This document shows positions 1 through 64,000 of a stretch of 64,000 nt of DNA, piece after piece. Numbering within the stretch: the first letter of the stretch is position 1; each line of letters opens with the position of its first letter. A model generated the notes under the pieces. It did no database searches. It was not told where the DNA came from and worked only from the letters and a program-made list of their open reading frames with translations. The stretch is taken from contig CALFWO010000010.1 in assembly GCA_937928045.1 (NCBI GenBank), positions 62,001 through 126,000 on the forward strand. The letters run 5' to 3'. Both the position numbers and the translations under genes were made by a program. This DNA comes from an uncultured Saprospiraceae bacterium (GTDB lineage Bacteria; Bacteroidota; Bacteroidia; Chitinophagales; Saprospiraceae).

Positions 1-2
1 AA

Positions 3-245
3 GAGTTGGGGAAATTTGAAAGAAAAGAACACCAAAAGATAGCTCAGCTAGCAACTAGACTAGAATTTCAAGAGGTAATTTTTATAGGTAGAGAATTTGA
101 AGAAGATTCAATAAAACTTGGTTGCCGGTATTTCAAAAATACCGAAGATTTCAAATTAGCAATTTCAGAAGACTTTTTTGATTCAAAAAAAATATTAATC
201 AAAGGATCTAGGTCAACTCACTTGGAAAGAATTGTCTCAGATTAA
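3..245 (+). CDS. murF: MurF C-terminal end (5' cut by window edge)
   Basis: This is the last 80 or so residues of UDP-N-acetylmuramoyl-tripeptide--D-alanyl-D-alanine ligase, the cytoplasmic enzyme that adds D-Ala-D-Ala to the peptidoglycan precursor. The reading frame is open to the left edge, and the visible start ELGKFERKEHQ matches the MurF DMLELG...EH segment after the ATP-binding core. The tail carries ILIKGSRS followed by LERIV, the usual MurF ending (KGSR..xLExIV). The catalytic part lies outside the window. The stop codon is only 3 bp from the stop of the convergent next gene, so there is no room for a terminator. Identification is from the C-terminal signature only. Confidence 0.85.
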   Translation, partial: ELGKFERKEHQKIAQLATRLEFQEVIFIGREFEEDSIKLGCRYFKNTEDFKLAISEDFFDSKKILIKGSRSTHLERIVSD

Positions 246-248
246 ATT

Positions 249-1334
249 TTATCGTCTTAATCCGTCCATTACTTTAATAAGCCTTTCTGGTATGTCCTCA
301 TTAGTTGCTTCTAAGTAATCCTCATAAGTACAAGCAATCAACATGTTTTTTTCCCCAGTTTTTTCTTTTGGTAATTGAATCCACCATCGTCCTGAAAGCG
401 TACTTTTCCAAAAAGATATCTTTGTATCTAACGCTTTAAAATCAACCAAGTATTCAGTTAGATTTTGTTCTTTTAGAGGATAATCACCTTTTCTATTTAT
501 AAAACCATCAATAAAATACCAGATTGTCTGTGCCAAGATTGCTGTAGTGATATTATGTTTATCTTCGGATAGGTCAAATCCGGTAAGGGACAGTCCTTTT
601 AATCGATCACTGATTCCGGCATATCTTGAAAGATGACAAAGTTCTTCACCATAGAATCCATTTGGAGATTTGATAATTTGGCATGGGGCCTCACTATGCC
701 GGAGTGCATTCGCGTCAATGGAGGCAATATCTGCATCTCTAAGAATTGGCTCGGCAAGGTTTATATTTTCACGAAGTGCACCTAATCTAATTTCTTGAAA
801 TGGAATATTTTTTAGGAGTTCATTTTCATGGGAATGTCTAAAATGAGCTTGCGATCCTAGTATTCCTAATGTATTAATTCTTGAATAAGATTTATTAACC
901 AAGTTAATCCAGTAGTCCTCCTTTAAGTAAGATAGCTTTTCTTGTATCCAAACGGCATTCGTTACATTTTGATCTGGTGTAAAAGCTTCAAAAAGTATTT
1001 TTCCTGCCAAATGATTTTTTCCAATCAAAATGGGGATAATTCCACCTGCTTTCAATTCCCTTAAGCATTGGATGGCAAAAGAAGGGTCTTCATTTCTTAG
1101 ATTTCCAAAGTCTATAATGCGTTTTTCGGCCCACGGATGAGAAAGTGAAAAAAGCTTTTGTCTAATGGCATTGGCGTTTTTTTTATCTAGACCAATTATT
1201 CCAATATGTCTTTCCTCTAACTTTTCTTCTTCTCCAGAAAAAAAATGAATCGATTTCCCAAATTGATCGAATTTAAGACCATCAAAACTGCTAAATTGCG
1301 CTCCTTTATCCGAGCTTAACCAGTGCTTCAACAT
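249..1334 (-). CDS. Arginase/ureohydrolase-family protein, metal site degenerate
   Basis: This 361-residue protein has the outline of the arginase/agmatinase/formimidoylglutamase fold, but most manganese ligands are missing. The GGxH position reads IGKNH, so only the His is kept. The DAHxD motif that should follow is absent (VWIQEKLSY lies near that position). The SxDxDxxDP motif is replaced by ASIDANALRHSEAP. Similar degenerate ureohydrolases occur in Bacteroidota and are often annotated as formimidoylglutamase or arginase. I infer that it lacks the usual binuclear hydrolase activity and may have a structural or binding role. The ATG at 1334 is divergent from the dehydrogenase at 1390, with a 55-bp shared upstream region. 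No hut or arginine genes are nearby. Confidence 0.7.
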   Translation of the reverse strand: MLKHWLSSDKGAQFSSFDGLKFDQFGKSIHFFSGEEEKLEERHIGIIGLDKKNANAIRQKLFSLSHPWAEKRIIDFGNLRNEDPSFAIQCLRELKAGGIIPILIGKNHLAGKILFEAFTPDQNVTNAVWIQEKLSYLKEDYWINLVNKSYSRINTLGILGSQAHFRHSHENELLKNIPFQEIRLGALRENINLAEPILRDADIASIDANALRHSEAPCQIIKSPNGFYGEELCHLSRYAGISDRLKGLSLTGFDLSEDKHNITTAILAQTIWYFIDGFINRKGDYPLKEQNLTEYLVDFKALDTKISFWKSTLSGRWWIQLPKEKTGEKNMLIACTYEDYLEATNEDIPERLIKVMDGLRR

Positions 1335-1389
1335 TAATTGTAAGATTTTTTCAAAAGTAAGGATATAATAGTATCAAATAAAACCAAGT

Positions 1390-2616
1390 ATGGACCAATT
1401 ACTTAAAGCTTATAAAGAAAAAACACCCGAAGTCGTATTTGAATGGAATGATCCGGAAACTTATGCTAAGGGATGGGTTGTTATTAATTCATTGAGGGGA
1501 GGAGCTGCCGGAGGCGGGACAAGAATGCGAAAAGGACTAACTAAAGATGAAGTAGTTTCCTTAGCTAAGGTCATGGAAATTAAATTTTCCATTTGTGGTC
1601 CGGCAATTGGAGGCGCTAAATCAGGAATTGATTTTGACCCAAATGATCCAAGGAGAGATGAAGTACTTCAAAGGTGGTATACAGCGGTATTCCCACTGCT
1701 AAAAAATTATTATGGCACAGGGGGAGATTTAAATGTGGATGAGTTAAAAGATGTAATTCCTATTACCGAAGATTTAGGGCTATGGCATCCTCAAGAGGGT
1801 ATAGTAAATGGACATTTAAAGTTTAAAAAAGGTGATAAAATCAATATCGTTGGACAATTAAGATATGGATGTGCTAAAATAGTTGAAGATGCTAATTTTG
1901 TTCCTGATGGACATAAATATGCAGTGGCGGATTTAATTACAGGATACGGAGTCTCAGAATCAGTGAAACACTTTTACGGGATTTACCGTAATAGTGATCT
2001 GAATGGCAAAAGAGTCATCATTCAAGGCTGGGGTAATGTCGCCTCTGCCGCAGGTATTTACTTGGCACTTCAAGGTGCCGTAATAGTCGGTATCATTGAT
2101 AAAGATTTTGGAATATTAGCTCCGGATGGATTGACGTTCGATCAAACTAAGGAACTTTATATCCAGAAAAAAGGTAATAAACTCAGCAATGACCAAATGC
2201 TTCCATTTAAAGAGGTAAATGAAAAAATTTGGGATATTCCTGCCGATGTCTTTATTCCGGGAGCAGCTTCTAAGTTGGTTAATAAGGACCAAGTTGATCG
2301 AATGCTACACAATGGATTGGAGCTAATTTCCTGTGGGGCGAATGTCCCTTTTGTAGATGACCAAATTTTCTTTGGAGAAACTGCAAAATATACAGATTCC
2401 AAAGTCAGTATGATTCCTGATTTTATTGCGAACTGCGGAATGGCTAGGGTTTTTGCCTATTTAATGCAGCCGGAAATAAAAGTAACAGATGAAGCCATCT
2501 TTAATGATGTGTCAACAACAATAATGAACGCCATCAAGGATTTAAAGGCTATAAACGATTCAGAAATAAACTTGTCTGGAAGAGCATTGAAAAAATCTCT
2601 GGAAAGTTTAATATAA
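1390..2616 (+). CDS. Glu/Leu/Phe/Val dehydrogenase family protein
   Basis: This is a 408-residue NAD(P)-dependent amino-acid dehydrogenase, catalysing oxidative deamination of an amino acid to its 2-oxo acid. The N-terminal catalytic domain has GGAAGGGTRMRKG and PAIGGAKSGIDFDP, with the active-site Lys in GGAKSG, followed by GTGGDLNVDE carrying the Asp at the second catalytic position. The Rossmann dinucleotide loop is GWGNVASAAG (around residue 215). SCGANVPF and PDFIANCGMARVFAY near the C-terminus are typical of a Bacteroidota subgroup of this family. Substrate (Leu, Glu or other) cannot be settled from sequence. It is followed by a small perfect hairpin at 2657-2676 and seems to be monocistronic. 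Confidence 0.88.
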   Translation: MDQLLKAYKEKTPEVVFEWNDPETYAKGWVVINSLRGGAAGGGTRMRKGLTKDEVVSLAKVMEIKFSICGPAIGGAKSGIDFDPNDPRRDEVLQRWYTAVFPLLKNYYGTGGDLNVDELKDVIPITEDLGLWHPQEGIVNGHLKFKKGDKINIVGQLRYGCAKIVEDANFVPDGHKYAVADLITGYGVSESVKHFYGIYRNSDLNGKRVIIQGWGNVASAAGIYLALQGAVIVGIIDKDFGILAPDGLTFDQTKELYIQKKGNKLSNDQMLPFKEVNEKIWDIPADVFIPGAASKLVNKDQVDRMLHNGLELISCGANVPFVDDQIFFGETAKYTDSKVSMIPDFIANCGMARVFAYLMQPEIKVTDEAIFNDVSTTIMNAIKDLKAINDSEINLSGRALKKSLESLI

Positions 2617-2656
2617 GGCATCGTTTTTGCAATAGAGTGAGGCTTGGGAATATTTG

Positions 2657-2676
2657 TACCCTAATATTTTAGGGTA
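2657..2676 (+). terminator. Small perfect hairpin after the dehydrogenase
   Basis: TACCCTAA-TATT-TTAGGGTA is a perfect 8-bp stem with a 4-base loop, 40 bp after the stop at 2616. The following bases are TATTTAAC rather than a clean T-run, so it is a weak terminator or an mRNA-stabilising 3' hairpin. Confidence 0.45.
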
Positions 2677-2748
2677 TATTTAACATAAGGTGAAAAACTT
2701 ATATAACTTTACACTAAGTTTAGTACCTTTCTGCCTAAATTGTTTGTT

Positions 2749-2762
2749 TTATTGGCCAATAA
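2749..2762. promoter_or_regulatory. 14-bp perfect palindrome upstream of the OmpA-family gene
   Basis: TTATTGGCCAATAA reads identically on both strands and lies about 100 bp before the preferred ATG at 2865, within an AT-rich leader that should hold the promoter. It could be a dimeric regulator site. I found no clean TAnnTTTG box close to it, so this is a candidate only. Confidence 0.35.
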
Positions 2763-2864
2763 TGTTTGGCTTCATTAAAAATTGATTAGTTTTACATCCT
2801 ATTTGAAAAGAATAGAATGCATAAAATATCACCCGATTCGATAACGTACAAAGTATTAACCCTT

Positions 2865-4397
2865 ATGACAAGGAAATTTATTCTTCTTACATGTTTCGCC
2901 ATAGCAGTGTCTTTTGGGACCGCTCAGGCTCAAACAGATGGTCTCAAATTGACAGCTAAACCTAAAAATATGTGGGAAGCTGGTATCTCTGTAGGACACA
3001 GTGCTCTTACTGGAGATGTTGATTGGAAGTCAGACTTCGGTATTGGACTTTCTTTGAGAAAAGCATTGGATTACACATTCTCAGTTCGTCTAGACGCAGC
3101 TTACCTTAGATACACTAACGAGGAAGATGTGAATACTAGAGAAGTAGATGCACGCAGATATGGTTATGCGGCCAATTGGTTGCCAAAATCAAATGCAACA
3201 AACATTGCAGGTGATGTTAATATTGTGGCATCTCTTAACCAAATCAAAGTCTTCAAAAAGAACAAAATTAACCCATATGGCTTTGCTGGCTTGGGTGTAG
3301 GTGCTGTTTCTTCAGAGGTTAATGACAATGGAACCAATCCTGTAGATGTTAGACTATCTACTGATTTTGATGATGACTGGGCCATTACAGCACAGGCAAC
3401 TGGTGGTATTGGTGTTGGATTTTTGATAGGAAAGAAAGTTTCCTTGGCAATAGAACATAAAATTTACAAATTCTTCGGAAGAGGAGCAGATTTGCTTGAT
3501 GGTGTTGAATTCCAAGGAACTTTAAATGATAGAGTAATTACAAAAGATGATGATCTTGGTAACTACACAAATATCAGATTGAACTTTGCCTTAGGTAAAA
3601 TGAATGACGATACTCAAATGCCTTTATGGTGGGTTTCTCCAATGGATCAATTGGCTGAAGATTTAGCTGAAGTTAAAGCACGTCCAATTTTTGATAACTC
3701 AGATTCTGATAAAGACGGTATCTTAGACATGGTAGATCAAGAGGCTGATACTCCTGAAAACTGCCCAGTTGACACGAGAGGTGTAAGATTGGATAGTGAT
3801 GGTGACGGAATTGCAGATTGTGAAGATGATGAGCCTTACTCACCTCCAGGGTACGAAGTAAGTGCTAAAGGAATTGCACAAGTTCCTCAGCCTAATATCT
3901 TGAACGAAAATGATGTAAACAAAATTATTGATGGAAGATTGGCGGCATTGCCTCCGGTTGAAACTGCTTCAGATTGGTTCCTTCCTATGATTCACTTTGA
4001 TAATGACAAATACAGTATCAAGAACTCAGAATACGGAAAACTACATAATGTAGCTACTGTAATGAGATTGAATCCAGGAATCAGAGTTGTGGCAGCGGGT
4101 CACACTGATAAGCGTGCAGGAGATTGCTACAACGATCTTTTGAGCTACAACAGAGCTCAAGCAGCTATCGATTACCTTTCCACTAAATACGGAATCGACC
4201 GTAGCCGTTTTGTGTTAAACTGGGGTGGAGAGAATACTAACTTGATTCCAACTAACTCTTCAAACTTGATGAACAGAAGAGTTGAGTTTACAGTAGCAAC
4301 TACTGAAGCTGACATGGGAAGACCAGATTGTGGTGTGAACAGTGCAGGTTCTGGAAGTGGTACAAGATATTCTGGAAATAAAGAAGCTGGATACTAA
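2865..4397 (+). CDS. OmpA-family outer-membrane protein with calcium-binding type-3 repeats
   Basis: This envelope protein of 510 residues links the outer membrane to peptidoglycan. I chose the ATG at 2865 over 2817 because it begins directly with a signal peptide (MTRKFILLTCFAIAVSFG, then AQA|Q). An N-terminal beta-barrel of about 250 residues follows. A linker holds Asp-rich thrombospondin type-3-like repeats (SDSDKDGILD and LDSDGDGIADCEDDE), then an OmpA C-terminal domain starting at IHFDNDKYSI. The peptidoglycan-binding motif appears as AAGHTDKRAGDCYNDLLSYNRA and NRRVEFTV. The gene has its own strong terminator. OmpA proteins of this type are abundant in Bacteroidota and some work beside gliding or secretion machinery, but nothing here proves that link. 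Confidence 0.9.
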   Translation: MTRKFILLTCFAIAVSFGTAQAQTDGLKLTAKPKNMWEAGISVGHSALTGDVDWKSDFGIGLSLRKALDYTFSVRLDAAYLRYTNEEDVNTREVDARRYGYAANWLPKSNATNIAGDVNIVASLNQIKVFKKNKINPYGFAGLGVGAVSSEVNDNGTNPVDVRLSTDFDDDWAITAQATGGIGVGFLIGKKVSLAIEHKIYKFFGRGADLLDGVEFQGTLNDRVITKDDDLGNYTNIRLNFALGKMNDDTQMPLWWVSPMDQLAEDLAEVKARPIFDNSDSDKDGILDMVDQEADTPENCPVDTRGVRLDSDGDGIADCEDDEPYSPPGYEVSAKGIAQVPQPNILNENDVNKIIDGRLAALPPVETASDWFLPMIHFDNDKYSIKNSEYGKLHNVATVMRLNPGIRVVAAGHTDKRAGDCYNDLLSYNRAQAAIDYLSTKYGIDRSRFVLNWGGENTNLIPTNSSNLMNRRVEFTVATTEADMGRPDCGVNSAGSGSGTRYSGNKEAGY

Positions 4398-4419
4398 TCC
4401 AACCTTAAACCAGTAAGAG

Positions 4420-4456
4420 AAAAGGGTTGATCGCTATGCGATCAACCCTTTTTGTT
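4420..4456 (+). terminator. Rho-independent terminator of the OmpA-family gene
   Basis: AAAGGGTTGATCGC-TAT-GCGATCAACCCTTT is a perfect 14-bp stem with a 3-base loop, followed by a T-run. It begins 23 bp after the stop at 4397. Confidence 0.92.
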
Positions 4457-4492
4457 TATTGAATATATTTTGCTAAATCTTTGAGAATTCAA

Positions 4493-4861
4493 TCAATATT
4501 GTCCAGTTTGCCACAAAACCAATGTACAAGCCATTTCAAACTGAATCCCAGCTTTAATCAATGCATTTGATGTTGCTAATGATTCTGAACCTGGATTAAA
4601 AATGACCCTTCTTGGATTCAAACCAATGATGTAATCAATCATTTCTTGGTCTTGGTGTTCCGAGCCAACATATAGCGTGATCGTGTCGATTGCTTGGAAA
4701 TTCTTTCGCTCGGTTACAATCAATGTTTTTCCTACCTCTCCTTTCTTCAACCCCAATGCAATATGCTTCAATCCTTTCGATTGTAATAACTTGATAGCCT
4801 TATTACTAAAGCGACTAGTATTCAAGCTTGCCCCAATTATCAATGTGATATCCTTTTCCAT
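4493..4861 (-). CDS. CoA-binding domain protein
   Basis: This is a small Rossmann-fold protein of 122 residues of the CoA-binding (YccU-like) family. MEKDITLIIGASLNTSRFS matches the nucleotide-binding first strand and loop (GAS.N..R.S..), and PRRVIFNPGSES matches the later PGxxxxE segment of the family. The first ATG (4861) is preferred over an upstream TTG at 4870, because it starts three residues before the first beta-strand. The molecular role of these single-domain proteins is mostly unknown; they bind CoA or a related nucleotide. It lies just downstream of the pdhC terminator, so it needs its own promoter or read-through. Confidence 0.75.
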   Translation of the reverse strand: MEKDITLIIGASLNTSRFSNKAIKLLQSKGLKHIALGLKKGEVGKTLIVTERKNFQAIDTITLYVGSEHQDQEMIDYIIGLNPRRVIFNPGSESLATSNALIKAGIQFEMACTLVLWQTGQY

Positions 4862-4870
4862 ATCCGACAA

Positions 4871-4903
4871 ATAAAAAAGCCGAAGAAAATTACTCCGGCT
4901 TTA
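4871..4903 (-). terminator. Terminator of pdhC (minus strand)
   Basis: Read on the minus strand, AAAGCCGGAG-TAATTTT-CTTCGGCTTT forms a 10-bp stem with one mismatch, followed by a T-run. It sits 21 bp beyond the pdhC stop and only 10 bp before the ATG of the next minus-strand gene. Confidence 0.8.
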
Positions 4904-4923
4904 AAAATTATCTTTTGATTAGA

Positions 4924-6219
4924 TTATACGATCATACGAATTGGATCTTCTAGCATTCCTTTCAAAGTCTGTAAAAACTTAGCTCCAGAAGCACCATCCA
5001 CAACTCTATGATCACAAGATAAAGTTACTTTCATGATATTTCCGATAACTATCTCACCATCTTTCACAACGGGTTGTTGACTAATTCCCCCAACTGCTAA
5101 GATACAAGCGTCTGGAGGATTAATAATTGCTGTGAACTCATCTATTCCAAACATTCCTAAGTTGGAGATAGTAAATGTATTGCCGGACATTTCATCCGGT
5201 TGTAACTTCTTTACTTTTGCTCGACCGGCCAACTCTTTGACTTCAACATTTATTTGAGACAAAGATTTCATATTAGCATGGCGTATAACTGGAACCAAAA
5301 GACCGTCTTCAACAGCCACAGCCACACCAATATTAATAGAATTGTTGGTTCTTATCTTGTCTCCAAGCCAAGAAGAATTTATTGTTGGATGTTGTTGTAA
5401 AGCAGCAGCGCAACTTTTCACTACGAGGTCATTGAAAGAGATCTTAGTTGGAGCCATCTCATTGATGGTCTTCCTAACTGCGATGGCTCTAGTCATGTCG
5501 ATTTCCATCGTCAGATAAAAATGAGGAGCACTAAACTTGCTTTCACCAAGTCTTCTTGCGATTACCTTACGCATTTGACTTACCGGTGTATCCTGATATT
5601 GATCAGTTGAATTAAAATTGAAAGCAGGAACCGCTTTGGTTTCATTCGCAACAGAGGCAGGAGCTGAAGTCACAGGATTTTGAATCGCAGCTTCAATATC
5701 TCTTTTGACAATTCTTCCATTTTCACCTGAACCTGCAATTGAAGCTAAGTCTATTCCAGCTTCGGAAGCCATACTTTTTGCAAGCGGAGAAGCCTTTAGT
5801 CTAGAACCATTAGAACTAGGCATCGGCGGGGCAGCTATTACAGGAGCAACAGGTGCTGGGGCTTTAGGAGCCGGAGCACTACTATTTATTACAGCTTCCT
5901 TTGCTGGCTCTGGTGAAGCAGCAGCAGCGGAATTGTCAGATCCTTCAGATTCAGCAGCTTGTAGTGCAGCAGCGAAATCTTCCCCTGCTTCACCAATGAC
6001 TGCCAAAACCCCATTTACCGGGACCGGTCCTTCTTTAATTCCGATATGTAGTAATACTCCTTCATGGAAACTCTCAAGTTCCATTGTTGCTTTATCTGTT
6101 TCTACCTCGGCTAAAACATCACCGGGTTCAACGGTCTCACCAACTTCTTTAAGCCATCCAACAATGTTACCTTCTTCCATGGTATCACTCATTCGAGGCA
6201 TTCTTATCACTTCTGCCAT
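4924..6219 (-). CDS. pdhC: Pyruvate dehydrogenase E2 (dihydrolipoamide acetyltransferase)
   Basis: This 431-residue E2 subunit transfers acetyl groups from pyruvate-derived lipoamide to CoA. The lipoyl domain spans residues 1-78, with lipoyl-Lys at K43 in EVETDKATME. An Ala/Pro-rich linker follows (about 90-130), then the E3/E1-binding domain (LKASPLAKSMASEAGIDLAS, ending GRIVKRDIE). The catalytic domain starts near residue 210 and includes the active-site DHRVVDG near the C-terminus. The E2 type fits acetyl- rather than succinyltransferase. E1 and E3 genes are not in the window, so pdhC is separated from its partners. A TAAATTTG -7 box lies upstream and a hairpin terminates it. Confidence 0.93.
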   Translation of the reverse strand: MAEVIRMPRMSDTMEEGNIVGWLKEVGETVEPGDVLAEVETDKATMELESFHEGVLLHIGIKEGPVPVNGVLAVIGEAGEDFAAALQAAESEGSDNSAAAASPEPAKEAVINSSAPAPKAPAPVAPVIAAPPMPSSNGSRLKASPLAKSMASEAGIDLASIAGSGENGRIVKRDIEAAIQNPVTSAPASVANETKAVPAFNFNSTDQYQDTPVSQMRKVIARRLGESKFSAPHFYLTMEIDMTRAIAVRKTINEMAPTKISFNDLVVKSCAAALQQHPTINSSWLGDKIRTNNSINIGVAVAVEDGLLVPVIRHANMKSLSQINVEVKELAGRAKVKKLQPDEMSGNTFTISNLGMFGIDEFTAIINPPDACILAVGGISQQPVVKDGEIVIGNIMKVTLSCDHRVVDGASGAKFLQTLKGMLEDPIRMIV

Positions 6220-6252
6220 AAAACTAATTTTAGATTATTTCTTATTAACGCT

Positions 6253-6279
6253 ATTTGGCTGGTTTGGATGCCAAATTTA
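6253..6279 (-). promoter_or_regulatory. pdhC -7 box overlapped by an inverted repeat
   Basis: On the minus strand TAAATTTG (6279 down to 6272) matches the Bacteroidota TAnnTTTG -7 consensus, about 53 bp upstream of the pdhC ATG. No clear -33 TTG was found. The box is overlapped by one arm of an inverted repeat, ATTTGGC (6253-6259) and GCCAAAT (6270-6276), with a 10-bp spacer. That is a possible operator. Confidence 0.4.
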
Positions 6280-6371
6280 GCTAATTCTCTTTAAAATATT
6301 AGCTTTATCAGTAGGAGCTTATTGGCTTAATCAAAGATTACTTATGATTCGTTCCCTCCGCCTTAAAGTGC

Positions 6372-6379
6372 TACCTTTG
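6372..6379 (+). promoter_or_regulatory. recR -7 box
   Basis: TACCTTTG is an exact TAnnTTTG match 26 bp before the recR ATG. The -33 region has no clear TTG, so only the -7 element is supported. Confidence 0.45.
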
Positions 6380-6405
6380 AATTACTTTTTTTATTAGATA
6401 TCGAT

Positions 6406-7023
6406 ATGAACTTCTCTTCAAAATTAATAGAACAAGCTGTTGATGCATTTGCAAGTTTGCCAGGAATTGGTAGAAAAACAGCGGTGCGTTTGGCTTTACA
6501 CTTAGTAGATCTTCCAAAGGAGCATACAGAACAGTTTACGGGTGCTTTGAAGGAGATGAAAGATAAAATTCAAACTTGTACTACTTGCTTTAATTTATCA
6601 GATGAAGCGGCCTGTAGTATTTGTAATGATAAATCAAGAAATCCGGAACTTTTGTGTGTGGTTGAATCGATTAGGGATTTGATGGCCATTGAGCATACCG
6701 GTCATTTTAGGGGATTTTATCATGTGCTCGGTGGAATTATTTCTCCAATTGAAGGAATTGGTCCTGGTGATTTAAATATAGATTCTTTATTGAATAGAGT
6801 AGAACTGGGTTCATTTAAAGAAATAATTATGGCCATCAGTCCTACTATTGAGGGAGATACCACCATATTTTTTCTTTCCAAACAATTGGCTACTCATGGA
6901 GTATCAGTTTCTACAATATCAAGAGGAGTGGCATTTGGAGGAGAATTAGAGTATGCGGATGGATTAACTTTAGGTCGATCTATTGCTTCTAGAATTCCTT
7001 ATCAAGTTTCGCAAGGTGCTTAA
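6406..7023 (+). CDS. recR: Recombination protein RecR
   Basis: This 205-residue protein acts with RecF and RecO to load RecA on gapped DNA. It shows the family layout in order. A helix-hairpin-helix is near the N-terminus (ASLPGIGRKTAVRLALHL). Next is the C4 zinc finger CTTC...CSIC around residues 58-73. A Toprim domain follows, beginning LLCVVES and including GHFRGFYHVLGG and the acidic residues around EGDTT. The C-terminal ends with VSTISRGVAFGGELEYADGLTL, matching the RecR Walker-B-like tail. Full family length. The next gene starts 14 bp later, so it may be cotranscribed with the glycosyltransferase although the functions are unrelated. Confidence 0.96.
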   Translation: MNFSSKLIEQAVDAFASLPGIGRKTAVRLALHLVDLPKEHTEQFTGALKEMKDKIQTCTTCFNLSDEAACSICNDKSRNPELLCVVESIRDLMAIEHTGHFRGFYHVLGGIISPIEGIGPGDLNIDSLLNRVELGSFKEIIMAISPTIEGDTTIFFLSKQLATHGVSVSTISRGVAFGGELEYADGLTLGRSIASRIPYQVSQGA

Positions 7024-7037
7024 TCAAGTATAAATTG

Positions 7038-8993
7038 ATGAAGCTATCTGTAATAATAGTTAATTACAACGTAAAGTATTTTTTAGAACAGGCGTTGTTG
7101 TCTGCTAGAAATGCCATGGCAAATATTGATGGAGAAATATTTGTGGTGGATAATAATTCTGTGGATGACTCTGTTGAAATGGTTAAAGAAAAATTTCCAG
7201 AAGTTCATTTAATTGCTAACACAGATAATCCAGGTTTTTCAAAAGCTAATAATCAAGCGATAAGAATTTCTAAAGGGAAATATGTTTTATTATTGAATCC
7301 TGATACCGTTGTTGAGCAAGATACATTCTCGAAATGTATTGAATTTATGGATGCTCATCCAAATGCAGGTGGACTTGGAGTTAAGATGATTGATGGTGGT
7401 GGAAAATTTTTACCTGAATCCAAGAGGGGCTTCCCTGCACCGTTTGTGGCGTTCTGCAAAATGTTTGGGTTAAGTACACTATTTCCTAAATCTAAAACCT
7501 TTAATCACTATCATCTTGGATATTTAGATAAAGAAGAAAATCATAAAATTGAAGTATTGGCAGGAGCCTATATGTGGCTGCGTAAATCTGTACTTGATGA
7601 AATCGGGTTGCTTGACGAAACCTTCTTTATGTATGGGGAAGATATTGATTTATCGTATAGAATTATTCAAGCTGGGTATGACAACTATTATTTTTCGGAA
7701 ACAAGGATAATTCATTACAAAGGTGAGAGTACTAAAAAGGGAAGTCTCAATTATGTAAAAACATTTTATAATGCAATGATCATTTTTGCACAGAAGCATT
7801 TTCATACAGGAAAAGCTCAGATGCTAACTTTTTTATTAAGAATTGCAATATATTTTAGAGCTTCGATTACATTGGTTTCAAATTTTGGAAAGAAAGTATT
7901 TTTACCTTTTCTGGATTTATCAGGAATATTTCTCGGGATGTTGATGCTTAAGAATTTTTGGGCTAATTACTATTTTGGCGATCCATCTTATTATCAGACC
8001 GAGTTCACTATGTTCAATATTCCACTATATGCCGGAATATGGATGGTTAGTTCTTTTCTTTTTGGAGCCTATGATAAACCATTGAAATGGGGAGCTTTAC
8101 TTCGAGGCTTACTGGTAGGAACTCTTGTACTAGCTGCAATCTATGGATTTTTAGATTTAGAATATCGATCATCAAGGGTCTTAATAATTTTAGGATTTTT
8201 TATGACCTTGTCAATAATGACTTTGGTTAGGTTAGTTGTTCAATTTTTCAAAAACGGAACCTTCGCTTTTGGTGATCAAAAGCCTCAGAATTTAATTATT
8301 GTTGGAAGTGAAAAGGAAGAGAAAAGAACCTTATCATTGTTAGAGAAAGTTCAAGTTGAAAAAAATTATATTGGAAGAATTTCACCGCCCGAGTTAAAGG
8401 AGAAAAACGCGCTGAGTAAATTTGGACAATTAGACGAGGTCGTTCGTATTTACAAAATTGAAGAAGTTATATTTTGTTCGGCCGATGTTCCTGCCAACAA
8501 TATAATGGAATGGATGTCAACAATTGGCTCAAAAGTAGATTTTAGAATTATTCCTGCGAAAAGTGAAAGTATTATCGGAAGCAGCTCTAAAAATTTTGCA
8601 GGAGAGTTGTATACAATTGATGTTCGTTATGATATTGATTTAGTGGGACAAAAAAGAAATAAAAGTATATTCGACAAATTAGCTGCTTTGTTCTTCTTAT
8701 TGCTTAGCCCGATATTAATATTCTTTCAAAAACATCCAGTAGGACTTATTCCAAATTTGTTGGCTATACTTTTCGGTGGGAAAAGTTTTGTGGGATATGC
8801 TGATAATCATGAAAGTCATAAGTTGCCGAAAATTAAACCGAGCATATTGAGCCCGATTTCTTATTTCTCTAAAGTTCCGAAGAAGGAAGCTATCGATAGA
8901 TTAAATTTTTTCTACGCAAGAGATTATAGAGTAGAAAAAGATATTGAAATCTTATGGAAGAGTATTCGGAAATTAGGAGATTCTAATAAATAA
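7038..8993 (+). CDS. Family 2 glycosyltransferase fused to a membrane and Rossmann domain
   Basis: This 651-residue inner-membrane protein probably helps build surface polysaccharide. Residues 1-260 are a GT2 glycosyltransferase of the rhamnosyltransferase-like type: SVIIVNYN, VVDNNSVDDS, LLLNPDTVV (the metal-binding DxD region) and FFMYGEDIDLSYR. About four hydrophobic helices follow (residues 275-400). A Rossmann-like part then begins at NLIIVGSEKE and runs to about 530, as in the CoA-binding domain of polyprenyl glycosylphosphotransferases. The end (KLAALFFLLLSPILIFFQKH) resembles the start of a bacterial sugar transferase domain, but the catalytic remainder of that domain is missing. ATG at 7038 is preferred to the TTG at 7035. 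The M20 gene follows after 5 bp. Confidence 0.82.
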   Translation: MKLSVIIVNYNVKYFLEQALLSARNAMANIDGEIFVVDNNSVDDSVEMVKEKFPEVHLIANTDNPGFSKANNQAIRISKGKYVLLLNPDTVVEQDTFSKCIEFMDAHPNAGGLGVKMIDGGGKFLPESKRGFPAPFVAFCKMFGLSTLFPKSKTFNHYHLGYLDKEENHKIEVLAGAYMWLRKSVLDEIGLLDETFFMYGEDIDLSYRIIQAGYDNYYFSETRIIHYKGESTKKGSLNYVKTFYNAMIIFAQKHFHTGKAQMLTFLLRIAIYFRASITLVSNFGKKVFLPFLDLSGIFLGMLMLKNFWANYYFGDPSYYQTEFTMFNIPLYAGIWMVSSFLFGAYDKPLKWGALLRGLLVGTLVLAAIYGFLDLEYRSSRVLIILGFFMTLSIMTLVRLVVQFFKNGTFAFGDQKPQNLIIVGSEKEEKRTLSLLEKVQVEKNYIGRISPPELKEKNALSKFGQLDEVVRIYKIEEVIFCSADVPANNIMEWMSTIGSKVDFRIIPAKSESIIGSSSKNFAGELYTIDVRYDIDLVGQKRNKSIFDKLAALFFLLLSPILIFFQKHPVGLIPNLLAILFGGKSFVGYADNHESHKLPKIKPSILSPISYFSKVPKKEAIDRLNFFYARDYRVEKDIEILWKSIRKLGDSNK

Positions 8994-8998
8994 ATATT

Positions 8999-10177
8999 AT
9001 GCTAAAAAATAGAATTAAGCAGTTAGCAAAAGAATATTTCAAAGATACCGTTGCGATTCGGAGACATCTTCATGCCCATCCTGAACTAAGTTACCAAGAA
9101 AAGAAGACAGGGAAGTATGTAGCCGCGCAATTAAAGAAAGTAAAAATTCCTTTTAAACATGGAATGGCCGGAAATGGAGTTGTTGGATTAATCAAAGGAA
9201 ATAACCCAAGTTCGAGAGTGATTGCATTGCGTGCGGATATGGATGCTTTACCGATTCAAGAAGCAAATAAAGTTTCTTATAAATCAAAGAATCCAGGAGT
9301 TATGCATGCTTGTGGACACGATGTTCACACGGCATCATTGCTCGGTACAGCTAGAATTTTGAATGAATTAAAAAGTGAGTTTGAAGGCACGATAAAATTA
9401 ATTTTTCAACCTGCAGAAGAAAAGATGCCTGGTGGTGCTTCCATTATGATAAATGAAGGGGTCTTAAAAAATCCAAATCCATCTGGCATTCTTGGACAAC
9501 ATGTCCATCCCCCATTGGAGGTTGGCAAGATTGGGATTAAATCTGGACTTTATATGGCTTCAGCCGATGAAATATATGTCACCATTACCGGAAAAGGTGG
9601 ACATGGAGCGCTTCCACATGAGTGTATAGATCCTATTTTAATTGCAGCACAGCTTTTGACATCTCTTCAACAGCTAGTCAGTCGAAAGGGAAATCCAACC
9701 ATACCTTCTGTATTGACTTTTGGAAAAATAAATTCTACTGGTGGAGCGACGAACATCATTCCTAATGAAGTGAAATTGATGGGAACCTTTCGGACCATGG
9801 ATGAAAAGTGGAGGAAAAAAGCCCACAGATTGATGATCAAAATGGCAAACTCGATTGCTAAGTCTCTTGGAGGTTCCTGCGATTTCAAAATTGTGAAAGG
9901 ATATCCTTGCTTATATAATGAACCGTTACTTACAGAAAAGACGAAGCAATCTATGATTGAATATATGGGAAAGAAAAATGTAGTGGAACTTCCGATTCGA
10001 ATGACTGCAGAAGATTTTTCTTACTATTCTCACGAGATTCCGGGCTGTTTTTATCGTCTGGGAACAGGAAATAAGCAGAAAGGGATTACTTCTCCTGTTC
10101 ACACCAATACTTTCAATGTAGATGAGCGAAGCTTGGAAATAAGTACTGGCTTAATGGCATGGTTAGCAATGAATTAA
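8999..10177 (+). CDS. M20-family amidohydrolase (N-acyl-amino-acid hydrolase type)
   Basis: This 392-residue zinc amidohydrolase is of the M20D group (hippurate hydrolase/IAA-amino acid hydrolase/N-acetyldiaminopimelate deacetylase relatives). Metal-site motifs are all visible: RADMDALPIQE, MHACGHDVHTA and QPAEEKMPGGA near the N-terminal half, the inserted dimerisation domain with GKGGHGALPHE, and a late AEDFSYY followed by SPVHTNTF. No signal peptide is apparent, so it is probably cytoplasmic. The exact acyl-amino acid substrate is not decidable. It starts 5 bp after the glycosyltransferase stop, suggesting one transcript for recR, the glycosyltransferase and this gene. Confidence 0.9.
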   Translation: MLKNRIKQLAKEYFKDTVAIRRHLHAHPELSYQEKKTGKYVAAQLKKVKIPFKHGMAGNGVVGLIKGNNPSSRVIALRADMDALPIQEANKVSYKSKNPGVMHACGHDVHTASLLGTARILNELKSEFEGTIKLIFQPAEEKMPGGASIMINEGVLKNPNPSGILGQHVHPPLEVGKIGIKSGLYMASADEIYVTITGKGGHGALPHECIDPILIAAQLLTSLQQLVSRKGNPTIPSVLTFGKINSTGGATNIIPNEVKLMGTFRTMDEKWRKKAHRLMIKMANSIAKSLGGSCDFKIVKGYPCLYNEPLLTEKTKQSMIEYMGKKNVVELPIRMTAEDFSYYSHEIPGCFYRLGTGNKQKGITSPVHTNTFNVDERSLEISTGLMAWLAMN

Positions 10178-10311
10178 CTGCGTCACAAATTTGTATTATT
10201 ATAATATGAATTTTTTAGATAGGTTGAGTAACTTTTAGCCTTAGAAACACGTTAAATTTAGAGCCTCTTAGAATTTCCTATTGAACTTATTCAAAAACAC
10301 ACTATTCACAG

Positions 10312-11595
10312 ATGTCTATGGAGAAAATTTTAATCGTTGATGATGAAACGAGCATCAGAAAAACACTAAGAGAAATTCTAGAATTTGAAAAATTCAAAGT
10401 AGATGAATCCCCAGATGGATTGGATGCTTTGGTTAAATTAAAGCAATCTAGCTATGACGCTGTGATTTGCGATATTAAGATGCCAAAGATGGATGGAATG
10501 GAGACTTTGGAGAGAATCCAGATTCTCAGTCCAGACACTCCAGTAATAATGATCTCTGGTCATGCGGACATTGATGGAGCAGTTGAAGCCGTAAGAAAAG
10601 GAGCCTTTGATTTCATTTCGAAACCACCAGATTTAAATAGACTTTTGATTACTGTCCGTAATGCTATGGACAAGTCGTCTTTAATTACAGAAACCAAAGC
10701 CTTGAAGCGGAAGGTTTCAAAGAATAAAATTCAAGTAATCGTTGGAGAGTCCAAAGAAATTCATTCAATTAAAGAGACGATTGATAGAGTTGCTCCAACG
10801 GAAGCTAGAGTTTTGGTTACTGGTCCAAATGGAACAGGAAAAGAATTGGTAGCCAGATGGTTACATGAAAAAAGCCCAAGAAGAGAAGGAAACATTATTG
10901 AGGTGAATTGCGCTGCAATTCCGTCGGAATTAATTGAATCTGAGCTTTTTGGTCATGAAAAAGGATCCTTTACTTCTGCCCACAAGCAAAGAATTGGAAA
11001 ATTTGAGCAAGCAAATGGCGGTACAATCTTTTTGGACGAGATTGGAGATATGAGCTTGAAAGCTCAGGCCAAAGTACTTCGGGCCTTACAAGAAAGTAGG
11101 ATTACTCGAGTCGGTGGCGAAAAGGAGATTAAAGTTGATGTGAGAGTAGTAGCTGCAACCAATAAAGACTTAAGAATCGAGATCGCAAGAGGTCGATTTA
11201 GAGAAGATTTATATCATAGATTAGCAGTTATTATTATCCAAGTCCCAAGCTTGAATGATAGAAAAGAGGATATTCCTTTATTAGTAGAGCATTTCTCAAA
11301 AATGATATGCAATGAGTACGGAGTTCCTGCAAAAATCTTTGACGCAAAAGCAATTAAAGGACTTCAGGCCTATAACTGGACTGGAAATATTAGAGAACTG
11401 CGAAATGTTGTAGAACGTCTAATTATCCTTAGTGGAGAAACCGTCACTGAAAAAGAAGTTCAGACCAATGTTAAGCAGGTTCAATCGACTTCAGCTGCAT
11501 CATTACAAGATGTATTTGATCGATTTGATGACGAAGCAGCGATGGTCGCATTTGTTAAAAAGCAATTTGATCAGTATAAAACTGCAATGGTCTAA
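10312..11595 (+). CDS. NtrC-like response regulator with AAA+ domain, no Fis-type DNA-binding domain
   Basis: This 427-residue protein has a receiver domain (acidic D10/D11, phospho-acceptor D54 in ICDIKMPKMDG, K of SKPP near residue 104) and a sigma-54-interaction AAA+ domain (Walker A GPNGTGKE, Walker B GGTIFLDEIGD, arginine segment FREDLYHRL). The sigma-54 contact loop, normally GAFTGA, reads GSFTSA at residues 218-223. After the AAA+ lid, the last 60 residues are acidic and show no Fis-type helix-turn-helix. It may therefore act from solution, or not through classic sigma-54 activation. No histidine kinase gene is adjacent. A second in-frame ATG at 10318 is an alternative start. It is followed by a terminator. 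Confidence 0.88.
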   Translation: MSMEKILIVDDETSIRKTLREILEFEKFKVDESPDGLDALVKLKQSSYDAVICDIKMPKMDGMETLERIQILSPDTPVIMISGHADIDGAVEAVRKGAFDFISKPPDLNRLLITVRNAMDKSSLITETKALKRKVSKNKIQVIVGESKEIHSIKETIDRVAPTEARVLVTGPNGTGKELVARWLHEKSPRREGNIIEVNCAAIPSELIESELFGHEKGSFTSAHKQRIGKFEQANGGTIFLDEIGDMSLKAQAKVLRALQESRITRVGGEKEIKVDVRVVAATNKDLRIEIARGRFREDLYHRLAVIIIQVPSLNDRKEDIPLLVEHFSKMICNEYGVPAKIFDAKAIKGLQAYNWTGNIRELRNVVERLIILSGETVTEKEVQTNVKQVQSTSAASLQDVFDRFDDEAAMVAFVKKQFDQYKTAMV

Positions 11596-11637
11596 TTATT
11601 GTTTTTTGTAATATAAAAAATACTTACCTTTCGAAAT

Positions 11638-11667
11638 AAGCCTACCAAATTGGTAGGCTTTTCTTTG
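11638..11667 (+). terminator. Terminator after the NtrC-like regulator
   Basis: AGCCTACC-AAATT-GGTAGGCT is a perfect 8-bp stem followed by TTTTCTTT, 43 bp after the regulator stop and only 20 bp before the LOG-family ATG. The LOG-family promoter must lie upstream of, or inside, this hairpin unless read-through occurs. Confidence 0.8.
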
Positions 11668-11686
11668 CAAACCCAATAAGAAAATT

Positions 11687-12418
11687 ATGGACGAACAAAA
11701 AAATGATCAAACACCAAAAATACCGCAGCGAAAGCAATGGACTAAATTAAAAGGGGAGAATTCTTGGACAATGTTTAAGGTTATTTCTGAGTTTGTTGAT
11801 GGTTTCGAGGTAATGAATAATATTGGTCCTTGTATTTCAATTTTCGGATCAGCTAGAACTAAGCCAGGTCACCCTTACTACGAGTTAGCAGTAAATGTTG
11901 CGAAAAGAATGACAGAAGAAGGATATGGTGTTATTACTGGGGGAGGCCCGGGTATAATGGAAGCCGGAAACAAAGGTGCGGCCATGAGTGATGGAGTTAG
12001 CGTAGGATTAAATATTGATTTACCCTTTGAGCAAAGTCACAATCCATATATCGATCCGGATTTAAATTTAAATCATAGATACTTTTTTGTACGAAAAGTG
12101 ATGTTTGTGAAATATGCACAAGCTTTTGTAGTTCTTCCTGGAGGCTTTGGCACAATGGATGAGTTATTTGAAGTGTTGACTTTGATACAAACTAAAAAGA
12201 TTACAAGAGTGCCAGTTATTCTTGTTGGATCTTCTTACTGGAATGGATTGAGAGACTGGATTGTTGAAGTGATGCTGAAACAAGAGAATAATATTCACGA
12301 AAGAGATTTGAAGTTAATGCCAATTACCGACGATCCAGACGAAGTAATTAAAATCATAAATGAATGGTTCGATTCGGAAGATGAGAATCACACACTACAA
12401 CCGAATTACGATTTGTAG
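11687..12418 (+). CDS. LOG-family protein (nucleotide 5'-monophosphate phosphoribohydrolase fold)
   Basis: This 243-residue protein belongs to the LOG/TIGR00730 family, once misnamed lysine decarboxylases. It is a Rossmann-like protein, and characterised members release the base from cytokinin riboside or other nucleoside monophosphates. Diagnostic motifs are ISIFGSARTKPGHPYY, VITGGGPGIMEAGNKGA and VVLPGGFGTMDELFEVLTL (the PGGxGTxxE signature with catalytic Glu). There is an N-terminal extension of about 45 polar residues before the fold. In bacteria without cytokinin signalling it is probably nucleotide salvage or housecleaning. The gene ends at a bidirectional terminator shared with the convergent porin gene. 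Confidence 0.88.
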   Translation: MDEQKNDQTPKIPQRKQWTKLKGENSWTMFKVISEFVDGFEVMNNIGPCISIFGSARTKPGHPYYELAVNVAKRMTEEGYGVITGGGPGIMEAGNKGAAMSDGVSVGLNIDLPFEQSHNPYIDPDLNLNHRYFFVRKVMFVKYAQAFVVLPGGFGTMDELFEVLTLIQTKKITRVPVILVGSSYWNGLRDWIVEVMLKQENNIHERDLKLMPITDDPDEVIKIINEWFDSEDENHTLQPNYDL

Positions 12419-12429
12419 AATTATTTATT

Positions 12430-12476
12430 AAATTAAAAAGGTGTTTGAATGGTAAATTCAAACACCTTTTTAATTT
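12430..12476. terminator. Bidirectional terminator, 21-bp perfect stem
   Basis: Arms 12430-12450 and 12456-12476 are perfectly complementary (21 bp, loop GGTAA), with A-tracts on one side and T-tracts on the other, so it can act in both directions. It serves the LOG-family gene and the convergent porin gene. The stop codon of the porin gene (12470-12472) lies inside the right arm. Confidence 0.92.
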
Positions 12477-14758
12477 AATAATATCCAAGAAATTCCGAAA
12501 CGAATTACCCTAAAAGGAATAGGATAATTTGGTGTTCGATACCCGAATTGTACATCTTGTAGATTGTTTACGATTGGACTGGTAATATTTTGTGCACGAA
12601 CATAGAATCGGAATCCACCTCTTTTAATACTAACATATGGATCTAACTGCGGAAAGTATGTTAAATTATCATTTGAGTTATAAAATTGGCCCAGCAGTGG
12701 TTGATATCTTCTTGCTTGATAATCGGTATGAAAAATTCCTTCGGCGCCTAATCGAACAAGCATTTTTTCTTTAAATATTTTAGTTTCCAAATATAGATTG
12801 TGCTTTGAGAATAGAGTAGGCAAGGCAAAAATATCATTGTTACTGCTTTGGATCACTAAGGTGTTTTCCAAATGCATTATACCCAAGTTGATTGGCTGTT
12901 TGATGATCAATTGCGGGATGGCAAAAACATCTTGGTGCTGTTGAACCACTCCAATAGTATCGTGATAAATATAGTTGTCCAAAAGCTGGAAGTTAATGCC
13001 TAACGTTGTTCCTGTTCTGGCTACTTGAATAACCCCACCGATTTTAGTTTCAACGGTTTTCTGAAAGTCATTGTCCCACATTCTAACCGCACTGATAAAA
13101 AATCTATTCTGCATCACAGAAGGGGAGTACGCCTGAGTTAATGCGTGCAATCGAAGAGTTCCAATTTTTTTGGCAGATATATCTATGTTTCCATTCAAGT
13201 AAAAATCACCAGCATTATAACCGCTAATGAAAAATCCTCCCGTTGCATCTAGTCTGAATTTTTTGAAAAGCATTAAGTCCGCATTACCAAAAATGGAAAG
13301 GTTATTTGTTTTTAAGGAATCATTGATTTGGCTATATTTATTAAAACTATGTTTTATACCAGCTTTGAAAAAATCTCTTGGTTGTTGCGTTTTCCCAGTC
13401 CTTCTTTCCTTAAGACTTGTTGTACTTATGAAAAAGCTATTTTCAACTCCTGAGTGTGCAATTCGATATTGTAACCCTTGATTGTATACATACAAATTTT
13501 TGTAAAAACTAGTATCAGCATTCAAGTCAGCATATTTATAAAAGCCGCGGAATATATTTAATTCGTGACCCAAACTTATTTGACGCCTTCCTGGTATCAA
13601 TCTATTCGGATCATAATATCTAGCAGGTTTTTTGCGCTTTCTCTTTTTTATAGCCAAAGTGTCCGATGCAATTTTTAACGAATCGTTTGTAAGACTGTCA
13701 ATCGAAATGCTATCAACAAGGTTTATGTTTAAGGAGTCAGTCACTGATAGTGTATCAATGTTAATTGATCCTAAATTATTTAATGTAGAATCCAACGAGC
13801 TCCTGATATTTACAATGCTGTCATTAGCAATAGAGTCGAAAGAAGTATTCAAAGAATCCGCCGTTTCTAAAGGGAATTGATTCAGAATGGAAGTATCTTT
13901 CTTTGGTTTAGGAATCGGACTTCTCAAATGGAAATATTGTACAACGCCTCCGCTTCTCATTTGATATCTCGTAGTATCTTGAGACAACAAGACTGGAACC
14001 GTTTCTTCTTGAGAAGTATTTCCATCTCTTAATAATTCAGTATTAATGCCACCATTTTCTAAATGTAAAGAGGAATTGGAGGTAAGGGTAAAGAATGCTT
14101 GATATTTTCCTTTAGGATGATGATACCAAAACCCAGTATTTAGTGCATAGTTTCTGGCCAATTGATTTGGAAATACACCAAGGTGATTAATTCTATGATG
14201 GTGGATAGTAAAACTTAAACTCTTGCCGAATTCTTTGGCGAAAATAACTTTTAGATGTTGATCATCTTGAGATCTTCCTTGGCTATAAGTTGCATTTGTG
14301 TATGCACTTTTTAGTTTAAAGAACTTTAAGTCTTCTTTTTGAAAATAGTATTTATCAAAAATATTAAATCCAATATTAAGTCCATTCCTAATTTTTGATT
14401 CAAAAACCAAGGGAGTAAGGGGACTACCTAAATTCCCCAAATTGGCATGGGCAAAATCTCCATAGTAAGCCGGATCTGGCTGGGAAAAATCATTGCCTAA
14501 TAATGTGTCTTGATGATCAAGTATCAAGAAAGGATTGTCCAAATAAAAATATTGGGTGTCAAAAGTATCTGGCTTAATTGGCCGTCTGCCAAATAAATCG
14601 GCGCCTTCTCCAGTTCCGCTACTCGTTCCAGTATTTGCAGTAGTACCTGTTGGGCGGCCGGTTCCCACTCCAGGAGGTCTTCCTTGGCCACTTAGTTCCA
14701 CAGATAAACTGAGCAGAATCAAAACTGAAGAAAATATAATAAGTAATCGATACTTCAT
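12470..14758 (-). CDS. Putative porin, Bacteroidota type (Porin_10-like)
   Basis: This 762-residue outer-membrane beta-barrel protein begins with a signal peptide (hydrophobic residues 5-22, then ELSGQ). A Gly/Thr/Pro-rich low-complexity stretch follows (about 26-55). The sequence after that (DTFDTQYFYLDNPF, then NLGNLGSPLTPLVF) matches the Bacteroidota putative-porin family. The remainder alternates hydrophobic and polar residues, and ends with aromatic strands (GYRTPNYPIPFRVIRFGISW), as barrels do. Between about residues 295 and 390 an insertion rich in Asp, Ser, Leu and Asn (DSL, DSI repeats) ends in a basic KKRKRKKPARY stretch; it is probably an extracellular or periplasmic loop. The substrate is unknown. 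Confidence 0.75.
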   Translation of the reverse strand: MKYRLLIIFSSVLILLSLSVELSGQGRPPGVGTGRPTGTTANTGTSSGTGEGADLFGRRPIKPDTFDTQYFYLDNPFLILDHQDTLLGNDFSQPDPAYYGDFAHANLGNLGSPLTPLVFESKIRNGLNIGFNIFDKYYFQKEDLKFFKLKSAYTNATYSQGRSQDDQHLKVIFAKEFGKSLSFTIHHHRINHLGVFPNQLARNYALNTGFWYHHPKGKYQAFFTLTSNSSLHLENGGINTELLRDGNTSQEETVPVLLSQDTTRYQMRSGGVVQYFHLRSPIPKPKKDTSILNQFPLETADSLNTSFDSIANDSIVNIRSSLDSTLNNLGSINIDTLSVTDSLNINLVDSISIDSLTNDSLKIASDTLAIKKRKRKKPARYYDPNRLIPGRRQISLGHELNIFRGFYKYADLNADTSFYKNLYVYNQGLQYRIAHSGVENSFFISTTSLKERRTGKTQQPRDFFKAGIKHSFNKYSQINDSLKTNNLSIFGNADLMLFKKFRLDATGGFFISGYNAGDFYLNGNIDISAKKIGTLRLHALTQAYSPSVMQNRFFISAVRMWDNDFQKTVETKIGGVIQVARTGTTLGINFQLLDNYIYHDTIGVVQQHQDVFAIPQLIIKQPINLGIMHLENTLVIQSSNNDIFALPTLFSKHNLYLETKIFKEKMLVRLGAEGIFHTDYQARRYQPLLGQFYNSNDNLTYFPQLDPYVSIKRGGFRFYVRAQNITSPIVNNLQDVQFGYRTPNYPIPFRVIRFGISWILLN

Positions 14759-14835
14759 TAATTAGCAAAAATCTACTTGGTGGCCAATAGTCCAATCTTT
14801 TGATTGAACGAATGGAAATATAAAAAAGTCCATTT

Positions 14836-15135
14836 TTATCTGTAATACATTAATATGGCGCCAAATAAAGTAATTAAAGCAATAAGTACCGTTGCCATCC
14901 GGATACTATATCTCATATGGCTACAAAATATTCTAATGTTTTCTGCCTGCTTAGGATACTTCGGAATTATGTCGGCCTCCATCTTTGACGGGTTAAAAAG
15001 ATGCGTAGCACCAAATTCAACCCTGGCCTGCACTAAAGACTTATATACTTTGAGCACTTTAACTCGAAAATAAACATTGAGAAAAAGCATTGCAACAAAC
15101 AAAGAAATTACAATTGTAATTAACAGTGTATACAT
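14836..15135 (-). CDS. Small two-helix membrane protein, unknown function
   Basis: This 99-residue protein has one hydrophobic helix at the N-terminus (residues 3-25) and a second near the C-terminus (about 77-97), with a basic, partly amphipathic middle segment (VKVLKVYKSLVQARVEFGATHLF and KYPKQAEN). I do not recognise a family. It is on the same strand as the porin gene and 77 bp upstream of it, so the two could be cotranscribed. The ATG at 15135 is well placed directly before the first membrane helix. Confidence 0.6.
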   Translation of the reverse strand: MYTLLITIVISLFVAMLFLNVYFRVKVLKVYKSLVQARVEFGATHLFNPSKMEADIIPKYPKQAENIRIFCSHMRYSIRMATVLIALITLFGAILMYYR

Positions 15136-15511
15136 CCATTAAATTTTACATAAAGGTACTTCTTAACAATAAAAAATACACGTTAATAAATCATTCTGCA
15201 TAATTGGTTGATATTCAACGGTTTTTAAAGAAAACCTCATGATAATGCAACACATATTGCTCTTTTTCAGTATATGATATTGACCTTCCCAAAACCGATA
15301 TATCAAAATGGCATCAGTTGGCCTGGGATTGCCTGCGATAATTCATCGGGAATACAACCACTAAGATTGTATCTATCCGACACTCAACTACCGAACTTGA
15401 TTTGACTAATGTCAAATCTATATACTGAATTCCATTTCAGAATAAATACTGTTATGGACATTTTTAGATGTACCCAAGAAAAATTGATTTCAATTTTTCA
15501 AAACTACTCAT
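15136..15511. other. 376-bp intergenic region upstream of the HYR-repeat gene
   Basis: This is the only gap above 300 bp. It separates two divergent genes and presumably holds both promoters. I see no credible ORF or tRNA. Its clearest element is a perfect inverted repeat at 15399-15418, listed separately. The last 60 bp before the ATG are A/T rich, as usual for Bacteroidota leaders. Confidence 0.6.
15399..15418. promoter_or_regulatory. Perfect inverted repeat upstream of the HYR-repeat gene
   Basis: GATTTGAC-TAAT-GTCAAATC has perfect 8-bp arms and a 4-base spacer, 94 bp before the ATG at 15512. It has no T-run on either side, so a dimeric regulator site is more likely than a terminator. The sequence TATATACTG follows directly and could be part of a promoter. 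Confidence 0.45.
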
Positions 15512-18500
15512 ATGTTGAATATAAAATTCAATTCTATGTTGTGGGCTTTTTGCCTTATAACATCTTTCAATCTTTTTAGTCAAGATTGTAGTCTTTCCTG
15601 TTCATCAACTGCCATAGATATTATTCTCGATTCGGACTGTGAACACACAGTAATTCTTGCCGATGTTTTGTCAAGTTCTATGGATTGCGATGGTCCTCTT
15701 ATCGTTGAACTCTTTAATGAAGTGGGACAACCAATTCCGAGTTCTCCAGTAATTGATGGTGGATACATTGGACAAATGGTAACTGCAACTATTACAGATA
15801 TTAGTTCAGGAAACGCTTGCGATGTACCATTGAATATTTTAGATAAACAGGTCCCAAAGCTTTCTTGCGGTGATTTATTTTATAGTTGTGAAGCAGCTTA
15901 TCCAAATATTGAATTACCCGAAGTGTTTGAAGTTTTGGTAGATGAGAGCATTATCTCAGATTGTCAAGAATTTGATATAGCAATAAGTAATATTGAGAAT
16001 AGTATTGCTGATCTAAATCTATATTTGGACTTTAATTTTTTAGGCTTAGCGAATGGATCAATCAATTTGATTTCTCCAAATGGAACAGAAGTCGAGTTAT
16101 TTCAATTTTCAGATATCTCATCTTGTTCTGGATCTGAATTGAAAATTAATTTTGTAGATCAGAGCATTCAAGGAATTCCAGCATTAGACTTTCAATGTCT
16201 ATCCGGTGGCTCGGATTTATCAAGATTTAATAGCACCGGTGATCTGTCAGATTTTAATGGAGAAAATGCCAACGGAACTTGGAAGCTGGAAGTTTGCGCT
16301 GTTGGCGCAGGTATAGTTAACTTGAATAATATTCAAATTGCGATTTCAGATGACAACAATATTTTTCCCCTGCCAATAGTCGGTTTTACTGGAATTAATC
16401 AAATAAACGAAACTACTTTTTCTTTAAATGATTTTGATGGATGTGGCCCAGCGGTACTTTCTTTCTTTGATATAGATGAGAATTTTGATTGTACTGCTTC
16501 TTTGAATAAGGAAGTCCTTAGGACTTGGAACGTTGTAGATCAATACGGTAATACTAATAGTTGTATTGAAACGATTTCTTTTGAGCGAAGAGCACCAGAT
16601 GAAATTTCATTGCCAGATACTTTTTCAGTTGCGAATGGAAATGCACTTAGCTGCGAACTTCAAATGCCGATAGCAAATGGCGTTATTCCTAATATTGGAT
16701 GGAATGCATTAGCCAACGGCAATCCATCTCCTGACAATGTATATTATGATGCTCCTAATGATGATATCGTAAAATGGTATGGTACAGGAAGGCCAGTGAT
16801 TGGTGGTTGCTATGACTTGAATTTCACCTATACAGACATTAAAATAAATTCTTGTTCTGAAGAAGATAGTCCTAACTGTTTTAAAGTCACTAGAACTTGG
16901 ATAGCAATTCACCCATGTACGAATGTACCTTTTGAATACGTTCAACAAATATTTGTTGCAGATGATAAAGCACCAGAAATAACTCCTATTGATGATGTAA
17001 CGATTTCCACCCAAGGGTTCTCTTGTGAGACGAATTGGGTAGTTCCTATTCCAAGCATAACAGATAATTGTTCGACTGAGTCGTCAATTACATATAATGT
17101 TTTTTCAGCAGAAGGTGTTGTTACTTATAACAGTTTTCTTAACCAGTATACCGTTAGGAATTTGCCTGTAGGGGTCCATTCAATTAGAGTGATTGCCGAG
17201 GATTGTTGCGGAAATGAATCTTCTGAATTTATTTCTGTCGAAGTAAGAGATCAGATTCTACCAAGCGTAGTATGTGAGACTTATGTAACTGCAAATTTAT
17301 CACAAGATGGTTTTGCAAAAGTATTTGCACAAACTTTCGATGAAGGTTCCCATGATGGATGTGGTCCTGTGTATTTTAAAGTTATTCGTATGGATAATTT
17401 ACAAGGTACGTTAGAAGGAACTGTAGCTGATCAAATCAGTAGTAATTGTGTTTCCGAAAACGGTGATGATGATCTAGTGACATCTGGCAATCAAATTTAT
17501 TTTGATGACTATGTTCATTTATGTTGTGATGATTTGGCTGGAGATGTACAAGTAGTGCTTCGGGTCTTTGACGTCAATCCTGGAACAGGACCTATCCATC
17601 CTGATCGAATGAAGGCTGGTGGTGATCTTTACAATCGATTTAATGATTGTATGCCACGTGTAACTGTAGAAGATAAACAAGCCCCGACAATTGTTTGTCC
17701 TGTGAATGTTACCCTAGAGTGTAACCAATGGTACCAAGATACTTCATTGACTGGAAGTCCAACAGCTTATGACAATTGTTCTCTAACAGGAATTACATTT
17801 GAGGATGATGTAAACTTGAATCAATGCCAAGTTGGAACCATTACAAGAACTTGGACTGCCACTGATCATACTGGTAGAACTGCAACTTGTGAGCAAATTA
17901 TAACCATGCAGGATAGTACTGATCCTGTAATTGAATATCCTACTGATCGGACAATTGATTGTGCAGATCTTCAAGATCTGTCGATTGCTGGTCAACCAAT
18001 TGTTGATGATAATTGTGCATTGATTGGTTGGAACTATTCTGATCAAATATTTCCAATTGAAGGAGGTTGTAAACTTAAAGTAATTCGGACATGGTCCGGA
18101 ATGGATCTTTGTGATTGGACAGCCTACACAGGAACTCAAACAATCATTGCTGAAGACAATCAGCCACCTGTCCTATTAAATGTTCCAGAAGACATTACAG
18201 TGGAATGTGATAATATTCCAAGTCCTTTTGATGTTGAATTCCAGGATGATTGTGGCAATTCAAGTACATTAAATTTTGAAGAAAATAGAATTGATGAGTT
18301 TTGTCCAAATGGATATACACTACAAAGAATTTGGACAGCGGTTGATGTTTGCGGAAATGAGGTTTCTGATGTACAATTGATAACTGTACAAGACAATACA
18401 GTTCCCGTATTTGATAGTATTCCTCAAGACATGAATTTGTCATGTTCCGCACAAGCTCCTTCTTTACTTTTATCGGCCCAAGACAATTGCGATCCAAACC

Positions 18501-21500
18501 CAACAGTTAGTGTAGTTGAAGATATTGTTCCTGGTGATTGCCCAAATAGATTTACTTTGGTTCGAACTTGGACGGTTGTAGATGCCTGTGGTAATTCAGA
18601 TATGATCTCTCAGAATTTAAGTTTTTCCGATGATGAGGCTCCTCAATTATTAAATGTGCCTGATGATATTACAATTAATTGTGGAGAAGACATTCCGATT
18701 GTTACAATTGTAACGGCTACAGATAATTGTGATACTAACTTGGAACCTATTCTGACGGAAATCGAAGGACCAGATTATTGTTCTGACGGAATTATTCTAA
18801 CAAGAATTTGGGAGGCCACTGATGCTTGTGGTAACTCTACTTCCGATACTCAAAAAATATTTTTATTTGACAATGATCCGCCAGTGTTTGATAATTTACC
18901 AGAGGATATAACTATTTCTTGTTCGGACGATTTGCCAGATTCAAAGTTGAATGCTACGGATGCATGTACGGAAGAAGTTGTTGTCAGTTTTAACATGGGA
19001 ATACAATTTTTAAACTGTGCTCAAAATCAAATATTAACTAGAACATGGACAGCAGAAGATGATTGCGGAAATATTGCAACGCATTCAATGACAATCACAA
19101 TCACTGATGATGAAGCTCCATTTATAGATGAAACATTGAATGATATTACTATTAGTTGTGATGCTCAAATTCCATCTTCTAGTGTAACAGTTCGAGATAA
19201 TTGTGATGGCAATCCAAGTGTAATGTTTATTGAAGAAGAAGTGCCTGGAGGATGTCCGAACGAAAAAATATTAAAGCGATCATGGACGCTATCTGATGCC
19301 TGTGATAATACGGAAACTTTAAATCAGTCTATCACAATTGTAGATGAGGAAAAACCAGTGTTTAGCTCAACGCCAGTGGATATTTCTGTAGAGTGTGATG
19401 ACATTCCTGCGGCGAATTCTTTAACAGCAATGGACAATTGCGATGGATTGATAACACCAATCTTTTCCGAAGTTCGAACTAATGGTTCTTGTATAGATAG
19501 CTATATGATTGTTAGAACTTGGTTCGCATCTGATGGTTGCGGAAATATGGAAACGATCATTCAAAATATAACGGTCACTGACACCCAAAGCCCAACGATT
19601 ACTGTAGGACCTAATTTGTTGTTTGCGAGTTGTGAAAACGTGCCAACACCTGGTACTGCAGTTGCAACTGACAATTGTGATATGTCATTGACGATTTCTT
19701 TTTCTGAAAGACAAATTGATAGCACCTGTCTAGATCTTTATCGGTTGGAAAGAACTTGGTCAACTTTTGACAATTGTGGAAACCAAGCAACATTTGTTCA
19801 AAACGTTATTGTGAGTGATGATGTGCCTCCAAGTTTAGTGGGCGTGCCTGAGGATTTAACAGTTGACTGCAACGCTATTCCTGCGCCGGCAACAGTCGAC
19901 GCAGTTGATAACTGTGATCCTGAAATTACGGTGAATTTTGAAGAAAATTTTGATGCTGGACTGTGCGAAGTACAAGGTATTTTAACAAGGATCTGGACTG
20001 CTGTTGATCGATGTGGAAATGTTACAACTGATTCTCAAGTCATAAATGTTGGTAATTCGCAACTGCCTGAATTCGATGGAGTACCTGCGAATATTAATGT
20101 TAGCTGCGATGACATTCCTGCGGTTGTTACGCCAACTGCTTTAGGAGCCTGCGGAACTATGACGACAATTACATTTAATGAACTTATAGTGGAAGATGAT
20201 TGTCGACATAATTATCAGATTCAAAGAACATGGAATGCTATTGATGATTGTGGAAATGAAAATTCAGCAACGCAATTAATTAATGTATCGGATGATGAAG
20301 ACCCTACGTTGTCAAATTTACCAAATGATGTTACAATAAGCTGTACGGATCAAATTCCTTTCATGGAACCCACAGTAACAGACAATTGTGACGCAGGTAT
20401 TGAGTTGGAATTTATGGAGAATGAAGAATCTGGTATATGCGAAGGAGAGCTTATCATTATAAGGACTTGGATCGCTGAAGATGACTGCGGAAATGTCGCT
20501 ATGCATTCTCAAAAGATTAGTATCTTGGACAATATACCACCGGTTTTTGAAATGATTCCTGATGATATCACAGTAAGTTGTGAAGATCAGGATATGAATT
20601 TTGGTTCACCAGAAATTTTAGACCTTTGTGACGAAGATGCAAGTTTTACTTTGCTAGAGGTAAGAGAAATAACTTGTCCAGGAACATTTATACTTACAAG
20701 AACTTGGACAGCGATGGATGATTGTGGTAATACTTCAACAGCTACACAAGAAGTAACGATTTTTGATGATGAACTTCCTGAATTGAGTGGAAGTCCTGCC
20801 GACATTACTGTAAGTTGCGAAGCTATTCCTACAGCTGAAATTCTTACTGCTGAAGACAACTGTGATGATAATCCAACGGTTGATTTTGTAGAGGTAAGAA
20901 TTGATGGTGACTGTGCAGGAAATTATATCTTGGAAAGAACTTGGATTGCTACAGATCATTGCGGAAATTCTGTTGCTGAAGTCCAAACCATAACTGTAAT
21001 GGATCTAATAGAACCTGAGTTTGTAAATTTCCCTTCTGACTTTGAAGTAAGTTGTATTGATGATCCACTAATTGATAATGTGCAAATTATTGCAAATGAT
21101 AATTGTGATAATAATGTAAATATCAATATTAATGAAACAGTAGAGGATTCTATTTGTCTCAATCAATTAATTATAGTCAGAGTATATACGATTACAGATC
21201 ATTGTGGAAATTCAATTGAACGAACTTTGAGGATAGCGGTAAATGATGATCTTCCTCCGGCATTCCCACTTGTACAGGAAGATATTTCTGTAAGTTGTGA
21301 GAACGTACCAGATCCGACCTTAATTGTTGCAACTGATAATTGTGTCGGACCGGTAGACTTAGTTTTTACCGAAAGTGTAGTTGATAGTGCATGTATTGGG
21401 AATCTAACATTGTTAAGAAGATGGATCGCCACAGATGCATGTGGGAATGTGGATTCAGTTAATCAGAGAATTCAAGTCTTTGATAATACCCCGCCAGTTT

Positions 21501-23758
21501 TATCAGAAGTAGAACCTATCATAGAAATATCATGTAGTGATCCTATTCCTCCAGCACCAAATGTAACTGCTACTGACAATTGCGGACTTCAAGGCGGTGT
21601 CAATTTTTTCGATGATGTTGTTGAAGAAATTTGTCCAGGATATACCTATAAAATTAGAAGAACTTGGATCGTCGGTGATCAATGTTCTAACTCAGCAGAT
21701 GTTTCTCAGGTTGTAAGTATTTCGGATAGTGAAGCCCCAATTTTTACTTCAATAATTAATGATGTCAGCGTTAGTTGTGATGAAATACCTGGTGTAGAAA
21801 CGATTACTTTTGAGGATAATTGCGATCCTAATCCTACTATTACTTTTTCAGATGAACGCTTGGATGGACAATGTTCTAATGAATATACAATTAAGAGAAC
21901 CATTACGATTGCAGACGTTTGTGGGAATGCCAATGATCATCTACAAACGCTAACCGTTTTTGACAATACAGTTCCTTTAATTGATTGTCCTGAAGACATT
22001 ACTGTCGCAATAGATAATACTGTAGATCCCGCCGGTGATCCTTTGGTCTGCGAAATTTTTGTAAATGTTCCATTGCCTGTGGTAAGTGATAATTGTAATT
22101 CACAACCGGTTATTACCAATAGTTTTATTAGTTCTCCTGATGGCAATGCTTCTGGTTTTTACCCGATTGGAACTACAACTGTTTCTTTTACTGTAAATGA
22201 TTTGTGTGGCAATTCAAGTATCTGCTTTGTAGATATTACGGTATTGGATCAAGTCGCACCATCTATTGCCTGTTCGGGAGTTACGCTCGTTACCATAGAT
22301 CCAGCAACTGAGAATATGGGTGTTTTAGTGGTTGATAGTTTCTTGTCGATTGCTAAAGATTGCCAAGACTTTGAAATTCTTTTCTCCCCTCAGATGTCGT
22401 CATTTATTAATTTTGATTGTGACGATGTTGGTGATACGATTAGAGTGGACGCAATTGCTCGAGACATCAGTGGTAATGTCACTGGATGTTTTAACGATGT
22501 AAGAGTAACTGATCCTCTAGGGGTTTGTACCATGGCAGTAGCTGGAATAGCAGGTATGATAACTACGGAAGACTTATTGCCTGTAGGTAATACATTGATT
22601 AATGTAAATAATCAACCTATTTTACAGACTAATGATGATGGAGATTATTTATTGGACGAAGTGGCTCAAGGTTTAGACTATACCTTGATCCCGGAACTAA
22701 ATCATATTGATAGAGCAAAAATTACCACTTTGGATTTGATACGTTTGGGTAGACATTTGATTGGTCTAGAACCTTTGGATTCGCCTTACAAATTAATCGC
22801 TGCCGATGTTGATTATTCAAATGCAATTGACGTCTTTGATCTTATTGAATTGCAGAAATTAATTGTCCATAATATTGAGGAATTTTCTCAAGGAAATGCA
22901 TGGAGGTTTATTGATGAAGAACATTCTTTTTCAGATGAAACAAATCCATTCATTGATTCTTTCAACGAATTTATTAAAATTGAAAATTATTCGGAATTTG
23001 TTTCAGATCAAGATTTTGTGGCAGTTCAACTTGGTAATTTAAATGAAGGCGAAGACATCTATGTAAATACTGCAGAAAAAGCTATTTGGAACTGGCAGGT
23101 ACCTTCTATCAAGTTGAAGGAAGACAGAGAAATCGTACTTCCGATTTATGCAGAATCTATCCCAACTTGCGATGGTCTTCAATTAGAATGGTCATTTGAT
23201 GATATGAAAATTGAGGTTATAGATATTCTACCTGGTCAGTTCGAACCGGTTTTCAATATACAAAAGAATAAATTGCTATTAAGTGCTATAATGAATAGTC
23301 AGAAAGCTGTTAATGCGCATCAACCATTGTTTACATTAAGTTTAAAGGTTCTTAGTGACTGTAGTTCTGATGAAATATTTAGTTCTACGCAAAAACACTT
23401 ATCTACTTATGCTGTGGTAAATAACCATGTCTCTCATACTATAGAATTGAATGTAGAACATTTGGATGGAACCTACGTACAATTAAACAAGGATCTTCCA
23501 GTCCTATTTTCCAATCGACCAAATCCTTTCACGGATCAAACAACCTTAAGGTTTAATTTGCTTTCCGATGAAGATTTAACGATTCAGATTGTTGATGTTG
23601 CTGGCAAAGCGCTTTACCGGCAATCAATGTTTTTAAAAGCTGGCTATCAAGAGGTAGTTATTAGGCGAGATCAATTAAATGCAGAGGGTGTTTTATTCTG
23701 TCAATTGATTACGACTAAGGGAACAGTCACGCAAAAGCTTTTATTAGTAAGTCAGTAA
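15512..23758 (+). CDS. Giant secreted HYR-like repeat protein with type IX sorting domain
   Basis: This 2748-residue protein is predicted to be exported by Sec and displayed or secreted by type IX secretion. In order: signal peptide (about 1-24); a proprotein-convertase P-domain-like module (about 150-278, ending NGTWKLEVCAVG); several degenerate repeats; then 16 units of about 79 residues (nt 18170-21976), each with the frame P.DITVSC, A.DNCD, GxC, RTWTA.D.CGN and four conserved Cys. A more canonical HYR unit follows (LIDCPEDITVA to FTVNDLCGNSS). After it come a carboxypeptidase-regulatory-like domain (about 2340-2395), a dockerin-like pair of helices and Ca loops (about 2400-2458), a cohesin-like beta domain (about 2520-2625), and the type IX type A sorting domain (2668-2748, from NRPNPF). 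I infer an adhesin or matrix protein. Confidence 0.88.
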   Translation: MLNIKFNSMLWAFCLITSFNLFSQDCSLSCSSTAIDIILDSDCEHTVILADVLSSSMDCDGPLIVELFNEVGQPIPSSPVIDGGYIGQMVTATITDISSGNACDVPLNILDKQVPKLSCGDLFYSCEAAYPNIELPEVFEVLVDESIISDCQEFDIAISNIENSIADLNLYLDFNFLGLANGSINLISPNGTEVELFQFSDISSCSGSELKINFVDQSIQGIPALDFQCLSGGSDLSRFNSTGDLSDFNGENANGTWKLEVCAVGAGIVNLNNIQIAISDDNNIFPLPIVGFTGINQINETTFSLNDFDGCGPAVLSFFDIDENFDCTASLNKEVLRTWNVVDQYGNTNSCIETISFERRAPDEISLPDTFSVANGNALSCELQMPIANGVIPNIGWNALANGNPSPDNVYYDAPNDDIVKWYGTGRPVIGGCYDLNFTYTDIKINSCSEEDSPNCFKVTRTWIAIHPCTNVPFEYVQQIFVADDKAPEITPIDDVTISTQGFSCETNWVVPIPSITDNCSTESSITYNVFSAEGVVTYNSFLNQYTVRNLPVGVHSIRVIAEDCCGNESSEFISVEVRDQILPSVVCETYVTANLSQDGFAKVFAQTFDEGSHDGCGPVYFKVIRMDNLQGTLEGTVADQISSNCVSENGDDDLVTSGNQIYFDDYVHLCCDDLAGDVQVVLRVFDVNPGTGPIHPDRMKAGGDLYNRFNDCMPRVTVEDKQAPTIVCPVNVTLECNQWYQDTSLTGSPTAYDNCSLTGITFEDDVNLNQCQVGTITRTWTATDHTGRTATCEQIITMQDSTDPVIEYPTDRTIDCADLQDLSIAGQPIVDDNCALIGWNYSDQIFPIEGGCKLKVIRTWSGMDLCDWTAYTGTQTIIAEDNQPPVLLNVPEDITVECDNIPSPFDVEFQDDCGNSSTLNFEENRIDEFCPNGYTLQRIWTAVDVCGNEVSDVQLITVQDNTVPVFDSIPQDMNLSCSAQAPSLLLSAQDNCDPNPTVSVVEDIVPGDCPNRFTLVRTWTVVDACGNSDMISQNLSFSDDEAPQLLNVPDDITINCGEDIPIVTIVTATDNCDTNLEPILTEIEGPDYCSDGIILTRIWEATDACGNSTSDTQKIFLFDNDPPVFDNLPEDITISCSDDLPDSKLNATDACTEEVVVSFNMGIQFLNCAQNQILTRTWTAEDDCGNIATHSMTITITDDEAPFIDETLNDITISCDAQIPSSSVTVRDNCDGNPSVMFIEEEVPGGCPNEKILKRSWTLSDACDNTETLNQSITIVDEEKPVFSSTPVDISVECDDIPAANSLTAMDNCDGLITPIFSEVRTNGSCIDSYMIVRTWFASDGCGNMETIIQNITVTDTQSPTITVGPNLLFASCENVPTPGTAVATDNCDMSLTISFSERQIDSTCLDLYRLERTWSTFDNCGNQATFVQNVIVSDDVPPSLVGVPEDLTVDCNAIPAPATVDAVDNCDPEITVNFEENFDAGLCEVQGILTRIWTAVDRCGNVTTDSQVINVGNSQLPEFDGVPANINVSCDDIPAVVTPTALGACGTMTTITFNELIVEDDCRHNYQIQRTWNAIDDCGNENSATQLINVSDDEDPTLSNLPNDVTISCTDQIPFMEPTVTDNCDAGIELEFMENEESGICEGELIIIRTWIAEDDCGNVAMHSQKISILDNIPPVFEMIPDDITVSCEDQDMNFGSPEILDLCDEDASFTLLEVREITCPGTFILTRTWTAMDDCGNTSTATQEVTIFDDELPELSGSPADITVSCEAIPTAEILTAEDNCDDNPTVDFVEVRIDGDCAGNYILERTWIATDHCGNSVAEVQTITVMDLIEPEFVNFPSDFEVSCIDDPLIDNVQIIANDNCDNNVNININETVEDSICLNQLIIVRVYTITDHCGNSIERTLRIAVNDDLPPAFPLVQEDISVSCENVPDPTLIVATDNCVGPVDLVFTESVVDSACIGNLTLLRRWIATDACGNVDSVNQRIQVFDNTPPVLSEVEPIIEISCSDPIPPAPNVTATDNCGLQGGVNFFDDVVEEICPGYTYKIRRTWIVGDQCSNSADVSQVVSISDSEAPIFTSIINDVSVSCDEIPGVETITFEDNCDPNPTITFSDERLDGQCSNEYTIKRTITIADVCGNANDHLQTLTVFDNTVPLIDCPEDITVAIDNTVDPAGDPLVCEIFVNVPLPVVSDNCNSQPVITNSFISSPDGNASGFYPIGTTTVSFTVNDLCGNSSICFVDITVLDQVAPSIACSGVTLVTIDPATENMGVLVVDSFLSIAKDCQDFEILFSPQMSSFINFDCDDVGDTIRVDAIARDISGNVTGCFNDVRVTDPLGVCTMAVAGIAGMITTEDLLPVGNTLINVNNQPILQTNDDGDYLLDEVAQGLDYTLIPELNHIDRAKITTLDLIRLGRHLIGLEPLDSPYKLIAADVDYSNAIDVFDLIELQKLIVHNIEEFSQGNAWRFIDEEHSFSDETNPFIDSFNEFIKIENYSEFVSDQDFVAVQLGNLNEGEDIYVNTAEKAIWNWQVPSIKLKEDREIVLPIYAESIPTCDGLQLEWSFDDMKIEVIDILPGQFEPVFNIQKNKLLLSAIMNSQKAVNAHQPLFTLSLKVLSDCSSDEIFSSTQKHLSTYAVVNNHVSHTIELNVEHLDGTYVQLNKDLPVLFSNRPNPFTDQTTLRFNLLSDEDLTIQIVDVAGKALYRQSMFLKAGYQEVVIRRDQLNAEGVLFCQLITTKGTVTQKLLLVSQ
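18170..21976 (+). repeat. Sixteen tandem HYR-like protein repeats (about 79 residues each)
   Basis: Sixteen consecutive units align across the protein, each ending in a D.xPP/AP hinge. Conserved points are SC near position 13, DNCD near 29, a Cys near 45 and CGN near 63, giving four Cys per unit. Repeats are clearly diverged at DNA level; I saw no long identical stretches, so they are old duplications or are kept apart by selection. Confidence 0.88.
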
Positions 23759-23785
23759 CAGATCAATCAAACCGATTTTTAAGTG

Positions 23786-23822
23786 AATGGCTCTTCGTAA
23801 GATACGAAGGGCCATTTGTTTT
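23786..23822 (+). terminator. Terminator of the HYR-repeat gene
   Basis: AATGGCTCTTCGTA-AGA-TACGAAGGGCCATT forms a 14-bp stem with one G.T pair, followed by TTGTTTTATC. It lies 27 bp after the stop. Confidence 0.82.
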
Positions 23823-23901
23823 ATCTTTCCTTTGGACTTTCAATTATTTTCCCTTTTTTACCAGATAATTGGTTTCCTGTGAAATCAATAAAATCTGATG
23901 A

Positions 23902-26475
23902 ATGAAAAATTTAATAATTTGCATAAGTATTTTAATATCGGCTAGCCTTGTAGCTCAAGATCAACTCTCTTTAGAATATTACTTTCCATCTCAAAAATTC
24001 AATCCAGAAATACCTACTCCTCAAGAGGTAATCGGATTTGTTCCGGGAGAGTGGCATGTTAGTCATGACCGACTATTGTTGTACATGAAAACATTGGCTA
24101 AGTCTTCACCAAGAATGTCCATGCAATCTTTTGCAAAGTCTCATGAAGGAAGAGAACTAATGGTGTTAATTGTTTCTTCTGAAGAAAATCAGAGTAATAT
24201 TGATATGCTGAAAAAGGAAAGGCTTGAATTTTTAAATAATGGGAATTCAAAACTAAAAGATAAAATCCCAGCCGTCTTATATCAAGGATATTCTGTTCAT
24301 GGAAATGAATCAAGTGGGGCAAATGCTGCATTGCTTTATGCTTATTATTTGGCTGCCGCACAAGGGCCAGAAATTGATGAATTATTAAAAAATCAAATCA
24401 TACTTTTAGATCCTTGTTACAACCCCGATGGGCTACACAGATTTTCTACTTGGGCAAATATGCACAAAAGTAAATTTCCATCAGGGGATGAAGTGAATCG
24501 CGAATTTAATGAACCATGGCCCAGAGGCCGAACGAATCATTACTGGTTTGATCTAAATAGAGATTGGTTGTTGTTGGTACATCCGGAGTCCCGTGGAAGA
24601 ATTGCGATGTTTCATGAATGGCGACCAAATGTTCTAACTGATCATCATGAAATGGGCTCTAACAGCAGTTTCTTTTTTCAGCCTGGCATTCCTTCTCGTG
24701 TGAATCCCTTGACACCGAGTAAAAACCAAGAGTTAACTGGAGAGATTGCTAAATTCCATGCAGCAGAATTGGATAAAATTGGTTCTCAATATTATTCTCA
24801 AGAATCATTTGATGATTTTTATTACGGCAAAGGTTCTACTTATCCAGATGTAAATGGATGTATTGGAATTTTATTCGAACAAGCTTCATCAAGAGGGCAT
24901 TATCGCAATACCGCTAATGGAATTTTAACTTTCCCTTTTACGGTTAGGAATCAATTGGTCACTTCACTTTCAACTTTGAAGGCTGGATCAGCGCTTAGGA
25001 ACGAATTGTTGAATTACCAACAACAATTTTTTCAAGACGCTCAAAAGGCTAGCAAAGAAAGTACAATAAAAGCTTATGTTGTCGGCTCTTTAAATGACCC
25101 TGCAAGATTGAATGAATTTAAAAGTATATTGAGACAACATCAGATAGAATTGTATTATCCAGAAAATGGTATTTCCATTGATGGGAAAAAATTTGATCGT
25201 GATCAAGCAATGGTGATACCTACTAACCAAAGGCAATATAAATTGCTAAAGGCCATTTTTGAAACACAAACTACGTTTACAGATTCTCTGTTCTATGATG
25301 TTTCTGCATGGAATATTGCTATGGCTCATGACTTGGATTACATTGAATTAAATGACCGTGCTTTTGCGCAGCTTAAATTGAAGAATGGAATTCGTTTAGA
25401 TAAAAACGAAAGTAATTTTAAAGAATCTGATTATGGTTACTTAGTTGATTGGAGAAATTACAAAGCATCTTCAGTGTTGCATCAATTGCAGCGTAATGGA
25501 CTTTTGGTACGTTTAGCCACTGACGGTGCAACAATAAAAGTCGACGGTGGTCAAATTGAATTTCCCGCAGGAAGTCTTTTTGTGCCAACTCAAAACCAAT
25601 CATTGGGAGGAGGTGAAATTTATCAATTGCTTAAGAATTTATCAAAGAATGGAACTAAAGTGTATGCTGTAAATTCAGGATTAACACCAGATGGTATTGA
25701 TCTTGGAAGCCCTAATTTCCCAGCGCTGAAAGCTGCTAAAGTGGCGATGATAATTGGAGACGGAATTTCAGGCTATGATGCCGGTGAGGTTTGGCACATG
25801 TTTGATACCAAACTGGAAATGCCATTGACACTGGTTGAAGGAAAAAACTTTGGAAGATTAAACTTAGAAAATTATACGGCACTAATCGTTCCTGATGGTA
25901 ATCCTAAGTATCTAAGTAAGAATCAAATTGCCAAAATTAAAAGTTGGGTTCAAAAGGGTGGAACTATCATCGGTATTCAGAATGGAGTAAGTTGGTTGAA
26001 TAATAACAATTTGGCAAATCTTAAATTAAAGGAGAAGACTGCGAATAAGAATGAAAGTAAGATCCGTCCGTATAACAAAGCAAGATCAGATTCTGGATCG
26101 AAATATATTGGTGGCGCAATCTTTAATAGTAATATCGATTTAAGCCATCCACTTTGTTTTGGTTATAGTAATGAAAGTCTTCCCTTGTTTCATCAAGGAA
26201 CCATGTTTTATGAATATCCCAAAAGTCCGTACGCTGCTCCAGTTCGATACGCTAGTAGTCCTTTGTTAGCGGGATATATTTCCAAAAATAATTTAACAAC
26301 AATCTCAAACAGTTCTGCGGTAGTTTGTTCAAGGATTGGGCAAGGCAAGTCAATTTCCTTTGCCTTCAATCCCGTCTTTAGAGGATACTGGAGAGGGACG
26401 GAACGGCTTTTTGTGAATGCCATATTTTTTGGAAATAAAATTAATGGAAGCACTTGCGAAGCAGTAGGAGAATAG
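23902..26475 (+). CDS. Secreted M14-family zinc carboxypeptidase-like protein
   Basis: This 857-residue protein has a signal peptide (MKNLIICISILISASLVAQ). The N-terminal half is an M14 metallocarboxypeptidase domain. The zinc ligands HGNE are H133 and E136. DPCYNPDG and FDLNRDW match substrate-binding segments (the DLNR motif), and the third ligand lies in DHHEMGS (H248/H249). The catalytic Glu candidate is in LFEQASSRGH. The C-terminal half (about 540-800) includes a Rossmann or GATase-like part (KVAMIIGDGISGYDAGEVWHMFD, then LIVPDGNPKYLSKNQIAKIKSWV). This layout is common for large periplasmic or surface peptidases of Bacteroidota. No type IX sorting tail is visible. Start is the ATG directly before the signal peptide. 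Confidence 0.86.
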   Translation: MKNLIICISILISASLVAQDQLSLEYYFPSQKFNPEIPTPQEVIGFVPGEWHVSHDRLLLYMKTLAKSSPRMSMQSFAKSHEGRELMVLIVSSEENQSNIDMLKKERLEFLNNGNSKLKDKIPAVLYQGYSVHGNESSGANAALLYAYYLAAAQGPEIDELLKNQIILLDPCYNPDGLHRFSTWANMHKSKFPSGDEVNREFNEPWPRGRTNHYWFDLNRDWLLLVHPESRGRIAMFHEWRPNVLTDHHEMGSNSSFFFQPGIPSRVNPLTPSKNQELTGEIAKFHAAELDKIGSQYYSQESFDDFYYGKGSTYPDVNGCIGILFEQASSRGHYRNTANGILTFPFTVRNQLVTSLSTLKAGSALRNELLNYQQQFFQDAQKASKESTIKAYVVGSLNDPARLNEFKSILRQHQIELYYPENGISIDGKKFDRDQAMVIPTNQRQYKLLKAIFETQTTFTDSLFYDVSAWNIAMAHDLDYIELNDRAFAQLKLKNGIRLDKNESNFKESDYGYLVDWRNYKASSVLHQLQRNGLLVRLATDGATIKVDGGQIEFPAGSLFVPTQNQSLGGGEIYQLLKNLSKNGTKVYAVNSGLTPDGIDLGSPNFPALKAAKVAMIIGDGISGYDAGEVWHMFDTKLEMPLTLVEGKNFGRLNLENYTALIVPDGNPKYLSKNQIAKIKSWVQKGGTIIGIQNGVSWLNNNNLANLKLKEKTANKNESKIRPYNKARSDSGSKYIGGAIFNSNIDLSHPLCFGYSNESLPLFHQGTMFYEYPKSPYAAPVRYASSPLLAGYISKNNLTTISNSSAVVCSRIGQGKSISFAFNPVFRGYWRGTERLFVNAIFFGNKINGSTCEAVGE

Positions 26476-26499
26476 TCAAAATCAGAAATAGTAAATATA

Positions 26500-27402
26500 A
26501 TGAAGGTTGAATTGAAAACAGGAGGAATCGCGTATTCAAGAATAATCGCTGGAGTGATGAAATGGGGTGTTTGGGGAGCGGACATGAAGGGGGCAGCTGT
26601 TGAGGAAATTATTAATCACTGCTTAGAAAATGAAGTGACTACATTTGATCATGCAGATATCTATGGCCACTATACCACGGAAGAATTGTTTGGCAAGATA
26701 TTAAAGACAAGTCCTCATTTAAGAGATCAAATGCAAATTATTACAAAATGCGGAATCAATCTCGTTACACCCAATCGACCAGAGTATAAAATTAAATCTT
26801 ACAATACTTCTAAGGATCATATTTTAAACTCAGTTGAGAAATCACTGGAAAATTTACAAACAGATTATATTGATTTATTGTTAATCCATCGTCCCAGTCC
26901 ACTGATGAATCCTAATGAAATTGCCGAGGCATTTTCTCAGTTAAGAAAATCTGGAAAAGTACGAGAATTTGGGGTTTCTAATTTCACTACTTCTCAATTT
27001 GAATTGCTCAATCATTTTTTTCCATTATGTACCAATCAAGTAGAAGCATCTCTGACTTGTATCGCGCCATTTGAAGATGGAACTTTTGATCAATCCTTAA
27101 AATATGGTTGTAAACCAATGGCTTGGTCTCCCCTGGGTGGGGGAGCGATATTCGGTAATCAAGCTTCTGGAAATTCCGAGTCCATAAGGATTAAATCCAA
27201 CAATTTGCAAGAGAAGTACAATGCTGGAATGGATCAAATCTTACTGGCTTGGCTATTAAAACATCCGGCTAATATTTTACCGGTATTAGGTACTACCAAG
27301 ACAAATCGCATTTCGGATGCAATAAAATCTTTGGAAATTGATCTATCAGATGAGGAGTGGTTCGCGCTATTGGAGGCTTCAAAAGGAAAAGAAGTCGCAT
27401 AA
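26500..27402 (+). CDS. Aldo/keto reductase
   Basis: This 300-residue NADPH-dependent oxidoreductase has the (beta/alpha)8 aldo/keto reductase fold and looks closest to the YdhF-type group. The catalytic tetrad is visible: Asp and Tyr in TFDHADIYGHYTTEELFG, Lys in IITKCGI, His in DLLLIHRPSPLM. The later cofactor part includes GVSNFTTSQF, the barrel segment MAWSPLGGGAIFG, and LPVLGTTKTNRISDAI, which normally contacts the NADP phosphate. It lies 24 bp after the peptidase gene and probably shares its transcript. Physiological substrate is unknown. Confidence 0.9.
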   Translation: MKVELKTGGIAYSRIIAGVMKWGVWGADMKGAAVEEIINHCLENEVTTFDHADIYGHYTTEELFGKILKTSPHLRDQMQIITKCGINLVTPNRPEYKIKSYNTSKDHILNSVEKSLENLQTDYIDLLLIHRPSPLMNPNEIAEAFSQLRKSGKVREFGVSNFTTSQFELLNHFFPLCTNQVEASLTCIAPFEDGTFDQSLKYGCKPMAWSPLGGGAIFGNQASGNSESIRIKSNNLQEKYNAGMDQILLAWLLKHPANILPVLGTTKTNRISDAIKSLEIDLSDEEWFALLEASKGKEVA

Positions 27403-27491
27403 AAAGGTCTATTTCGAATAATTAGCAAGTTTTTTGATGCTTTGTACTATTATGATTGCCTCATAAGTAATCAATCCATGTCAGACAACGT

Positions 27492-27499
27492 TAAGTTTG
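27492..27499 (+). promoter_or_regulatory. -7 box of the TonB-like gene
   Basis: TAAGTTTG is an exact TAnnTTTG match, giving a leader of about 80 bp to the ATG at 27584. No TTG is found at the expected -33 distance. Confidence 0.4.
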
Positions 27500-27583
27500 C
27501 GCTATAATGGTTGAATTATAAGAGAATGCACAAGCTTTTTGATCAAAAAGGCATATTTTTCACTCAAATTGGAGCTCTTCTTT

Positions 27584-28552
27584 ATGAAAGAATATCGAAA
27601 ACGGTTTTTAACTCAACAGGAAAAGAAAGATAAGCGTAAAGCACGTCGTTATTCTATTCTTATGCTTTTGCTTTTATTGATTGCAATTTGGTTGCCTTTG
27701 GTAGTTACCAGCGCAAAGCAAGATGAACCGATCAACAAAGCAATTTTAGTAACCTTTGAAGACAAAGTTGAATTTGTACAGGATAAATCTTCATCTAAAA
27801 AGTCTTCAGCTCGTCAAGCTCCAGCGGAAAAAGAAGTGGAAACTCCAGCAGAACCAGAACCGGCTCCGGCTCCTCCACCTGTGGTTGAAATACCACCCCA
27901 AGAAGTAAGAGAGGTAAGGGATATTGCCCCAATCACAAAAATTGAAGCGCCAACAAGAAATGTAAGTTTAACAACTCCTTCAAGAGAAATTGCTTTCGCT
28001 CCAATGTTGCAAGACATTTCTACTACTGCTCATGTGGAAGAAGTTTCTGAGGAGGTAGTTGAAGTAACCGAAGAGGTATCAGAAGATGTAATGGCCGAAT
28101 TTGCTGAGTTCTTTAAAGAAAACTCAAGTGGTCGAGCTTCTTCTACTTCAGGTACGGGCGCTGCATCTGGTGATACCGGAACATCAGCTACCCCCGGAGA
28201 AGGAGATACCGGTAACTCGGATACTGGAGATGCAAATTCTGATGGAAAAGGCAATACTGGCGATGATGGCTTTGAGTTTGATGGAGATGGTCTTTTAACT
28301 AGGAAAGTGATTAAAAGAGCGAACCTATCAAATATTATCAAGCAGACTGGAAAAATTGTAGTTAACCTTTGTGTAAATCGAGATGGACAAGTAATATTCA
28401 CAAAAGCAGATGCAGCTAAATCTACATTGAAAGAAAAGGGATTGTTGCGTTTGGCCGAATTGGCGGCAGAAAAATATCGATACGAAAGGGATTACACTGT
28501 AGCCGAAACGCAATGTGGTAAATTGTCTTTCGTTGTTAAGATTGAAGACTAA
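27584..28552 (+). CDS. TonB-like energy-transducer protein
   Basis: This 322-residue protein has a cytoplasmic basic N-terminus, one transmembrane helix (SILMLLLLLIAIWLPLVV, about residues 24-41) and a long periplasmic Pro/Glu-rich stretch (EPEPAPAPPPVVEIPP). A Gly/Ser/Thr-rich low-complexity linker follows. The C-terminal part (VVNLCVNRDGQVIFTKADAAKSTL) resembles TonB/TolA C-terminal domains. ATG at 27584 is chosen because the longer frame begins with TTG at 27539 and lacks typical leader spacing. TonB-like proteins transmit the ExbB/ExbD proton-driven force to outer-membrane receptors, but exbB/exbD are not adjacent. A two-way terminator follows. Confidence 0.72.
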   Translation: MKEYRKRFLTQQEKKDKRKARRYSILMLLLLLIAIWLPLVVTSAKQDEPINKAILVTFEDKVEFVQDKSSSKKSSARQAPAEKEVETPAEPEPAPAPPPVVEIPPQEVREVRDIAPITKIEAPTRNVSLTTPSREIAFAPMLQDISTTAHVEEVSEEVVEVTEEVSEDVMAEFAEFFKENSSGRASSTSGTGAASGDTGTSATPGEGDTGNSDTGDANSDGKGNTGDDGFEFDGDGLLTRKVIKRANLSNIIKQTGKIVVNLCVNRDGQVIFTKADAAKSTLKEKGLLRLAELAAEKYRYERDYTVAETQCGKLSFVVKIED

Positions 28553-28587
28553 TTAGATTCAAAGTTATTAATCTAATATCGTAGAAA

Positions 28588-28627
28588 TAAAAAAGGCTTG
28601 GAGTAGATAACTTCAAGCCTTTTTTGT
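28588..28627. terminator. Bidirectional terminator between TonB-like and SprB-repeat genes
   Basis: AAAAAGGCTTG and CAAGCCTTTTT form an 11-bp stem around a 13-base loop that can pair further. A-rich and T-rich flanks let it work on both strands, terminating both convergent genes. Confidence 0.88.
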
Positions 28628-28644
28628 TTTTTACTATTTATTGC

Positions 28645-31600
28645 TTAGTTATTAAGTATAACTAATTTTTCTGTCCAGTATTCATCATTAGATTGAATGA
28701 GCAAGGTATAAACTCCGGAAGAAAAGCCAGAAGTATTAATTACTTCTTGAAGTTCTAGTCCCTTCCAGTTTTTCAATTCGAAAACATTTTGACCAAGCAC
28801 ATCAAAAAGGATAATATTTATATTCGCTGACTGAGTCAAACTAATATTTACATTAAAGAATTCACGAGCTGGGTTCGGGAATATTGAAATATTTTCTAAA
28901 GACAGTATATTGTTTGTGCTGACAGATTCCAATACTTCGAAAGTCTGTTGTAATTCACAACCGTTGACGTCAGTTATTACTAGTAAATAAGTGCCTGCAG
29001 CAAGATCCTGTAAATCTTCTAGAGTCGAAATAATATTTCCATTTATACTCCAAGAAAAAACAAATGGTCCAGTTCCATTTGGAGTAATATTAATGAATCC
29101 ATCATCTGCCGACGAAGCGTTTCCAATTTCATCAGTTGTTACAGAAAGTTCTAAAGATTCTGCAACGGTAAAACTATCAATAGTTTCGCATCCGTTGTCA
29201 TCTGTCGCGCTAATGAAATAATCTCCTGGACAAACTTGTGAAAAATTACTTGGAAGATTAGTTGCTATTTGATATGGAGGTGTTCCTCCAGCTATTGTGA
29301 AAGCTACTTGCCCGTCACAAGTTCCAAAACAAGCATCAAATACGTTTACCGCAAGTAGAAGAGGATCTGTATTAGCTACGTCTGGTGAAGTATATATGAA
29401 TTCACATCCATTGCCATCGGTAATTGTACAGCTATAAATACCAGGGCATAATCCAGTTCCTCCATTTGATCCATCCAAGGTATCAAGACTCCAATCATAG
29501 GTAAATGGAGCAGTACCTGTAACATTCAAAAATATTGAACCATTATCACAAGGTAGGTTACAGTCCACATTCCAATTCATTAAATCTGCGCTGACCGCAA
29601 TTTCTGAGTATTCAACAATTGTACTGGTTGCTTCCGCGACACAACCATTGGTATCTACAACAGTAATTGTATAACTTCCCGCACAAAGATCGCTTAACGT
29701 ATCAGTGCTAGAAGCTCCGTTACTCCAGTTAATGGTATAGGGCGATGTGCCGCCAGTGATCGAAGCGGTTAGTTCTCCATCACAAATTTCGAAGCAAGTT
29801 GATACGTTTTGATTTAAACTAACGACTAGATCGCAGCCAGTTAAATTAACAAGTACACAATCAGATTCTTGACAACCGGAATCAGAAGTCACAGTTACAC
29901 AATATGTTCCTGCACTCAAGCTATCCAAAGTTTGACTGATTTCACCATTGTTCCAAACAAAGGAGAAGTTTCCTGTACTACCTGTTGGAAAAGCGCTTGC
30001 CGTTCCATCCGCAGCACCTGCAGTAGTTTCATCTGAACTTGACATAAATAAACTTATAGGAGCTGGTTCAGTAATCACAACAACTATACTATCCGTGCAT
30101 GTCCCATCTGTTGCTGTAACAACATAGGATCCAGCACACAAATCTTGTCTTTGAAAAGCAATTGTGTTATCCGGCCAAGTAAAAGTATAGTTTGGAGAAG
30201 CAAGTTCAACCAAACCATCGCATCCACCATTACAGCTAGTAGAACCGATGTTTACAATGCTAATTGCTAAATCAGGGCCATCCAAAATTTCAAAAGTCTG
30301 AACAGCATCGCATCCTGCTGTGTCCGAAACAGTAACTGTATAAACCCCAGCTTGTAAATTAGTTTCTACATTGGTAGTATTTGAACTAGAAGACCATGAG
30401 TATGTGTAAGGCGGCGTTCCTCCGCTTGTAGTCGCAGTAGCAGATCCATTATTTTCTCCAGCACAACTTGGTTGATCGAGTTGTAAGGATAGTGTCAACT
30501 GGCAACCGGGAGGACCCACAACTATACAAGTGTCTACAGAACAATTATTAATATCAGTAATTGTAACACAATAAGTTCCTTCAATTAAATTTGAAAGTGA
30601 ATCAGTCGACGCACCATTATTCCAACTATAGGAGTAAGGTGAAGTTCCTCCTGTTGCTAAGGTTGTTACAGTCCCATCACTGCCACCAACTGTAGTTACT
30701 GGAGTTGAATTAATATTTGGATCTATACCAGATGGAGCGCCAACAGTGGAGGTAATATTGAAAACACATCCTTTAGCATCTGTTACTTCAATGTCATATA
30801 TCCCAGGACAAAGACTGTTCAACGAATTTGGTACAATGAAATATGGTTGGGTTCCTCCGAAAAGGTCCAGACTAATAGAACCATCACAAGTATTGGAGCA
30901 AGATGAATTTACAACTGTAGCAGTTCCGGTTAGCACTTCTGGAGAAGTTATTTCAAAAGATAAAACTTCTGAACATCCGATCATATCGGTTACAGTACAA
31001 AATACAATACCTGCTGATAAACCAGTTTCAGTACTTCCGTTTCCACCAGAAGACCAACTGTACATGTATGGCATTGTTCCGTTTGAAGCCTGAACTGCTG
31101 CCGTTCCATCCGTGTCTCCACTACAGCTTACAGAAGTTCCAGAGATTGTCGTAGTAAGATTGCAGTTTGCAACATTAACTACAACTGAACTGGAATCAAT
31201 ACAGCCATTTAGATTATTTGTAACTGTTACAGAATAACTTCCGGGAACAAGACCTACTATTGTGTCCGTGGTTCCAGCGTTGCTCCAAAGAAATGAGTGG
31301 TCTGTTGCTAGTCCATTAACAGTTACAAAAGCAGTTCCATCGTTAGCTCCATTTGAAGTCTCGTTAGTTGAAGAGATGGAAGCTATGATAGGAGCATTTT
31401 CTGTTACATTATATACTCCGATTGATTCACATCCATTTCCATCAGTAACAGTAAGGGCATAAATACCTGCACATAAATTATCAATAAAATTATTGGATGT
31501 AGGAATGTTTTCCCAGTTGTAATTATAGTTACCATCACCGCCTGTTACATTCACGAAAATTTGACCATTACATTCCCCAAAGCATCCAGCTTCAGTAATA

Positions 31601-33801
31601 ATTTCAGAAATAACGATTTCTTGTGTCTCACCAATAGCAAATGTTTCAACAGTTTGACATCCGTTTTCATCTGACGCGGTAACTGTATAAGTTCCTGCGC
31701 AAAGATCAGAAATATAAGAACTATCGGACTGATTAGACCACAAGTAATTGATATTACCAGAACCTCCTGTTGAATTTATTAATATGGACCCATCGCATTC
31801 ACCAAAACATGTTGCATCTATGATGGTCTCAGCTAACAATAAGCTATCCGTGCCCATAATTTCTTCTATATATTCAGTTGAACAACCATTCGAATCTGTA
31901 ATTGTTGCTGTGTAAACACCAGGACAAGCGATCAGAACATTTGAAGTATTTGTTGGATCAATATCCCAATTGTAAATATAACTTCCAGTTCCGCCTGAAG
32001 GAGACAAAGCTATTGTTCCATCACAAAAACCTGAGCAATTCTCATTTGTAACAATTCCAGTTACAACTATCCCAGAAGGAATTGCAATATCTACTGAAAT
32101 TATAGTATCACATAAATTAAAATCTGTTATTGTACAAAAGTAAGCTCCTGCACAAAGGCCAGATATATTTGGATTTGTCTCCATGTTAGACCAACTATAA
32201 GTGTATGGAGGTGTACCTCCTGATACCAATAGGTCTACAGATCCGTTACAAGTATCAACGCAACTCGGATTAGTAGGAGTTGCTACAATTGTAAAATCTG
32301 TTGGTTCTGAAATAGAAATAGAACCTAAACCTTCACAGCCATTCATGTCAGTCACAGTTACAGCGTATGTTCCTGCGGCAAGATCGGTAGGATTTTGAAT
32401 ACTATCCAAAGCGTTGTCGTCCCAATCAAAGCTATAAGGCATCGTACCACCAACTACTGTTAACATGATTGAACCAGATGAATCGCCTGCACAATTTAAA
32501 TTCATTGGCGATAAAGTAAGCCCCAAAGATGTATTAGCAGTTACCAAAACAGTATCTATGTCAAAGCACCCTGTATTGACATCGGTTACCATTAGGGTGT
32601 AAGTTCCAGCAGTATCAACAATTGGCATTAAAGTTTGGTCACCACTAACTATATTACCGTTAGAAGTGGACCATAAGTAAGTTATCTGTGGTCCAGAATC
32701 CGAGTTTGATCCGTTCAATGCGACTTGTGCAGTTCCACAATCCAAAGCCATGTCAGGTCCAGCATTTACAAAAGGAGGTGTTGAATTGTCAAGAACATTA
32801 AAGAAAACATCATCGATACACCCCTTACTATCTGCTACTGTAATTGAATAGGTTCCTGCGGTAAGACCAGGTTCTGTTGGTAGGGTATTCCCAGAAGGCC
32901 AATTATAACTGTATGGTGATGTACCACCAAATGCACCTAAGGTTGCTTCTCCGGTAGAATTATTGCAATCGATATCCGTAATAGAAATAACCTGTAAATC
33001 TAATTCTTGCGGTTCTGTTATTGTAACTGTTCCAACTACAGTATCCAAAGCAGTGTCCGTCACAGTAACTGTAAAAGTTCCAGCAGTTAACAACATAGCT
33101 GTTGGGGCGGACTCTCCATTTGACCAATTATAAGTATATCCTGGGGTTCCACCAGATGGAACCGCTGTAGCGATGCCATCATTGCCTTGAAAACAAGAAA
33201 CATTCTGATCAAGATTAACCGTAATACCCAAAGCTGGATTACCCATTAAAGTTCCAGTTGCTGTGGTGGTAACGATAAAGTCGTCTTGATTACCATTTGA
33301 ATCACTTGCAATATTTCCAGCGGCGTATAAAGTTATAGGGGTACCATTAGCTCCAGTAGGAGCGACCCAGTCGAAATTCCAAACTACATCGTTTGACGCT
33401 GAAAAAGGTTGAGCAGGATTGTGTTCCACATATTCTCTTCCATTTGTATTTGTATCTGTGATTGGATTAGTTCCTGATACAATTAGGTCTCCAATGTTAT
33501 TATCATTATTATCTAAAACCACTGCTTGGAATCCAGCCAAATTAGCCAGCCCATTTGGGTTGGAAACTGTCGCCGAAAGTTGATAGGTTTGGCCTCCGAC
33601 TATTGAAGAAGGAAAATTCTGAATAGTTATTCCTCCATCAAATCCTAATGGGTTTGAACCGGTGTGGCAATCAGAGCACAATCCATCACCTGGAGCTCCT
33701 GATCTTCCAATAGGTGGATTCGAAGAAAAAGAGATAAATAAAGTGGCGAAGAGTACGGCACAAAAAATCAATTTGATTGATGAAATCTTTGAATTTGTCA
33801 T
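28645..33801 (-). CDS. Giant SprB-repeat surface protein with CxxCH motif and type IX sorting domain
   Basis: This 1718-residue protein is a likely type IX secretion cargo. It has a signal peptide (to about residue 27) and then CSDCH at 42-46, a CxxCH motif. A beta-sandwich domain follows (about 50-190) that resembles the choice-of-anchor/Reelin-like domains often found behind such a motif in Bacteroidota. From about 193 to 1630 I count some 18 SprB-type repeats of about 75 residues (nt about 33225-28900). Each has a CxGxCDGxI-like start, GGTPPYTYxWSN, LxAGTYxVTVTDxxGC and an acidic end. One unit is interrupted by a PKD-like segment. The C-terminus (about 1640-1718) is a type IX type A sorting domain with FPNPA and a GVYTLLIQS-like strand. 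SprB itself is the mobile gliding adhesin of Flavobacterium, and this shares its repeat type only. Confidence 0.87.
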   Translation of the reverse strand: MTNSKISSIKLIFCAVLFATLFISFSSNPPIGRSGAPGDGLCSDCHTGSNPLGFDGGITIQNFPSSIVGGQTYQLSATVSNPNGLANLAGFQAVVLDNNDNNIGDLIVSGTNPITDTNTNGREYVEHNPAQPFSASNDVVWNFDWVAPTGANGTPITLYAAGNIASDSNGNQDDFIVTTTATGTLMGNPALGITVNLDQNVSCFQGNDGIATAVPSGGTPGYTYNWSNGESAPTAMLLTAGTFTVTVTDTALDTVVGTVTITEPQELDLQVISITDIDCNNSTGEATLGAFGGTSPYSYNWPSGNTLPTEPGLTAGTYSITVADSKGCIDDVFFNVLDNSTPPFVNAGPDMALDCGTAQVALNGSNSDSGPQITYLWSTSNGNIVSGDQTLMPIVDTAGTYTLMVTDVNTGCFDIDTVLVTANTSLGLTLSPMNLNCAGDSSGSIMLTVVGGTMPYSFDWDDNALDSIQNPTDLAAGTYAVTVTDMNGCEGLGSISISEPTDFTIVATPTNPSCVDTCNGSVDLLVSGGTPPYTYSWSNMETNPNISGLCAGAYFCTITDFNLCDTIISVDIAIPSGIVVTGIVTNENCSGFCDGTIALSPSGGTGSYIYNWDIDPTNTSNVLIACPGVYTATITDSNGCSTEYIEEIMGTDSLLLAETIIDATCFGECDGSILINSTGGSGNINYLWSNQSDSSYISDLCAGTYTVTASDENGCQTVETFAIGETQEIVISEIITEAGCFGECNGQIFVNVTGGDGNYNYNWENIPTSNNFIDNLCAGIYALTVTDGNGCESIGVYNVTENAPIIASISSTNETSNGANDGTAFVTVNGLATDHSFLWSNAGTTDTIVGLVPGSYSVTVTNNLNGCIDSSSVVVNVANCNLTTTISGTSVSCSGDTDGTAAVQASNGTMPYMYSWSSGGNGSTETGLSAGIVFCTVTDMIGCSEVLSFEITSPEVLTGTATVVNSSCSNTCDGSISLDLFGGTQPYFIVPNSLNSLCPGIYDIEVTDAKGCVFNITSTVGAPSGIDPNINSTPVTTVGGSDGTVTTLATGGTSPYSYSWNNGASTDSLSNLIEGTYCVTITDINNCSVDTCIVVGPPGCQLTLSLQLDQPSCAGENNGSATATTSGGTPPYTYSWSSSSNTTNVETNLQAGVYTVTVSDTAGCDAVQTFEILDGPDLAISIVNIGSTSCNGGCDGLVELASPNYTFTWPDNTIAFQRQDLCAGSYVVTATDGTCTDSIVVVITEPAPISLFMSSSDETTAGAADGTASAFPTGSTGNFSFVWNNGEISQTLDSLSAGTYCVTVTSDSGCQESDCVLVNLTGCDLVVSLNQNVSTCFEICDGELTASITGGTSPYTINWSNGASSTDTLSDLCAGSYTITVVDTNGCVAEATSTIVEYSEIAVSADLMNWNVDCNLPCDNGSIFLNVTGTAPFTYDWSLDTLDGSNGGTGLCPGIYSCTITDGNGCEFIYTSPDVANTDPLLLAVNVFDACFGTCDGQVAFTIAGGTPPYQIATNLPSNFSQVCPGDYFISATDDNGCETIDSFTVAESLELSVTTDEIGNASSADDGFINITPNGTGPFVFSWSINGNIISTLEDLQDLAAGTYLLVITDVNGCELQQTFEVLESVSTNNILSLENISIFPNPAREFFNVNISLTQSANINIILFDVLGQNVFELKNWKGLELQEVINTSGFSSGVYTLLIQSNDEYWTEKLVILNN
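28900..33225 (-). repeat. About 18 tandem SprB-type protein repeats
   Basis: Units of about 75 residues recur with the pattern C...C(D/N)G, GGTxPYxYxW, L(C)AGTYxVTVTDxxGC. Many have two extra Cys (a CxGxC pair and an LCAG Cys), others lack them, so two sub-types alternate irregularly. DNA identity between units looks low by eye. Confidence 0.8.
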
Positions 33802-33863
33802 CTTTTAAAGTGGTTTTTGAATAAAAGCGTCCTAATGTTTGACTTTGAGACAGTTAAGGGCAT

Positions 33864-33896
33864 AAAAAAAGCCCTAAGCAATTATACTTAGAGCTT
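33864..33896 (-). terminator. Terminator of alaS
   Basis: On the minus strand AAGCTCTAAG-TATAATTG-CTTAGGGCTT forms a 10-bp stem with a G.T pair, followed by a run of seven T. It lies just beyond the alaS stop and before the SprB-repeat gene. Confidence 0.82.
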
Positions 33897-33919
33897 CCTT
33901 ATTTGTTCCTTTTTTTCTA

Positions 33920-36568
33920 TTAAATCATTTCATTGGCTTTTGCGATGGCTTTATCTAAACCAGTTGCGTCTTTTCCCCCTGCTGTAGCGAAAAAAGCCTG
34001 GCCACCACCACCTCCTTGAATTTCTTTGGCAAGTTCTCTAATTATATTGCCGGCGTGCAGTCCTTTTTCCTTTGTAACAGTTTCTGAAACGGTAATCATT
34101 AGTTGAGGTTTACCGTTCACTTCAGCTCCAAAAACTATGAAAGCATTTCCAGTTTCTTTTTCCAATTGATAGGCCAAAGTTTTCAATGCTTTGGTATCAG
34201 AAAGCGCAACTCTGGTTGCCAAGAAATTTACCCCAGATTTAGATTCAAATTTGTTTTTCAATTCAGATTTGATTGCTCCTGCTTGCGCATTTTGAAGCTG
34301 TTCGATTTGTTTTTTCAATCCTTTGTTTTCTTCAAGCAAAGCTGCCACTTGTTTCCCAATATTTTTGGGATTTTTCAATAGCATATTGATTTCTGAGAGT
34401 GTATCAGATTCATTCAATAGGTAGTTTTCAGCTGCTTCGGCTGTTACCGCTTCAATTCTTCTAATTCCAGAAGCAACACTAGATTCTGAAATAATTTTAA
34501 ACTGACCAATTTCTCCAGTCGCTGAAACGTGAGTTCCGCCGCAAAGCTCTTGAGAAAAGTTTTTGTCGAAAGTGATCATTCTTACTTTATCTCCATATTT
34601 CTCTCCAAAAAGCATCATTGCTCCAGATGCCTTAGCATCTTCAATGGACATTTCTCTTTCTTCTTCAAGTTGAATATTTGCTCTAATTTTTGAATTTACT
34701 AGTTTTTCAATTTCCAGTAATTGATTACTACTTACTTTTTCAAAGTGATTGAAATCAAAACGTAATCTTTTGTAATCAACATCTTGTCCTTTCTGAAGAG
34801 CATGCTCTCCAATGACTTTGTGTAATGCTGCGTGCATTAAATGAACTGCTGTATGATTTTGCGAAGTAGCTTTTCTTCGCACTCCATCAACAACTGCTTT
34901 TACGACTGCTTTTGTATTTCTGGGTATTTTATCGACGATATGAACGATGAGATCATTTTCTTTTTGAGTATCCAATACAAAAACTTTTTCTCCTTCAACC
35001 TCCATAAATCCTCGATCTCCTCGCTGACCTCCAGACTCTGCATAGAATGGAGTTTGGTTAAGAACCAACTGATACTGCGGTTTTTCTTTGATAATTACGG
35101 TTCGAAATTTAAGAATGTTCGCCTCATTAATTTCGATTGAATCATAGCCGACGAATTGAACTTCGCCTGACTTTACTTCAGTCCAATCACCTACAGATTT
35201 TTTAGCATCTGCTTTCGCTCTTGCTTTTTGCGCTGACATGGCTTTTGTAAAACCGGGTTCATCTACTGTCCAATTTTTTTCTCCCGCCATTAATCTTGTT
35301 AGGTCAATTGGAAAACCAAAAGTGTCATAAAGTTCGAATGCATCATCTCCAGAGATTTTCCCATCTTTTGCTGTCAAAGCTTCGAATCTTGAAATTCCGA
35401 TTTCTAAAGTTCTTAAAAAAGATTTTTCTTCTCCTTCTATAATCTTTGCAACGGAATCTTTCTGTGCTCTAATCCCTGGGAAAACATCTCCAAAATTTTC
35501 TGCCAATAAGGGAACCAATGAATGGAGTAGAGGAGTCTGTATATCTAAAAAACTATAATAATATCTGACGGCTCTTCGAAGAATTCTTCGAATAACATAT
35601 CCAGCTCCGGTGTTGGACGGAATCTGTCCATCTGCAATGGTAAATGCTACTGCCCTGAGATGATCGACTACAACACGCATTGCGATATCAATACTCATTT
35701 GAGCCGAGTGCTGTTTGTCGTGTATAGATTTTGGATATTGGAAAGTATATGTTTTTCCAGAAGCCTTTTCTACTGCTTGAATAAAAGGGCTGAATAAATC
35801 TGTATCGTAGTTAGATTTTTTCTGCTGAATTGCCATGGTGAGTCTTTCGAATCCCATTCCAGTATCAATGTGTTTGTTCGGAAGGTTTTCTAAAGATGAG
35901 TCAGCTTTTCTATTAAACTGGATAAATACCAAATTCCAGATTTCAATTACTAGGGGATCGTCTTGATTAACCAGCTTTGCACCCGAGATTTTTTTACGGG
36001 CATCGTCATCTCTTAAATCTATATGAATTTCAGAACAGGGTCCACAAGGTCCTGTCTCTCCCATTTCCCAGAAGTTATCCTTTTTGTCGAAATAAAGAAT
36101 ACGATCCTCAGGTACAAACTCCATCCAAATCTTTTTCGCTTCTTCATCTGCTTCAAGTCCTTCGGCAGGTGCCCCTTCAAAAATTGAAATATACAAACGT
36201 TCAGGATCGAGTTTATAAACTTCGGTCAAAAGTTCCCATGCCCAAGAAATGGCCTCCTTTTTGAAGTAATCACCAAAGGACCAGTTGCCTAGCATCTCAA
36301 ACATTGTGTGATGATAGGAGTCTAAACCTACTTCTTCTAAATCATTATGCTTACCAGAAACACGTAAACATTTTTGTGTATCTGCAGCTCTTGGGTTTGT
36401 AGGAGTCTGATTTCCAAGGAAATAATCTTTGAATTGGTTCATACCAGCATTGGTAAACATCAAAGTAGGATCACCTTTGTTAACCAAAGGAGCAGAAGGA
36501 ACAATTTGATGTGATTTACTTTCAAAGAAGTCCAAAAAGGCTTTACGAATTTCCGATGCTTTCATCAT
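33920..36568 (-). CDS. alaS: Alanyl-tRNA synthetase
   Basis: This 882-residue class II synthetase charges tRNA-Ala. The N-terminal aminoacylation core begins with the usual EIRKAFLDFFESKSHQIVPS and contains TFDLP-like and ETGPCGPCSEIHID motifs. The editing domain carries the zinc-binding HxxxH in NHTAVHLMHAAL and the CGGTHV motif that completes the site. The C-terminal C-Ala/DHHA1 part ends with a GGGGGQAFFATAGGKD segment. Full length. The start may be the first or second of two adjacent ATGs (36568 or 36565). It is divergent from the M23 peptidase gene and ends at its own terminator. The neighbour pair alaS / M23 peptidase is familiar in Bacteroidota. Confidence 0.97.
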   Translation of the reverse strand: MMKASEIRKAFLDFFESKSHQIVPSAPLVNKGDPTLMFTNAGMNQFKDYFLGNQTPTNPRAADTQKCLRVSGKHNDLEEVGLDSYHHTMFEMLGNWSFGDYFKKEAISWAWELLTEVYKLDPERLYISIFEGAPAEGLEADEEAKKIWMEFVPEDRILYFDKKDNFWEMGETGPCGPCSEIHIDLRDDDARKKISGAKLVNQDDPLVIEIWNLVFIQFNRKADSSLENLPNKHIDTGMGFERLTMAIQQKKSNYDTDLFSPFIQAVEKASGKTYTFQYPKSIHDKQHSAQMSIDIAMRVVVDHLRAVAFTIADGQIPSNTGAGYVIRRILRRAVRYYYSFLDIQTPLLHSLVPLLAENFGDVFPGIRAQKDSVAKIIEGEEKSFLRTLEIGISRFEALTAKDGKISGDDAFELYDTFGFPIDLTRLMAGEKNWTVDEPGFTKAMSAQKARAKADAKKSVGDWTEVKSGEVQFVGYDSIEINEANILKFRTVIIKEKPQYQLVLNQTPFYAESGGQRGDRGFMEVEGEKVFVLDTQKENDLIVHIVDKIPRNTKAVVKAVVDGVRRKATSQNHTAVHLMHAALHKVIGEHALQKGQDVDYKRLRFDFNHFEKVSSNQLLEIEKLVNSKIRANIQLEEEREMSIEDAKASGAMMLFGEKYGDKVRMITFDKNFSQELCGGTHVSATGEIGQFKIISESSVASGIRRIEAVTAEAAENYLLNESDTLSEINMLLKNPKNIGKQVAALLEENKGLKKQIEQLQNAQAGAIKSELKNKFESKSGVNFLATRVALSDTKALKTLAYQLEKETGNAFIVFGAEVNGKPQLMITVSETVTKEKGLHAGNIIRELAKEIQGGGGGQAFFATAGGKDATGLDKAIAKANEMI

Positions 36569-36716
36569 GTCTAAGTCCTAAGTTTATTTGGGCTGCTGAA
36601 CAGAATGAAGTCTACCCCTGCCTTATTACCCAAAAGTCTATAATATTGCTGGCTAATGATTTAAGAAATTCTAGTTAAGTTCTTAAATCCGTAGCTGTTA
36701 ATTTTAATGCTAATCC

Positions 36717-36747
36717 TTTGAATAGCGCTGGGTTAAGCTTACATTTG
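36717..36747 (+). promoter_or_regulatory. Promoter of the M23 peptidase gene
   Basis: TTTG (36717-36720), a 19-bp spacer and TACATTTG (36740-36747) match both elements of the Bacteroidota sigma-ABfr-type consensus. The leader to the ATG at 36829 is about 75 bp. This is the best two-element promoter match in the window. Confidence 0.72.
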
Positions 36748-36828
36748 CAGGTCTTCCTGAAGTAAGTATCTCTCGCTTAAAAGGTGGCTGCAAAAGTAGA
36801 ACTTTTTGACTAACGAATAAAGGGCTTA

Positions 36829-37812
36829 ATGAGAAAAGAGAAGTTTATATACAATACGCAAACCTTACAATATGAAAAGGCCGTAACACCTCTTCGTGTA
36901 AAAATTATTAGAACCATTGGATTTGTACTGGCCGTAACTCTAACCTCAATCGTAATTATTTCTATTGCCAACAATTTTTTCCCTTCACCTAAGGAGCAGG
37001 CGCAACAGAGAGAAATTGAGCAAATGGAGTATCATTATTCTGCAATGAATAATCAGATTGAACTGATGTCCAAGGTATTAGACAACGTTCAAGAAAGAGA
37101 CGCCAGTGTTCACAGGATGCTTTTCGGAATGGATCCGATTGATAAGGATGTTTGGAATAGTGGAGTTGGAGGACATGAGCGTTACGCGAATTTGACAAAA
37201 TTTAAAAATACAGGTGATCTCCTTATTTCTACTCAAGAAAAGGTGGACAAGTTGAAGAACCAGCTCGCGATTCAATCTCAATCTTTAGATAAAGTACAAC
37301 AATTAGCGGCAGACAAAGAAGTTATGTTGGCATCAGTGCCGGCAATTAAGCCAATTCGATCGGATAAATTGAAAAGAAATATCAGATCGATGTCTGGTTT
37401 CGGATGGAGAATTCACCCGATTTTCAAGCGTCGTAAGATGCATGCAGGAATTGATTTTACATGTCCTTCTGGAACTCCTATCATAGCAACAGGTGACGGA
37501 AAAATTTTAAAAATAGAAAAGCGCAAAAGTGGATATGGTAATTCTATTGTAATCGATCATGGCTTTGGATACAAAACCAGATATGCTCATATGAGTACAA
37601 TTGATGTGAAAAGAGGAGAAAAAGTGAAAAGAGGGCAAGTTATCGGAGCAGTTGGAAGCACTGGAACTTCGACAGCGCCTCACTTACATTATGAAGTTAT
37701 CCATAAAGGAAAAAAGGTAGATCCCATTCACTATTGTATGGACGGTTTAAGTCCTAAAGAGTATCAAGAGCTCGTAGATATGGCCGCTACAGGAAATCAG
37801 TCTTTCGACTAG
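36829..37812 (+). CDS. M23-family peptidoglycan endopeptidase, membrane-anchored
   Basis: This 327-residue protein has a short cytoplasmic start, one transmembrane helix (about residues 26-46), a periplasmic coiled coil (about 55-175) and a C-terminal LytM/M23 domain. Zinc ligands are visible in KMHAGIDFTCPSGTPI (HxxxD) and HLHYEV (HxH), with GYGNSIVIDHGFGYKTRYAHM between them, so the site appears intact and an active zinc peptidase is likely. Coiled-coil M23 proteins cut cross-links or activate amidases during growth and division. It has a clear promoter of its own. gatB starts 55 bp downstream and may be cotranscribed. Confidence 0.9.
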   Translation: MRKEKFIYNTQTLQYEKAVTPLRVKIIRTIGFVLAVTLTSIVIISIANNFFPSPKEQAQQREIEQMEYHYSAMNNQIELMSKVLDNVQERDASVHRMLFGMDPIDKDVWNSGVGGHERYANLTKFKNTGDLLISTQEKVDKLKNQLAIQSQSLDKVQQLAADKEVMLASVPAIKPIRSDKLKRNIRSMSGFGWRIHPIFKRRKMHAGIDFTCPSGTPIIATGDGKILKIEKRKSGYGNSIVIDHGFGYKTRYAHMSTIDVKRGEKVKRGQVIGAVGSTGTSTAPHLHYEVIHKGKKVDPIHYCMDGLSPKEYQELVDMAATGNQSFD

Positions 37813-37867
37813 TCTGACTAAATTTAAATCTCTTTATTAGATCTTAGAACCGTCATTATAATTCACT

Positions 37868-39298
37868 ATGCCGGATAATTATGAAATGGTTATTGGCCTA
37901 GAAGTTCATGTTCAATTGAACACGAAGTCAAAGGCGTTTTGTTCGGATGAAAATAAATTCGGTGTTGGACCTAATACACTGGTCTCTGCGGTCTCTCTCG
38001 CTCATCCCGGGACATTGCCAAGACTAAATGAGTCACAAATCTTGAAAGCCATTCGAATTGGCTTAGCGCTTGGAGGAAGGATTAATGGAACCTCCACTTT
38101 TGATAGAAAAAATTATTCATATCCAGACTTGCCAAAAGGATATCAGATTACACAAGATTGCACACCAATAGTTGTTGGAGGTGGAATGAATATTGGAAAT
38201 CGAAATTTGCGATTGCATCATATTCATATGGAAGAGGATGCGGGTAAGTTGATCCATGATATTGATGATGAATATTCATTGGTTGATTTAAATCGTGCGG
38301 GTGTCCCTCTTTTAGAAATAGTAACAGAGCCAGACTTTAGAACTGCAAAAGAGGTAGAAGTTTTCCTAGATCGACTCAGACAATTGGTTCGTTGGCTAGA
38401 TGTCTCCGATGGAAATATGGAAGAAGGTTCCATGCGCTGTGATGTAAATTTGTCACTTCGTCCAATTGGCCAGGAGGCTTATGGCAATCGATGCGAGATT
38501 AAAAATTTGAATTCCATGCGCTTTGCTAGACAGGCGATTGCTTATGAGCGAGAGCGTCAAGCTAGAATATTAAATGCTGGTGGACATATCCAACAACAAA
38601 CTTTAAATTTTGATCCAACGACTGGAGTAACTTCTCCTTTAAGAGAAAAGGAGGAAGTCCATGATTATCGTTATTTCCCTGATCCTGATTTACCGCCAAT
38701 GGTAATATCCGATGATAAAATTGAAGAAATAAAAACTCAACTACCAGAGCTGCCATTAACTTTAAAAGACCGCTGGAAGAAACAATATGATATCGTTGAA
38801 AAGGATGCAGATGTTCTAATTCAATTTAAAAAACGCGCTTTCCAATGTGAGGAGTGGTTGAAAAACTCAATTGATCCCAAATTGCTTTCTCAATTTTTAG
38901 TAAACAAGATCATTCCTCATGCTAGTGAGACGAGTAAAGAAATTGAAGAATTATTGTTGACCTCCAAAAAATTGAACAAATTTTTAGAATTGTTAATTTC
39001 AGATAAAGTAGCACCTAGTAAAGCTTACCAAATACTTTTTCCGGAATGGATTAAAAATCCAAATGAAGATGTTTTAGCTTTAGCACAGAAATTATCTGTA
39101 ATTCAGGATAATGATACGAGTTCAATCTCTTTCGCGATAAATAAACTGATTGAAGATCATCCAAAAGAGTTGGAGGCTTATCGCGGTGGGAAAAAACAGC
39201 TATTAGGATTTTTCATGGGACAACTTATGCGAATGGAAGGTGTCAAGGCCAATCCCAAATTGGCCAAAGATTTAATGATCAAAGTTCTTAATGGCTAA
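37868..39298 (+). CDS. gatB: Asp/Glu-tRNA amidotransferase subunit B
   Basis: This 476-residue protein is the kinase/tRNA-binding subunit of the GatCAB enzyme that converts misacylated Glu-tRNA-Gln (and Asp-tRNA-Asn) into the amidated form. The opening YEMVIGLEVHVQLNTKSKAFC is the GatB signature. Further conserved parts include FDRKNYSYPDLPKGYQITQ, HMEEDAGKLIHD, DLNRAGVPLLEIVTEPD and DYRYFPDPDLPPM. The C-terminal GatB/YqeY helical domain (about 330-476) ends LMIKVLNG. Length is normal. gatA and gatC are not adjacent. No own terminator is visible before the MerR-type gene 99 bp later, which has its own promoter. Confidence 0.97.
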   Translation: MPDNYEMVIGLEVHVQLNTKSKAFCSDENKFGVGPNTLVSAVSLAHPGTLPRLNESQILKAIRIGLALGGRINGTSTFDRKNYSYPDLPKGYQITQDCTPIVVGGGMNIGNRNLRLHHIHMEEDAGKLIHDIDDEYSLVDLNRAGVPLLEIVTEPDFRTAKEVEVFLDRLRQLVRWLDVSDGNMEEGSMRCDVNLSLRPIGQEAYGNRCEIKNLNSMRFARQAIAYERERQARILNAGGHIQQQTLNFDPTTGVTSPLREKEEVHDYRYFPDPDLPPMVISDDKIEEIKTQLPELPLTLKDRWKKQYDIVEKDADVLIQFKKRAFQCEEWLKNSIDPKLLSQFLVNKIIPHASETSKEIEELLLTSKKLNKFLELLISDKVAPSKAYQILFPEWIKNPNEDVLALAQKLSVIQDNDTSSISFAINKLIEDHPKELEAYRGGKKQLLGFFMGQLMRMEGVKANPKLAKDLMIKVLNG

Positions 39299-39344
39299 TC
39301 AATAGAAGAATATCAATGGATTGGTATTATTTAATTCTTCTTTC

Positions 39345-39375
39345 TTTGTAAGTCTTACTTTTTCTCTTAATTTCG
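39345..39375 (+). promoter_or_regulatory. Promoter of the MerR-family gene
   Basis: TTTG (39345-39348), a 19-bp spacer and TAATTTCG (39368-39375, one mismatch to TAnnTTTG) give a likely promoter with a very short leader of about 15-20 bases before the ATG at 39398. Confidence 0.55.
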
Positions 39376-39397
39376 AAGATATCAGAAGAATCAAAAT

Positions 39398-39736
39398 ATG
39401 GCACAAAGAGACGAAGAATTTACAAAGCTGTACTACTCAATTGGTGAAGTTGCTAAGATGTTTGATGTATCTAAATCCTTGATAAGATTTTGGGAGTCTG
39501 AGTTTGATCTATTAAAACCACATAAGAATAGTAAGGGCGACCGCCGGTTTACTAAACAAAATTTAGAGCAGTTTCAAATTATTTACAGATTGGTTAAAGA
39601 AAGGGGCTTTACATTGGAAGGGGCTAAAAAGGAGATTTTATCAAACAAAGATGAACTGGTAAAGAAACAAAAGGCCATCGACCTATTGGCCAATGTAAAA
39701 AGTCTTCTATTGGATGCAAAAAAGCAATTGGACTAA
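39398..39736 (+). CDS. MerR-family transcriptional regulator (short)
   Basis: This 112-residue DNA-binding protein has a winged helix of the MerR type at residues 12-80: YYSIGEVAKMFDVSKSLIRFWES, then DRRFTKQNLEQFQIIYRLVKERGFTLEGAKKEI. The C-terminal tail (about 85-112) is a short coiled coil for dimerisation. There is no separate effector domain and no Cys-based metal site, so it is unlikely to be a metal sensor of the classic kind. Short MerR-like proteins near alaS and an M23 peptidase recur in Bacteroidota. The stop is only 4 bp from that of the convergent ABC ATPase gene. Confidence 0.85.
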   Translation: MAQRDEEFTKLYYSIGEVAKMFDVSKSLIRFWESEFDLLKPHKNSKGDRRFTKQNLEQFQIIYRLVKERGFTLEGAKKEILSNKDELVKKQKAIDLLANVKSLLLDAKKQLD

Positions 39737-39740
39737 ATTT

Positions 39741-40358
39741 TCAATTTTTGTAATCTTCAATATTAAATACAGACTTCGCTTGTTTATAATCCCTTGCTTC
39801 GTTTGAAGCCACAAGAACTAATCTGTTTTTCGAATATTTTTCCAACATTTCCTGATACCAAATTATTCCTTTTTGATCAAGGTTTGTACTGGGTTCGTCA
39901 AGTAATAATATTGGAGTGTCGGAAAAAAGGGATAGTGCCAATTTTACGCGTTGCCTCATTCCGCTGGAGTAGAAAGCAAGCTGTTTGTTTTTTGATTTCT
40001 CCAATTGCATCATTTGAATCATGGCGTTTTGACTCTCCAATAAACTTTGTTTAAATTTAAAATGAAAGTTAAGTACTTCGGCTAAAGTAAATTGATTAAT
40101 AATGTCGATATAGGGACCAGAAAAACTAATGTGTTTGTAAATGTTCTCTCTGGCTATGGATTTATTATTGGAAATGTATTCAATGCTTCCTTCGGAAGGG
40201 GAAAGGTGACCAGAAAAAACTTGCATTAAGGTAGATTTTCCTGATCCATTTGGACCTTTAAGTCCATAAATATTATTTGAAGAAAGTTCTAGATTGACAT
40301 TTTTGAAAATCCACTCATATCCAAATCTCTTGCTTATCTGGTTCAGAGAAATTTCCAT
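39741..40358 (-). CDS. ABC transporter ATP-binding protein
   Basis: This 205-residue ATPase subunit is complete, though short. It has Walker A GPNGSGKST (residues 35-43), signature YSSGMRQRVKLALSL, Walker B ILLLDEPSTNLD, and a switch region near ASNEARD where the usual H-loop His is replaced by Asn. The missing switch His is notable because it normally helps ATP hydrolysis; some small ABC ATPases tolerate other residues. No permease gene is next to it. It starts 8 bp after the lpxA stop, so it is probably the last gene of the lpxD / lpxC-fabZ / lpxA operon. A role in lipid or LPS transport is only an inference from position. Confidence 0.85.
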   Translation of the reverse strand: MEISLNQISKRFGYEWIFKNVNLELSSNNIYGLKGPNGSGKSTLMQVFSGHLSPSEGSIEYISNNKSIARENIYKHISFSGPYIDIINQFTLAEVLNFHFKFKQSLLESQNAMIQMMQLEKSKNKQLAFYSSGMRQRVKLALSLFSDTPILLLDEPSTNLDQKGIIWYQEMLEKYSKNRLVLVASNEARDYKQAKSVFNIEDYKN

Positions 40359-40366
40359 ATCCTTGA

Positions 40367-41143
40367 TTAGTTTCTAAGTCCTCTAATTATGCCACGGTCT
40401 GCATTTTGAATAAACGAAAGGATATTCGTTCGTTCTGGAGTATCAGAAATTCTCATTTTTATTTCATTCATTGCTTGAGAAGTATTGTACCCTTTGATGT
40501 ATAGAATTCGGTAAATATCTCTGATGTTATCGATTTGATCTCTTGAAAATCCTCGTCTTCTTAAACCTATAGAATTAACTCCAGCATAGGCCAAAGGTTC
40601 TCTTGCCGCTTTTACATATGGTGGAACATCTTTTCTAACTAGGCTTCCCCCACCAACCATTACATGATCACCAATTCTTACAAATTGATGCACAGCTGTC
40701 AAGCCCCCCATAACCGTTTTAGGTCCTATTTCTATATGTCCGGCAAGCGTAACAGAGTTTGATAAAATACAATTTTCTCTGATAACACAGTCATGAGCAA
40801 TATGACAATACGCCATGATTAAGCAGTTGTCCATGATCTCAGTGGAGTAGTTAGCTTCCGTACCACGATTGATTGTGCAGTATTCTCTGATAGTAACATT
40901 GTTACCAATTTTAAGAATTGACTTTTCACCTTTGTATTTTAGATCTTGCGGAATAGATCCAATTATTGCTCCCGGAAAAACCCGACAACTATGGCCCATT
41001 CTTGTTCCGTTTAGAACTGATGCATTGGCATGAATCTCACAGTTGTCTCCAATTACAACATCTTCTTCAATCGTAACAAAGGATCCAATTTTTACATTGT
41101 TTCCAATTTGCGCATTTGGGTGTATGTCTTGAAATTTAGCCAC
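40367..41143 (-). CDS. lpxA: UDP-N-acetylglucosamine acyltransferase LpxA
   Basis: This 258-residue enzyme performs the first step of lipid A synthesis, transferring an R-3-hydroxyacyl chain from ACP to UDP-GlcNAc. The left-handed beta-helix hexapeptide repeats are plain through residues 1-185 (IGNNVKIGSFVTIEEDVVIG onwards). The catalytic His is in the segment IAHDCVIRENCILSNSVTLAGH. The C-terminal helical domain begins near GLRRRGFSRDQI. The start codon is GTG at 41143, which overlaps the lpxC-fabZ stop by 8 bp (GTGGCTAA), indicating translational coupling. Confidence 0.95.
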   Translation of the reverse strand: MAKFQDIHPNAQIGNNVKIGSFVTIEEDVVIGDNCEIHANASVLNGTRMGHSCRVFPGAIIGSIPQDLKYKGEKSILKIGNNVTIREYCTINRGTEANYSTEIMDNCLIMAYCHIAHDCVIRENCILSNSVTLAGHIEIGPKTVMGGLTAVHQFVRIGDHVMVGGGSLVRKDVPPYVKAAREPLAYAGVNSIGLRRRGFSRDQIDNIRDIYRILYIKGYNTSQAMNEIKMRISDTPERTNILSFIQNADRGIIRGLRN

Positions 41144-42536
41144 TAGTTTTGGTTCTTCTTACGATTTGTGCAGTCAGTTCACCTTCCGAAACAATCGTAT
41201 TTCCAACATAGGCAGTTGCCTGCATGTTGACGATGCCTCGTCTAATTCCTGTCAAAAGTTCTAGCTTCATAATCAGCGTATCTCCTGGTACTACTTTACG
41301 CTTGAACTTTGCATTATCTATTTTTAAAAAATAAGTATCCCAATTTTGAGGATCTTCTACCGTTGATAAAGCCAATATGCCTCCTGTCTGAGCCATCGCT
41401 TCCAATTGAAGTACACCAGGAAAAATTGGATTATTTGGGAAATGCCCCTGGAAATAAAATTCATTGAAGCCAACGGCTTTAATTCCAACAACATGGGTAG
41501 GACTTAACTCGGTAATTTTATCCACCAACAAAAAAGGAAATCTATGCGGAAGGAAACCATGGATTGCATTGATATCAAATACTGGTTCCTGATTTGGATC
41601 GTATTTTGGTCTTCCTTTTAATTTCTTTTGTTCTTGATACTTTTTGCGCAGCATTCGTGCAAATTCTACATTGGAAGTATGTCCTGGTTTTGTTGCGACT
41701 ATTTTCCCTTTGATTGGAGCTCCAACTAATGCCAGATCTCCTAAAACGTCCAGTAATTTGTGACGCGCTGGCTCATTCTCGAATCGAAGGTCCACGGTAT
41801 TTAATACACCAGTTTTTTCAACAACCACTTCGTCTTTTCCTAATCGCTTGGCCAATACTTCGAGTTCTTTCTTTTCCATTTTTCTATCCGCAATAACTAT
41901 GGCATTGCTAAGGTCTCCACCTTTGATCAGGTTCTCATTTAATAACGCTTCTAATTCATGTGTAAAAACAAATGTTCTACATGGTGCAATTTCGGTTCGA
42001 TATTGATCAACTCCTTTCATTGCCGCATATTGATGACCTAAAGTCGGAGAGTTAAAGTCAATCATGGTGGTGATTTCAAACTCTTCAGCTGGTAATGCCA
42101 TCAATTCAGATCCGGTCAATTCATCTTTGTAAGAGATGTTTTCATTTATTTCAAGATAGTCCCTATCTGCTTCTTGCTCTTCGAATCCAACTTCTATCAA
42201 TTTTTTGACAAAACCTTCTGAACTTCCGTCTAGGATAGGAACTTCCGGGCCATCTATTTCTAGCAATACATTGTCAATATTGAGTCCTACCAGCGCTGAT
42301 AGAACATGTTCAATTGTCGAAACTTGAGCCTCGCCTTGTTGAATTGTGGTTCCTCTATTGGTGGTAACCACCTTATTAGCAGTTGCAGGAATGATGGGTT
42401 CGTCCTTTAAATCTGTCCTTTTAAACTTGAAACCGTGATTGGAAGCTGCAGGATTGAATGTCAATTTCACTTCTTTTCCAGTATGCAGGCCGACGCCTGT
42501 AATGGAGAAAGAGGATTTAATAGTGTGTTGTCTCAT
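41136..42536 (-). CDS. lpxC-fabZ: Bifunctional LpxC deacetylase / FabZ dehydratase
   Basis: This 466-residue fusion combines two enzymes. Residues 1-310 are UDP-3-O-acyl-N-acetylglucosamine deacetylase LpxC, the committed zinc-dependent step of lipid A synthesis: SFSITGVGLHTGKEV, STIEHVLSAL (first zinc His), DGPEVPILDGSS and HKLLDVLGDLAL (remaining ligands and the catalytic His region). From about 325 on is the 3-hydroxyacyl-ACP dehydratase FabZ: FLPHRFPFLLVDKI with the active-site His and GHFPNNPIFPGVLQLEAMAQ with the active-site Glu. This fusion is a known Bacteroidota feature and links fatty acid elongation with lipid A. The gene lies between lpxD and lpxA in one operon. Confidence 0.96.
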   Translation of the reverse strand: MRQHTIKSSFSITGVGLHTGKEVKLTFNPAASNHGFKFKRTDLKDEPIIPATANKVVTTNRGTTIQQGEAQVSTIEHVLSALVGLNIDNVLLEIDGPEVPILDGSSEGFVKKLIEVGFEEQEADRDYLEINENISYKDELTGSELMALPAEEFEITTMIDFNSPTLGHQYAAMKGVDQYRTEIAPCRTFVFTHELEALLNENLIKGGDLSNAIVIADRKMEKKELEVLAKRLGKDEVVVEKTGVLNTVDLRFENEPARHKLLDVLGDLALVGAPIKGKIVATKPGHTSNVEFARMLRKKYQEQKKLKGRPKYDPNQEPVFDINAIHGFLPHRFPFLLVDKITELSPTHVVGIKAVGFNEFYFQGHFPNNPIFPGVLQLEAMAQTGGILALSTVEDPQNWDTYFLKIDNAKFKRKVVPGDTLIMKLELLTGIRRGIVNMQATAYVGNTIVSEGELTAQIVRRTKTSG

Positions 42537-42572
42537 ATATTAAGGGAAAAACTCGCGCAAAAATAAAGAAAA

Positions 42573-43604
42573 TTACTGGCTCTCTAAATCCTTAACCTTT
42601 GATTCTAGTGCTTTTAGCTTTTTAACCAAATCTGGTAAATTTTTGAATGCAGCATAAGATTTAAGATAATCCCGATATCCGAGTGCTGGACTGCCGTAAA
42701 ATGCCTTTTGAGGATCTTTTATTGCAGCTGCAATACCACTCTGGGCCTGAACTTTTGTTCCATCTGCAACTGTAATATGACCAACGAATCCGGCTTGTCC
42801 ACCAATTTGGCAGGATTTACCGATCTTTGTTGAACCAGCAATTCCAGCCTGTGCGGCAATTACCGTATTATCTCCAATTTCAACATTATGTGCAATTTGG
42901 ATTAAATTATCCAGTTTCGAACCCTTTCGAAGTATTGTATCCCCAATGCTTCCTCGATCGATAACCGTATTTGCTCCAATTTCAACATTGTCCTCTAAAA
43001 TTACTGATCCAACTTGTTCTATTTTTTTGAATGAGCCATCAGAAGTTGGTGCGAATCCAAATCCATCAGAGCCAATAACTGCGTTGGAATGGATTATACA
43101 GTTGTCACCAATAATGGTATCGGCATAGATTTTTACGCCAGGATAAATCTTACAATCTTTTCCGATTTTTACATTATCTCCGACAAAGCAATGCGGATAG
43201 ATTACCGAGTTGTTGTCAATTAGGACATTTTTTCCAATAACAGCGAAAGCTCCAATATGTACTTCATTGTCAAAATTTGACTCCAACAGAGACATGGAAG
43301 AAATTCCTCTAGGACCTCCTTTCGATTTATCGAATTGCTTTAAAAGAACACCCAATGCTTCATACACATTAGGAACGATAATCTGAGTTGCTAAAATCTC
43401 ATTTTTGGGTTCGAAATCTTCTGGGACAATTACTATTGATGCAGTAGTTTCGTAGAGATATTGTTCATATTTGGCATTTCCGAAAAATGTAATCGTCCCA
43501 GTTCCGCCTTCTTCAATTTTAGAAGGCTTAGAAACAAGGACATCTTCATCTCCTTTAATTTCTGCATTAAGAAGGTTAGCGATTTGTCTTGCGGATATTT
43601 GCAT
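42573..43604 (-). CDS. lpxD: UDP-3-O-acyl-glucosamine N-acyltransferase LpxD
   Basis: This 343-residue enzyme adds the N-linked acyl chain in lipid A synthesis. The N-terminal uridine-binding domain spans about 1-100 (MQISARQIANLLNAEIKGD). A hexapeptide-repeat beta-helix follows (about 105-315) with NAVIGSDGFGFAPTSDG and the catalytic His region QIAHNVEIGDNTVIAAQAGIAGS. A short C-terminal coiled coil ends it (LVKKLKALESKVKDLESQ). ATG at 43604 is preferred over the TTG at 43637, since the longer frame would read through the serA terminator hairpin. It is the first gene of the operon with lpxC-fabZ 36 bp downstream. Confidence 0.94.
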   Translation of the reverse strand: MQISARQIANLLNAEIKGDEDVLVSKPSKIEEGGTGTITFFGNAKYEQYLYETTASIVIVPEDFEPKNEILATQIIVPNVYEALGVLLKQFDKSKGGPRGISSMSLLESNFDNEVHIGAFAVIGKNVLIDNNSVIYPHCFVGDNVKIGKDCKIYPGVKIYADTIIGDNCIIHSNAVIGSDGFGFAPTSDGSFKKIEQVGSVILEDNVEIGANTVIDRGSIGDTILRKGSKLDNLIQIAHNVEIGDNTVIAAQAGIAGSTKIGKSCQIGGQAGFVGHITVADGTKVQAQSGIAAAIKDPQKAFYGSPALGYRDYLKSYAAFKNLPDLVKKLKALESKVKDLESQ

Positions 43605-43616
43605 AGAATGAAGGTA

Positions 43617-43656
43617 ATTAAAAATGGCCCGATTCAATTGTATGAACGGGCCATTG
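43617..43656 (-). terminator. Terminator of serA
   Basis: On the minus strand AATGGCCCG and CGGGCCATT form a 9-bp perfect stem around a 15-base loop, followed by a T-rich run. It starts 27 bp beyond the serA stop and ends just before the lpxD start, isolating lpxD from serA. Confidence 0.78.
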
Positions 43657-43682
43657 TAAGATTTCTTATGTCATTCAATTAA

Positions 43683-44630
43683 TTAGGATAAAGCAGCAGT
43701 TACTTTTTCTGCTAATTCTAACCCTATATTTCGTTGTGCTTCTACAGTAGAAGCACCAATATGCGGTGTTAAGGATATTTTAGGATGATTCAATAGATCT
43801 TCTCTAGGGGTAGGTTCATTTAAAAATACATCTAATCCAGCTGTCAAAACGGTGCCATCTGCTAATGCTGCAATTAGCGCATCTTCGTCAACAGTTCCTC
43901 CCCGCGAAGCATTGATTAAAACCATTCCTTTTTTCATTTTTCCGAACTCCTCAGTTCCTAAAGCTGGCTTGCCAAGAAAAGGAATATGTAGGCTAATGAT
44001 GTCTGCTTTTCCTAACATTTCATCTAATCCAATTGTCTGCAGTGTTACTGCGGTAGAACTAGCACCAGCGATATCAATGGAAAGGTTAACTTCTTGCACA
44101 AAAGGGTCAACCGCTAAGACATTCATTCCTATACCCAAAGCAATTCGAGCGGTTTCTTGTCCGATTCTACCCATTCCTATGATTCCAATTGTTTTTCCTC
44201 TAAGTTGAAAACCTTTTGAGAATCCTTTTTTCAATCCTTTGAAATTGGTAGCTCCGCTAGATGGCATTTTTCGATTACTTTCATAGCCGAATCTTGCCAC
44301 TGAAAACAAGTGCATAAACACCAATTCTGCAACAGCTTGAGATGATGCAGCAGGAGTATTAATTACTTGAATGCCTTTAGATTTTGCATGTTCAACATCA
44401 ATATTGTCAAGGCCTACACCTCCGCGAGCGATAACCTTCAAGTTAGGACATTGGTCAATAAGCGCTTGTCTAACTTTTGTCGCTGAACGCACTGCGATTG
44501 CGTCAAAAGATGGTAATTTCTCTGCGAGCTGATCTTGAGGAATAGTTTCTGTAACCACTTCAAACCCTGCATCTTCCAATGCCTTCCGTCCGTCAGGATG
44601 AATTCCGTCGTTGATTAGTATTTTTTTCAT
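43683..44630 (-). CDS. serA: D-3-phosphoglycerate dehydrogenase
   Basis: This 315-residue NAD-dependent 2-hydroxyacid dehydrogenase probably makes 3-phosphohydroxypyruvate, the first step of serine synthesis. Substrate-binding residues include FDAIAVRSATKV and ARGGVGLDNID. The dinucleotide fold is GKTIGIIGMGRIGQETARIA. The catalytic Arg is in NASRGGTVDEDAL, and the catalytic Glu and His lie in LDVFLNEPTP and LTPHIGAST. It lacks the C-terminal ACT regulatory domain, as in the short Bacteroidota type. Other D-2-hydroxyacid specificities are possible. The ATG at 44630 is preferred to a TTG 51 bp upstream. serC is not adjacent. Confidence 0.88.
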   Translation of the reverse strand: MKKILINDGIHPDGRKALEDAGFEVVTETIPQDQLAEKLPSFDAIAVRSATKVRQALIDQCPNLKVIARGGVGLDNIDVEHAKSKGIQVINTPAASSQAVAELVFMHLFSVARFGYESNRKMPSSGATNFKGLKKGFSKGFQLRGKTIGIIGMGRIGQETARIALGIGMNVLAVDPFVQEVNLSIDIAGASSTAVTLQTIGLDEMLGKADIISLHIPFLGKPALGTEEFGKMKKGMVLINASRGGTVDEDALIAALADGTVLTAGLDVFLNEPTPREDLLNHPKISLTPHIGASTVEAQRNIGLELAEKVTAALS

Positions 44631-44662
44631 CTCTATGTAGATTTTGGAATCGCAAAGAACGC

Positions 44663-44670
44663 CAAAAATA
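44663..44670 (-). promoter_or_regulatory. -7 box of serA
   Basis: On the minus strand TATTTTTG matches TAnnTTTG exactly, about 33 bp before the serA ATG. No -33 TTG stands at the right distance. The site also lies inside the longer TTG-started frame, which favours the ATG start. Confidence 0.4.
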
Positions 44671-44732
44671 TTTTGGTACAATAGTTTTGTAAGCGTGGAT
44701 TGAAAAAATTATTTTTTATTTATTTCAACTGA

Positions 44733-45011
44733 TTATTGACAATTTTCCAATTTTTTGCGAAGATCGTGGTTTTCATCTTTCAAGGCACTGATTTCGCTTC
44801 TTAGATCTGCTAATTCGCTTGTTTTAGTATCAGTTTCAGATGAATAATCATTCCCATTGGCAGCAGTGGTTTCAATACCTAAATCTCTTTTGGCCGATTC
44901 CAATGGGTTTTGTCCGTTGAATAAAGCAACACCAGAATAGATAAGAGGTGCTGCGATTAAGATGAACATGAAAAATCTTGCGAATCCAGTTGTTTTAAAC
45001 TTGCCAGCCAT
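44733..45011 (-). CDS. Small membrane protein with C-terminal coiled coil, unknown
   Basis: This 92-residue protein has a basic N-terminus, one transmembrane helix (about residues 9-32, RFFMFILIAAPLIYSGVALF), a polar linker, and a C-terminal coiled coil (about 63-92, ELADLRSEISALKDENHDL and onward). No family is recognised with confidence. The overall form resembles small membrane proteins of divisome type such as FtsB, but no specific motif supports that. ATG at 45011 is preferred over a TTG 18 bp upstream, because the ATG gives a normal MAGKFK start. It lies upstream of serA on the same strand, about 100 bp away. Confidence 0.6.
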   Translation of the reverse strand: MAGKFKTTGFARFFMFILIAAPLIYSGVALFNGQNPLESAKRDLGIETTAANGNDYSSETDTKTSELADLRSEISALKDENHDLRKKLENCQ

Positions 45012-45130
45012 TTTGAGTACTTTTTTCAAAGGTAAGCAGTATTTCAGTTTTCTTACGAAATCATTGACTAAAGTGCCGAAAAATCAGACTATCGAAGTTT
45101 GAAAGATTTTAATTTCTTTTTCTTCAATAC

Positions 45131-45163
45131 TTGGACTCCTTTTTTATTGAAATCATACATTTG
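45131..45163 (+). promoter_or_regulatory. Promoter of the thiolase/fad operon
   Basis: TACATTTG (45156-45163) matches TAnnTTTG exactly. A TTG at 45131-45133 lies 22 bp upstream, slightly longer than the usual spacing of 19-21. The leader to the preferred ATG at 45227 is about 55 bp. Confidence 0.5.
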
Positions 45164-45226
45164 CAAGCATAATCCATCGAAACTCCTCTTTGCAAGCATC
45201 GTTTAATGGTAAGTAGCAAGAAAGAT

Positions 45227-46432
45227 ATGACAGAAGCATTTATATATGACTGTGTAAGAACACCCCGCGGAAAAGGAAAATCTACGGGAGCATTATATGA
45301 AGTACGACCGATTGAACTTTTAGCGAATTGTTTGGAAGCCATTCAAACCAGATCGGATTTGGACACTTCCTTGGTTAACGATTTTGTAGCAGGCTGTGTT
45401 ACTCCAATTGAAGATCAAGGGGCAAATATTGCCAAGGCAGCTTTGCTTTTTAGTGGTTGGAATGCCTCTGTCTCGGGAATACAGATTAATAAATTTTGTG
45501 CTTCTGGTCTGGAGTCTATCAATCTAGCAGCAGCCAAGATTATTGCAGGAATTGATGAATTGGTTTTGGCCGGCGGAGTAGAAAGTATGAGTCGAGTTCC
45601 AATGGAAAAGGATGGAGGCGCTTTGCTTTTTGATCCAGAGGTCAATGTGAAAGTAGGTTACATTCCTCAAGGAATATCGGCTGATTTGATTGCTACTATG
45701 GAAAATTATTCCAGAATTCAACTCGACGAATATGCCTTGCGATCACAACAACGAGCAGCTAAGGCTTGGAATGAAGGGTACTTCGAACGATCTATTATTC
45801 CAATTAAAGGAGCATCAGGGTTATCTATTCTCGCAAAAGATGAACATCTAAGACCCAACTCAACACTTGATAGTTTAGCTGCATTAACACCTGCATTTGC
45901 AAAGTGGGGGGCTGAAGGATTTGATTCAATGGCATTAAGAAAATATCCAGCAATTGAAAAGATCAATCACTTGCATACAGCAGGAAATAGTTCTGGAATT
46001 GTAGATGGTGCGTCAATTGTATTGGTAGGTTCAAAAGAGGCTGGAGAAAAAGCTGGCTTGTCACCTAGAGCAAAGATCGTATCTATAGCAAATGTTTCTA
46101 CTGATCATGTTGTTATGCTTAATGGACCCGCACCAGCTGCATTTAAGGCATTGAAAAAAGCAAATTTAACTGTCGATGATATTGATCTTTTCGAAATGAA
46201 TGAAGCTTTCGCTTCGCCCGTTTTGAAATTCCAAAAAACTTTAGGAATCCCAATTGATAAATTAAATGTAAATGGTGGAGCTATTGCAATGGGACATCCG
46301 TTAGGAGCAACTGGTGCAATGATTTTTGGAACTTTATTAGATGAGTTGGAACGCAGAGACTTAAAAAGAGGACTGGTAACACTTTGTGTTGGAGGTGGAA
46401 TGGGAGTGGCCACAATAATAGAACGACTGTAA
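45227..46432 (+). CDS. fadA: Acetyl-CoA C-acyltransferase (thiolase)
   Basis: This 401-residue thiolase makes the last cut of beta-oxidation (or the reverse condensation). The catalytic Cys is in [11 protein letters not shown], the His in [15 protein letters not shown] and the second Cys in [12 protein letters not shown] at 45227 ([15 protein letters not shown]) is aligned with the normal family start and preferred to the ATG at 45206, although both remain possible. The stop TAA overlaps the next gene's ATG by one base (TAATG), so translation is coupled to the hydratase/dehydrogenase gene. This pairing is typical of fatty-acid-oxidation operons. Acyl-CoA dehydrogenase is not in the window. 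Confidence 0.93.
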
Positions 46433-48546
46433 TGATTCGATATAAAAAAGATACTGATAATATAGTGACATTAACACTCGATATGAAAGGTCGTGAAGTC
46501 AATGTGCTCAATCATAAATTATCATTGGCCTTCGAGCCAGTACTAGTTCAATTGAAAAAAGAAAAGGAGGCCGGAGAACTCACTGGGATTATCATTACTT
46601 CTGCTAAGAAAACTTTTATGGTCGGTGGAGATTTAGAATATCTTCATAAGACTTATGACGCCAAAGAAATATTTGGTTATACCCAAGATTTAAAAAGATT
46701 TTTTAGAACACTGGAATTTCCGGGAGTACCGGCCGTCGCAGCTCTAAATGGAACTGCTTTAGGCGCGGGTTTTGAATTGGCTTTATCTTGTCATTATCGA
46801 ATAGCGTTAAGTAATTCCAAAATTAGATTTGGTCATCCAGAAGTTCATCTAGGAATTATGCCAGGCGGTGGAGCATTGGTTCGTTTAATGTGGTTATTGG
46901 GAATTGAAAAAGCGTTTGAAGTAGTTGCTGAAGGAAAAAGATATACCACAAAAGAAGCTTTTGAATTGGGTTTGATAGACGACGTTGCAGATAATCAAGA
47001 GGGAATAATCAATAAAGCAAAGAAGTGGATCTTAAAAAATAATGATGCTAGAAGGCCATGGGATAGAAAAGAAAGAGTGATTCCATTTGGTTCAGCATTG
47101 GAGCTGGATATCGCCCGGAAAATTCGTTACATGGCATCCAATCTTTCTCAAGCCACCAGAAATAATTTTGATGCGCCGGCGGTTATTTTGCAAACATTGG
47201 CGGAAGCTTCTAAAGTTGATTTTGATACGGCCTCCAGAATTGAAAGTCGTGCTTTTACCCGGTTAGTTTCTGCTCAACGGGCTAAGAATATGACCCAAGC
47301 TTTTTGGTATGATTACAATGCTATTAAAAATGGAGCTTACCGCCCCAAGGGAATTGGCAAATTTCGTTTTAAGAAAATTGGAATTATTGGTTCTGGAAGA
47401 ATGGGTTCTGGAATCGCATTGGCATGTGTGCGTAGAGGAATAGATGTAGTCATTAAAGATGTCAGTGAAGCTGTTGCTGCAAAAGCGAAAGTTGTGGTCC
47501 TAAAAGATTTAGAAATATTAAAAAACCAAGGACGTTTAACCAAAGAAGAGTTAGCAAAATTTTCTGACCAAATTAAGATTACCGAAGAGGCAAAAGATTT
47601 TCAAGATTGCGACATTGTTATTGAAGCTGTTTTTGAGAATGAAAAGGTTAAAACAAAAGTGCTTAAGGAAACTGAGGCGAATATTGATGAATACACGGTA
47701 TTTGCCACCAATACTTCTTCGATTCCTATTTCAACCATGGCGGACCAAGCAAAGTATCCTGAAAATTTTGTCGGAATACATTTCTTTTCTCCGGTTGAAA
47801 CGGTACCGCTTGTTGAAATTGTAAGAGGTAAAAAAACTTCCGATGAAACAGTAGCCAAAGCTGTGGATTTTGTGCAGCGAATTAAAAAGACTCCAATTAT
47901 TTCAAAGGACAGCTGGGGATTTTATGTTTCAAGAGTTAAAAATACATACCTGCTCGAAGGCATTGAACTACTGCGTCAAGGATATCCAGCTGCACTAATT
48001 GAAAACGCGGGTTTTCAATGTGGCATGCCACGTGGTCCACTGGCTCAGACAGATGAAATAGGATTGGAACTTTCTTTAAGCTTTGAAACCCAAGCTGGAA
48101 TTTTATATGGCCCAAAATATATTCAACATCCAGCAGTATCCGTTTTGGAAAAAATGATCAATGTCTTTAAAAGAGTTGGAGGTCATCAAAAAAATGGATT
48201 TTATAACTACGACCTTAAAGGAAATAGTATAGAACTTTGGAAAGATCTGGCTAATCATTTTTCAATAACTCAAAAGGATTGTGATGTTGAAGAAATTAAG
48301 GATCGACTGCTTTTCGTACAGGTAATTGAAGCAGCCTGGTGTATGCAAGAAAAAGTAATTCTTTCTGAAGCGGAAGCAAATTTAGGGAGTATTTATGGTT
48401 GGGGCTTTCCTTCATTCTCTGGAGGAGTTCTACAATATGTCGATTCTATTGGTAAAGATATTTTCATTGAAAAGTGCAAACGCTTTGAAGAAAAGCATGG
48501 ACCTAGATTTAAGATTCCAAAGTATTTGTTGAGGCAAGAGGAATAA
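46432..48546 (+). CDS. fadJ: Enoyl-CoA hydratase / 3-hydroxyacyl-CoA dehydrogenase (FadJ/FadB-like)
   Basis: This 704-residue bifunctional beta-oxidation enzyme has an N-terminal crotonase domain (about 1-200) with oxyanion-hole and catalytic Glu segments GTALGAGFELALS and FGHPEVHLGIMPGGG. The NAD-binding hydroxyacyl-CoA dehydrogenase domain starts at IGIIGSGRMGSGIALAC (about residue 313). Its catalytic part includes ATNTSSIPIS and GIHFFSPVETVPLVEIVRG with the catalytic His, and a C-terminal helical domain completes it. The start ATG at 46432 follows from the TAATG overlap with the thiolase; an upstream ATG at 46384 lies within the thiolase frame and is not needed. It converges on recG with 22 bp between stops. 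Confidence 0.93.
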   Translation: MIRYKKDTDNIVTLTLDMKGREVNVLNHKLSLAFEPVLVQLKKEKEAGELTGIIITSAKKTFMVGGDLEYLHKTYDAKEIFGYTQDLKRFFRTLEFPGVPAVAALNGTALGAGFELALSCHYRIALSNSKIRFGHPEVHLGIMPGGGALVRLMWLLGIEKAFEVVAEGKRYTTKEAFELGLIDDVADNQEGIINKAKKWILKNNDARRPWDRKERVIPFGSALELDIARKIRYMASNLSQATRNNFDAPAVILQTLAEASKVDFDTASRIESRAFTRLVSAQRAKNMTQAFWYDYNAIKNGAYRPKGIGKFRFKKIGIIGSGRMGSGIALACVRRGIDVVIKDVSEAVAAKAKVVVLKDLEILKNQGRLTKEELAKFSDQIKITEEAKDFQDCDIVIEAVFENEKVKTKVLKETEANIDEYTVFATNTSSIPISTMADQAKYPENFVGIHFFSPVETVPLVEIVRGKKTSDETVAKAVDFVQRIKKTPIISKDSWGFYVSRVKNTYLLEGIELLRQGYPAALIENAGFQCGMPRGPLAQTDEIGLELSLSFETQAGILYGPKYIQHPAVSVLEKMINVFKRVGGHQKNGFYNYDLKGNSIELWKDLANHFSITQKDCDVEEIKDRLLFVQVIEAAWCMQEKVILSEAEANLGSIYGWGFPSFSGGVLQYVDSIGKDIFIEKCKRFEEKHGPRFKIPKYLLRQEE

Positions 48547-48568
48547 TTTTTTTAGGCAACTTTAAATT

Positions 48569-50677
48569 CTAAGAAATTCGACTCCAAAGTTTTATCCTGC
48601 GCTTATGCTTTTGAATATAATTCTTTAATCTAATATTTAGCGGATTCTCTAAAGGAGGATCTTTCTCCAATATTCTAGTCGCTATTTCTCGCGCAGTGGC
48701 CAATATTTTTTGATCTTTTGCCAAGTCCGCAATTTGTAAATTTAATACTCCCGATTGCTGAGTTCCTTCTAAACTCCCCGGGCCGCGTATTTTTAAATCT
48801 GCTTCGGCGATATCAAAACCATTGGTTGTTTGAACCATAATCTCCAACCGTTTTTTCCCAACCTGACTTACCTTGTAACTGCTCATCAAAATACAATAAC
48901 TCTGATCTGCACCACGACCAACTCTTCCGCGAAGTTGATGTAATTGACTCAATCCAAATCGCTCCGCATTTTCAATAATCATAACAGAAGCATTGGGTAC
49001 ATTAACTCCAACTTCAATAACTGTTGTAGCTACCATTATCTGAGTTTCGCCTTTAACAAAACGCTGCATTTCAAACTCTTTATCAGCCGGTTTCATCTTG
49101 CCATGAACAATACTAATCTGATAATCTGGCTTTTGAAAATAACGTTCTAGAGATTCAAATCCTTCGAATAAATTTGCTAAATCTAGTTTTTCTGATTCCT
49201 CAATTAATGGATAGACCACATAAATTTGTCGACCTAATTTTATTTGCTCTTTCATGAATCCCAATAGCCGCAATCGATAGCCCTCATTTCTGCTGAGGGT
49301 TTGAACCGGCTTTCTACCCGGAGGCAATTCGTCTATGACTGATACTTCTAAGTCGCCATATAAAGTCATAGCTAATGTACGAGGAATTGGAGTGGCGGTC
49401 ATTACTAAGACATGCGGAGGGTAGGGGCGCGATTTCATCCAGAGCTTAGCTCGTTGTTTTACTCCAAATCGATGTTGTTCATCAATGATAGATAACCCTA
49501 AATTTTGAAACACGACAGGATCCTCTATTAGCGCATGGGTTCCAACTAAGATGTGGATTTCCCCTAGTGCTAATAATTTTAGCAGTTCTTTTCTTTTTTT
49601 TCCTTTTACTGTTCCAGATAAAAATCCAATTCTAATAGCCAATCCATTCACCATTTCGCGGAGCGAATTGTAATGTTGCTGAGCCAATATTTCCGTTGGA
49701 GCCATCAATGCAGATTGGTAGCCGTTGTCCAAGGCAATTAACATCGCCATCAATCCAACAATCGTTTTTCCCGAACCTACATCACCCTGAAGCAGTCGAT
49801 TCATTTGATATCCTCGGCCTAGATCAACTCTGATTTCTTTGACCACTCTTTTTTGGGCGCCAGTTAATTCAAATGGTAACTTCTCTTTGAAAAATCGATT
49901 GAAATAATCTCCAACCTTATCAAAGACAAATCCTTTGATTGCCGTTCGATTATTTATTTTCATTTGCAATAATCGAAGTTGAAGAAAAAACAATTCCTCA
50001 AACTTTAGTCTAGTTCTTGCCTGATCTAATTCTTGCTGTGAAGTGGGAAAGTGAACTTTAGTCATGGCCTTGAATCGTCCCATGAGTTTAGTTCGATCTA
50101 ATAAATATTTTGGAAGATTTTCTTCAATATCGGATGGTTCTAATTTTCCAAGCAAAGTGCTAATCAATCTTCTGCGACCTTTGCTGTCTAATCCTTTTCC
50201 ATTTAACTTTTCTGTACTACTATAAACAGGAGCGAGGGTAGAAGGTCTTTCTCCACTGTTTGATTTGACCACTTCAATTTCGGGATGGGCAATGTTGAAT
50301 CTTCCATTAAAACTACTAGGTTTTCCAAAGACAATATATTCTGTTCCTGGTACCAGAAATTTATCCACCCAACTTACACCTTTGAACCAAATCAGTTCGA
50401 TAGACCCAGATGAATCTCGCAATCTGGCTGTTAACCTTTTTTTTCTCCCAGCACCAAGCAGTTGTTTTTGGATCAGAATTCCTTTGAGTTGGACTGACTG
50501 GCTGTCATCGTGAATCTCAGAAATTTTATGAAACTTGGTTTTATCTACATAACGAAATGGAAAGTTCCATAGTAAATCTCTGAAATTAAAGATTTGCAAT
50601 TCTTTTTTAAGGAGCTCCCCTTTGGTAGGGCCAACTCCTTTTAAATATTCAATTGGACTTTCTAGTAGGTTATTCAA
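48569..50677 (-). CDS. recG: ATP-dependent DNA helicase RecG
   Basis: This 702-residue helicase remodels stalled forks and branched DNA. The N-terminal wedge/OB domain carries the early signature SPIEYLKGVGPTKGELL. Walker A is LLQGDVGSGKTIVGL, the DExH box is IIDEQHRFGVKQR, the motif MTATPIPRTLAM follows, and motif VI is QLHQLRGRVGRG. Length is normal. No ATG is available at the N-terminus: TTG at 50677 is the only recognised start codon there, and TAA lies directly upstream in frame. A non-ATG start is therefore required unless a rarer codon is used. Confidence 0.96.
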   Translation of the reverse strand: MNNLLESPIEYLKGVGPTKGELLKKELQIFNFRDLLWNFPFRYVDKTKFHKISEIHDDSQSVQLKGILIQKQLLGAGRKKRLTARLRDSSGSIELIWFKGVSWVDKFLVPGTEYIVFGKPSSFNGRFNIAHPEIEVVKSNSGERPSTLAPVYSSTEKLNGKGLDSKGRRRLISTLLGKLEPSDIEENLPKYLLDRTKLMGRFKAMTKVHFPTSQQELDQARTRLKFEELFFLQLRLLQMKINNRTAIKGFVFDKVGDYFNRFFKEKLPFELTGAQKRVVKEIRVDLGRGYQMNRLLQGDVGSGKTIVGLMAMLIALDNGYQSALMAPTEILAQQHYNSLREMVNGLAIRIGFLSGTVKGKKRKELLKLLALGEIHILVGTHALIEDPVVFQNLGLSIIDEQHRFGVKQRAKLWMKSRPYPPHVLVMTATPIPRTLAMTLYGDLEVSVIDELPPGRKPVQTLSRNEGYRLRLLGFMKEQIKLGRQIYVVYPLIEESEKLDLANLFEGFESLERYFQKPDYQISIVHGKMKPADKEFEMQRFVKGETQIMVATTVIEVGVNVPNASVMIIENAERFGLSQLHQLRGRVGRGADQSYCILMSSYKVSQVGKKRLEIMVQTTNGFDIAEADLKIRGPGSLEGTQQSGVLNLQIADLAKDQKILATAREIATRILEKDPPLENPLNIRLKNYIQKHKRRIKLWSRIS

Positions 50678-50843
50678 TTATTAAACTTGTCGTGAACTGG
50701 AACAAAAATAACAGACATTACGAGAAAAATAAATATCGAGATATTGACTTCGAATTGGAATCCTGATAAATTCAATAGACATTTGCAAATTAAGGAACTA
50801 AATGAATCCTTTGGGCGTTTCATTTTGGCTAACAAAAGATAAC

Positions 50844-51269
50844 ATGGAATCAAAAAGACAACGACAAGTGGCAGAAATGGTAAAACGTCACTTTAGTATC
50901 ATATTGCAGCAAGAAGGAAGTTATATATACGGGGCTGAGGCCTTAGTCACGGTTACTAATGTAAAAATGAGCCCGGATATGGGCTTGGCAAATATCTATT
51001 TATCGGTTTACAACATGGAAAACAAGCAAAATGTCTTGTTGCTCATGGAAGAACAGTATTATAGAATTAAGCAGCTCTTTCATGCTAGAATGAAAAAACA
51101 TGTCAGAAGGATGCCTAATTTTAGATTGTATCTAGACGATACTTTGGATGAAATGTGGAGACTTAATTCACTTTTTGACAAACTGGAATCGGATAATCAA
51201 ATGGGAAGTAGAGAGGCCGATGACACAAGTGAAGGAGAAAATCCAGAAACAAACCTTGCTGAAGAATAA
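50844..51269 (+). CDS. rbfA: Ribosome-binding factor A
   Basis: This 141-residue protein matures the 16S rRNA 5' end and assists cold adaptation. The KH-like fold is visible: ESKRQRQVAEMVKRHFSIILQ, VTVTNVKMSPDMGLANIYLSVY, and HVRRMPNFRLYLDDTLDE near the end of the domain. The last 25 residues form an acidic tail. The ATG at 50844 matches the family start; the earlier ATG at 50802 would add a 14-residue non-conserved leader. The stop is only 7 bp from the stop of the convergent permease gene. Confidence 0.92.
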   Translation: MESKRQRQVAEMVKRHFSIILQQEGSYIYGAEALVTVTNVKMSPDMGLANIYLSVYNMENKQNVLLLMEEQYYRIKQLFHARMKKHVRRMPNFRLYLDDTLDEMWRLNSLFDKLESDNQMGSREADDTSEGENPETNLAEE

Positions 51270-51276
51270 GCGAAGT

Positions 51277-52767
51277 CTAAATTGGCTCGATATTAATTAA
51301 TTCGGCCATTTTTCTATACAAAATCACCTCTTTTGCTCCAATTCTAAGCACGAATCGGTCATCTTCTACCTCACTCAAGACAAATACTTGTTCTGGCATA
51401 ATTCCTAATTGCCATAGTTGAGAACTGATTTTGTTATCAATCTGAGCATCATCAATAATTGCTGATTGTCCAATAGCCATTTTGCTCAAGGGATTGTCTG
51501 GAATACCTGGCTTCATTGGAATAGGAGAGCCATGTGGGTCTTTACTCGGAAAACCTAGCGATCGATCTACTTGATCTACCATATCTTCTGTAAGCAAATG
51601 CTCATATTTCTCGGCTTCTTCATGAATTTGACCTTCTGTCAATCCCATTTTATTCACCAAGTAGGTTTCCCAAAGTCGATGAGCTCTAACCAATCTGTTG
51701 GCTTCCTCAATTCCCTTTGTTGTTAATGAAACGGATTGATTTTCTCGAAGTAACAATCCTCTTTTCTGAAGTGTGGATAAATGTTGATTGAGTTTTGAAG
51801 ATGAAAAATCTAGCTTTTCTGTCAGTTTGGACAAGGTAACTTTGCCGTCCATTCCCAATCGCCAACTTTGCTTCATGATATCTTCCAGCTGAATCGTTCT
51901 TCGCTGTTTCATTCGATTGAGTCTTTTGAAAAGCAAACCTTGAGTAGGGGAGAAGAACACCGCTAAAATATAAAACAGCGTTGCAACGATTGCCATCATT
52001 GGACCTGGCGTTGTAGAAAACATGATCGAAGTCAAAAGTCCGATTACGGCAGAAGCCAGTCCCAAAAAGCCAGCTACAAAAATGACTTTTTTCAACCGAT
52101 TCGTCAATAACAAAGCGGTGGAGGCTGGAGTGATCAACATGGCCACAACTTGAATGACTCCAACCGTTCTAAGAGATGCAACAACTGCAAAGGATAACAT
52201 CAACATTAAAAAATAGTGAATTACCTGAACACTGATGCCCATTGTTTCTGCAATGACCTCTTGGAAAGTTGTTACGAACAGATAGCGGTAAAAAATGTAG
52301 ACACTGATCATTAAATAAACACAAATGGAAGCAGTCAATATCAGATCTTCATTGTACACGCCAAGGACATTACCAAAAAGAAAATCTTTGAGGTCTAAGT
52401 GGACCCCTTCATCATGACTGATGGCGGAAATACCTACAACACCAATAGAGAACATACAGGTAAATACAATACCGATAGCTGCATCATTCTTGGTTTGTAC
52501 ATTTTGTTGAATCCAGGTTATCCCAATGGCAGTAATCAAGCCTGCAATTACGGCCCCAGTAAAGAATCCTAAGGCTGAGTAACCGAGAATTAAAAATGCG
52601 ACTACCACTCCGGGCAGAATGGCATGTGCCAATGCATCTCCAATTAAGGCCATATTTCTTAAGACGATGAAGGCCCCCAGGACGCCACACATAATTCCTA
52701 CAAGTGCTGATGCAATCAACGCTCTGATCGCCCACTCCTGTTGTAATGCTTCTGTAACCAAATCCAT
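51277..52767 (-). CDS. Metal ABC transporter permease fused to a DtxR/MntR-type regulator
   Basis: This 496-residue protein joins two functions. Residues 1-285 are a ZnuB/MntB/TroC-type ABC permease with seven or eight membrane helices (RNMALIGDALAHAILPGVV is the signature early segment). Residues 300-496 follow the layout of a DtxR/MntR metal repressor: winged helix (VTLSKLTEKLDFSSSKLNQHLSTLQKRG), dimerisation/metal domain with candidate ligands in VRAHRLWETYLV and HEEAEKYEH plus DPHGSPIP, and an FeoA/SH3-like C-terminal domain (LSKMAIGQSAIIDD onward). The partner ATPase and binding protein are not adjacent. I infer a transporter whose cytoplasmic tail senses Mn or Fe; DNA binding by a membrane-tethered domain is possible but unproven. 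Confidence 0.86.
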   Translation of the reverse strand: MDLVTEALQQEWAIRALIASALVGIMCGVLGAFIVLRNMALIGDALAHAILPGVVVAFLILGYSALGFFTGAVIAGLITAIGITWIQQNVQTKNDAAIGIVFTCMFSIGVVGISAISHDEGVHLDLKDFLFGNVLGVYNEDLILTASICVYLMISVYIFYRYLFVTTFQEVIAETMGISVQVIHYFLMLMLSFAVVASLRTVGVIQVVAMLITPASTALLLTNRLKKVIFVAGFLGLASAVIGLLTSIMFSTTPGPMMAIVATLFYILAVFFSPTQGLLFKRLNRMKQRRTIQLEDIMKQSWRLGMDGKVTLSKLTEKLDFSSSKLNQHLSTLQKRGLLLRENQSVSLTTKGIEEANRLVRAHRLWETYLVNKMGLTEGQIHEEAEKYEHLLTEDMVDQVDRSLGFPSKDPHGSPIPMKPGIPDNPLSKMAIGQSAIIDDAQIDNKISSQLWQLGIMPEQVFVLSEVEDDRFVLRIGAKEVILYRKMAELINIEPI

Positions 52768-52817
52768 TCAACAAAGATAATACTTTAATCCTTACCTTAA
52801 AATAAATTTAGTTGCGC

Positions 52818-53723
52818 CTAACTTTTTATGAGTTCAGAAAGTATTCCTTCTTTCATTGCATATCGTGAAACATATAGATTTTCAAAGGAATGAAGGTTGA
52901 AAACATGTTTAATTAATACTAAAGCCACTACAATTAATTGAGCACGCTCGTTAGGGAGGTTGGGAAAAACATTTCTTGTCACCAAATCCATATGGATCAA
53001 TTCATTGGCCAAGGGATCAAATTCGGCCAGATTCAATTGGGAATAATTTTGACCAAAGTCAACCTGCGAAATCATCTTTTGTAGTACATCGAAAGTCCCA
53101 CTTGCTCCGATCAAATCCAATGCTGTTTCCTGTTTCAAAACATTTTGCAAGGGAACTAATTGATCTGCTAAAAATGCATTCAGTCGATTTAGTTCTGGTA
53201 TAGCAATTGGCTCTGAATGATGAAACATTTTTTTCAATACGGCAACTCCAATCGGAAAACTTTGAGACCAAATCAATTGGTTATTTCGGATCAAAATAAA
53301 TTCAACAGAACCTCCCCCAATGTCCATTATCAACTTAGATCTTTCGCTAGGTGGAATCGCAAGAAGTACTCCTTGAGCAATTAATTTTGCTTCTTGGATG
53401 CCATCAATAATTTCTATTTTTAGATTAAAAGATTCGAAGATATTTTGCACAAATAGTGGACCGTTCGTGGCAGTACGAAGTGCAGCAGTACCGCAAGCTT
53501 TTACTTTTGTGATTTGGTATTCTTCACAGATTCTCGAAAACGATTGTAAGGCATCAGTTGCTCGTTGAAAAGCAGCTTTACCAATGGTCTCAATGCCCTC
53601 TTCCGCTAAATGAATGTATTTTCTTTCTCGATATATTTCTTCCCAAGAAAAGTGATTGCTTTCAACAATCAATAAATGAAAAGTATTTGTACCAAGATCA
53701 ATGACAGCAATTTTTTCAGGCAT
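52818..53723 (-). CDS. Ppx/GppA-family phosphatase
   Basis: This 301-residue protein has the sugar-kinase/Hsp70-like ATPase fold of exopolyphosphatases and (p)ppGpp pentaphosphatases. Motifs are DLGTNTFHLLIV (phosphate loop 1), KACGTAALRTATNG, MDIGGGSVEFIL (phosphate loop 2) and GASGTFDVL. It is the short Bacteroidota form without the C-terminal HD domain of long Ppx proteins. The start is 5 bp downstream of the lipoprotein stop, so it belongs to the minus-strand run from 54860 to 51277. Activity on polyphosphate or on pppGpp cannot be separated by sequence. Confidence 0.87.
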   Translation of the reverse strand: MPEKIAVIDLGTNTFHLLIVESNHFSWEEIYRERKYIHLAEEGIETIGKAAFQRATDALQSFSRICEEYQITKVKACGTAALRTATNGPLFVQNIFESFNLKIEIIDGIQEAKLIAQGVLLAIPPSERSKLIMDIGGGSVEFILIRNNQLIWSQSFPIGVAVLKKMFHHSEPIAIPELNRLNAFLADQLVPLQNVLKQETALDLIGASGTFDVLQKMISQVDFGQNYSQLNLAEFDPLANELIHMDLVTRNVFPNLPNERAQLIVVALVLIKHVFNLHSFENLYVSRYAMKEGILSELIKS

Positions 53724-53728
53724 ATTGC

Positions 53729-54211
53729 TTATTCAGGTACATTAACTCCTGCATTTTTCAATAGACCTTTAAAGAATTCAGCGCCTTCTTCGGTCATCAT
53801 GTTTGAACTTACTTTTTTGTTGTCTTCAATAAAAATAAATCCGAAACATGGTTTAGAAAAATAGAAATCGGCCTCTTTGAAAATGTCTCCATTATCTTGA
53901 AAAATAACTCTTCCCATAGGCTTACACTGCGGAAAAATCTGAGCAGGTTGATTGGATATCTGTCGCAATGCAGAATTAATAGCCCCAGGATTATCCAAAT
54001 TCATACTTATTGGTAAGTCATAAAATACATAGTCAACGAGTGAAGTTCTTTGAATTAATTCTCCCATTTCCTCCTCTGTAATACTTGGATAAGATATGGG
54101 ATTTACATCTGCTTGTGCAGCAACTGGAGCTTCAACTTTTGGGGCGGACTGCTCAGGAGTCTGACAAGCTGAAAAAGACAAAAACAAAAATAATAATAGA
54201 AGATTTTTCAT
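53729..54211 (-). CDS. Lipoprotein of unknown function
   Basis: This 160-residue predicted lipoprotein starts MKNLLLLFLFLSFSAC, with a lipobox and acylation Cys at C16. ATG at 54211 is chosen because it puts the signal peptide at the N-terminus; the longer frame from 54259 would bury it. The mature part begins with an Ala/Pro/Val-rich linker, then a small alpha/beta domain (SITEEEMGELIQRTSLVDYVFY ... IFPQCKPMGRVIFQDNGDIF) with two conserved-looking Cys. I do not recognise the family. It lies 7 bp after the PorT-like gene and 5 bp before ppx, a tight operon that links it to the envelope. Confidence 0.65.
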   Translation of the reverse strand: MKNLLLLFLFLSFSACQTPEQSAPKVEAPVAAQADVNPISYPSITEEEMGELIQRTSLVDYVFYDLPISMNLDNPGAINSALRQISNQPAQIFPQCKPMGRVIFQDNGDIFKEADFYFSKPCFGFIFIEDNKKVSSNMMTEEGAEFFKGLLKNAGVNVPE

Positions 54212-54218
54212 AGTGTAT

Positions 54219-54860
54219 TTATAAACTGTATTCAAGTTTAAAATTAATGGTTTTGACAAGTTGTGATCTTGTTACTACTGGCATTTCTTTGTTTCGAACA
54301 TTATACAATGGAATTAAATCCCGCATGTATTCAGTCGTGACTCTCAAATTTTTATTAAAGTTGTATCCAATTCCGAAATGGAATCCTACACTGTTTTTTT
54401 CTAATGCTTCTGGTCGAAAATCAAATCCAGTTTGATCCAACTTCGTACCAACCAACCTACCGTATGACAATCCGCCAAAAGCTCTAACCCTATGGAAATT
54501 CCCATCATCTTGGTACCAATCTTTATACGAAAACAATACAGGAACTTGAATATAGTTTAGGCCGAAAATAAATTCGTCAAGAAATAGTTCTTTGCTGTCC
54601 GGACGAGATCCTCTTTGCGAAAAAAGAACACCAATGTTCAGCTCGGTTTTGGTGGTTAAAAAGATATCGGATCGCAATCCAGTATTGATTCCCACCTTGT
54701 TGAAACCTGCCGATTCATCACCATCAATTTGTGAAGCATTGAAGCCGGCTACAATTGTGGCTCCGAACCTTCGAGACGGAATTCCTTCCTCTTGCGCATC
54801 AGCACCAAATACCAGTAAGACCAGTGCTAGAATTAATAAATTTTTTAAATACATTTTCAT
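54219..54860 (-). CDS. PorT-like outer-membrane beta-barrel protein
   Basis: This 213-residue protein has a signal peptide (MKMYLKNLLILALVLLVFGADAQ) and an eight-strand-like barrel of the PorT/OMP_b-brl type: RFGATIVAGFNASQIDGDESAGFNKVGINTG, LNIGVLFSQRGSRP, LNYIQVPVLFSYK, VRAFGGLSYGRLVG, FGIGYNFNKNLRVTTEYMRD. Proteins of this large family range from true PorT, a type IX secretion accessory, to general small barrels, and I cannot place it as the real PorT. It heads the run with the lipoprotein, ppx and metal permease genes. The alternative ATG (54854) is two residues later. Confidence 0.8.
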   Translation of the reverse strand: MKMYLKNLLILALVLLVFGADAQEEGIPSRRFGATIVAGFNASQIDGDESAGFNKVGINTGLRSDIFLTTKTELNIGVLFSQRGSRPDSKELFLDEFIFGLNYIQVPVLFSYKDWYQDDGNFHRVRAFGGLSYGRLVGTKLDQTGFDFRPEALEKNSVGFHFGIGYNFNKNLRVTTEYMRDLIPLYNVRNKEMPVVTRSQLVKTINFKLEYSL

Positions 54861-55020
54861 AGTTTAAATAAAGGCGAAGATACTATAATTGTCAGCTCTG
54901 TTTTAAATTAGGCCAATTCTAGATTTTTTTTCCACAATCCTAACTCACTCTTAGGCTTTTGGAAGCTTTTTACCATCTTTGTTTTCAAATGGAGTGCGTA
55001 GCGCTACCAAATAAAAAGAT

Positions 55021-55302
55021 ATGAATTTCACTAAACATACATTGAAGAAGCTCGAAGAGCTAATCGAAATTCTCGATTACGAAATTCTCTATGGAAAAGG
55101 AAACTTCCAATCCGGATACTGTATTGTAGAGAATCAAAAGAAAGTTGTCATCAACAGGTATTTCGAAACAGAAGCAAGAATAAACAGTCTTTTGGATATT
55201 ATTTCTCAAATCGAAGTTAATGAAAGCCTACTAGACGAGAAACAATTGAACTATCTGAATGAAGTACAAAAATTTATTTTAGATAGAGTAGAAGCGCAAT
55301 AA
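55021..55302 (+). CDS. Small conserved protein of unknown function
   Basis: This 93-residue acidic, mostly helical protein has no signal peptide or membrane segment (LEELIEILDYEILYGKGNFQSGYCIV, then VINRYFETEARINSLLDIISQI). I recognise it only as a small protein of the kind often found just before a metallo-beta-lactamase-fold gene in Bacteroidota. It is 10 bp upstream of that gene and on the same strand, so the two are cotranscribed. A perfect palindrome (GTAGCGCTAC, 54998-55007) lies 13 bp before the ATG. Function unknown. Confidence 0.7.
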   Translation: MNFTKHTLKKLEELIEILDYEILYGKGNFQSGYCIVENQKKVVINRYFETEARINSLLDIISQIEVNESLLDEKQLNYLNEVQKFILDRVEAQ

Positions 55303-55312
55303 ATTACAAACA

Positions 55313-56080
55313 ATGATTGCAGAACTTTTGGGAACAGGAACATCACAAGGCGTACCTGTCATTGGTTGCAGTTGTGAAGTATGTTCTTCTTTTGATACTA
55401 GAGATCAGAGATTACGATGTTCAGTTTGGATAAAAACGAAACATACTTCTGTCGTCATTGATTCAGGTCCAGACTTTAGAACACAGATGCTTCGAGCTAA
55501 AGTGCAAACACTAGATGCGTTACTGATTACTCATGAACATAATGACCACATCATTGGCATGGATGATGTCAGGCCTTTCAATTTTCGTCAAAAAGTAGAT
55601 TTACCAGTTTTCGCAGTTCCCGAAGTTCAATCTCAGCTTAGAATGAGATTTGATTACGCATTTACTGACAAAAAATATCCAGGAGTTCCAAGACTTTCAT
55701 TACAGACTATTCATCCGGCAACATCATTTTTTGTAAACGAGCTAGAAATTATTCCCATTCAGGTCATGCATGGCAATTTGCCGGTTTTAGGATTCCGGAT
55801 TGGGGATTTTACTTATATCACCGATGCGAATCATATTGATGAGGAGGAAAGAAAAAAAATAAGAGGTACAAAAACCCTTGTGATAAATGCTTTGCATCAC
55901 AAAGAACATTATTCTCACTTCAACTTAGTTCAATCTTTGGCTGTTGTACAGGATATCAATCCGGAGAAGGCCTATCTCACCCATATTTCTCATTTTATGG
56001 GGACCACTGAGCGGATAAATAAAGATTTGCCGCCTAATATTGAATTGGCTTATGATGGATTGAAAATCGAATTTTCATAA
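55313..56080 (+). CDS. Metallo-beta-lactamase-fold hydrolase (PhnP-like)
   Basis: This 255-residue cytoplasmic hydrolase carries the metallo-beta-lactamase zinc motif THEHNDHIIGMDD (HxHxDH), plus a likely third ligand His in VMHGNLPVLGFR and Asp in YITDANHID. The opening LGTGTSQGVPVIGCSCEVCSS matches the PhnP/phosphodiesterase-like subgroup with a Cys-rich segment. The last ligand His is in YLTHISHFMG. PhnP itself hydrolyses cyclic phosphoribosyl phosphate; lipoate-linked and general phosphodiesterase roles also occur in this subgroup, so I do not assign a substrate. Confidence 0.85.
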   Translation: MIAELLGTGTSQGVPVIGCSCEVCSSFDTRDQRLRCSVWIKTKHTSVVIDSGPDFRTQMLRAKVQTLDALLITHEHNDHIIGMDDVRPFNFRQKVDLPVFAVPEVQSQLRMRFDYAFTDKKYPGVPRLSLQTIHPATSFFVNELEIIPIQVMHGNLPVLGFRIGDFTYITDANHIDEEERKKIRGTKTLVINALHHKEHYSHFNLVQSLAVVQDINPEKAYLTHISHFMGTTERINKDLPPNIELAYDGLKIEFS

Positions 56081-56197
56081 AGTTTTTAGCAACTAAGCTG
56101 AATTTAGAGGGCATCATTATAAAGGTTTTCTAATAATGGTAGCAATAGAAGGAAACCAAATATATCCTTTGTTGTATAATAGAGTTGCAAAAGGAAA

Positions 56198-56226
56198 TTG
56201 GCCATTTTACTGATACAATAACTTTG
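56198..56226 (+). promoter_or_regulatory. Promoter of the PorP/SprF gene
   Basis: TTG (56198-56200), an 18-bp spacer and TAACTTTG (56219-56226) match both Bacteroidota elements. The predicted leader to the GTG at 56327 is about 95 bases, long enough for leader-level control. Confidence 0.62.
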
Positions 56227-56326
56227 CTTGTCACCAAACGGTCAATACTGTGGAGCAATTGAAGCAATTATTCAGCAAATTTTAAGTTATATTTCCATTC
56301 AGAACAACAGGAAGGCATAAAATAAT

Positions 56327-57307
56327 GTGTTTTTGAGGTACACTACATTCATAATACTGTTTTTTGGAATCGCTTCTGGTCTTTATGCTCAGCAAAGGCC
56401 ACATTTCAGTATGTACATGCTAAATACTCATAAGTTAAATCCTGCTTACGCTGGTTTTGATGAGAGTTTGAATGCGACCGGTGTTTACCGTCAGCAATGG
56501 AATGGATTGGTTGGCGCCCCTGAACAGATTCAACTAAATGTACATTTGCCACTGTTTTTAATTGGGGGAGGAGTTGGATTGAGTTTGGATAGTGAAAGTT
56601 ATGGTGCGCGAAATCTCACCAAAGCAGAATTAAGCTACAGTTATTGGTTGAATATCAGTAAAAATTTTCAAATGGCAATTGGTGCAAGGGTAGGGATCAG
56701 TCAGCATGGAATTGACGGGTCGATACTAAGAGCTCCTGAAGGGATTTATGAGCAAGGACCAATTAACCATCAAGATCCTTTGATTCCAATATCTAATGTT
56801 CAGGGAACATCTCCAGTTTTCGGCTCTGGAATCCATTTACGATACCAGGGTTTCAGTGGTGGAATCTCAGTCGAAAACATTATGGAATCTTCAACTTCCT
56901 TTGACTTAAATGGAACTACACTGAAATATGCAAATATTCGACATTTCATGGCTTACGGATCTTATGATCAGGAAATTGGCACTAATTTTAGTCTAAAACC
57001 TTCATTTTTGGTAAGAAGTGATGTGATTCAAACTGAATTGAATTTGGGAATACTCATTGAATACGATGGAAGATTCTTTGCTGGAGGGGCATATAGAGGA
57101 TTTAATTCAGAAACTGTCGATGCTTTTGCAATAATTGTTGGGGCAAGTCTAAATGAAAATATATCTTTGTCCTATTCTTATGATTTAACATTGTCTGATT
57201 TAAGTGTTGTAAGCAACGGCTCGCACGAAATAATGTTAAATTATAACCTAAGAAAGCCCATTGGTAAAGGAAAGTTGCCAGGAGTAATATATAATTCGAG
57301 ATTCTAG
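56327..57307 (+). CDS. PorP/SprF-family type IX secretion outer-membrane protein
   Basis: This 326-residue outer-membrane barrel has a signal peptide (LRYTTFIILFFGIASGLYAQ) and then the family opening QQRPHFSMYMLNTHKLNPAYAGF. The mid-region has GLVGAPEQIQLNVHLPL and repeated barrel strands to RKPIGKG. PorP/SprF proteins assist type IX cargo export to the surface and, in F. johnsoniae, SprF is needed for SprB display. No ATG fits: an in-frame TAA lies at 56318-56320, so the start is GTG at 56327 or TTG at 56333. It precedes gldK by 215 bp, supporting a role with the secretion machine and possibly with one of the giant repeat proteins. Confidence 0.88.
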   Translation: MFLRYTTFIILFFGIASGLYAQQRPHFSMYMLNTHKLNPAYAGFDESLNATGVYRQQWNGLVGAPEQIQLNVHLPLFLIGGGVGLSLDSESYGARNLTKAELSYSYWLNISKNFQMAIGARVGISQHGIDGSILRAPEGIYEQGPINHQDPLIPISNVQGTSPVFGSGIHLRYQGFSGGISVENIMESSTSFDLNGTTLKYANIRHFMAYGSYDQEIGTNFSLKPSFLVRSDVIQTELNLGILIEYDGRFFAGGAYRGFNSETVDAFAIIVGASLNENISLSYSYDLTLSDLSVVSNGSHEIMLNYNLRKPIGKGKLPGVIYNSRF

Positions 57308-57432
57308 CAAATCTGGAATAGATTTTGGGCTATAAAATAGTAGCCAAATTAAATACTAGAGAGCCAAAGCAAAGCGTTTAGCTCACTGTAAATAAGACAG
57401 AAAGGGATAATAATTTTTAAAGTGTACTGAAT

Positions 57433-57466
57433 CTTTTGATTAAAAGATCAAAAGAAACTATATTTA
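57433..57466 (+). promoter_or_regulatory. gldK promoter with internal inverted repeat
   Basis: TTTG (57435-57438), a 20-bp spacer and TATATTTA (57459-57466, one mismatch to TAnnTTTG) give a likely promoter 57 bp before the gldK ATG. An inverted repeat CTTTTGAT (57433-57440) / ATCAAAAG (57447-57454) spans the -33 element and the spacer, a plausible repressor site. The promoter lies inside the longer frame starting at 57436, which supports the later start. Confidence 0.5.
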
Positions 57467-57522
57467 CCGTCGCTTTTGACGTAAGCAAAGTCTTCGAACT
57501 GAAGGAAAATTCGGGTGTTAAT

Positions 57523-58770
57523 ATGAAAAATCTATTGAAAGCGTTCTCGCTTCTTTTCGTTTTGGTGACATTACTCACCTCTTGTGGTACTCAACAAAAT
57601 GGTCAACTTGTTGGTGTCGCCAATCGACCAGCATGGAAAGGAATCAATCCTTATGGAATGGTTTATATACCATCTGGTACTTTACACATTGGTCCAAACG
57701 ATCAAGATGTAACTTCTACTTTCATTCAGCGACCTAAGTCAATCTCTATACAGGGATTCTACATGGATGATACAGAAATCACAAATAATGAATATCGCCA
57801 ATTCGTGAACTATGTTCGGGATTCAATTGCACACATTGCTTTGGATAACGTAGAATACGATGACAATGATAATCCTGTTATCGTTTGGGATTACGAGATC
57901 GATTGGTCGGATGAGTTGTTGGACGAAATGTACTACCAAGGCGATGAGCAATTCGCAGGTAAAAAGGAAATTGACGTTTCTAAGCTGCTGTATGAATATC
58001 AGTGGTATGATTGGCAAGCTGCGGCTCACAAGCCAAACACGAGCAGAACTGCAAATATTAGAAGGAAGACTGTCGAAGTGTACCCAGATACATTGGTTTG
58101 GGTTAGAGATTTTGCTTACTCATACAACGAGCCTTATACAAGAAATTACTTTTGGCATCCTGCTTTTGACGATTACCCTGTGGTAGGTATCAATTGGGAA
58201 ACTGCAAATGCATTCACCTATTGGAGAACTCAACTTTGGGATTCTTACCAAAAGTTTAGAGGCGATGGAACAAATACTGAAAAATTTAGATTGCCTACAG
58301 AGCACGAGTGGGAATATGCTGCAAGAGGTGGTAATGCTAATGCACCATACCCTTGGGGAGCATATTATCTGAGAAATACAAAAGGATGTCTCCTTGCAAA
58401 TTTCAAACCTGGAAGAGGTAATTATCCAGAAGATGGAGGTCTTTACACAGTAAAGGCTGATGCATATTTTCCAAACGATTATGGCCTTTACAATATGGCT
58501 GGAAATGTTGCGGAATGGACTTCAACTGCATTTCATGAAAATGCATATTCTTTTGTGCACGATTTGAATCCGGATATGAGATATGACGCAAGAGAAGATG
58601 ATTCTGAAGCTCAAAAGCGAAAAGCTATTAGAGGAGGATCATGGAAAGATATCGGATATTTCCTTCAAAATGGTACGCGTCACTGGGAATACCAAGATAC
58701 TACAAAGTCGTACGTTGGATTCCGTTGCGCACTTACTTTCCTAGGTAGATCAATCAACGATTTCAACTAG
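57523..58770 (+). CDS. gldK: Gliding motility / type IX secretion lipoprotein GldK
   Basis: This 415-residue lipoprotein (PorK in Porphyromonas) forms with GldN the large ring on the periplasmic face of the outer membrane. Signal peptide MKNLLKAFSLLFVLVTLLTSC puts the lipid on C21. ATG 57523 is chosen for this reason; the upstream start at 57436 would add 29 residues and overlap a promoter. The body is a formylglycine-generating-enzyme-like (SUMF1) fold: GMVYIPSGTLHIG, FYMDDTEITNNEYRQFV, YPVVGINWETANAFTYW, FRLPTEHEWEYAARGG, GLYNMAGNVAEWT, AIRGGSWKDI and VGFRCA. In this family it is structural rather than enzymatic. A hairpin separates it from gldL. Confidence 0.95.
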   Translation: MKNLLKAFSLLFVLVTLLTSCGTQQNGQLVGVANRPAWKGINPYGMVYIPSGTLHIGPNDQDVTSTFIQRPKSISIQGFYMDDTEITNNEYRQFVNYVRDSIAHIALDNVEYDDNDNPVIVWDYEIDWSDELLDEMYYQGDEQFAGKKEIDVSKLLYEYQWYDWQAAAHKPNTSRTANIRRKTVEVYPDTLVWVRDFAYSYNEPYTRNYFWHPAFDDYPVVGINWETANAFTYWRTQLWDSYQKFRGDGTNTEKFRLPTEHEWEYAARGGNANAPYPWGAYYLRNTKGCLLANFKPGRGNYPEDGGLYTVKADAYFPNDYGLYNMAGNVAEWTSTAFHENAYSFVHDLNPDMRYDAREDDSEAQKRKAIRGGSWKDIGYFLQNGTRHWEYQDTTKSYVGFRCALTFLGRSINDFN

Positions 58771-58776
58771 CAATAC

Positions 58777-58816
58777 AAAATAAGGGAACGAACAAAATGT
58801 TGTTCCCTTATTTTAT
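58777..58816 (+). terminator. Hairpin between gldK and gldL
   Basis: AAAATAAGGGAAC (58777-58789) and GTTCCCTTATTTT (58802-58814) are perfectly complementary over 13 bp. Inner AACA/TGTT pairs extend the stem with one bulge. A T-rich tail follows the right arm. It begins 7 bp after the gldK stop and looks like a real terminator or attenuator inside the gld cluster. Confidence 0.8.
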
Positions 58817-59012
58817 ATCAACGCATCATAATTCCATGTAAATACTGGACCTCCCACAATTCCAATTGTTAAAACTGGCTTTCACTAAAATTTTATCCGT
58901 GCGAGTCTGTAACTTTTGGATAGCTCAACGTTATGTTAACTGTGGTTCGGTAATTAATAAAAATTACAACCAACTATCTCAATTTCACTAACCTATTAAA
59001 AAGTTTTAAGAA

Positions 59013-59594
59013 ATGGCGTTTTACAAATCTTCATGGTTTAAATATTTAAAGAATTTCATCATTGGTGCAGGTGCCGCCGTTGTAATGGTAGGAGCACTTT
59101 TCAAAATCCAATCTTGGGAAGGTGGTTCAGAAATGCTTACCGCTGGTTTGCTTACTGAAGCATTTTTATTTTTACTATTAGGTGTACTTCCTCCAGAAAA
59201 AGATTACTACTGGGAAAAATTATACCCAGGTTTAGAAAAATACAACTCTAACATAGCTCCAATTACAGATGGGGGATCAGCTACTCCGGGATTGAACGGA
59301 GAAGTAGTTGAGCACCAATTAGGTGGAATGTTAAGTGAGTTACAGGGAATGTCAAAATCTCTAGGTTCGCTAAAAGCTTTACAAGAGGTTGATTTCTCTG
59401 GAACAAGTGACCAAGTTAAATCTATGAGTAATTTTTATACAAGTATGAATGAAGCTATGAGCAATCTTAGTGATTCATTAGAAGATACTAAAGCGTATAA
59501 AGATCAGCTATCTGCTTTGAATAAGAATTTAGGATCATTGAATAGTGTATACGGAAACGTATTAACTGCAATGTCTAATATCAGTAATAAATAA
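59013..59594 (+). CDS. gldL: Type IX secretion inner-membrane motor protein GldL
   Basis: This 193-residue inner-membrane protein is the stator-like half of the proton-driven GldLM motor. It begins with two membrane helices (about residues 11-32 and 38-58), with the family segment FIIGAGAAVVMVGALFKIQSWEGG and conserved acidic residue in LLTEAFLFLLLGVLPPEKDYYWEKLYPGLEKY. The second helix Glu (LLTE) matches the glutamate implicated in proton use in this family. The cytoplasmic C-terminal half is helical and Ser/Leu rich. gldM starts 45 bp downstream. No clean TAnnTTTG promoter is seen in the 200 bp after the gldK hairpin; TAACTTTTG near 58910 is a near match. Confidence 0.94.
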   Translation: MAFYKSSWFKYLKNFIIGAGAAVVMVGALFKIQSWEGGSEMLTAGLLTEAFLFLLLGVLPPEKDYYWEKLYPGLEKYNSNIAPITDGGSATPGLNGEVVEHQLGGMLSELQGMSKSLGSLKALQEVDFSGTSDQVKSMSNFYTSMNEAMSNLSDSLEDTKAYKDQLSALNKNLGSLNSVYGNVLTAMSNISNK

Positions 59595-59639
59595 TTGAGC
59601 ATTATTTATAATTATTTATTCATTATTAAAAAGTAAGAT

Positions 59640-61199
59640 ATGTCTATTCCAAAGGAACCGCGGCAGTTGATGATTAACATCATGTACTTAGTACTGACAG
59701 CGATGTTGGCACTTAATGTATCAGCGGAAATATTTAATGCATTCAAGATTGTAGACAAAGGTTTGAAGGATTCAAACACAAGTTTAGATGCAGCAAACAA
59801 GCCATTGGCTGGTGAAATCAAACGTTTGGCGCAAAAGAAAGAGGCGCTTGCAAAATATGGAGATATAGCTCCTAATGTTTCTACATTATCTTCAGAGTTT
59901 GTTACTTATGTAGATGGACTTTGGCAAGAATTGGAGAAAGGGTCAGTTGGAGAAGGAAAAGACCCTAGATACCCTTTAGATCACGAAAAATATCCAGGTG
60001 CTCTTGTAGCAAAGAAGAATAAGGATGTATCAACTAGATTATTAGTTGATGGTGGGAAAGGTGAAGAGTTGAAAGCAAAGATTGCCGAAACTAGAGAAGC
60101 TTTCTTAAAATTCTTCGACGAAGCAGATTTACCATCTCAAACAGGTAACATTACTATGGAAGTAGATGATGTTTCTTGGACAAAGAGCAAGGATAAAAAA
60201 TCTTGGTCTGAATTTAACTTTAAGCAAATGCCCATTGGTGCACTCGAACCTATGTTCACCAAATTCAAGAATGATGCTAAATCGTCTGAAGCAGCGGTAT
60301 TGAACTACCTTATGGGTAAGGTTGGTGGTGAAGATATTGTTTTGGACAAGTTCCAAGTAGTATCGTCTCCTAAGAAATCTTACATCATAGAAGGAGATAA
60401 ATTCGAAACTGAAATTTTCCTTTCGGCTTCAGCGGGTTCTTCTAATACTGGTGTCTCTATTTCTGTAAACGGTTCAAGAGTAGCATCTAAAGATGGTGTT
60501 GCCCAATACAGTAAAACTACTGCTGGAACTGGTGTTAAGAAATATAGCGCGGCTATTAGCGTTACAAACCCAGTAACTAAAGAAACAAAAACATATAAGA
60601 ACAACTTTGAATATGAAGTTGGTCGACGTTCATGTGCTGTTTCAGCTGATAAGATGAATGTTTTCTATATCGGAGTTGATAATCCTGTAACAGTTTCTGC
60701 TGCTGGTATTTCTTCAAACGAATTGAAAGTGACAGGAAGCGGATTTCAGTTGAAAAAAGGTCAAGGAGGAAAATGGGTTGCAACTGCAAGTAAGCCGACC
60801 AATGATGGATACATCAGTGTATCTGGCGGAGGTTTAAAGCCTACAAAGTTTCCTTTCCGGGTAAAGCGTATTCCTGATCCAGTAGCAAGACTTTCTAAAT
60901 CCAATGGTGGAACAATGGGTAATGGAGAATTTAAGGCTCAAGGTGGAGTTGGCGCGTTTTTGGATAACTTTGACTTTGACGCAAGATGTAAAATTCAAGG
61001 ATATGAGTTGACACGTGTCCCTCAAAGAGAGGATGCGGTATCATCAAATAACCCTGGACCAAAATACAATGACAAATCTCGACGTTTAGTAAATGCGGCT
61101 AAACCTGGTGATACATACTTCTTTCAAAATGTGAAGGCAAGATGTCCTGGAGATACTGCTGGTCGAAAGATCAACTCGATGGTGTTTAAAATTAGATAG
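59640..61199 (+). CDS. gldM: Type IX secretion motor protein GldM
   Basis: This 519-residue protein couples the inner-membrane motor to the outer ring. It starts SIPKEPRQLMINIMYLVLTAMLALNVSAEIFNAF, the single membrane helix with family signature, then a long periplasmic region. The first periplasmic part is helical (about 40-220). The later parts have Ig-like beta domains (VSSPKKSYIIEGDKFETEIFLSASAGS, VGRRSCAVSADKMNVFYIGVDNP, then the C-terminal NGEFKAQGGVGAF). The C-terminal domain is expected to touch GldK/GldN. Length fits family norms (about 510-520). The intergenic gap to gldN is only 19 bp. Confidence 0.96.
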   Translation: MSIPKEPRQLMINIMYLVLTAMLALNVSAEIFNAFKIVDKGLKDSNTSLDAANKPLAGEIKRLAQKKEALAKYGDIAPNVSTLSSEFVTYVDGLWQELEKGSVGEGKDPRYPLDHEKYPGALVAKKNKDVSTRLLVDGGKGEELKAKIAETREAFLKFFDEADLPSQTGNITMEVDDVSWTKSKDKKSWSEFNFKQMPIGALEPMFTKFKNDAKSSEAAVLNYLMGKVGGEDIVLDKFQVVSSPKKSYIIEGDKFETEIFLSASAGSSNTGVSISVNGSRVASKDGVAQYSKTTAGTGVKKYSAAISVTNPVTKETKTYKNNFEYEVGRRSCAVSADKMNVFYIGVDNPVTVSAAGISSNELKVTGSGFQLKKGQGGKWVATASKPTNDGYISVSGGGLKPTKFPFRVKRIPDPVARLSKSNGGTMGNGEFKAQGGVGAFLDNFDFDARCKIQGYELTRVPQREDAVSSNNPGPKYNDKSRRLVNAAKPGDTYFFQNVKARCPGDTAGRKINSMVFKIR

Positions 61200-61218
61200 A
61201 TCGTAATAATTATTTAAG

Positions 61219-62085
61219 ATGAAGATCGTATTCAAAATTCTTTTTTGCTGTTTATTCGGCACATTCTTTTTAAGTAGCCCGCTATTGGCACAACCTGAAA
61301 CTCCAATGTCTACTGAGACAACGGAGCCGGATGATGACAAACCTTTGGATGATATCGTTGAAAAACGAATTATAACCGATAGAAAGGTTTTGCCTTATCA
61401 ACCGATCAGAGAAGCTGATATCTTTTGGGAAAAAAGAATCTGGAGAGTGATTGATATCAGAGAAAAGATGAACTTACCGTTCGCTTATCCTGAAAAACCA
61501 TTCTTTACTATTTTGATGGATGCAGCTGTGAATGGAGACATCACTGTTTATTCTACTGAGGATGATAATTTCTCGGCGAGACTTGAACCAGATGAAGTGG
61601 CTTCAATGGGTGCTAATATTGATACAGTAACTACTTTCGATCCTGAAACTTATGAAGAACAAATTCAAGTGGTTCGTAATGAATTGAACCCAGAAGATGT
61701 TAAGCGATTCAGACTTAAGGAAATTTGGTTCTTTGACGAAGAAACTTCTATGATGCAAGTGAGAATTCTTGGAATTGCTCCTTTGTTAGACAGAAAAGAC
61801 GAACAAGGAAACTTCTTATTTGAACAACCAATGTTTTGGGCATACTACCCAGAGTGTAGAAACGTCTTTGCAAGACACCAAGTGTTTATGGAAGGTAATG
61901 ATGCCAGTCCTATCACTTGGGAAGATCTAATGGAGATGCGTTTTTTCTCTTCTTATATCTTTAAAGAGTCGAATGTTTACGACCGTAAATTATCTGGATA
62001 CCTTACTGGTGTTGATCTTCTTTTAGAAGCTGATAAAATAAAACAAGAAATTTTTAATTTCGAACACGATCTTTGGTCTTATTAG
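61219..62085 (+). CDS. gldN: Type IX secretion ring protein GldN
   Basis: This 288-residue periplasmic protein (PorN in Porphyromonas) has a signal peptide (MKIVFKILFCCLFGTFFLSSPLLAQ). After a short acidic stretch the family core follows: RPIREADIFWEKRIWRVIDIREKMNLPFAYPE, LMDAAVNGDITVYSTEDDNF, IRLKEIWFFDEETSMMQVRILGIAPL (spelled FRLKEIW here), FWAYYPECRNVFARHQVF and TWEDLMEMRFFSSYIFKESNVYDR. It forms the GldK/GldN ring together with the lipoprotein GldK. It is the last gene of the cluster and is followed by a terminator. Confidence 0.95.
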   Translation: MKIVFKILFCCLFGTFFLSSPLLAQPETPMSTETTEPDDDKPLDDIVEKRIITDRKVLPYQPIREADIFWEKRIWRVIDIREKMNLPFAYPEKPFFTILMDAAVNGDITVYSTEDDNFSARLEPDEVASMGANIDTVTTFDPETYEEQIQVVRNELNPEDVKRFRLKEIWFFDEETSMMQVRILGIAPLLDRKDEQGNFLFEQPMFWAYYPECRNVFARHQVFMEGNDASPITWEDLMEMRFFSSYIFKESNVYDRKLSGYLTGVDLLLEADKIKQEIFNFEHDLWSY

Positions 62086-62111
62086 TGAAATAAGCCATTT
62101 CGAAAATATTT

Positions 62112-62149
62112 AAAGCCTGATTCTATTTCTTAGAGTCAGGCTTTTTTGT
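62112..62149 (+). terminator. Terminator of the gld cluster
   Basis: AAAGCCTGATTCTA and TAGAGTCAGGCTTT form a 14-bp stem with one mismatch, then a six-T run, 26 bp after the gldN stop. Confidence 0.88.
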
Positions 62150-62308
62150 TTCCTTATTTCATACAGTTTCTTGACAGACTGATGTTAATTTTCTCATTCG
62201 CGAAAAGTCTTTAGTTATAAAATTTATTAAAATTGGAATTTATTTTAAAGCTGACTTAATTATTCCTAGCTTCATCTATTAATTGTACAAAGCGCATCAA
62301 AGTATAGA

Positions 62309-64000
62309 ATGGCCTCAAAGAAAGAAAAGGAAACGGGATTTAAAGAGCAATTTGGAGCGCTAAAAAATCTTCCTCGGTTTTTCCAAATGATTTGGGAAAC
62401 GCATAGAGGCATGACAATTGCCAATGTCTTGTTGCGAATTATCAATGGAATTCTTCCATTGGCTATGCTCTACATCGGTAAAGAAATTATTGACGGAGTT
62501 ATCGCTTCAATAGGAAATGAGTCCGCAGATTTGAAGAGCTTGTGGACTTTGGTCGGAATTGAGCTGGCTTTAGCTACATTTTCGACAATATTTGGAAGAG
62601 CGATTACTCTTCTAGATTCTTTGTTAGGTGATCTTTATTCAAATAAAACCTCCGAGCAATTAATCAAGCATGCCGCTACTTTAGATCTTTATCAATTTGA
62701 AGATTCAGAATTTTATGATAAGCTAGAAAGAGCAAGAAGACAAACTACGAGCAGAACGGTACTCATGTCAATGGTACTCGAACAGTTTCAAGATACAATC
62801 ACTATTTTGTCTTTGGGAGCTGGCTTATTGATTTTCAATCCTTGGCTAATTCTTTTATTAATTGTGGCTTTAATCCCAAGTTTCATCGGAGAGACCCACT
62901 TTAATCAACGCACATATAGTCTTACCAGAAGTTTTACCCCCGAAAGAAGAGAATTGGATTACTTGAGATACATTGGAGCCTCTGATGAAACAGCCAAAGA
63001 GGTGAAAATTTTTGGACTCGCAGATTTCCTAGCAAATCGTTTTAAAGCAATAGCTGATAAATATTATAAAGCCAATCAATCAATTGCTATTAAAAGAGCT
63101 GCAGTAGGATCTATACTTACTGGATTGGGAACAGCGAGTTATTATGTAGCCTATGTTTTTATTATTTATCAGACCATTCAGGCTCTAATTACCGTGGGAA
63201 CTTTAACTTTTCTTGCTGGCTCATTTAACCGTATGAGAAACATGCTGCAAGGAATTCTAAATCGCTTTTCTCGAATTGCTGATAGTGCTTTATACCTACA
63301 AGACCTATTCGATTTCTTTGAGCTTAAGCCAAATATTGGTTCAGGAAAATTAAAGATTCCAAGACCGATCACTAAAGGATTTACGTTTGAGAATGTGGCA
63401 TTTAAATATCCGCAGTCTGAAAAATACGCACTAAAAGGATTAAATTTTCATTTAGGAATTGGAGAAAAGATTGCTTTGGTTGGAGAAAATGGAGCTGGAA
63501 AAACAACTTTAGTAAAGCTATTAGCTCGTTTATATGAACCCTCCGAAGGTCGAATTTTGTTAGATGGAAAAGATTTGGGTGAATATGACTTAGCGGATTT
63601 AAGAGCACAAATCGGAATTATTTTCCAGGATTTCATTCGATTTCAAATGAAGGCTTCTGAAAATATTGCTATTGGGGATATTGAAAGATTAGCAGAAGAA
63701 GAGGAAATTATAGCATCGGCAGAAAAGAGTTTGGCAGATCCTGTAATTCGTGAATTACCTGCTCAATATGAACAGATTCTCGGTAAAAGATTTAGTTCAG
63801 GTGTAGATTTATCAGGTGGACAATGGCAAAAGATAGCTTTGGGAAGAGCTTATATGCGCGATGCCCAATTGTTAATATTAGATGAGCCAACAGCTGCATT
63901 AGATGCAAGAGCTGAGCACGAAGTATTTATAAGATTTTCTGAATTAATTGAGGGGAAATCAGCAGTATTAATATCTCACAGGTTTTCAACAGTGAGAATG
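62309..64000 (+). CDS. ABC exporter, fused permease and ATPase (3' end cut by window edge)
   Basis: This is an inner-membrane ABC half-transporter of which 564 codons are visible; it runs past the right edge. The frame from ATG 62309 (MASKKEKETGFKEQFGALKN) is open to base 64000. The permease half (about residues 35-320) has about six membrane helices. The ATPase half has Walker A VGENGAGKTT (from about nt 63479), Q-loop IGIIFQDF, signature VDLSGGQWQKIALGRAYM, Walker B LLILDEPTAALD and the H-loop in LISHRFSTVRM near the end. The substrate is unknown. A role next to type IX secretion is not implied, because the gld terminator separates them. Confidence 0.92.
   Translation, partial: MASKKEKETGFKEQFGALKNLPRFFQMIWETHRGMTIANVLLRIINGILPLAMLYIGKEIIDGVIASIGNESADLKSLWTLVGIELALATFSTIFGRAITLLDSLLGDLYSNKTSEQLIKHAATLDLYQFEDSEFYDKLERARRQTTSRTVLMSMVLEQFQDTITILSLGAGLLIFNPWLILLLIVALIPSFIGETHFNQRTYSLTRSFTPERRELDYLRYIGASDETAKEVKIFGLADFLANRFKAIADKYYKANQSIAIKRAAVGSILTGLGTASYYVAYVFIIYQTIQALITVGTLTFLAGSFNRMRNMLQGILNRFSRIADSALYLQDLFDFFELKPNIGSGKLKIPRPITKGFTFENVAFKYPQSEKYALKGLNFHLGIGEKIALVGENGAGKTTLVKLLARLYEPSEGRILLDGKDLGEYDLADLRAQIGIIFQDFIRFQMKASENIAIGDIERLAEEEEIIASAEKSLADPVIRELPAQYEQILGKRFSSGVDLSGGQWQKIALGRAYMRDAQLLILDEPTAALDARAEHEVFIRFSELIEGKSAVLISHRFSTVRM

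Follow-up and report, generated by a model that had tools for sequence, protein, structure and literature searches.

Saprospiraceae are a large group of filament- and floc-associated bacteria. In DNA from an uncultured member of this family we analysed a 64,000-nucleotide stretch (contig CALFWO010000010.1, positions 62,001 to 126,000; hereafter the window) in which one open reading frame, P0001, stands out. A sequence-only reading had described its product as a 2748-residue surface protein that combines a P-domain, 16 four-Cys HYR-like repeats with about 64 Cys, a dockerin-like segment (about residues 2400-2458), a cohesin-like domain (about residues 2520-2625) and a type IX sorting module. 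It had taken the four Cys of each repeat to suggest two disulphides per unit and a stiff, protease-resistant fibre. By analogy with cellulosome partners, it had suggested that such chains could self-associate into a surface matrix, and it had seen in the protein a candidate for an undescribed structural system. The locus therefore raises two questions: whether these modules are what they seem, and what the dockerin of such a protein would bind.

Module layout and export of P0001

The modules identified in P0001 are collected in Table 1. They agree with the sequence-only reading in the length of the ORF and the series of modules; the repeat count is exact, and the boundaries proposed for the dockerin-like and cohesin-like segments were good. 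The P-domain is weak, falling below the Pfam cut-off (18.9 bits vs 21). An ortholog of 2773 aa is encoded in a same-genus genome (G001:C397), with 47% identity across 2735 positions.

Table 1. Features of P0001 (window coordinates) and of the scaffold locus in the source genome
Feature	P0001 residues	Position	Strand	Evidence
P0001, T9SS surface protein ORF, 2748 aa	1-2748	15512..23758	+	ORF uninterrupted over 2748 codons; 2773-aa ortholog
Probable Sec signal peptide	1-24	15512..15583	+	By eye from sequence
P-domain (proprotein convertase type), weak	179-262	16046..16297	+	Pfam P_proprotein, E 0.0016
16 HYR_4C repeats, 64 Cys	~889-2153	18176..21970	+	Pfam PF23237, Cys spacing, ortholog
X domain, first part (transthyretin-like, CarboxypepD_reg-like)	2346-2395	22547..22696	+	AF2 pLDDT 95.7; VIA; CarboxypepD_reg matches
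Dockerin (helices 2406-2416, 2425-2431, 2441-2452)	~2396-2455	22697..22876	+	Family profile, AF2 helices, Foldseek
Dockerin loop 1, degenerate, NHIDRAKITTLD		22700..22735	+	Positions 1, 3, 5, 12 = N, I, R, D
Dockerin loop 2, canonical F-hand Ca loop, DVDYSNAIDVFD		22805..22840	+	Positions 1, 3, 5, 12 = D, D, S, D
X domain, second part (SWRF segment to GDVN motif)	2456-2512	22877..23047	+	Model strands 119-123, 143-145, 157-161; VIA
Cohesin	2525-2648	23084..23455	+	VIA, profile A5
T9SS type A C-terminal sorting domain	2670-2744	23519..23743	+	TIGR04183
Scaffold locus, G000 contig C11: multi-cohesin/SprB/CHU_C protein, single-cohesin T9SS protein, PorP/SprF, XDoc protein without clear CTD		L031:8153-15046, L031:15013-15804, L031:7193-8149, L031:3341-6778	all -	

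The sorting domain scored 30.4 bits against NCBIfam TIGR04183, above the cut-off of 23, and 22.8 bits against the Pfam profile, slightly under the cut-off of 27. The T9SS sortase PorU is encoded in the source genome (C10:54232-57576, 1160 bits vs a cut-off of 420), so that both marks of a T9SS type A substrate, a sorting domain over cut-off and PorU in the genome, are found for P0001. The PorU gene and the window share a contig, on which PorU is found some 4.4 kb before the window begins. Elsewhere in the window are a Porin_10 protein (12470-14758), an M14 carboxypeptidase-like ORF (23902-26475) and, close to the P0001 gene, a T9SS type A giant of 1718 aa with 12 SprB repeats (28645-33801, minus strand).

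The layout nearest to that of P0001 belongs to a paralog in the source genome (L038:1442-7543, plus strand), which carries a P-domain (E 1.4e-8), HYR and HYR_4C domains and an extra cohesin ahead of the tail, that is, the series of X-dockerin (XDoc), cohesin and C-terminal sorting domain (CTD).

The four-Cys repeat array

All 16 repeats belong to the Pfam family HYR_4C (PF23237), which is named for its four Cys; P0001 matched it in 16 stretches with E 1.8e-74 and 246 bits, vs a cut-off of 27. Exactly 64 Cys lie within residues 899-2137 and form 16 quartets. The usual spacing inside a quartet is 15-17-16, the following quartet begins 31 residues on, and the period is 79-81. The ortholog has the same repeat spacing and retains 64 of the 64 array Cys vs 44% of the remaining array residues, well beyond chance, which indicates that the number of repeats and the Cys pattern are under strong constraint. 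Given the predicted extracytoplasmic location, the array Cys probably form disulphides. The array is long and very regular, and shows no essential difference from HYR_4C; none of the other XDoc proteins sampled had this regular spacing three times in a row. Since the repeats belong to a described family, the idea of an undescribed structural system applies to the tail and its assembly system and does not extend to the array.

A dockerin with one canonical calcium loop

A single-sequence Pfam search of P0001 returned no dockerin at E<1. A profile built from 53 XDoc modules (A4) and compared with PDB sequences matched PDB dockerins (best dockerin E 5.6e-7), and the predicted dockerin is firmly identified by this family profile. 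The AF2 model of the X-dockerin alone (pLDDT 95.7, pTM 0.89) has three helices (model residues 61-71, 80-86 and 96-107) placed as in a dockerin, and profile and model together predict the two loop-helix F-hand repeats and middle helix of this fold. Foldseek aligned the model with 8x39_A over 53 columns at 1.1 A (E 0.18) and with 4dh2_D over 57 columns at 2.0 A (E 0.26), both non-significant. The model gave no Foldseek match at E<=0.001 and no dockerin row in VIA, which we did not count against a dockerin.

Of the two Ca loops expected of such a module, one is canonical and the other degenerate. Loop 2 (DVDYSNAIDVFD) is canonical, and its ligand pattern is retained in 114 of 117 XDoc modules. 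Loop 1 (NHIDRAKITTLD) lacks ligands at positions 3 and 5; we therefore class the P0001 module as dockerin-like with one canonical site, instead of a dockerin with two canonical Ca loops. Across the 117 modules, loop 1 has D or N at positions 1 and 3 together with D at position 12 in 87, and Leu at position 5 in 84. Among the 53 aligned modules D12 of both loops is invariant, and P0001 is the only one without G at loop 1 position 7 and without D of the third motif, GDVN, which in P0001 reads GNLN. Both features are retained in the ortholog (NRDVRAGITTLD and GDLN), so the change is a recent one in the P0001 lineage. One good predicted Ca site is left, and with loop 1 degenerate and the third motif altered, binding by this copy may be weak or limited to a single mode.

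The dockerin appears to be inserted in the X domain

In the type II X-dockerins of cellulosomes (C. thermocellum ScaA/CipB and A. cellulolyticus ScaA; PDB 4u3s, 4wi0), X occupies residues 1-98 and is followed by the dockerin at residues 99-164, with Ca bound in both loops (PMC5141474). The X module there resembles domain II of avian carboxypeptidase D (1qmu), and the dockerin consists of two F-hand loops and a middle helix (PMC5141474). The tail of P0001 has both folds together, and profile A4 aligned over X plus dockerin with the A. cellulolyticus ScaA X-dockerin, weakly (4wi0 and 4u3s, E 0.064 and 0.1). It differs in the apparent position of the dockerin within X, in an atypical loop 1 and in belonging to a T9SS surface protein that also has a cohesin.

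The placement of the dockerin comes from the predicted structure. In VIA, the X-dockerin model aligned with carboxypeptidase transthyretin-like domains over 76-82 residues at 1.8-2.0 A, spanning model residues 1-163, with Z 7.1-7.7, values below 8 that are not decisive alone; for the X part, the alignment with 1qmu covered 76 residues (1.9 A, Z 7.3). Because only about 50 residues lie ahead of the dockerin while the alignment spans residues 1-163, the strands after the dockerin, with their conserved SWRF and KxGDVN motifs, would complete the sandwich. XDoc family members match CarboxypepD_reg at positions 1-54 of 82, and when the two halves of X were joined in silico the match still ended at position 54 of 82, so that the insertion is seen in the model only. 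In that model X is not a complete domain N-terminal to the dockerin, as it is in cellulosomal X-dockerins; the dockerin appears to be inserted inside a transthyretin-like X domain.

The tail cohesin

The single-sequence Pfam match to cohesin (residues 2527-2642) was sub-threshold (E 0.032, 14.9 vs 24.1 bits). A profile of tail cohesins (A5) matched mostly cohesins in the PDB, with a best E of 6.4e-8. When the tail of the window protein was modelled by AF2 with 57 relatives (pLDDT 91.3, pTM 0.82), VIA aligned its cohesin domain with type I cohesins (1anu: Z 12.0, 119 residues, 2.5 A), and the 21 top-ranked rows were all cohesins. The predicted domain has the jelly-roll beta sandwich of the cohesin fold, and its identity is firm by fold, with the family profile pointing the same way. 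Whole-tail Foldseek results were dominated by cohesin and Ig folds, which is why the X-dockerin was modelled separately.

The tail recurs across Saprospiraceae

Nine further ORFs of the source genome carry the tail, behind very different N-terminal parts (haem peroxidase, sortilin/BNR, trypsin-like protease, PKD and HYR). When GTDB species genomes were scanned, 79 tail loci were found, nearly all in Saprospiraceae or Saprospirales. XDoc occurs in 34 of 37 Saprospiraceae genomes, in up to 24 copies, vs 3 of 24 genomes from other families of the order. The three Saprospiraceae genomes without XDoc have no cohesin matches either; genome-wide cohesin counts include same-chain cohesins, and this co-absence is therefore weak evidence for pairing. 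HYR domains are present in 24 of 45 sampled XDoc proteins, and other cargo includes haem peroxidase, a sortilin/BNR protein and a C-type lectin. No glycoside hydrolase was found at E 0.001 among the examined source-genome XDoc proteins or the 45 sampled relatives.

The order of the tail is nearly fixed. The sampled loci hold 117 XDoc modules; leaving out 5 cut by contig ends and 7 that are terminal, 93 of 105 complete XDoc ORFs read XDoc-cohesin-CTD, with a median linker of 14 residues. Such adjacency would be expected if the cohesin bound the dockerin of its own chain, in which case XDoc-cohesin would have no role in assembly and would simply join the cargo to the sorting domain as a compact stalk. 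Two further observations are in keeping with a closed pair of this kind: the pTM of 0.82 over four domains, one number from which confident relative placement may be inferred, and a locus outside the T9SS context (L126) in which XDoc-cohesin precedes a different C-terminal region, as though the pair travels together. A closed pair leaves unexplained, however, the seven modules with which the chain ends, in proteins that stop 3-4 residues past XDoc and have no cohesin of their own. Such free XDoc proteins would need a partner in trans.

One of the seven is a trypsin-like protease of the source genome (L044:1984-3930, plus strand), which ends 4 residues past XDoc, without cohesin or T9SS domain. 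Similar XDoc-terminal proteins occur in L079 (two in tandem), L112, L122, L125 and L127.

Multi-cohesin scaffolds are linked to XDoc genes

A candidate partner is encoded in the source genome. The scaffold protein of locus L031, 2298 aa long, combines 4 cohesins with 20 SprB repeats and carries a CHU_C T9SS signal; with 63.4 bits for cohesin in Pfam vs a cut-off of 24.1, it is a multi-cohesin scaffoldin. Downstream of its gene is PorP/SprF; upstream is the gene of a single-cohesin protein of 264 aa that also has a T9SS tail, and an XDoc protein is encoded close by. The same gene set is found in another Saprospiraceae MAG (L073), and both loci are adjoined by a response regulator and an NADH:flavin oxidoreductase-like ORF. 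Scaffold proteins of this T9SS type, with SprB repeats and 2-10 cohesins each, are found in genomes with XDoc; the largest number, 10, is in L133 (Pfam E 5.6e-85).

XDoc genes are concentrated around these scaffolds. With one scaffold region taken per genome, an XDoc gene is present in 14 of 21 regions, some of those without one being short contigs, vs 0.89 expected from XDoc density; the P value of about 1e-15 is indicative, as the regions were chosen from a ranked match list partly with XDoc positions already known. These regions hold 19 XDoc genes in total, 19 of 19 on the strand of the scaffold. Plain clustering of T9SS genes was considered as the source of the linkage and rejected, because none of 20 control regions around other CHU_C (type B T9SS) proteins of these genomes had an XDoc gene nearby (Fisher P 4e-6, likewise indicative). 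The P0001 gene itself is not adjacent to the scaffold, being on contig C10 and the scaffold on C11.

Scaffolds with 2-10 cohesins and no XDoc, lying beside XDoc genes, are also left unexplained by a closed pair within each chain, and we regard that arrangement as unlikely. Head-to-tail association, in which the dockerin of one chain enters the tail cohesin of the next and copies of one protein build up chains or a matrix, was the pairing suggested by the sequence-only reading. Surface assembly is a reasonable part of that proposal, and both modules are real and on one chain. Tail cohesins also form a subfamily of their own, scoring lower than scaffold cohesins with the scaffold-cohesin profile. 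Head-to-tail binding is nevertheless one of three possible pairings; it has no need of linked scaffold genes, its specificity is not supported, and loop 1 is degenerate in P0001 itself. We consider it rather less probable still, docking to a scaffold being favoured by the 14 of 21 regions with XDoc vs none of 20 controls. Least probable, and by our judgement quite improbable, is that the modules have lost dockerin-cohesin function and are Ig-like, Ca-stabilised spacers in a repetitive adhesin: Leu at loop 1 position 5 does make a full two-Ca dockerin exceptional in the family, and the P0001 copy is degenerate further, but a relic of this kind fits poorly with the conservation of the loop 2 ligands and of D12 in both loops, and with the strong linkage to multi-cohesin genes.

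Proposed assembly

Docking in trans to a multi-cohesin scaffold, within an adhesin-type surface assembly in which the same-chain cohesin acts as extender or cap, is the reading we favour, and we put its chances at somewhat better than even. We infer from the modules that P0001 would be exported by the T9SS to the cell surface with its P-domain/HYR head N-terminal and its docking unit C-terminal. Between them, the 16 four-Cys Ig-like repeats would form a shaft that disulphides probably lock. The docking unit would comprise the X-dockerin, with the dockerin apparently nested in the transthyretin-like domain, a linker of about 14 residues, the cohesin and the T9SS signal. Another locus of the genome encodes the multi-cohesin SprB-repeat scaffold whose cohesins would most likely receive this dockerin, with Ca2+, and many HYR-type proteins could in this way be arrayed on one surface scaffold. 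The same-chain cohesin might receive the X-dockerin of a further protein, by which the array would be extended or branched; alternatively, it might cap the dockerin of its own chain for as long as no partner is at hand.

A broader formulation is put forward more tentatively, with a likelihood a little short of even: that a non-enzymatic cohesin-dockerin system exists throughout Saprospiraceae, in which disulphide-rich HYR adhesins attach, each through an X-nested dockerin, to T9SS-exported SprB scaffolds bearing 2-10 cohesins, and the cohesin of each adhesin lets the surface array branch or grow.

If this is true, cohesin-dockerin, among the strongest non-covalent protein pairs and familiar from complexes that digest cellulose, would also be the general connector of T9SS-exported surface proteins in Saprospiraceae. 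The tail, of which a genome can hold as many as 24 copies, would acquire a function, and the multi-protein architecture of T9SS adhesins would be defined. Orthogonal X-dockerin/cohesin pairs of a new kind, unusual in their nested dockerin, would also become available.

Relation to known cohesin-dockerin systems

The arrangement resembles cellulosomes in that tandem true cohesins are carried on a non-catalytic secreted protein (L031, L133) and many proteins bear dockerins. It differs in cargo, where HYR arrays, haem peroxidase, a sortilin/BNR protein and a C-type lectin stand in place of glycoside hydrolases, and in scaffold, which carries SprB repeats and a CHU_C T9SS signal and, in the three examined, no carbohydrate-binding module. 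A cellulosome in the strict sense was rejected, since dockerin-bearing glycoside hydrolases were not found in the XDoc proteins sampled; the assembly would be scaffoldin-like, yet not a cellulosome by content.

Peer et al. are said to have described non-cellulosomal cohesin/dockerin proteins in bacteria and archaea in 2009. For Ca. Stygibacter (Cloacimonadota), a cellulosome-like complex with a T9SS-CTD scaffold has been proposed (PMC8542988). In the portion of that report consulted, the complex, like the present system, is known from sequence alone; its cargo is enzymatic (GH18, GH57, peptidases), its scaffold has CBM2/CBM3, and neither a nested X-dockerin nor an XDoc-cohesin tail is described (PMC8542988). 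Some proteins of ANME archaea have one dockerin and several cohesins per chain, a further case of cohesin and dockerin outside cellulose degradation; T9SS, HYR cargo and an X-dockerin tail are not described in the corresponding portion of that source (PMC9012536).

Our literature search returned nothing relevant linking Saprospiraceae to dockerins and nothing linking HYR domains to T9SS. Cohesins, dockerins, X-dockerins, their non-cellulosomal versions and the proposed Cloacimonadota T9SS-CTD scaffold are already known. As far as the literature searched shows, the new elements are the Saprospiraceae-wide XDoc-cohesin-CTD tail, the HYR proteins that it carries as cargo, the linkage of this tail to SprB-type scaffolds and a dockerin that is probably nested.

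Variant loci and a second dockerin-like class

Several loci depart from the common tail. On the apparently non-T9SS MAG contig of L126 (8995-17092), XDoc-cohesin is accompanied by several single-cohesin ORFs close together, and one XDoc/cohesin gene looks frameshifted. In L111:8984-17856, four XDoc proteins, each about 730 aa long, are encoded one after another, with tail cohesins that are weak or undetected, and L120:4725-10165 holds two proteins that each have XDoc-cohesin plus a second XDoc ahead of the T9SS domain. Two XDoc loci (L053, L107) are in a MAG labelled Thermoanaerobaculia; their sequences look Saprospiraceae-like and possibly come from misbinned contigs.

The source genome also encodes a second dockerin-like class (L039:2267-4894, L040:2738-5497, L041:3291-6032, L042:3291-6257 and L046:3705-6122). 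It reads CVWPGDxNxD... and has two Ca loops that look good, with some 45 residues from one to the other. A cohesin-like stretch and a T9SS tail come after it, and in L041 and L046 there is an additional N-terminal cohesin.
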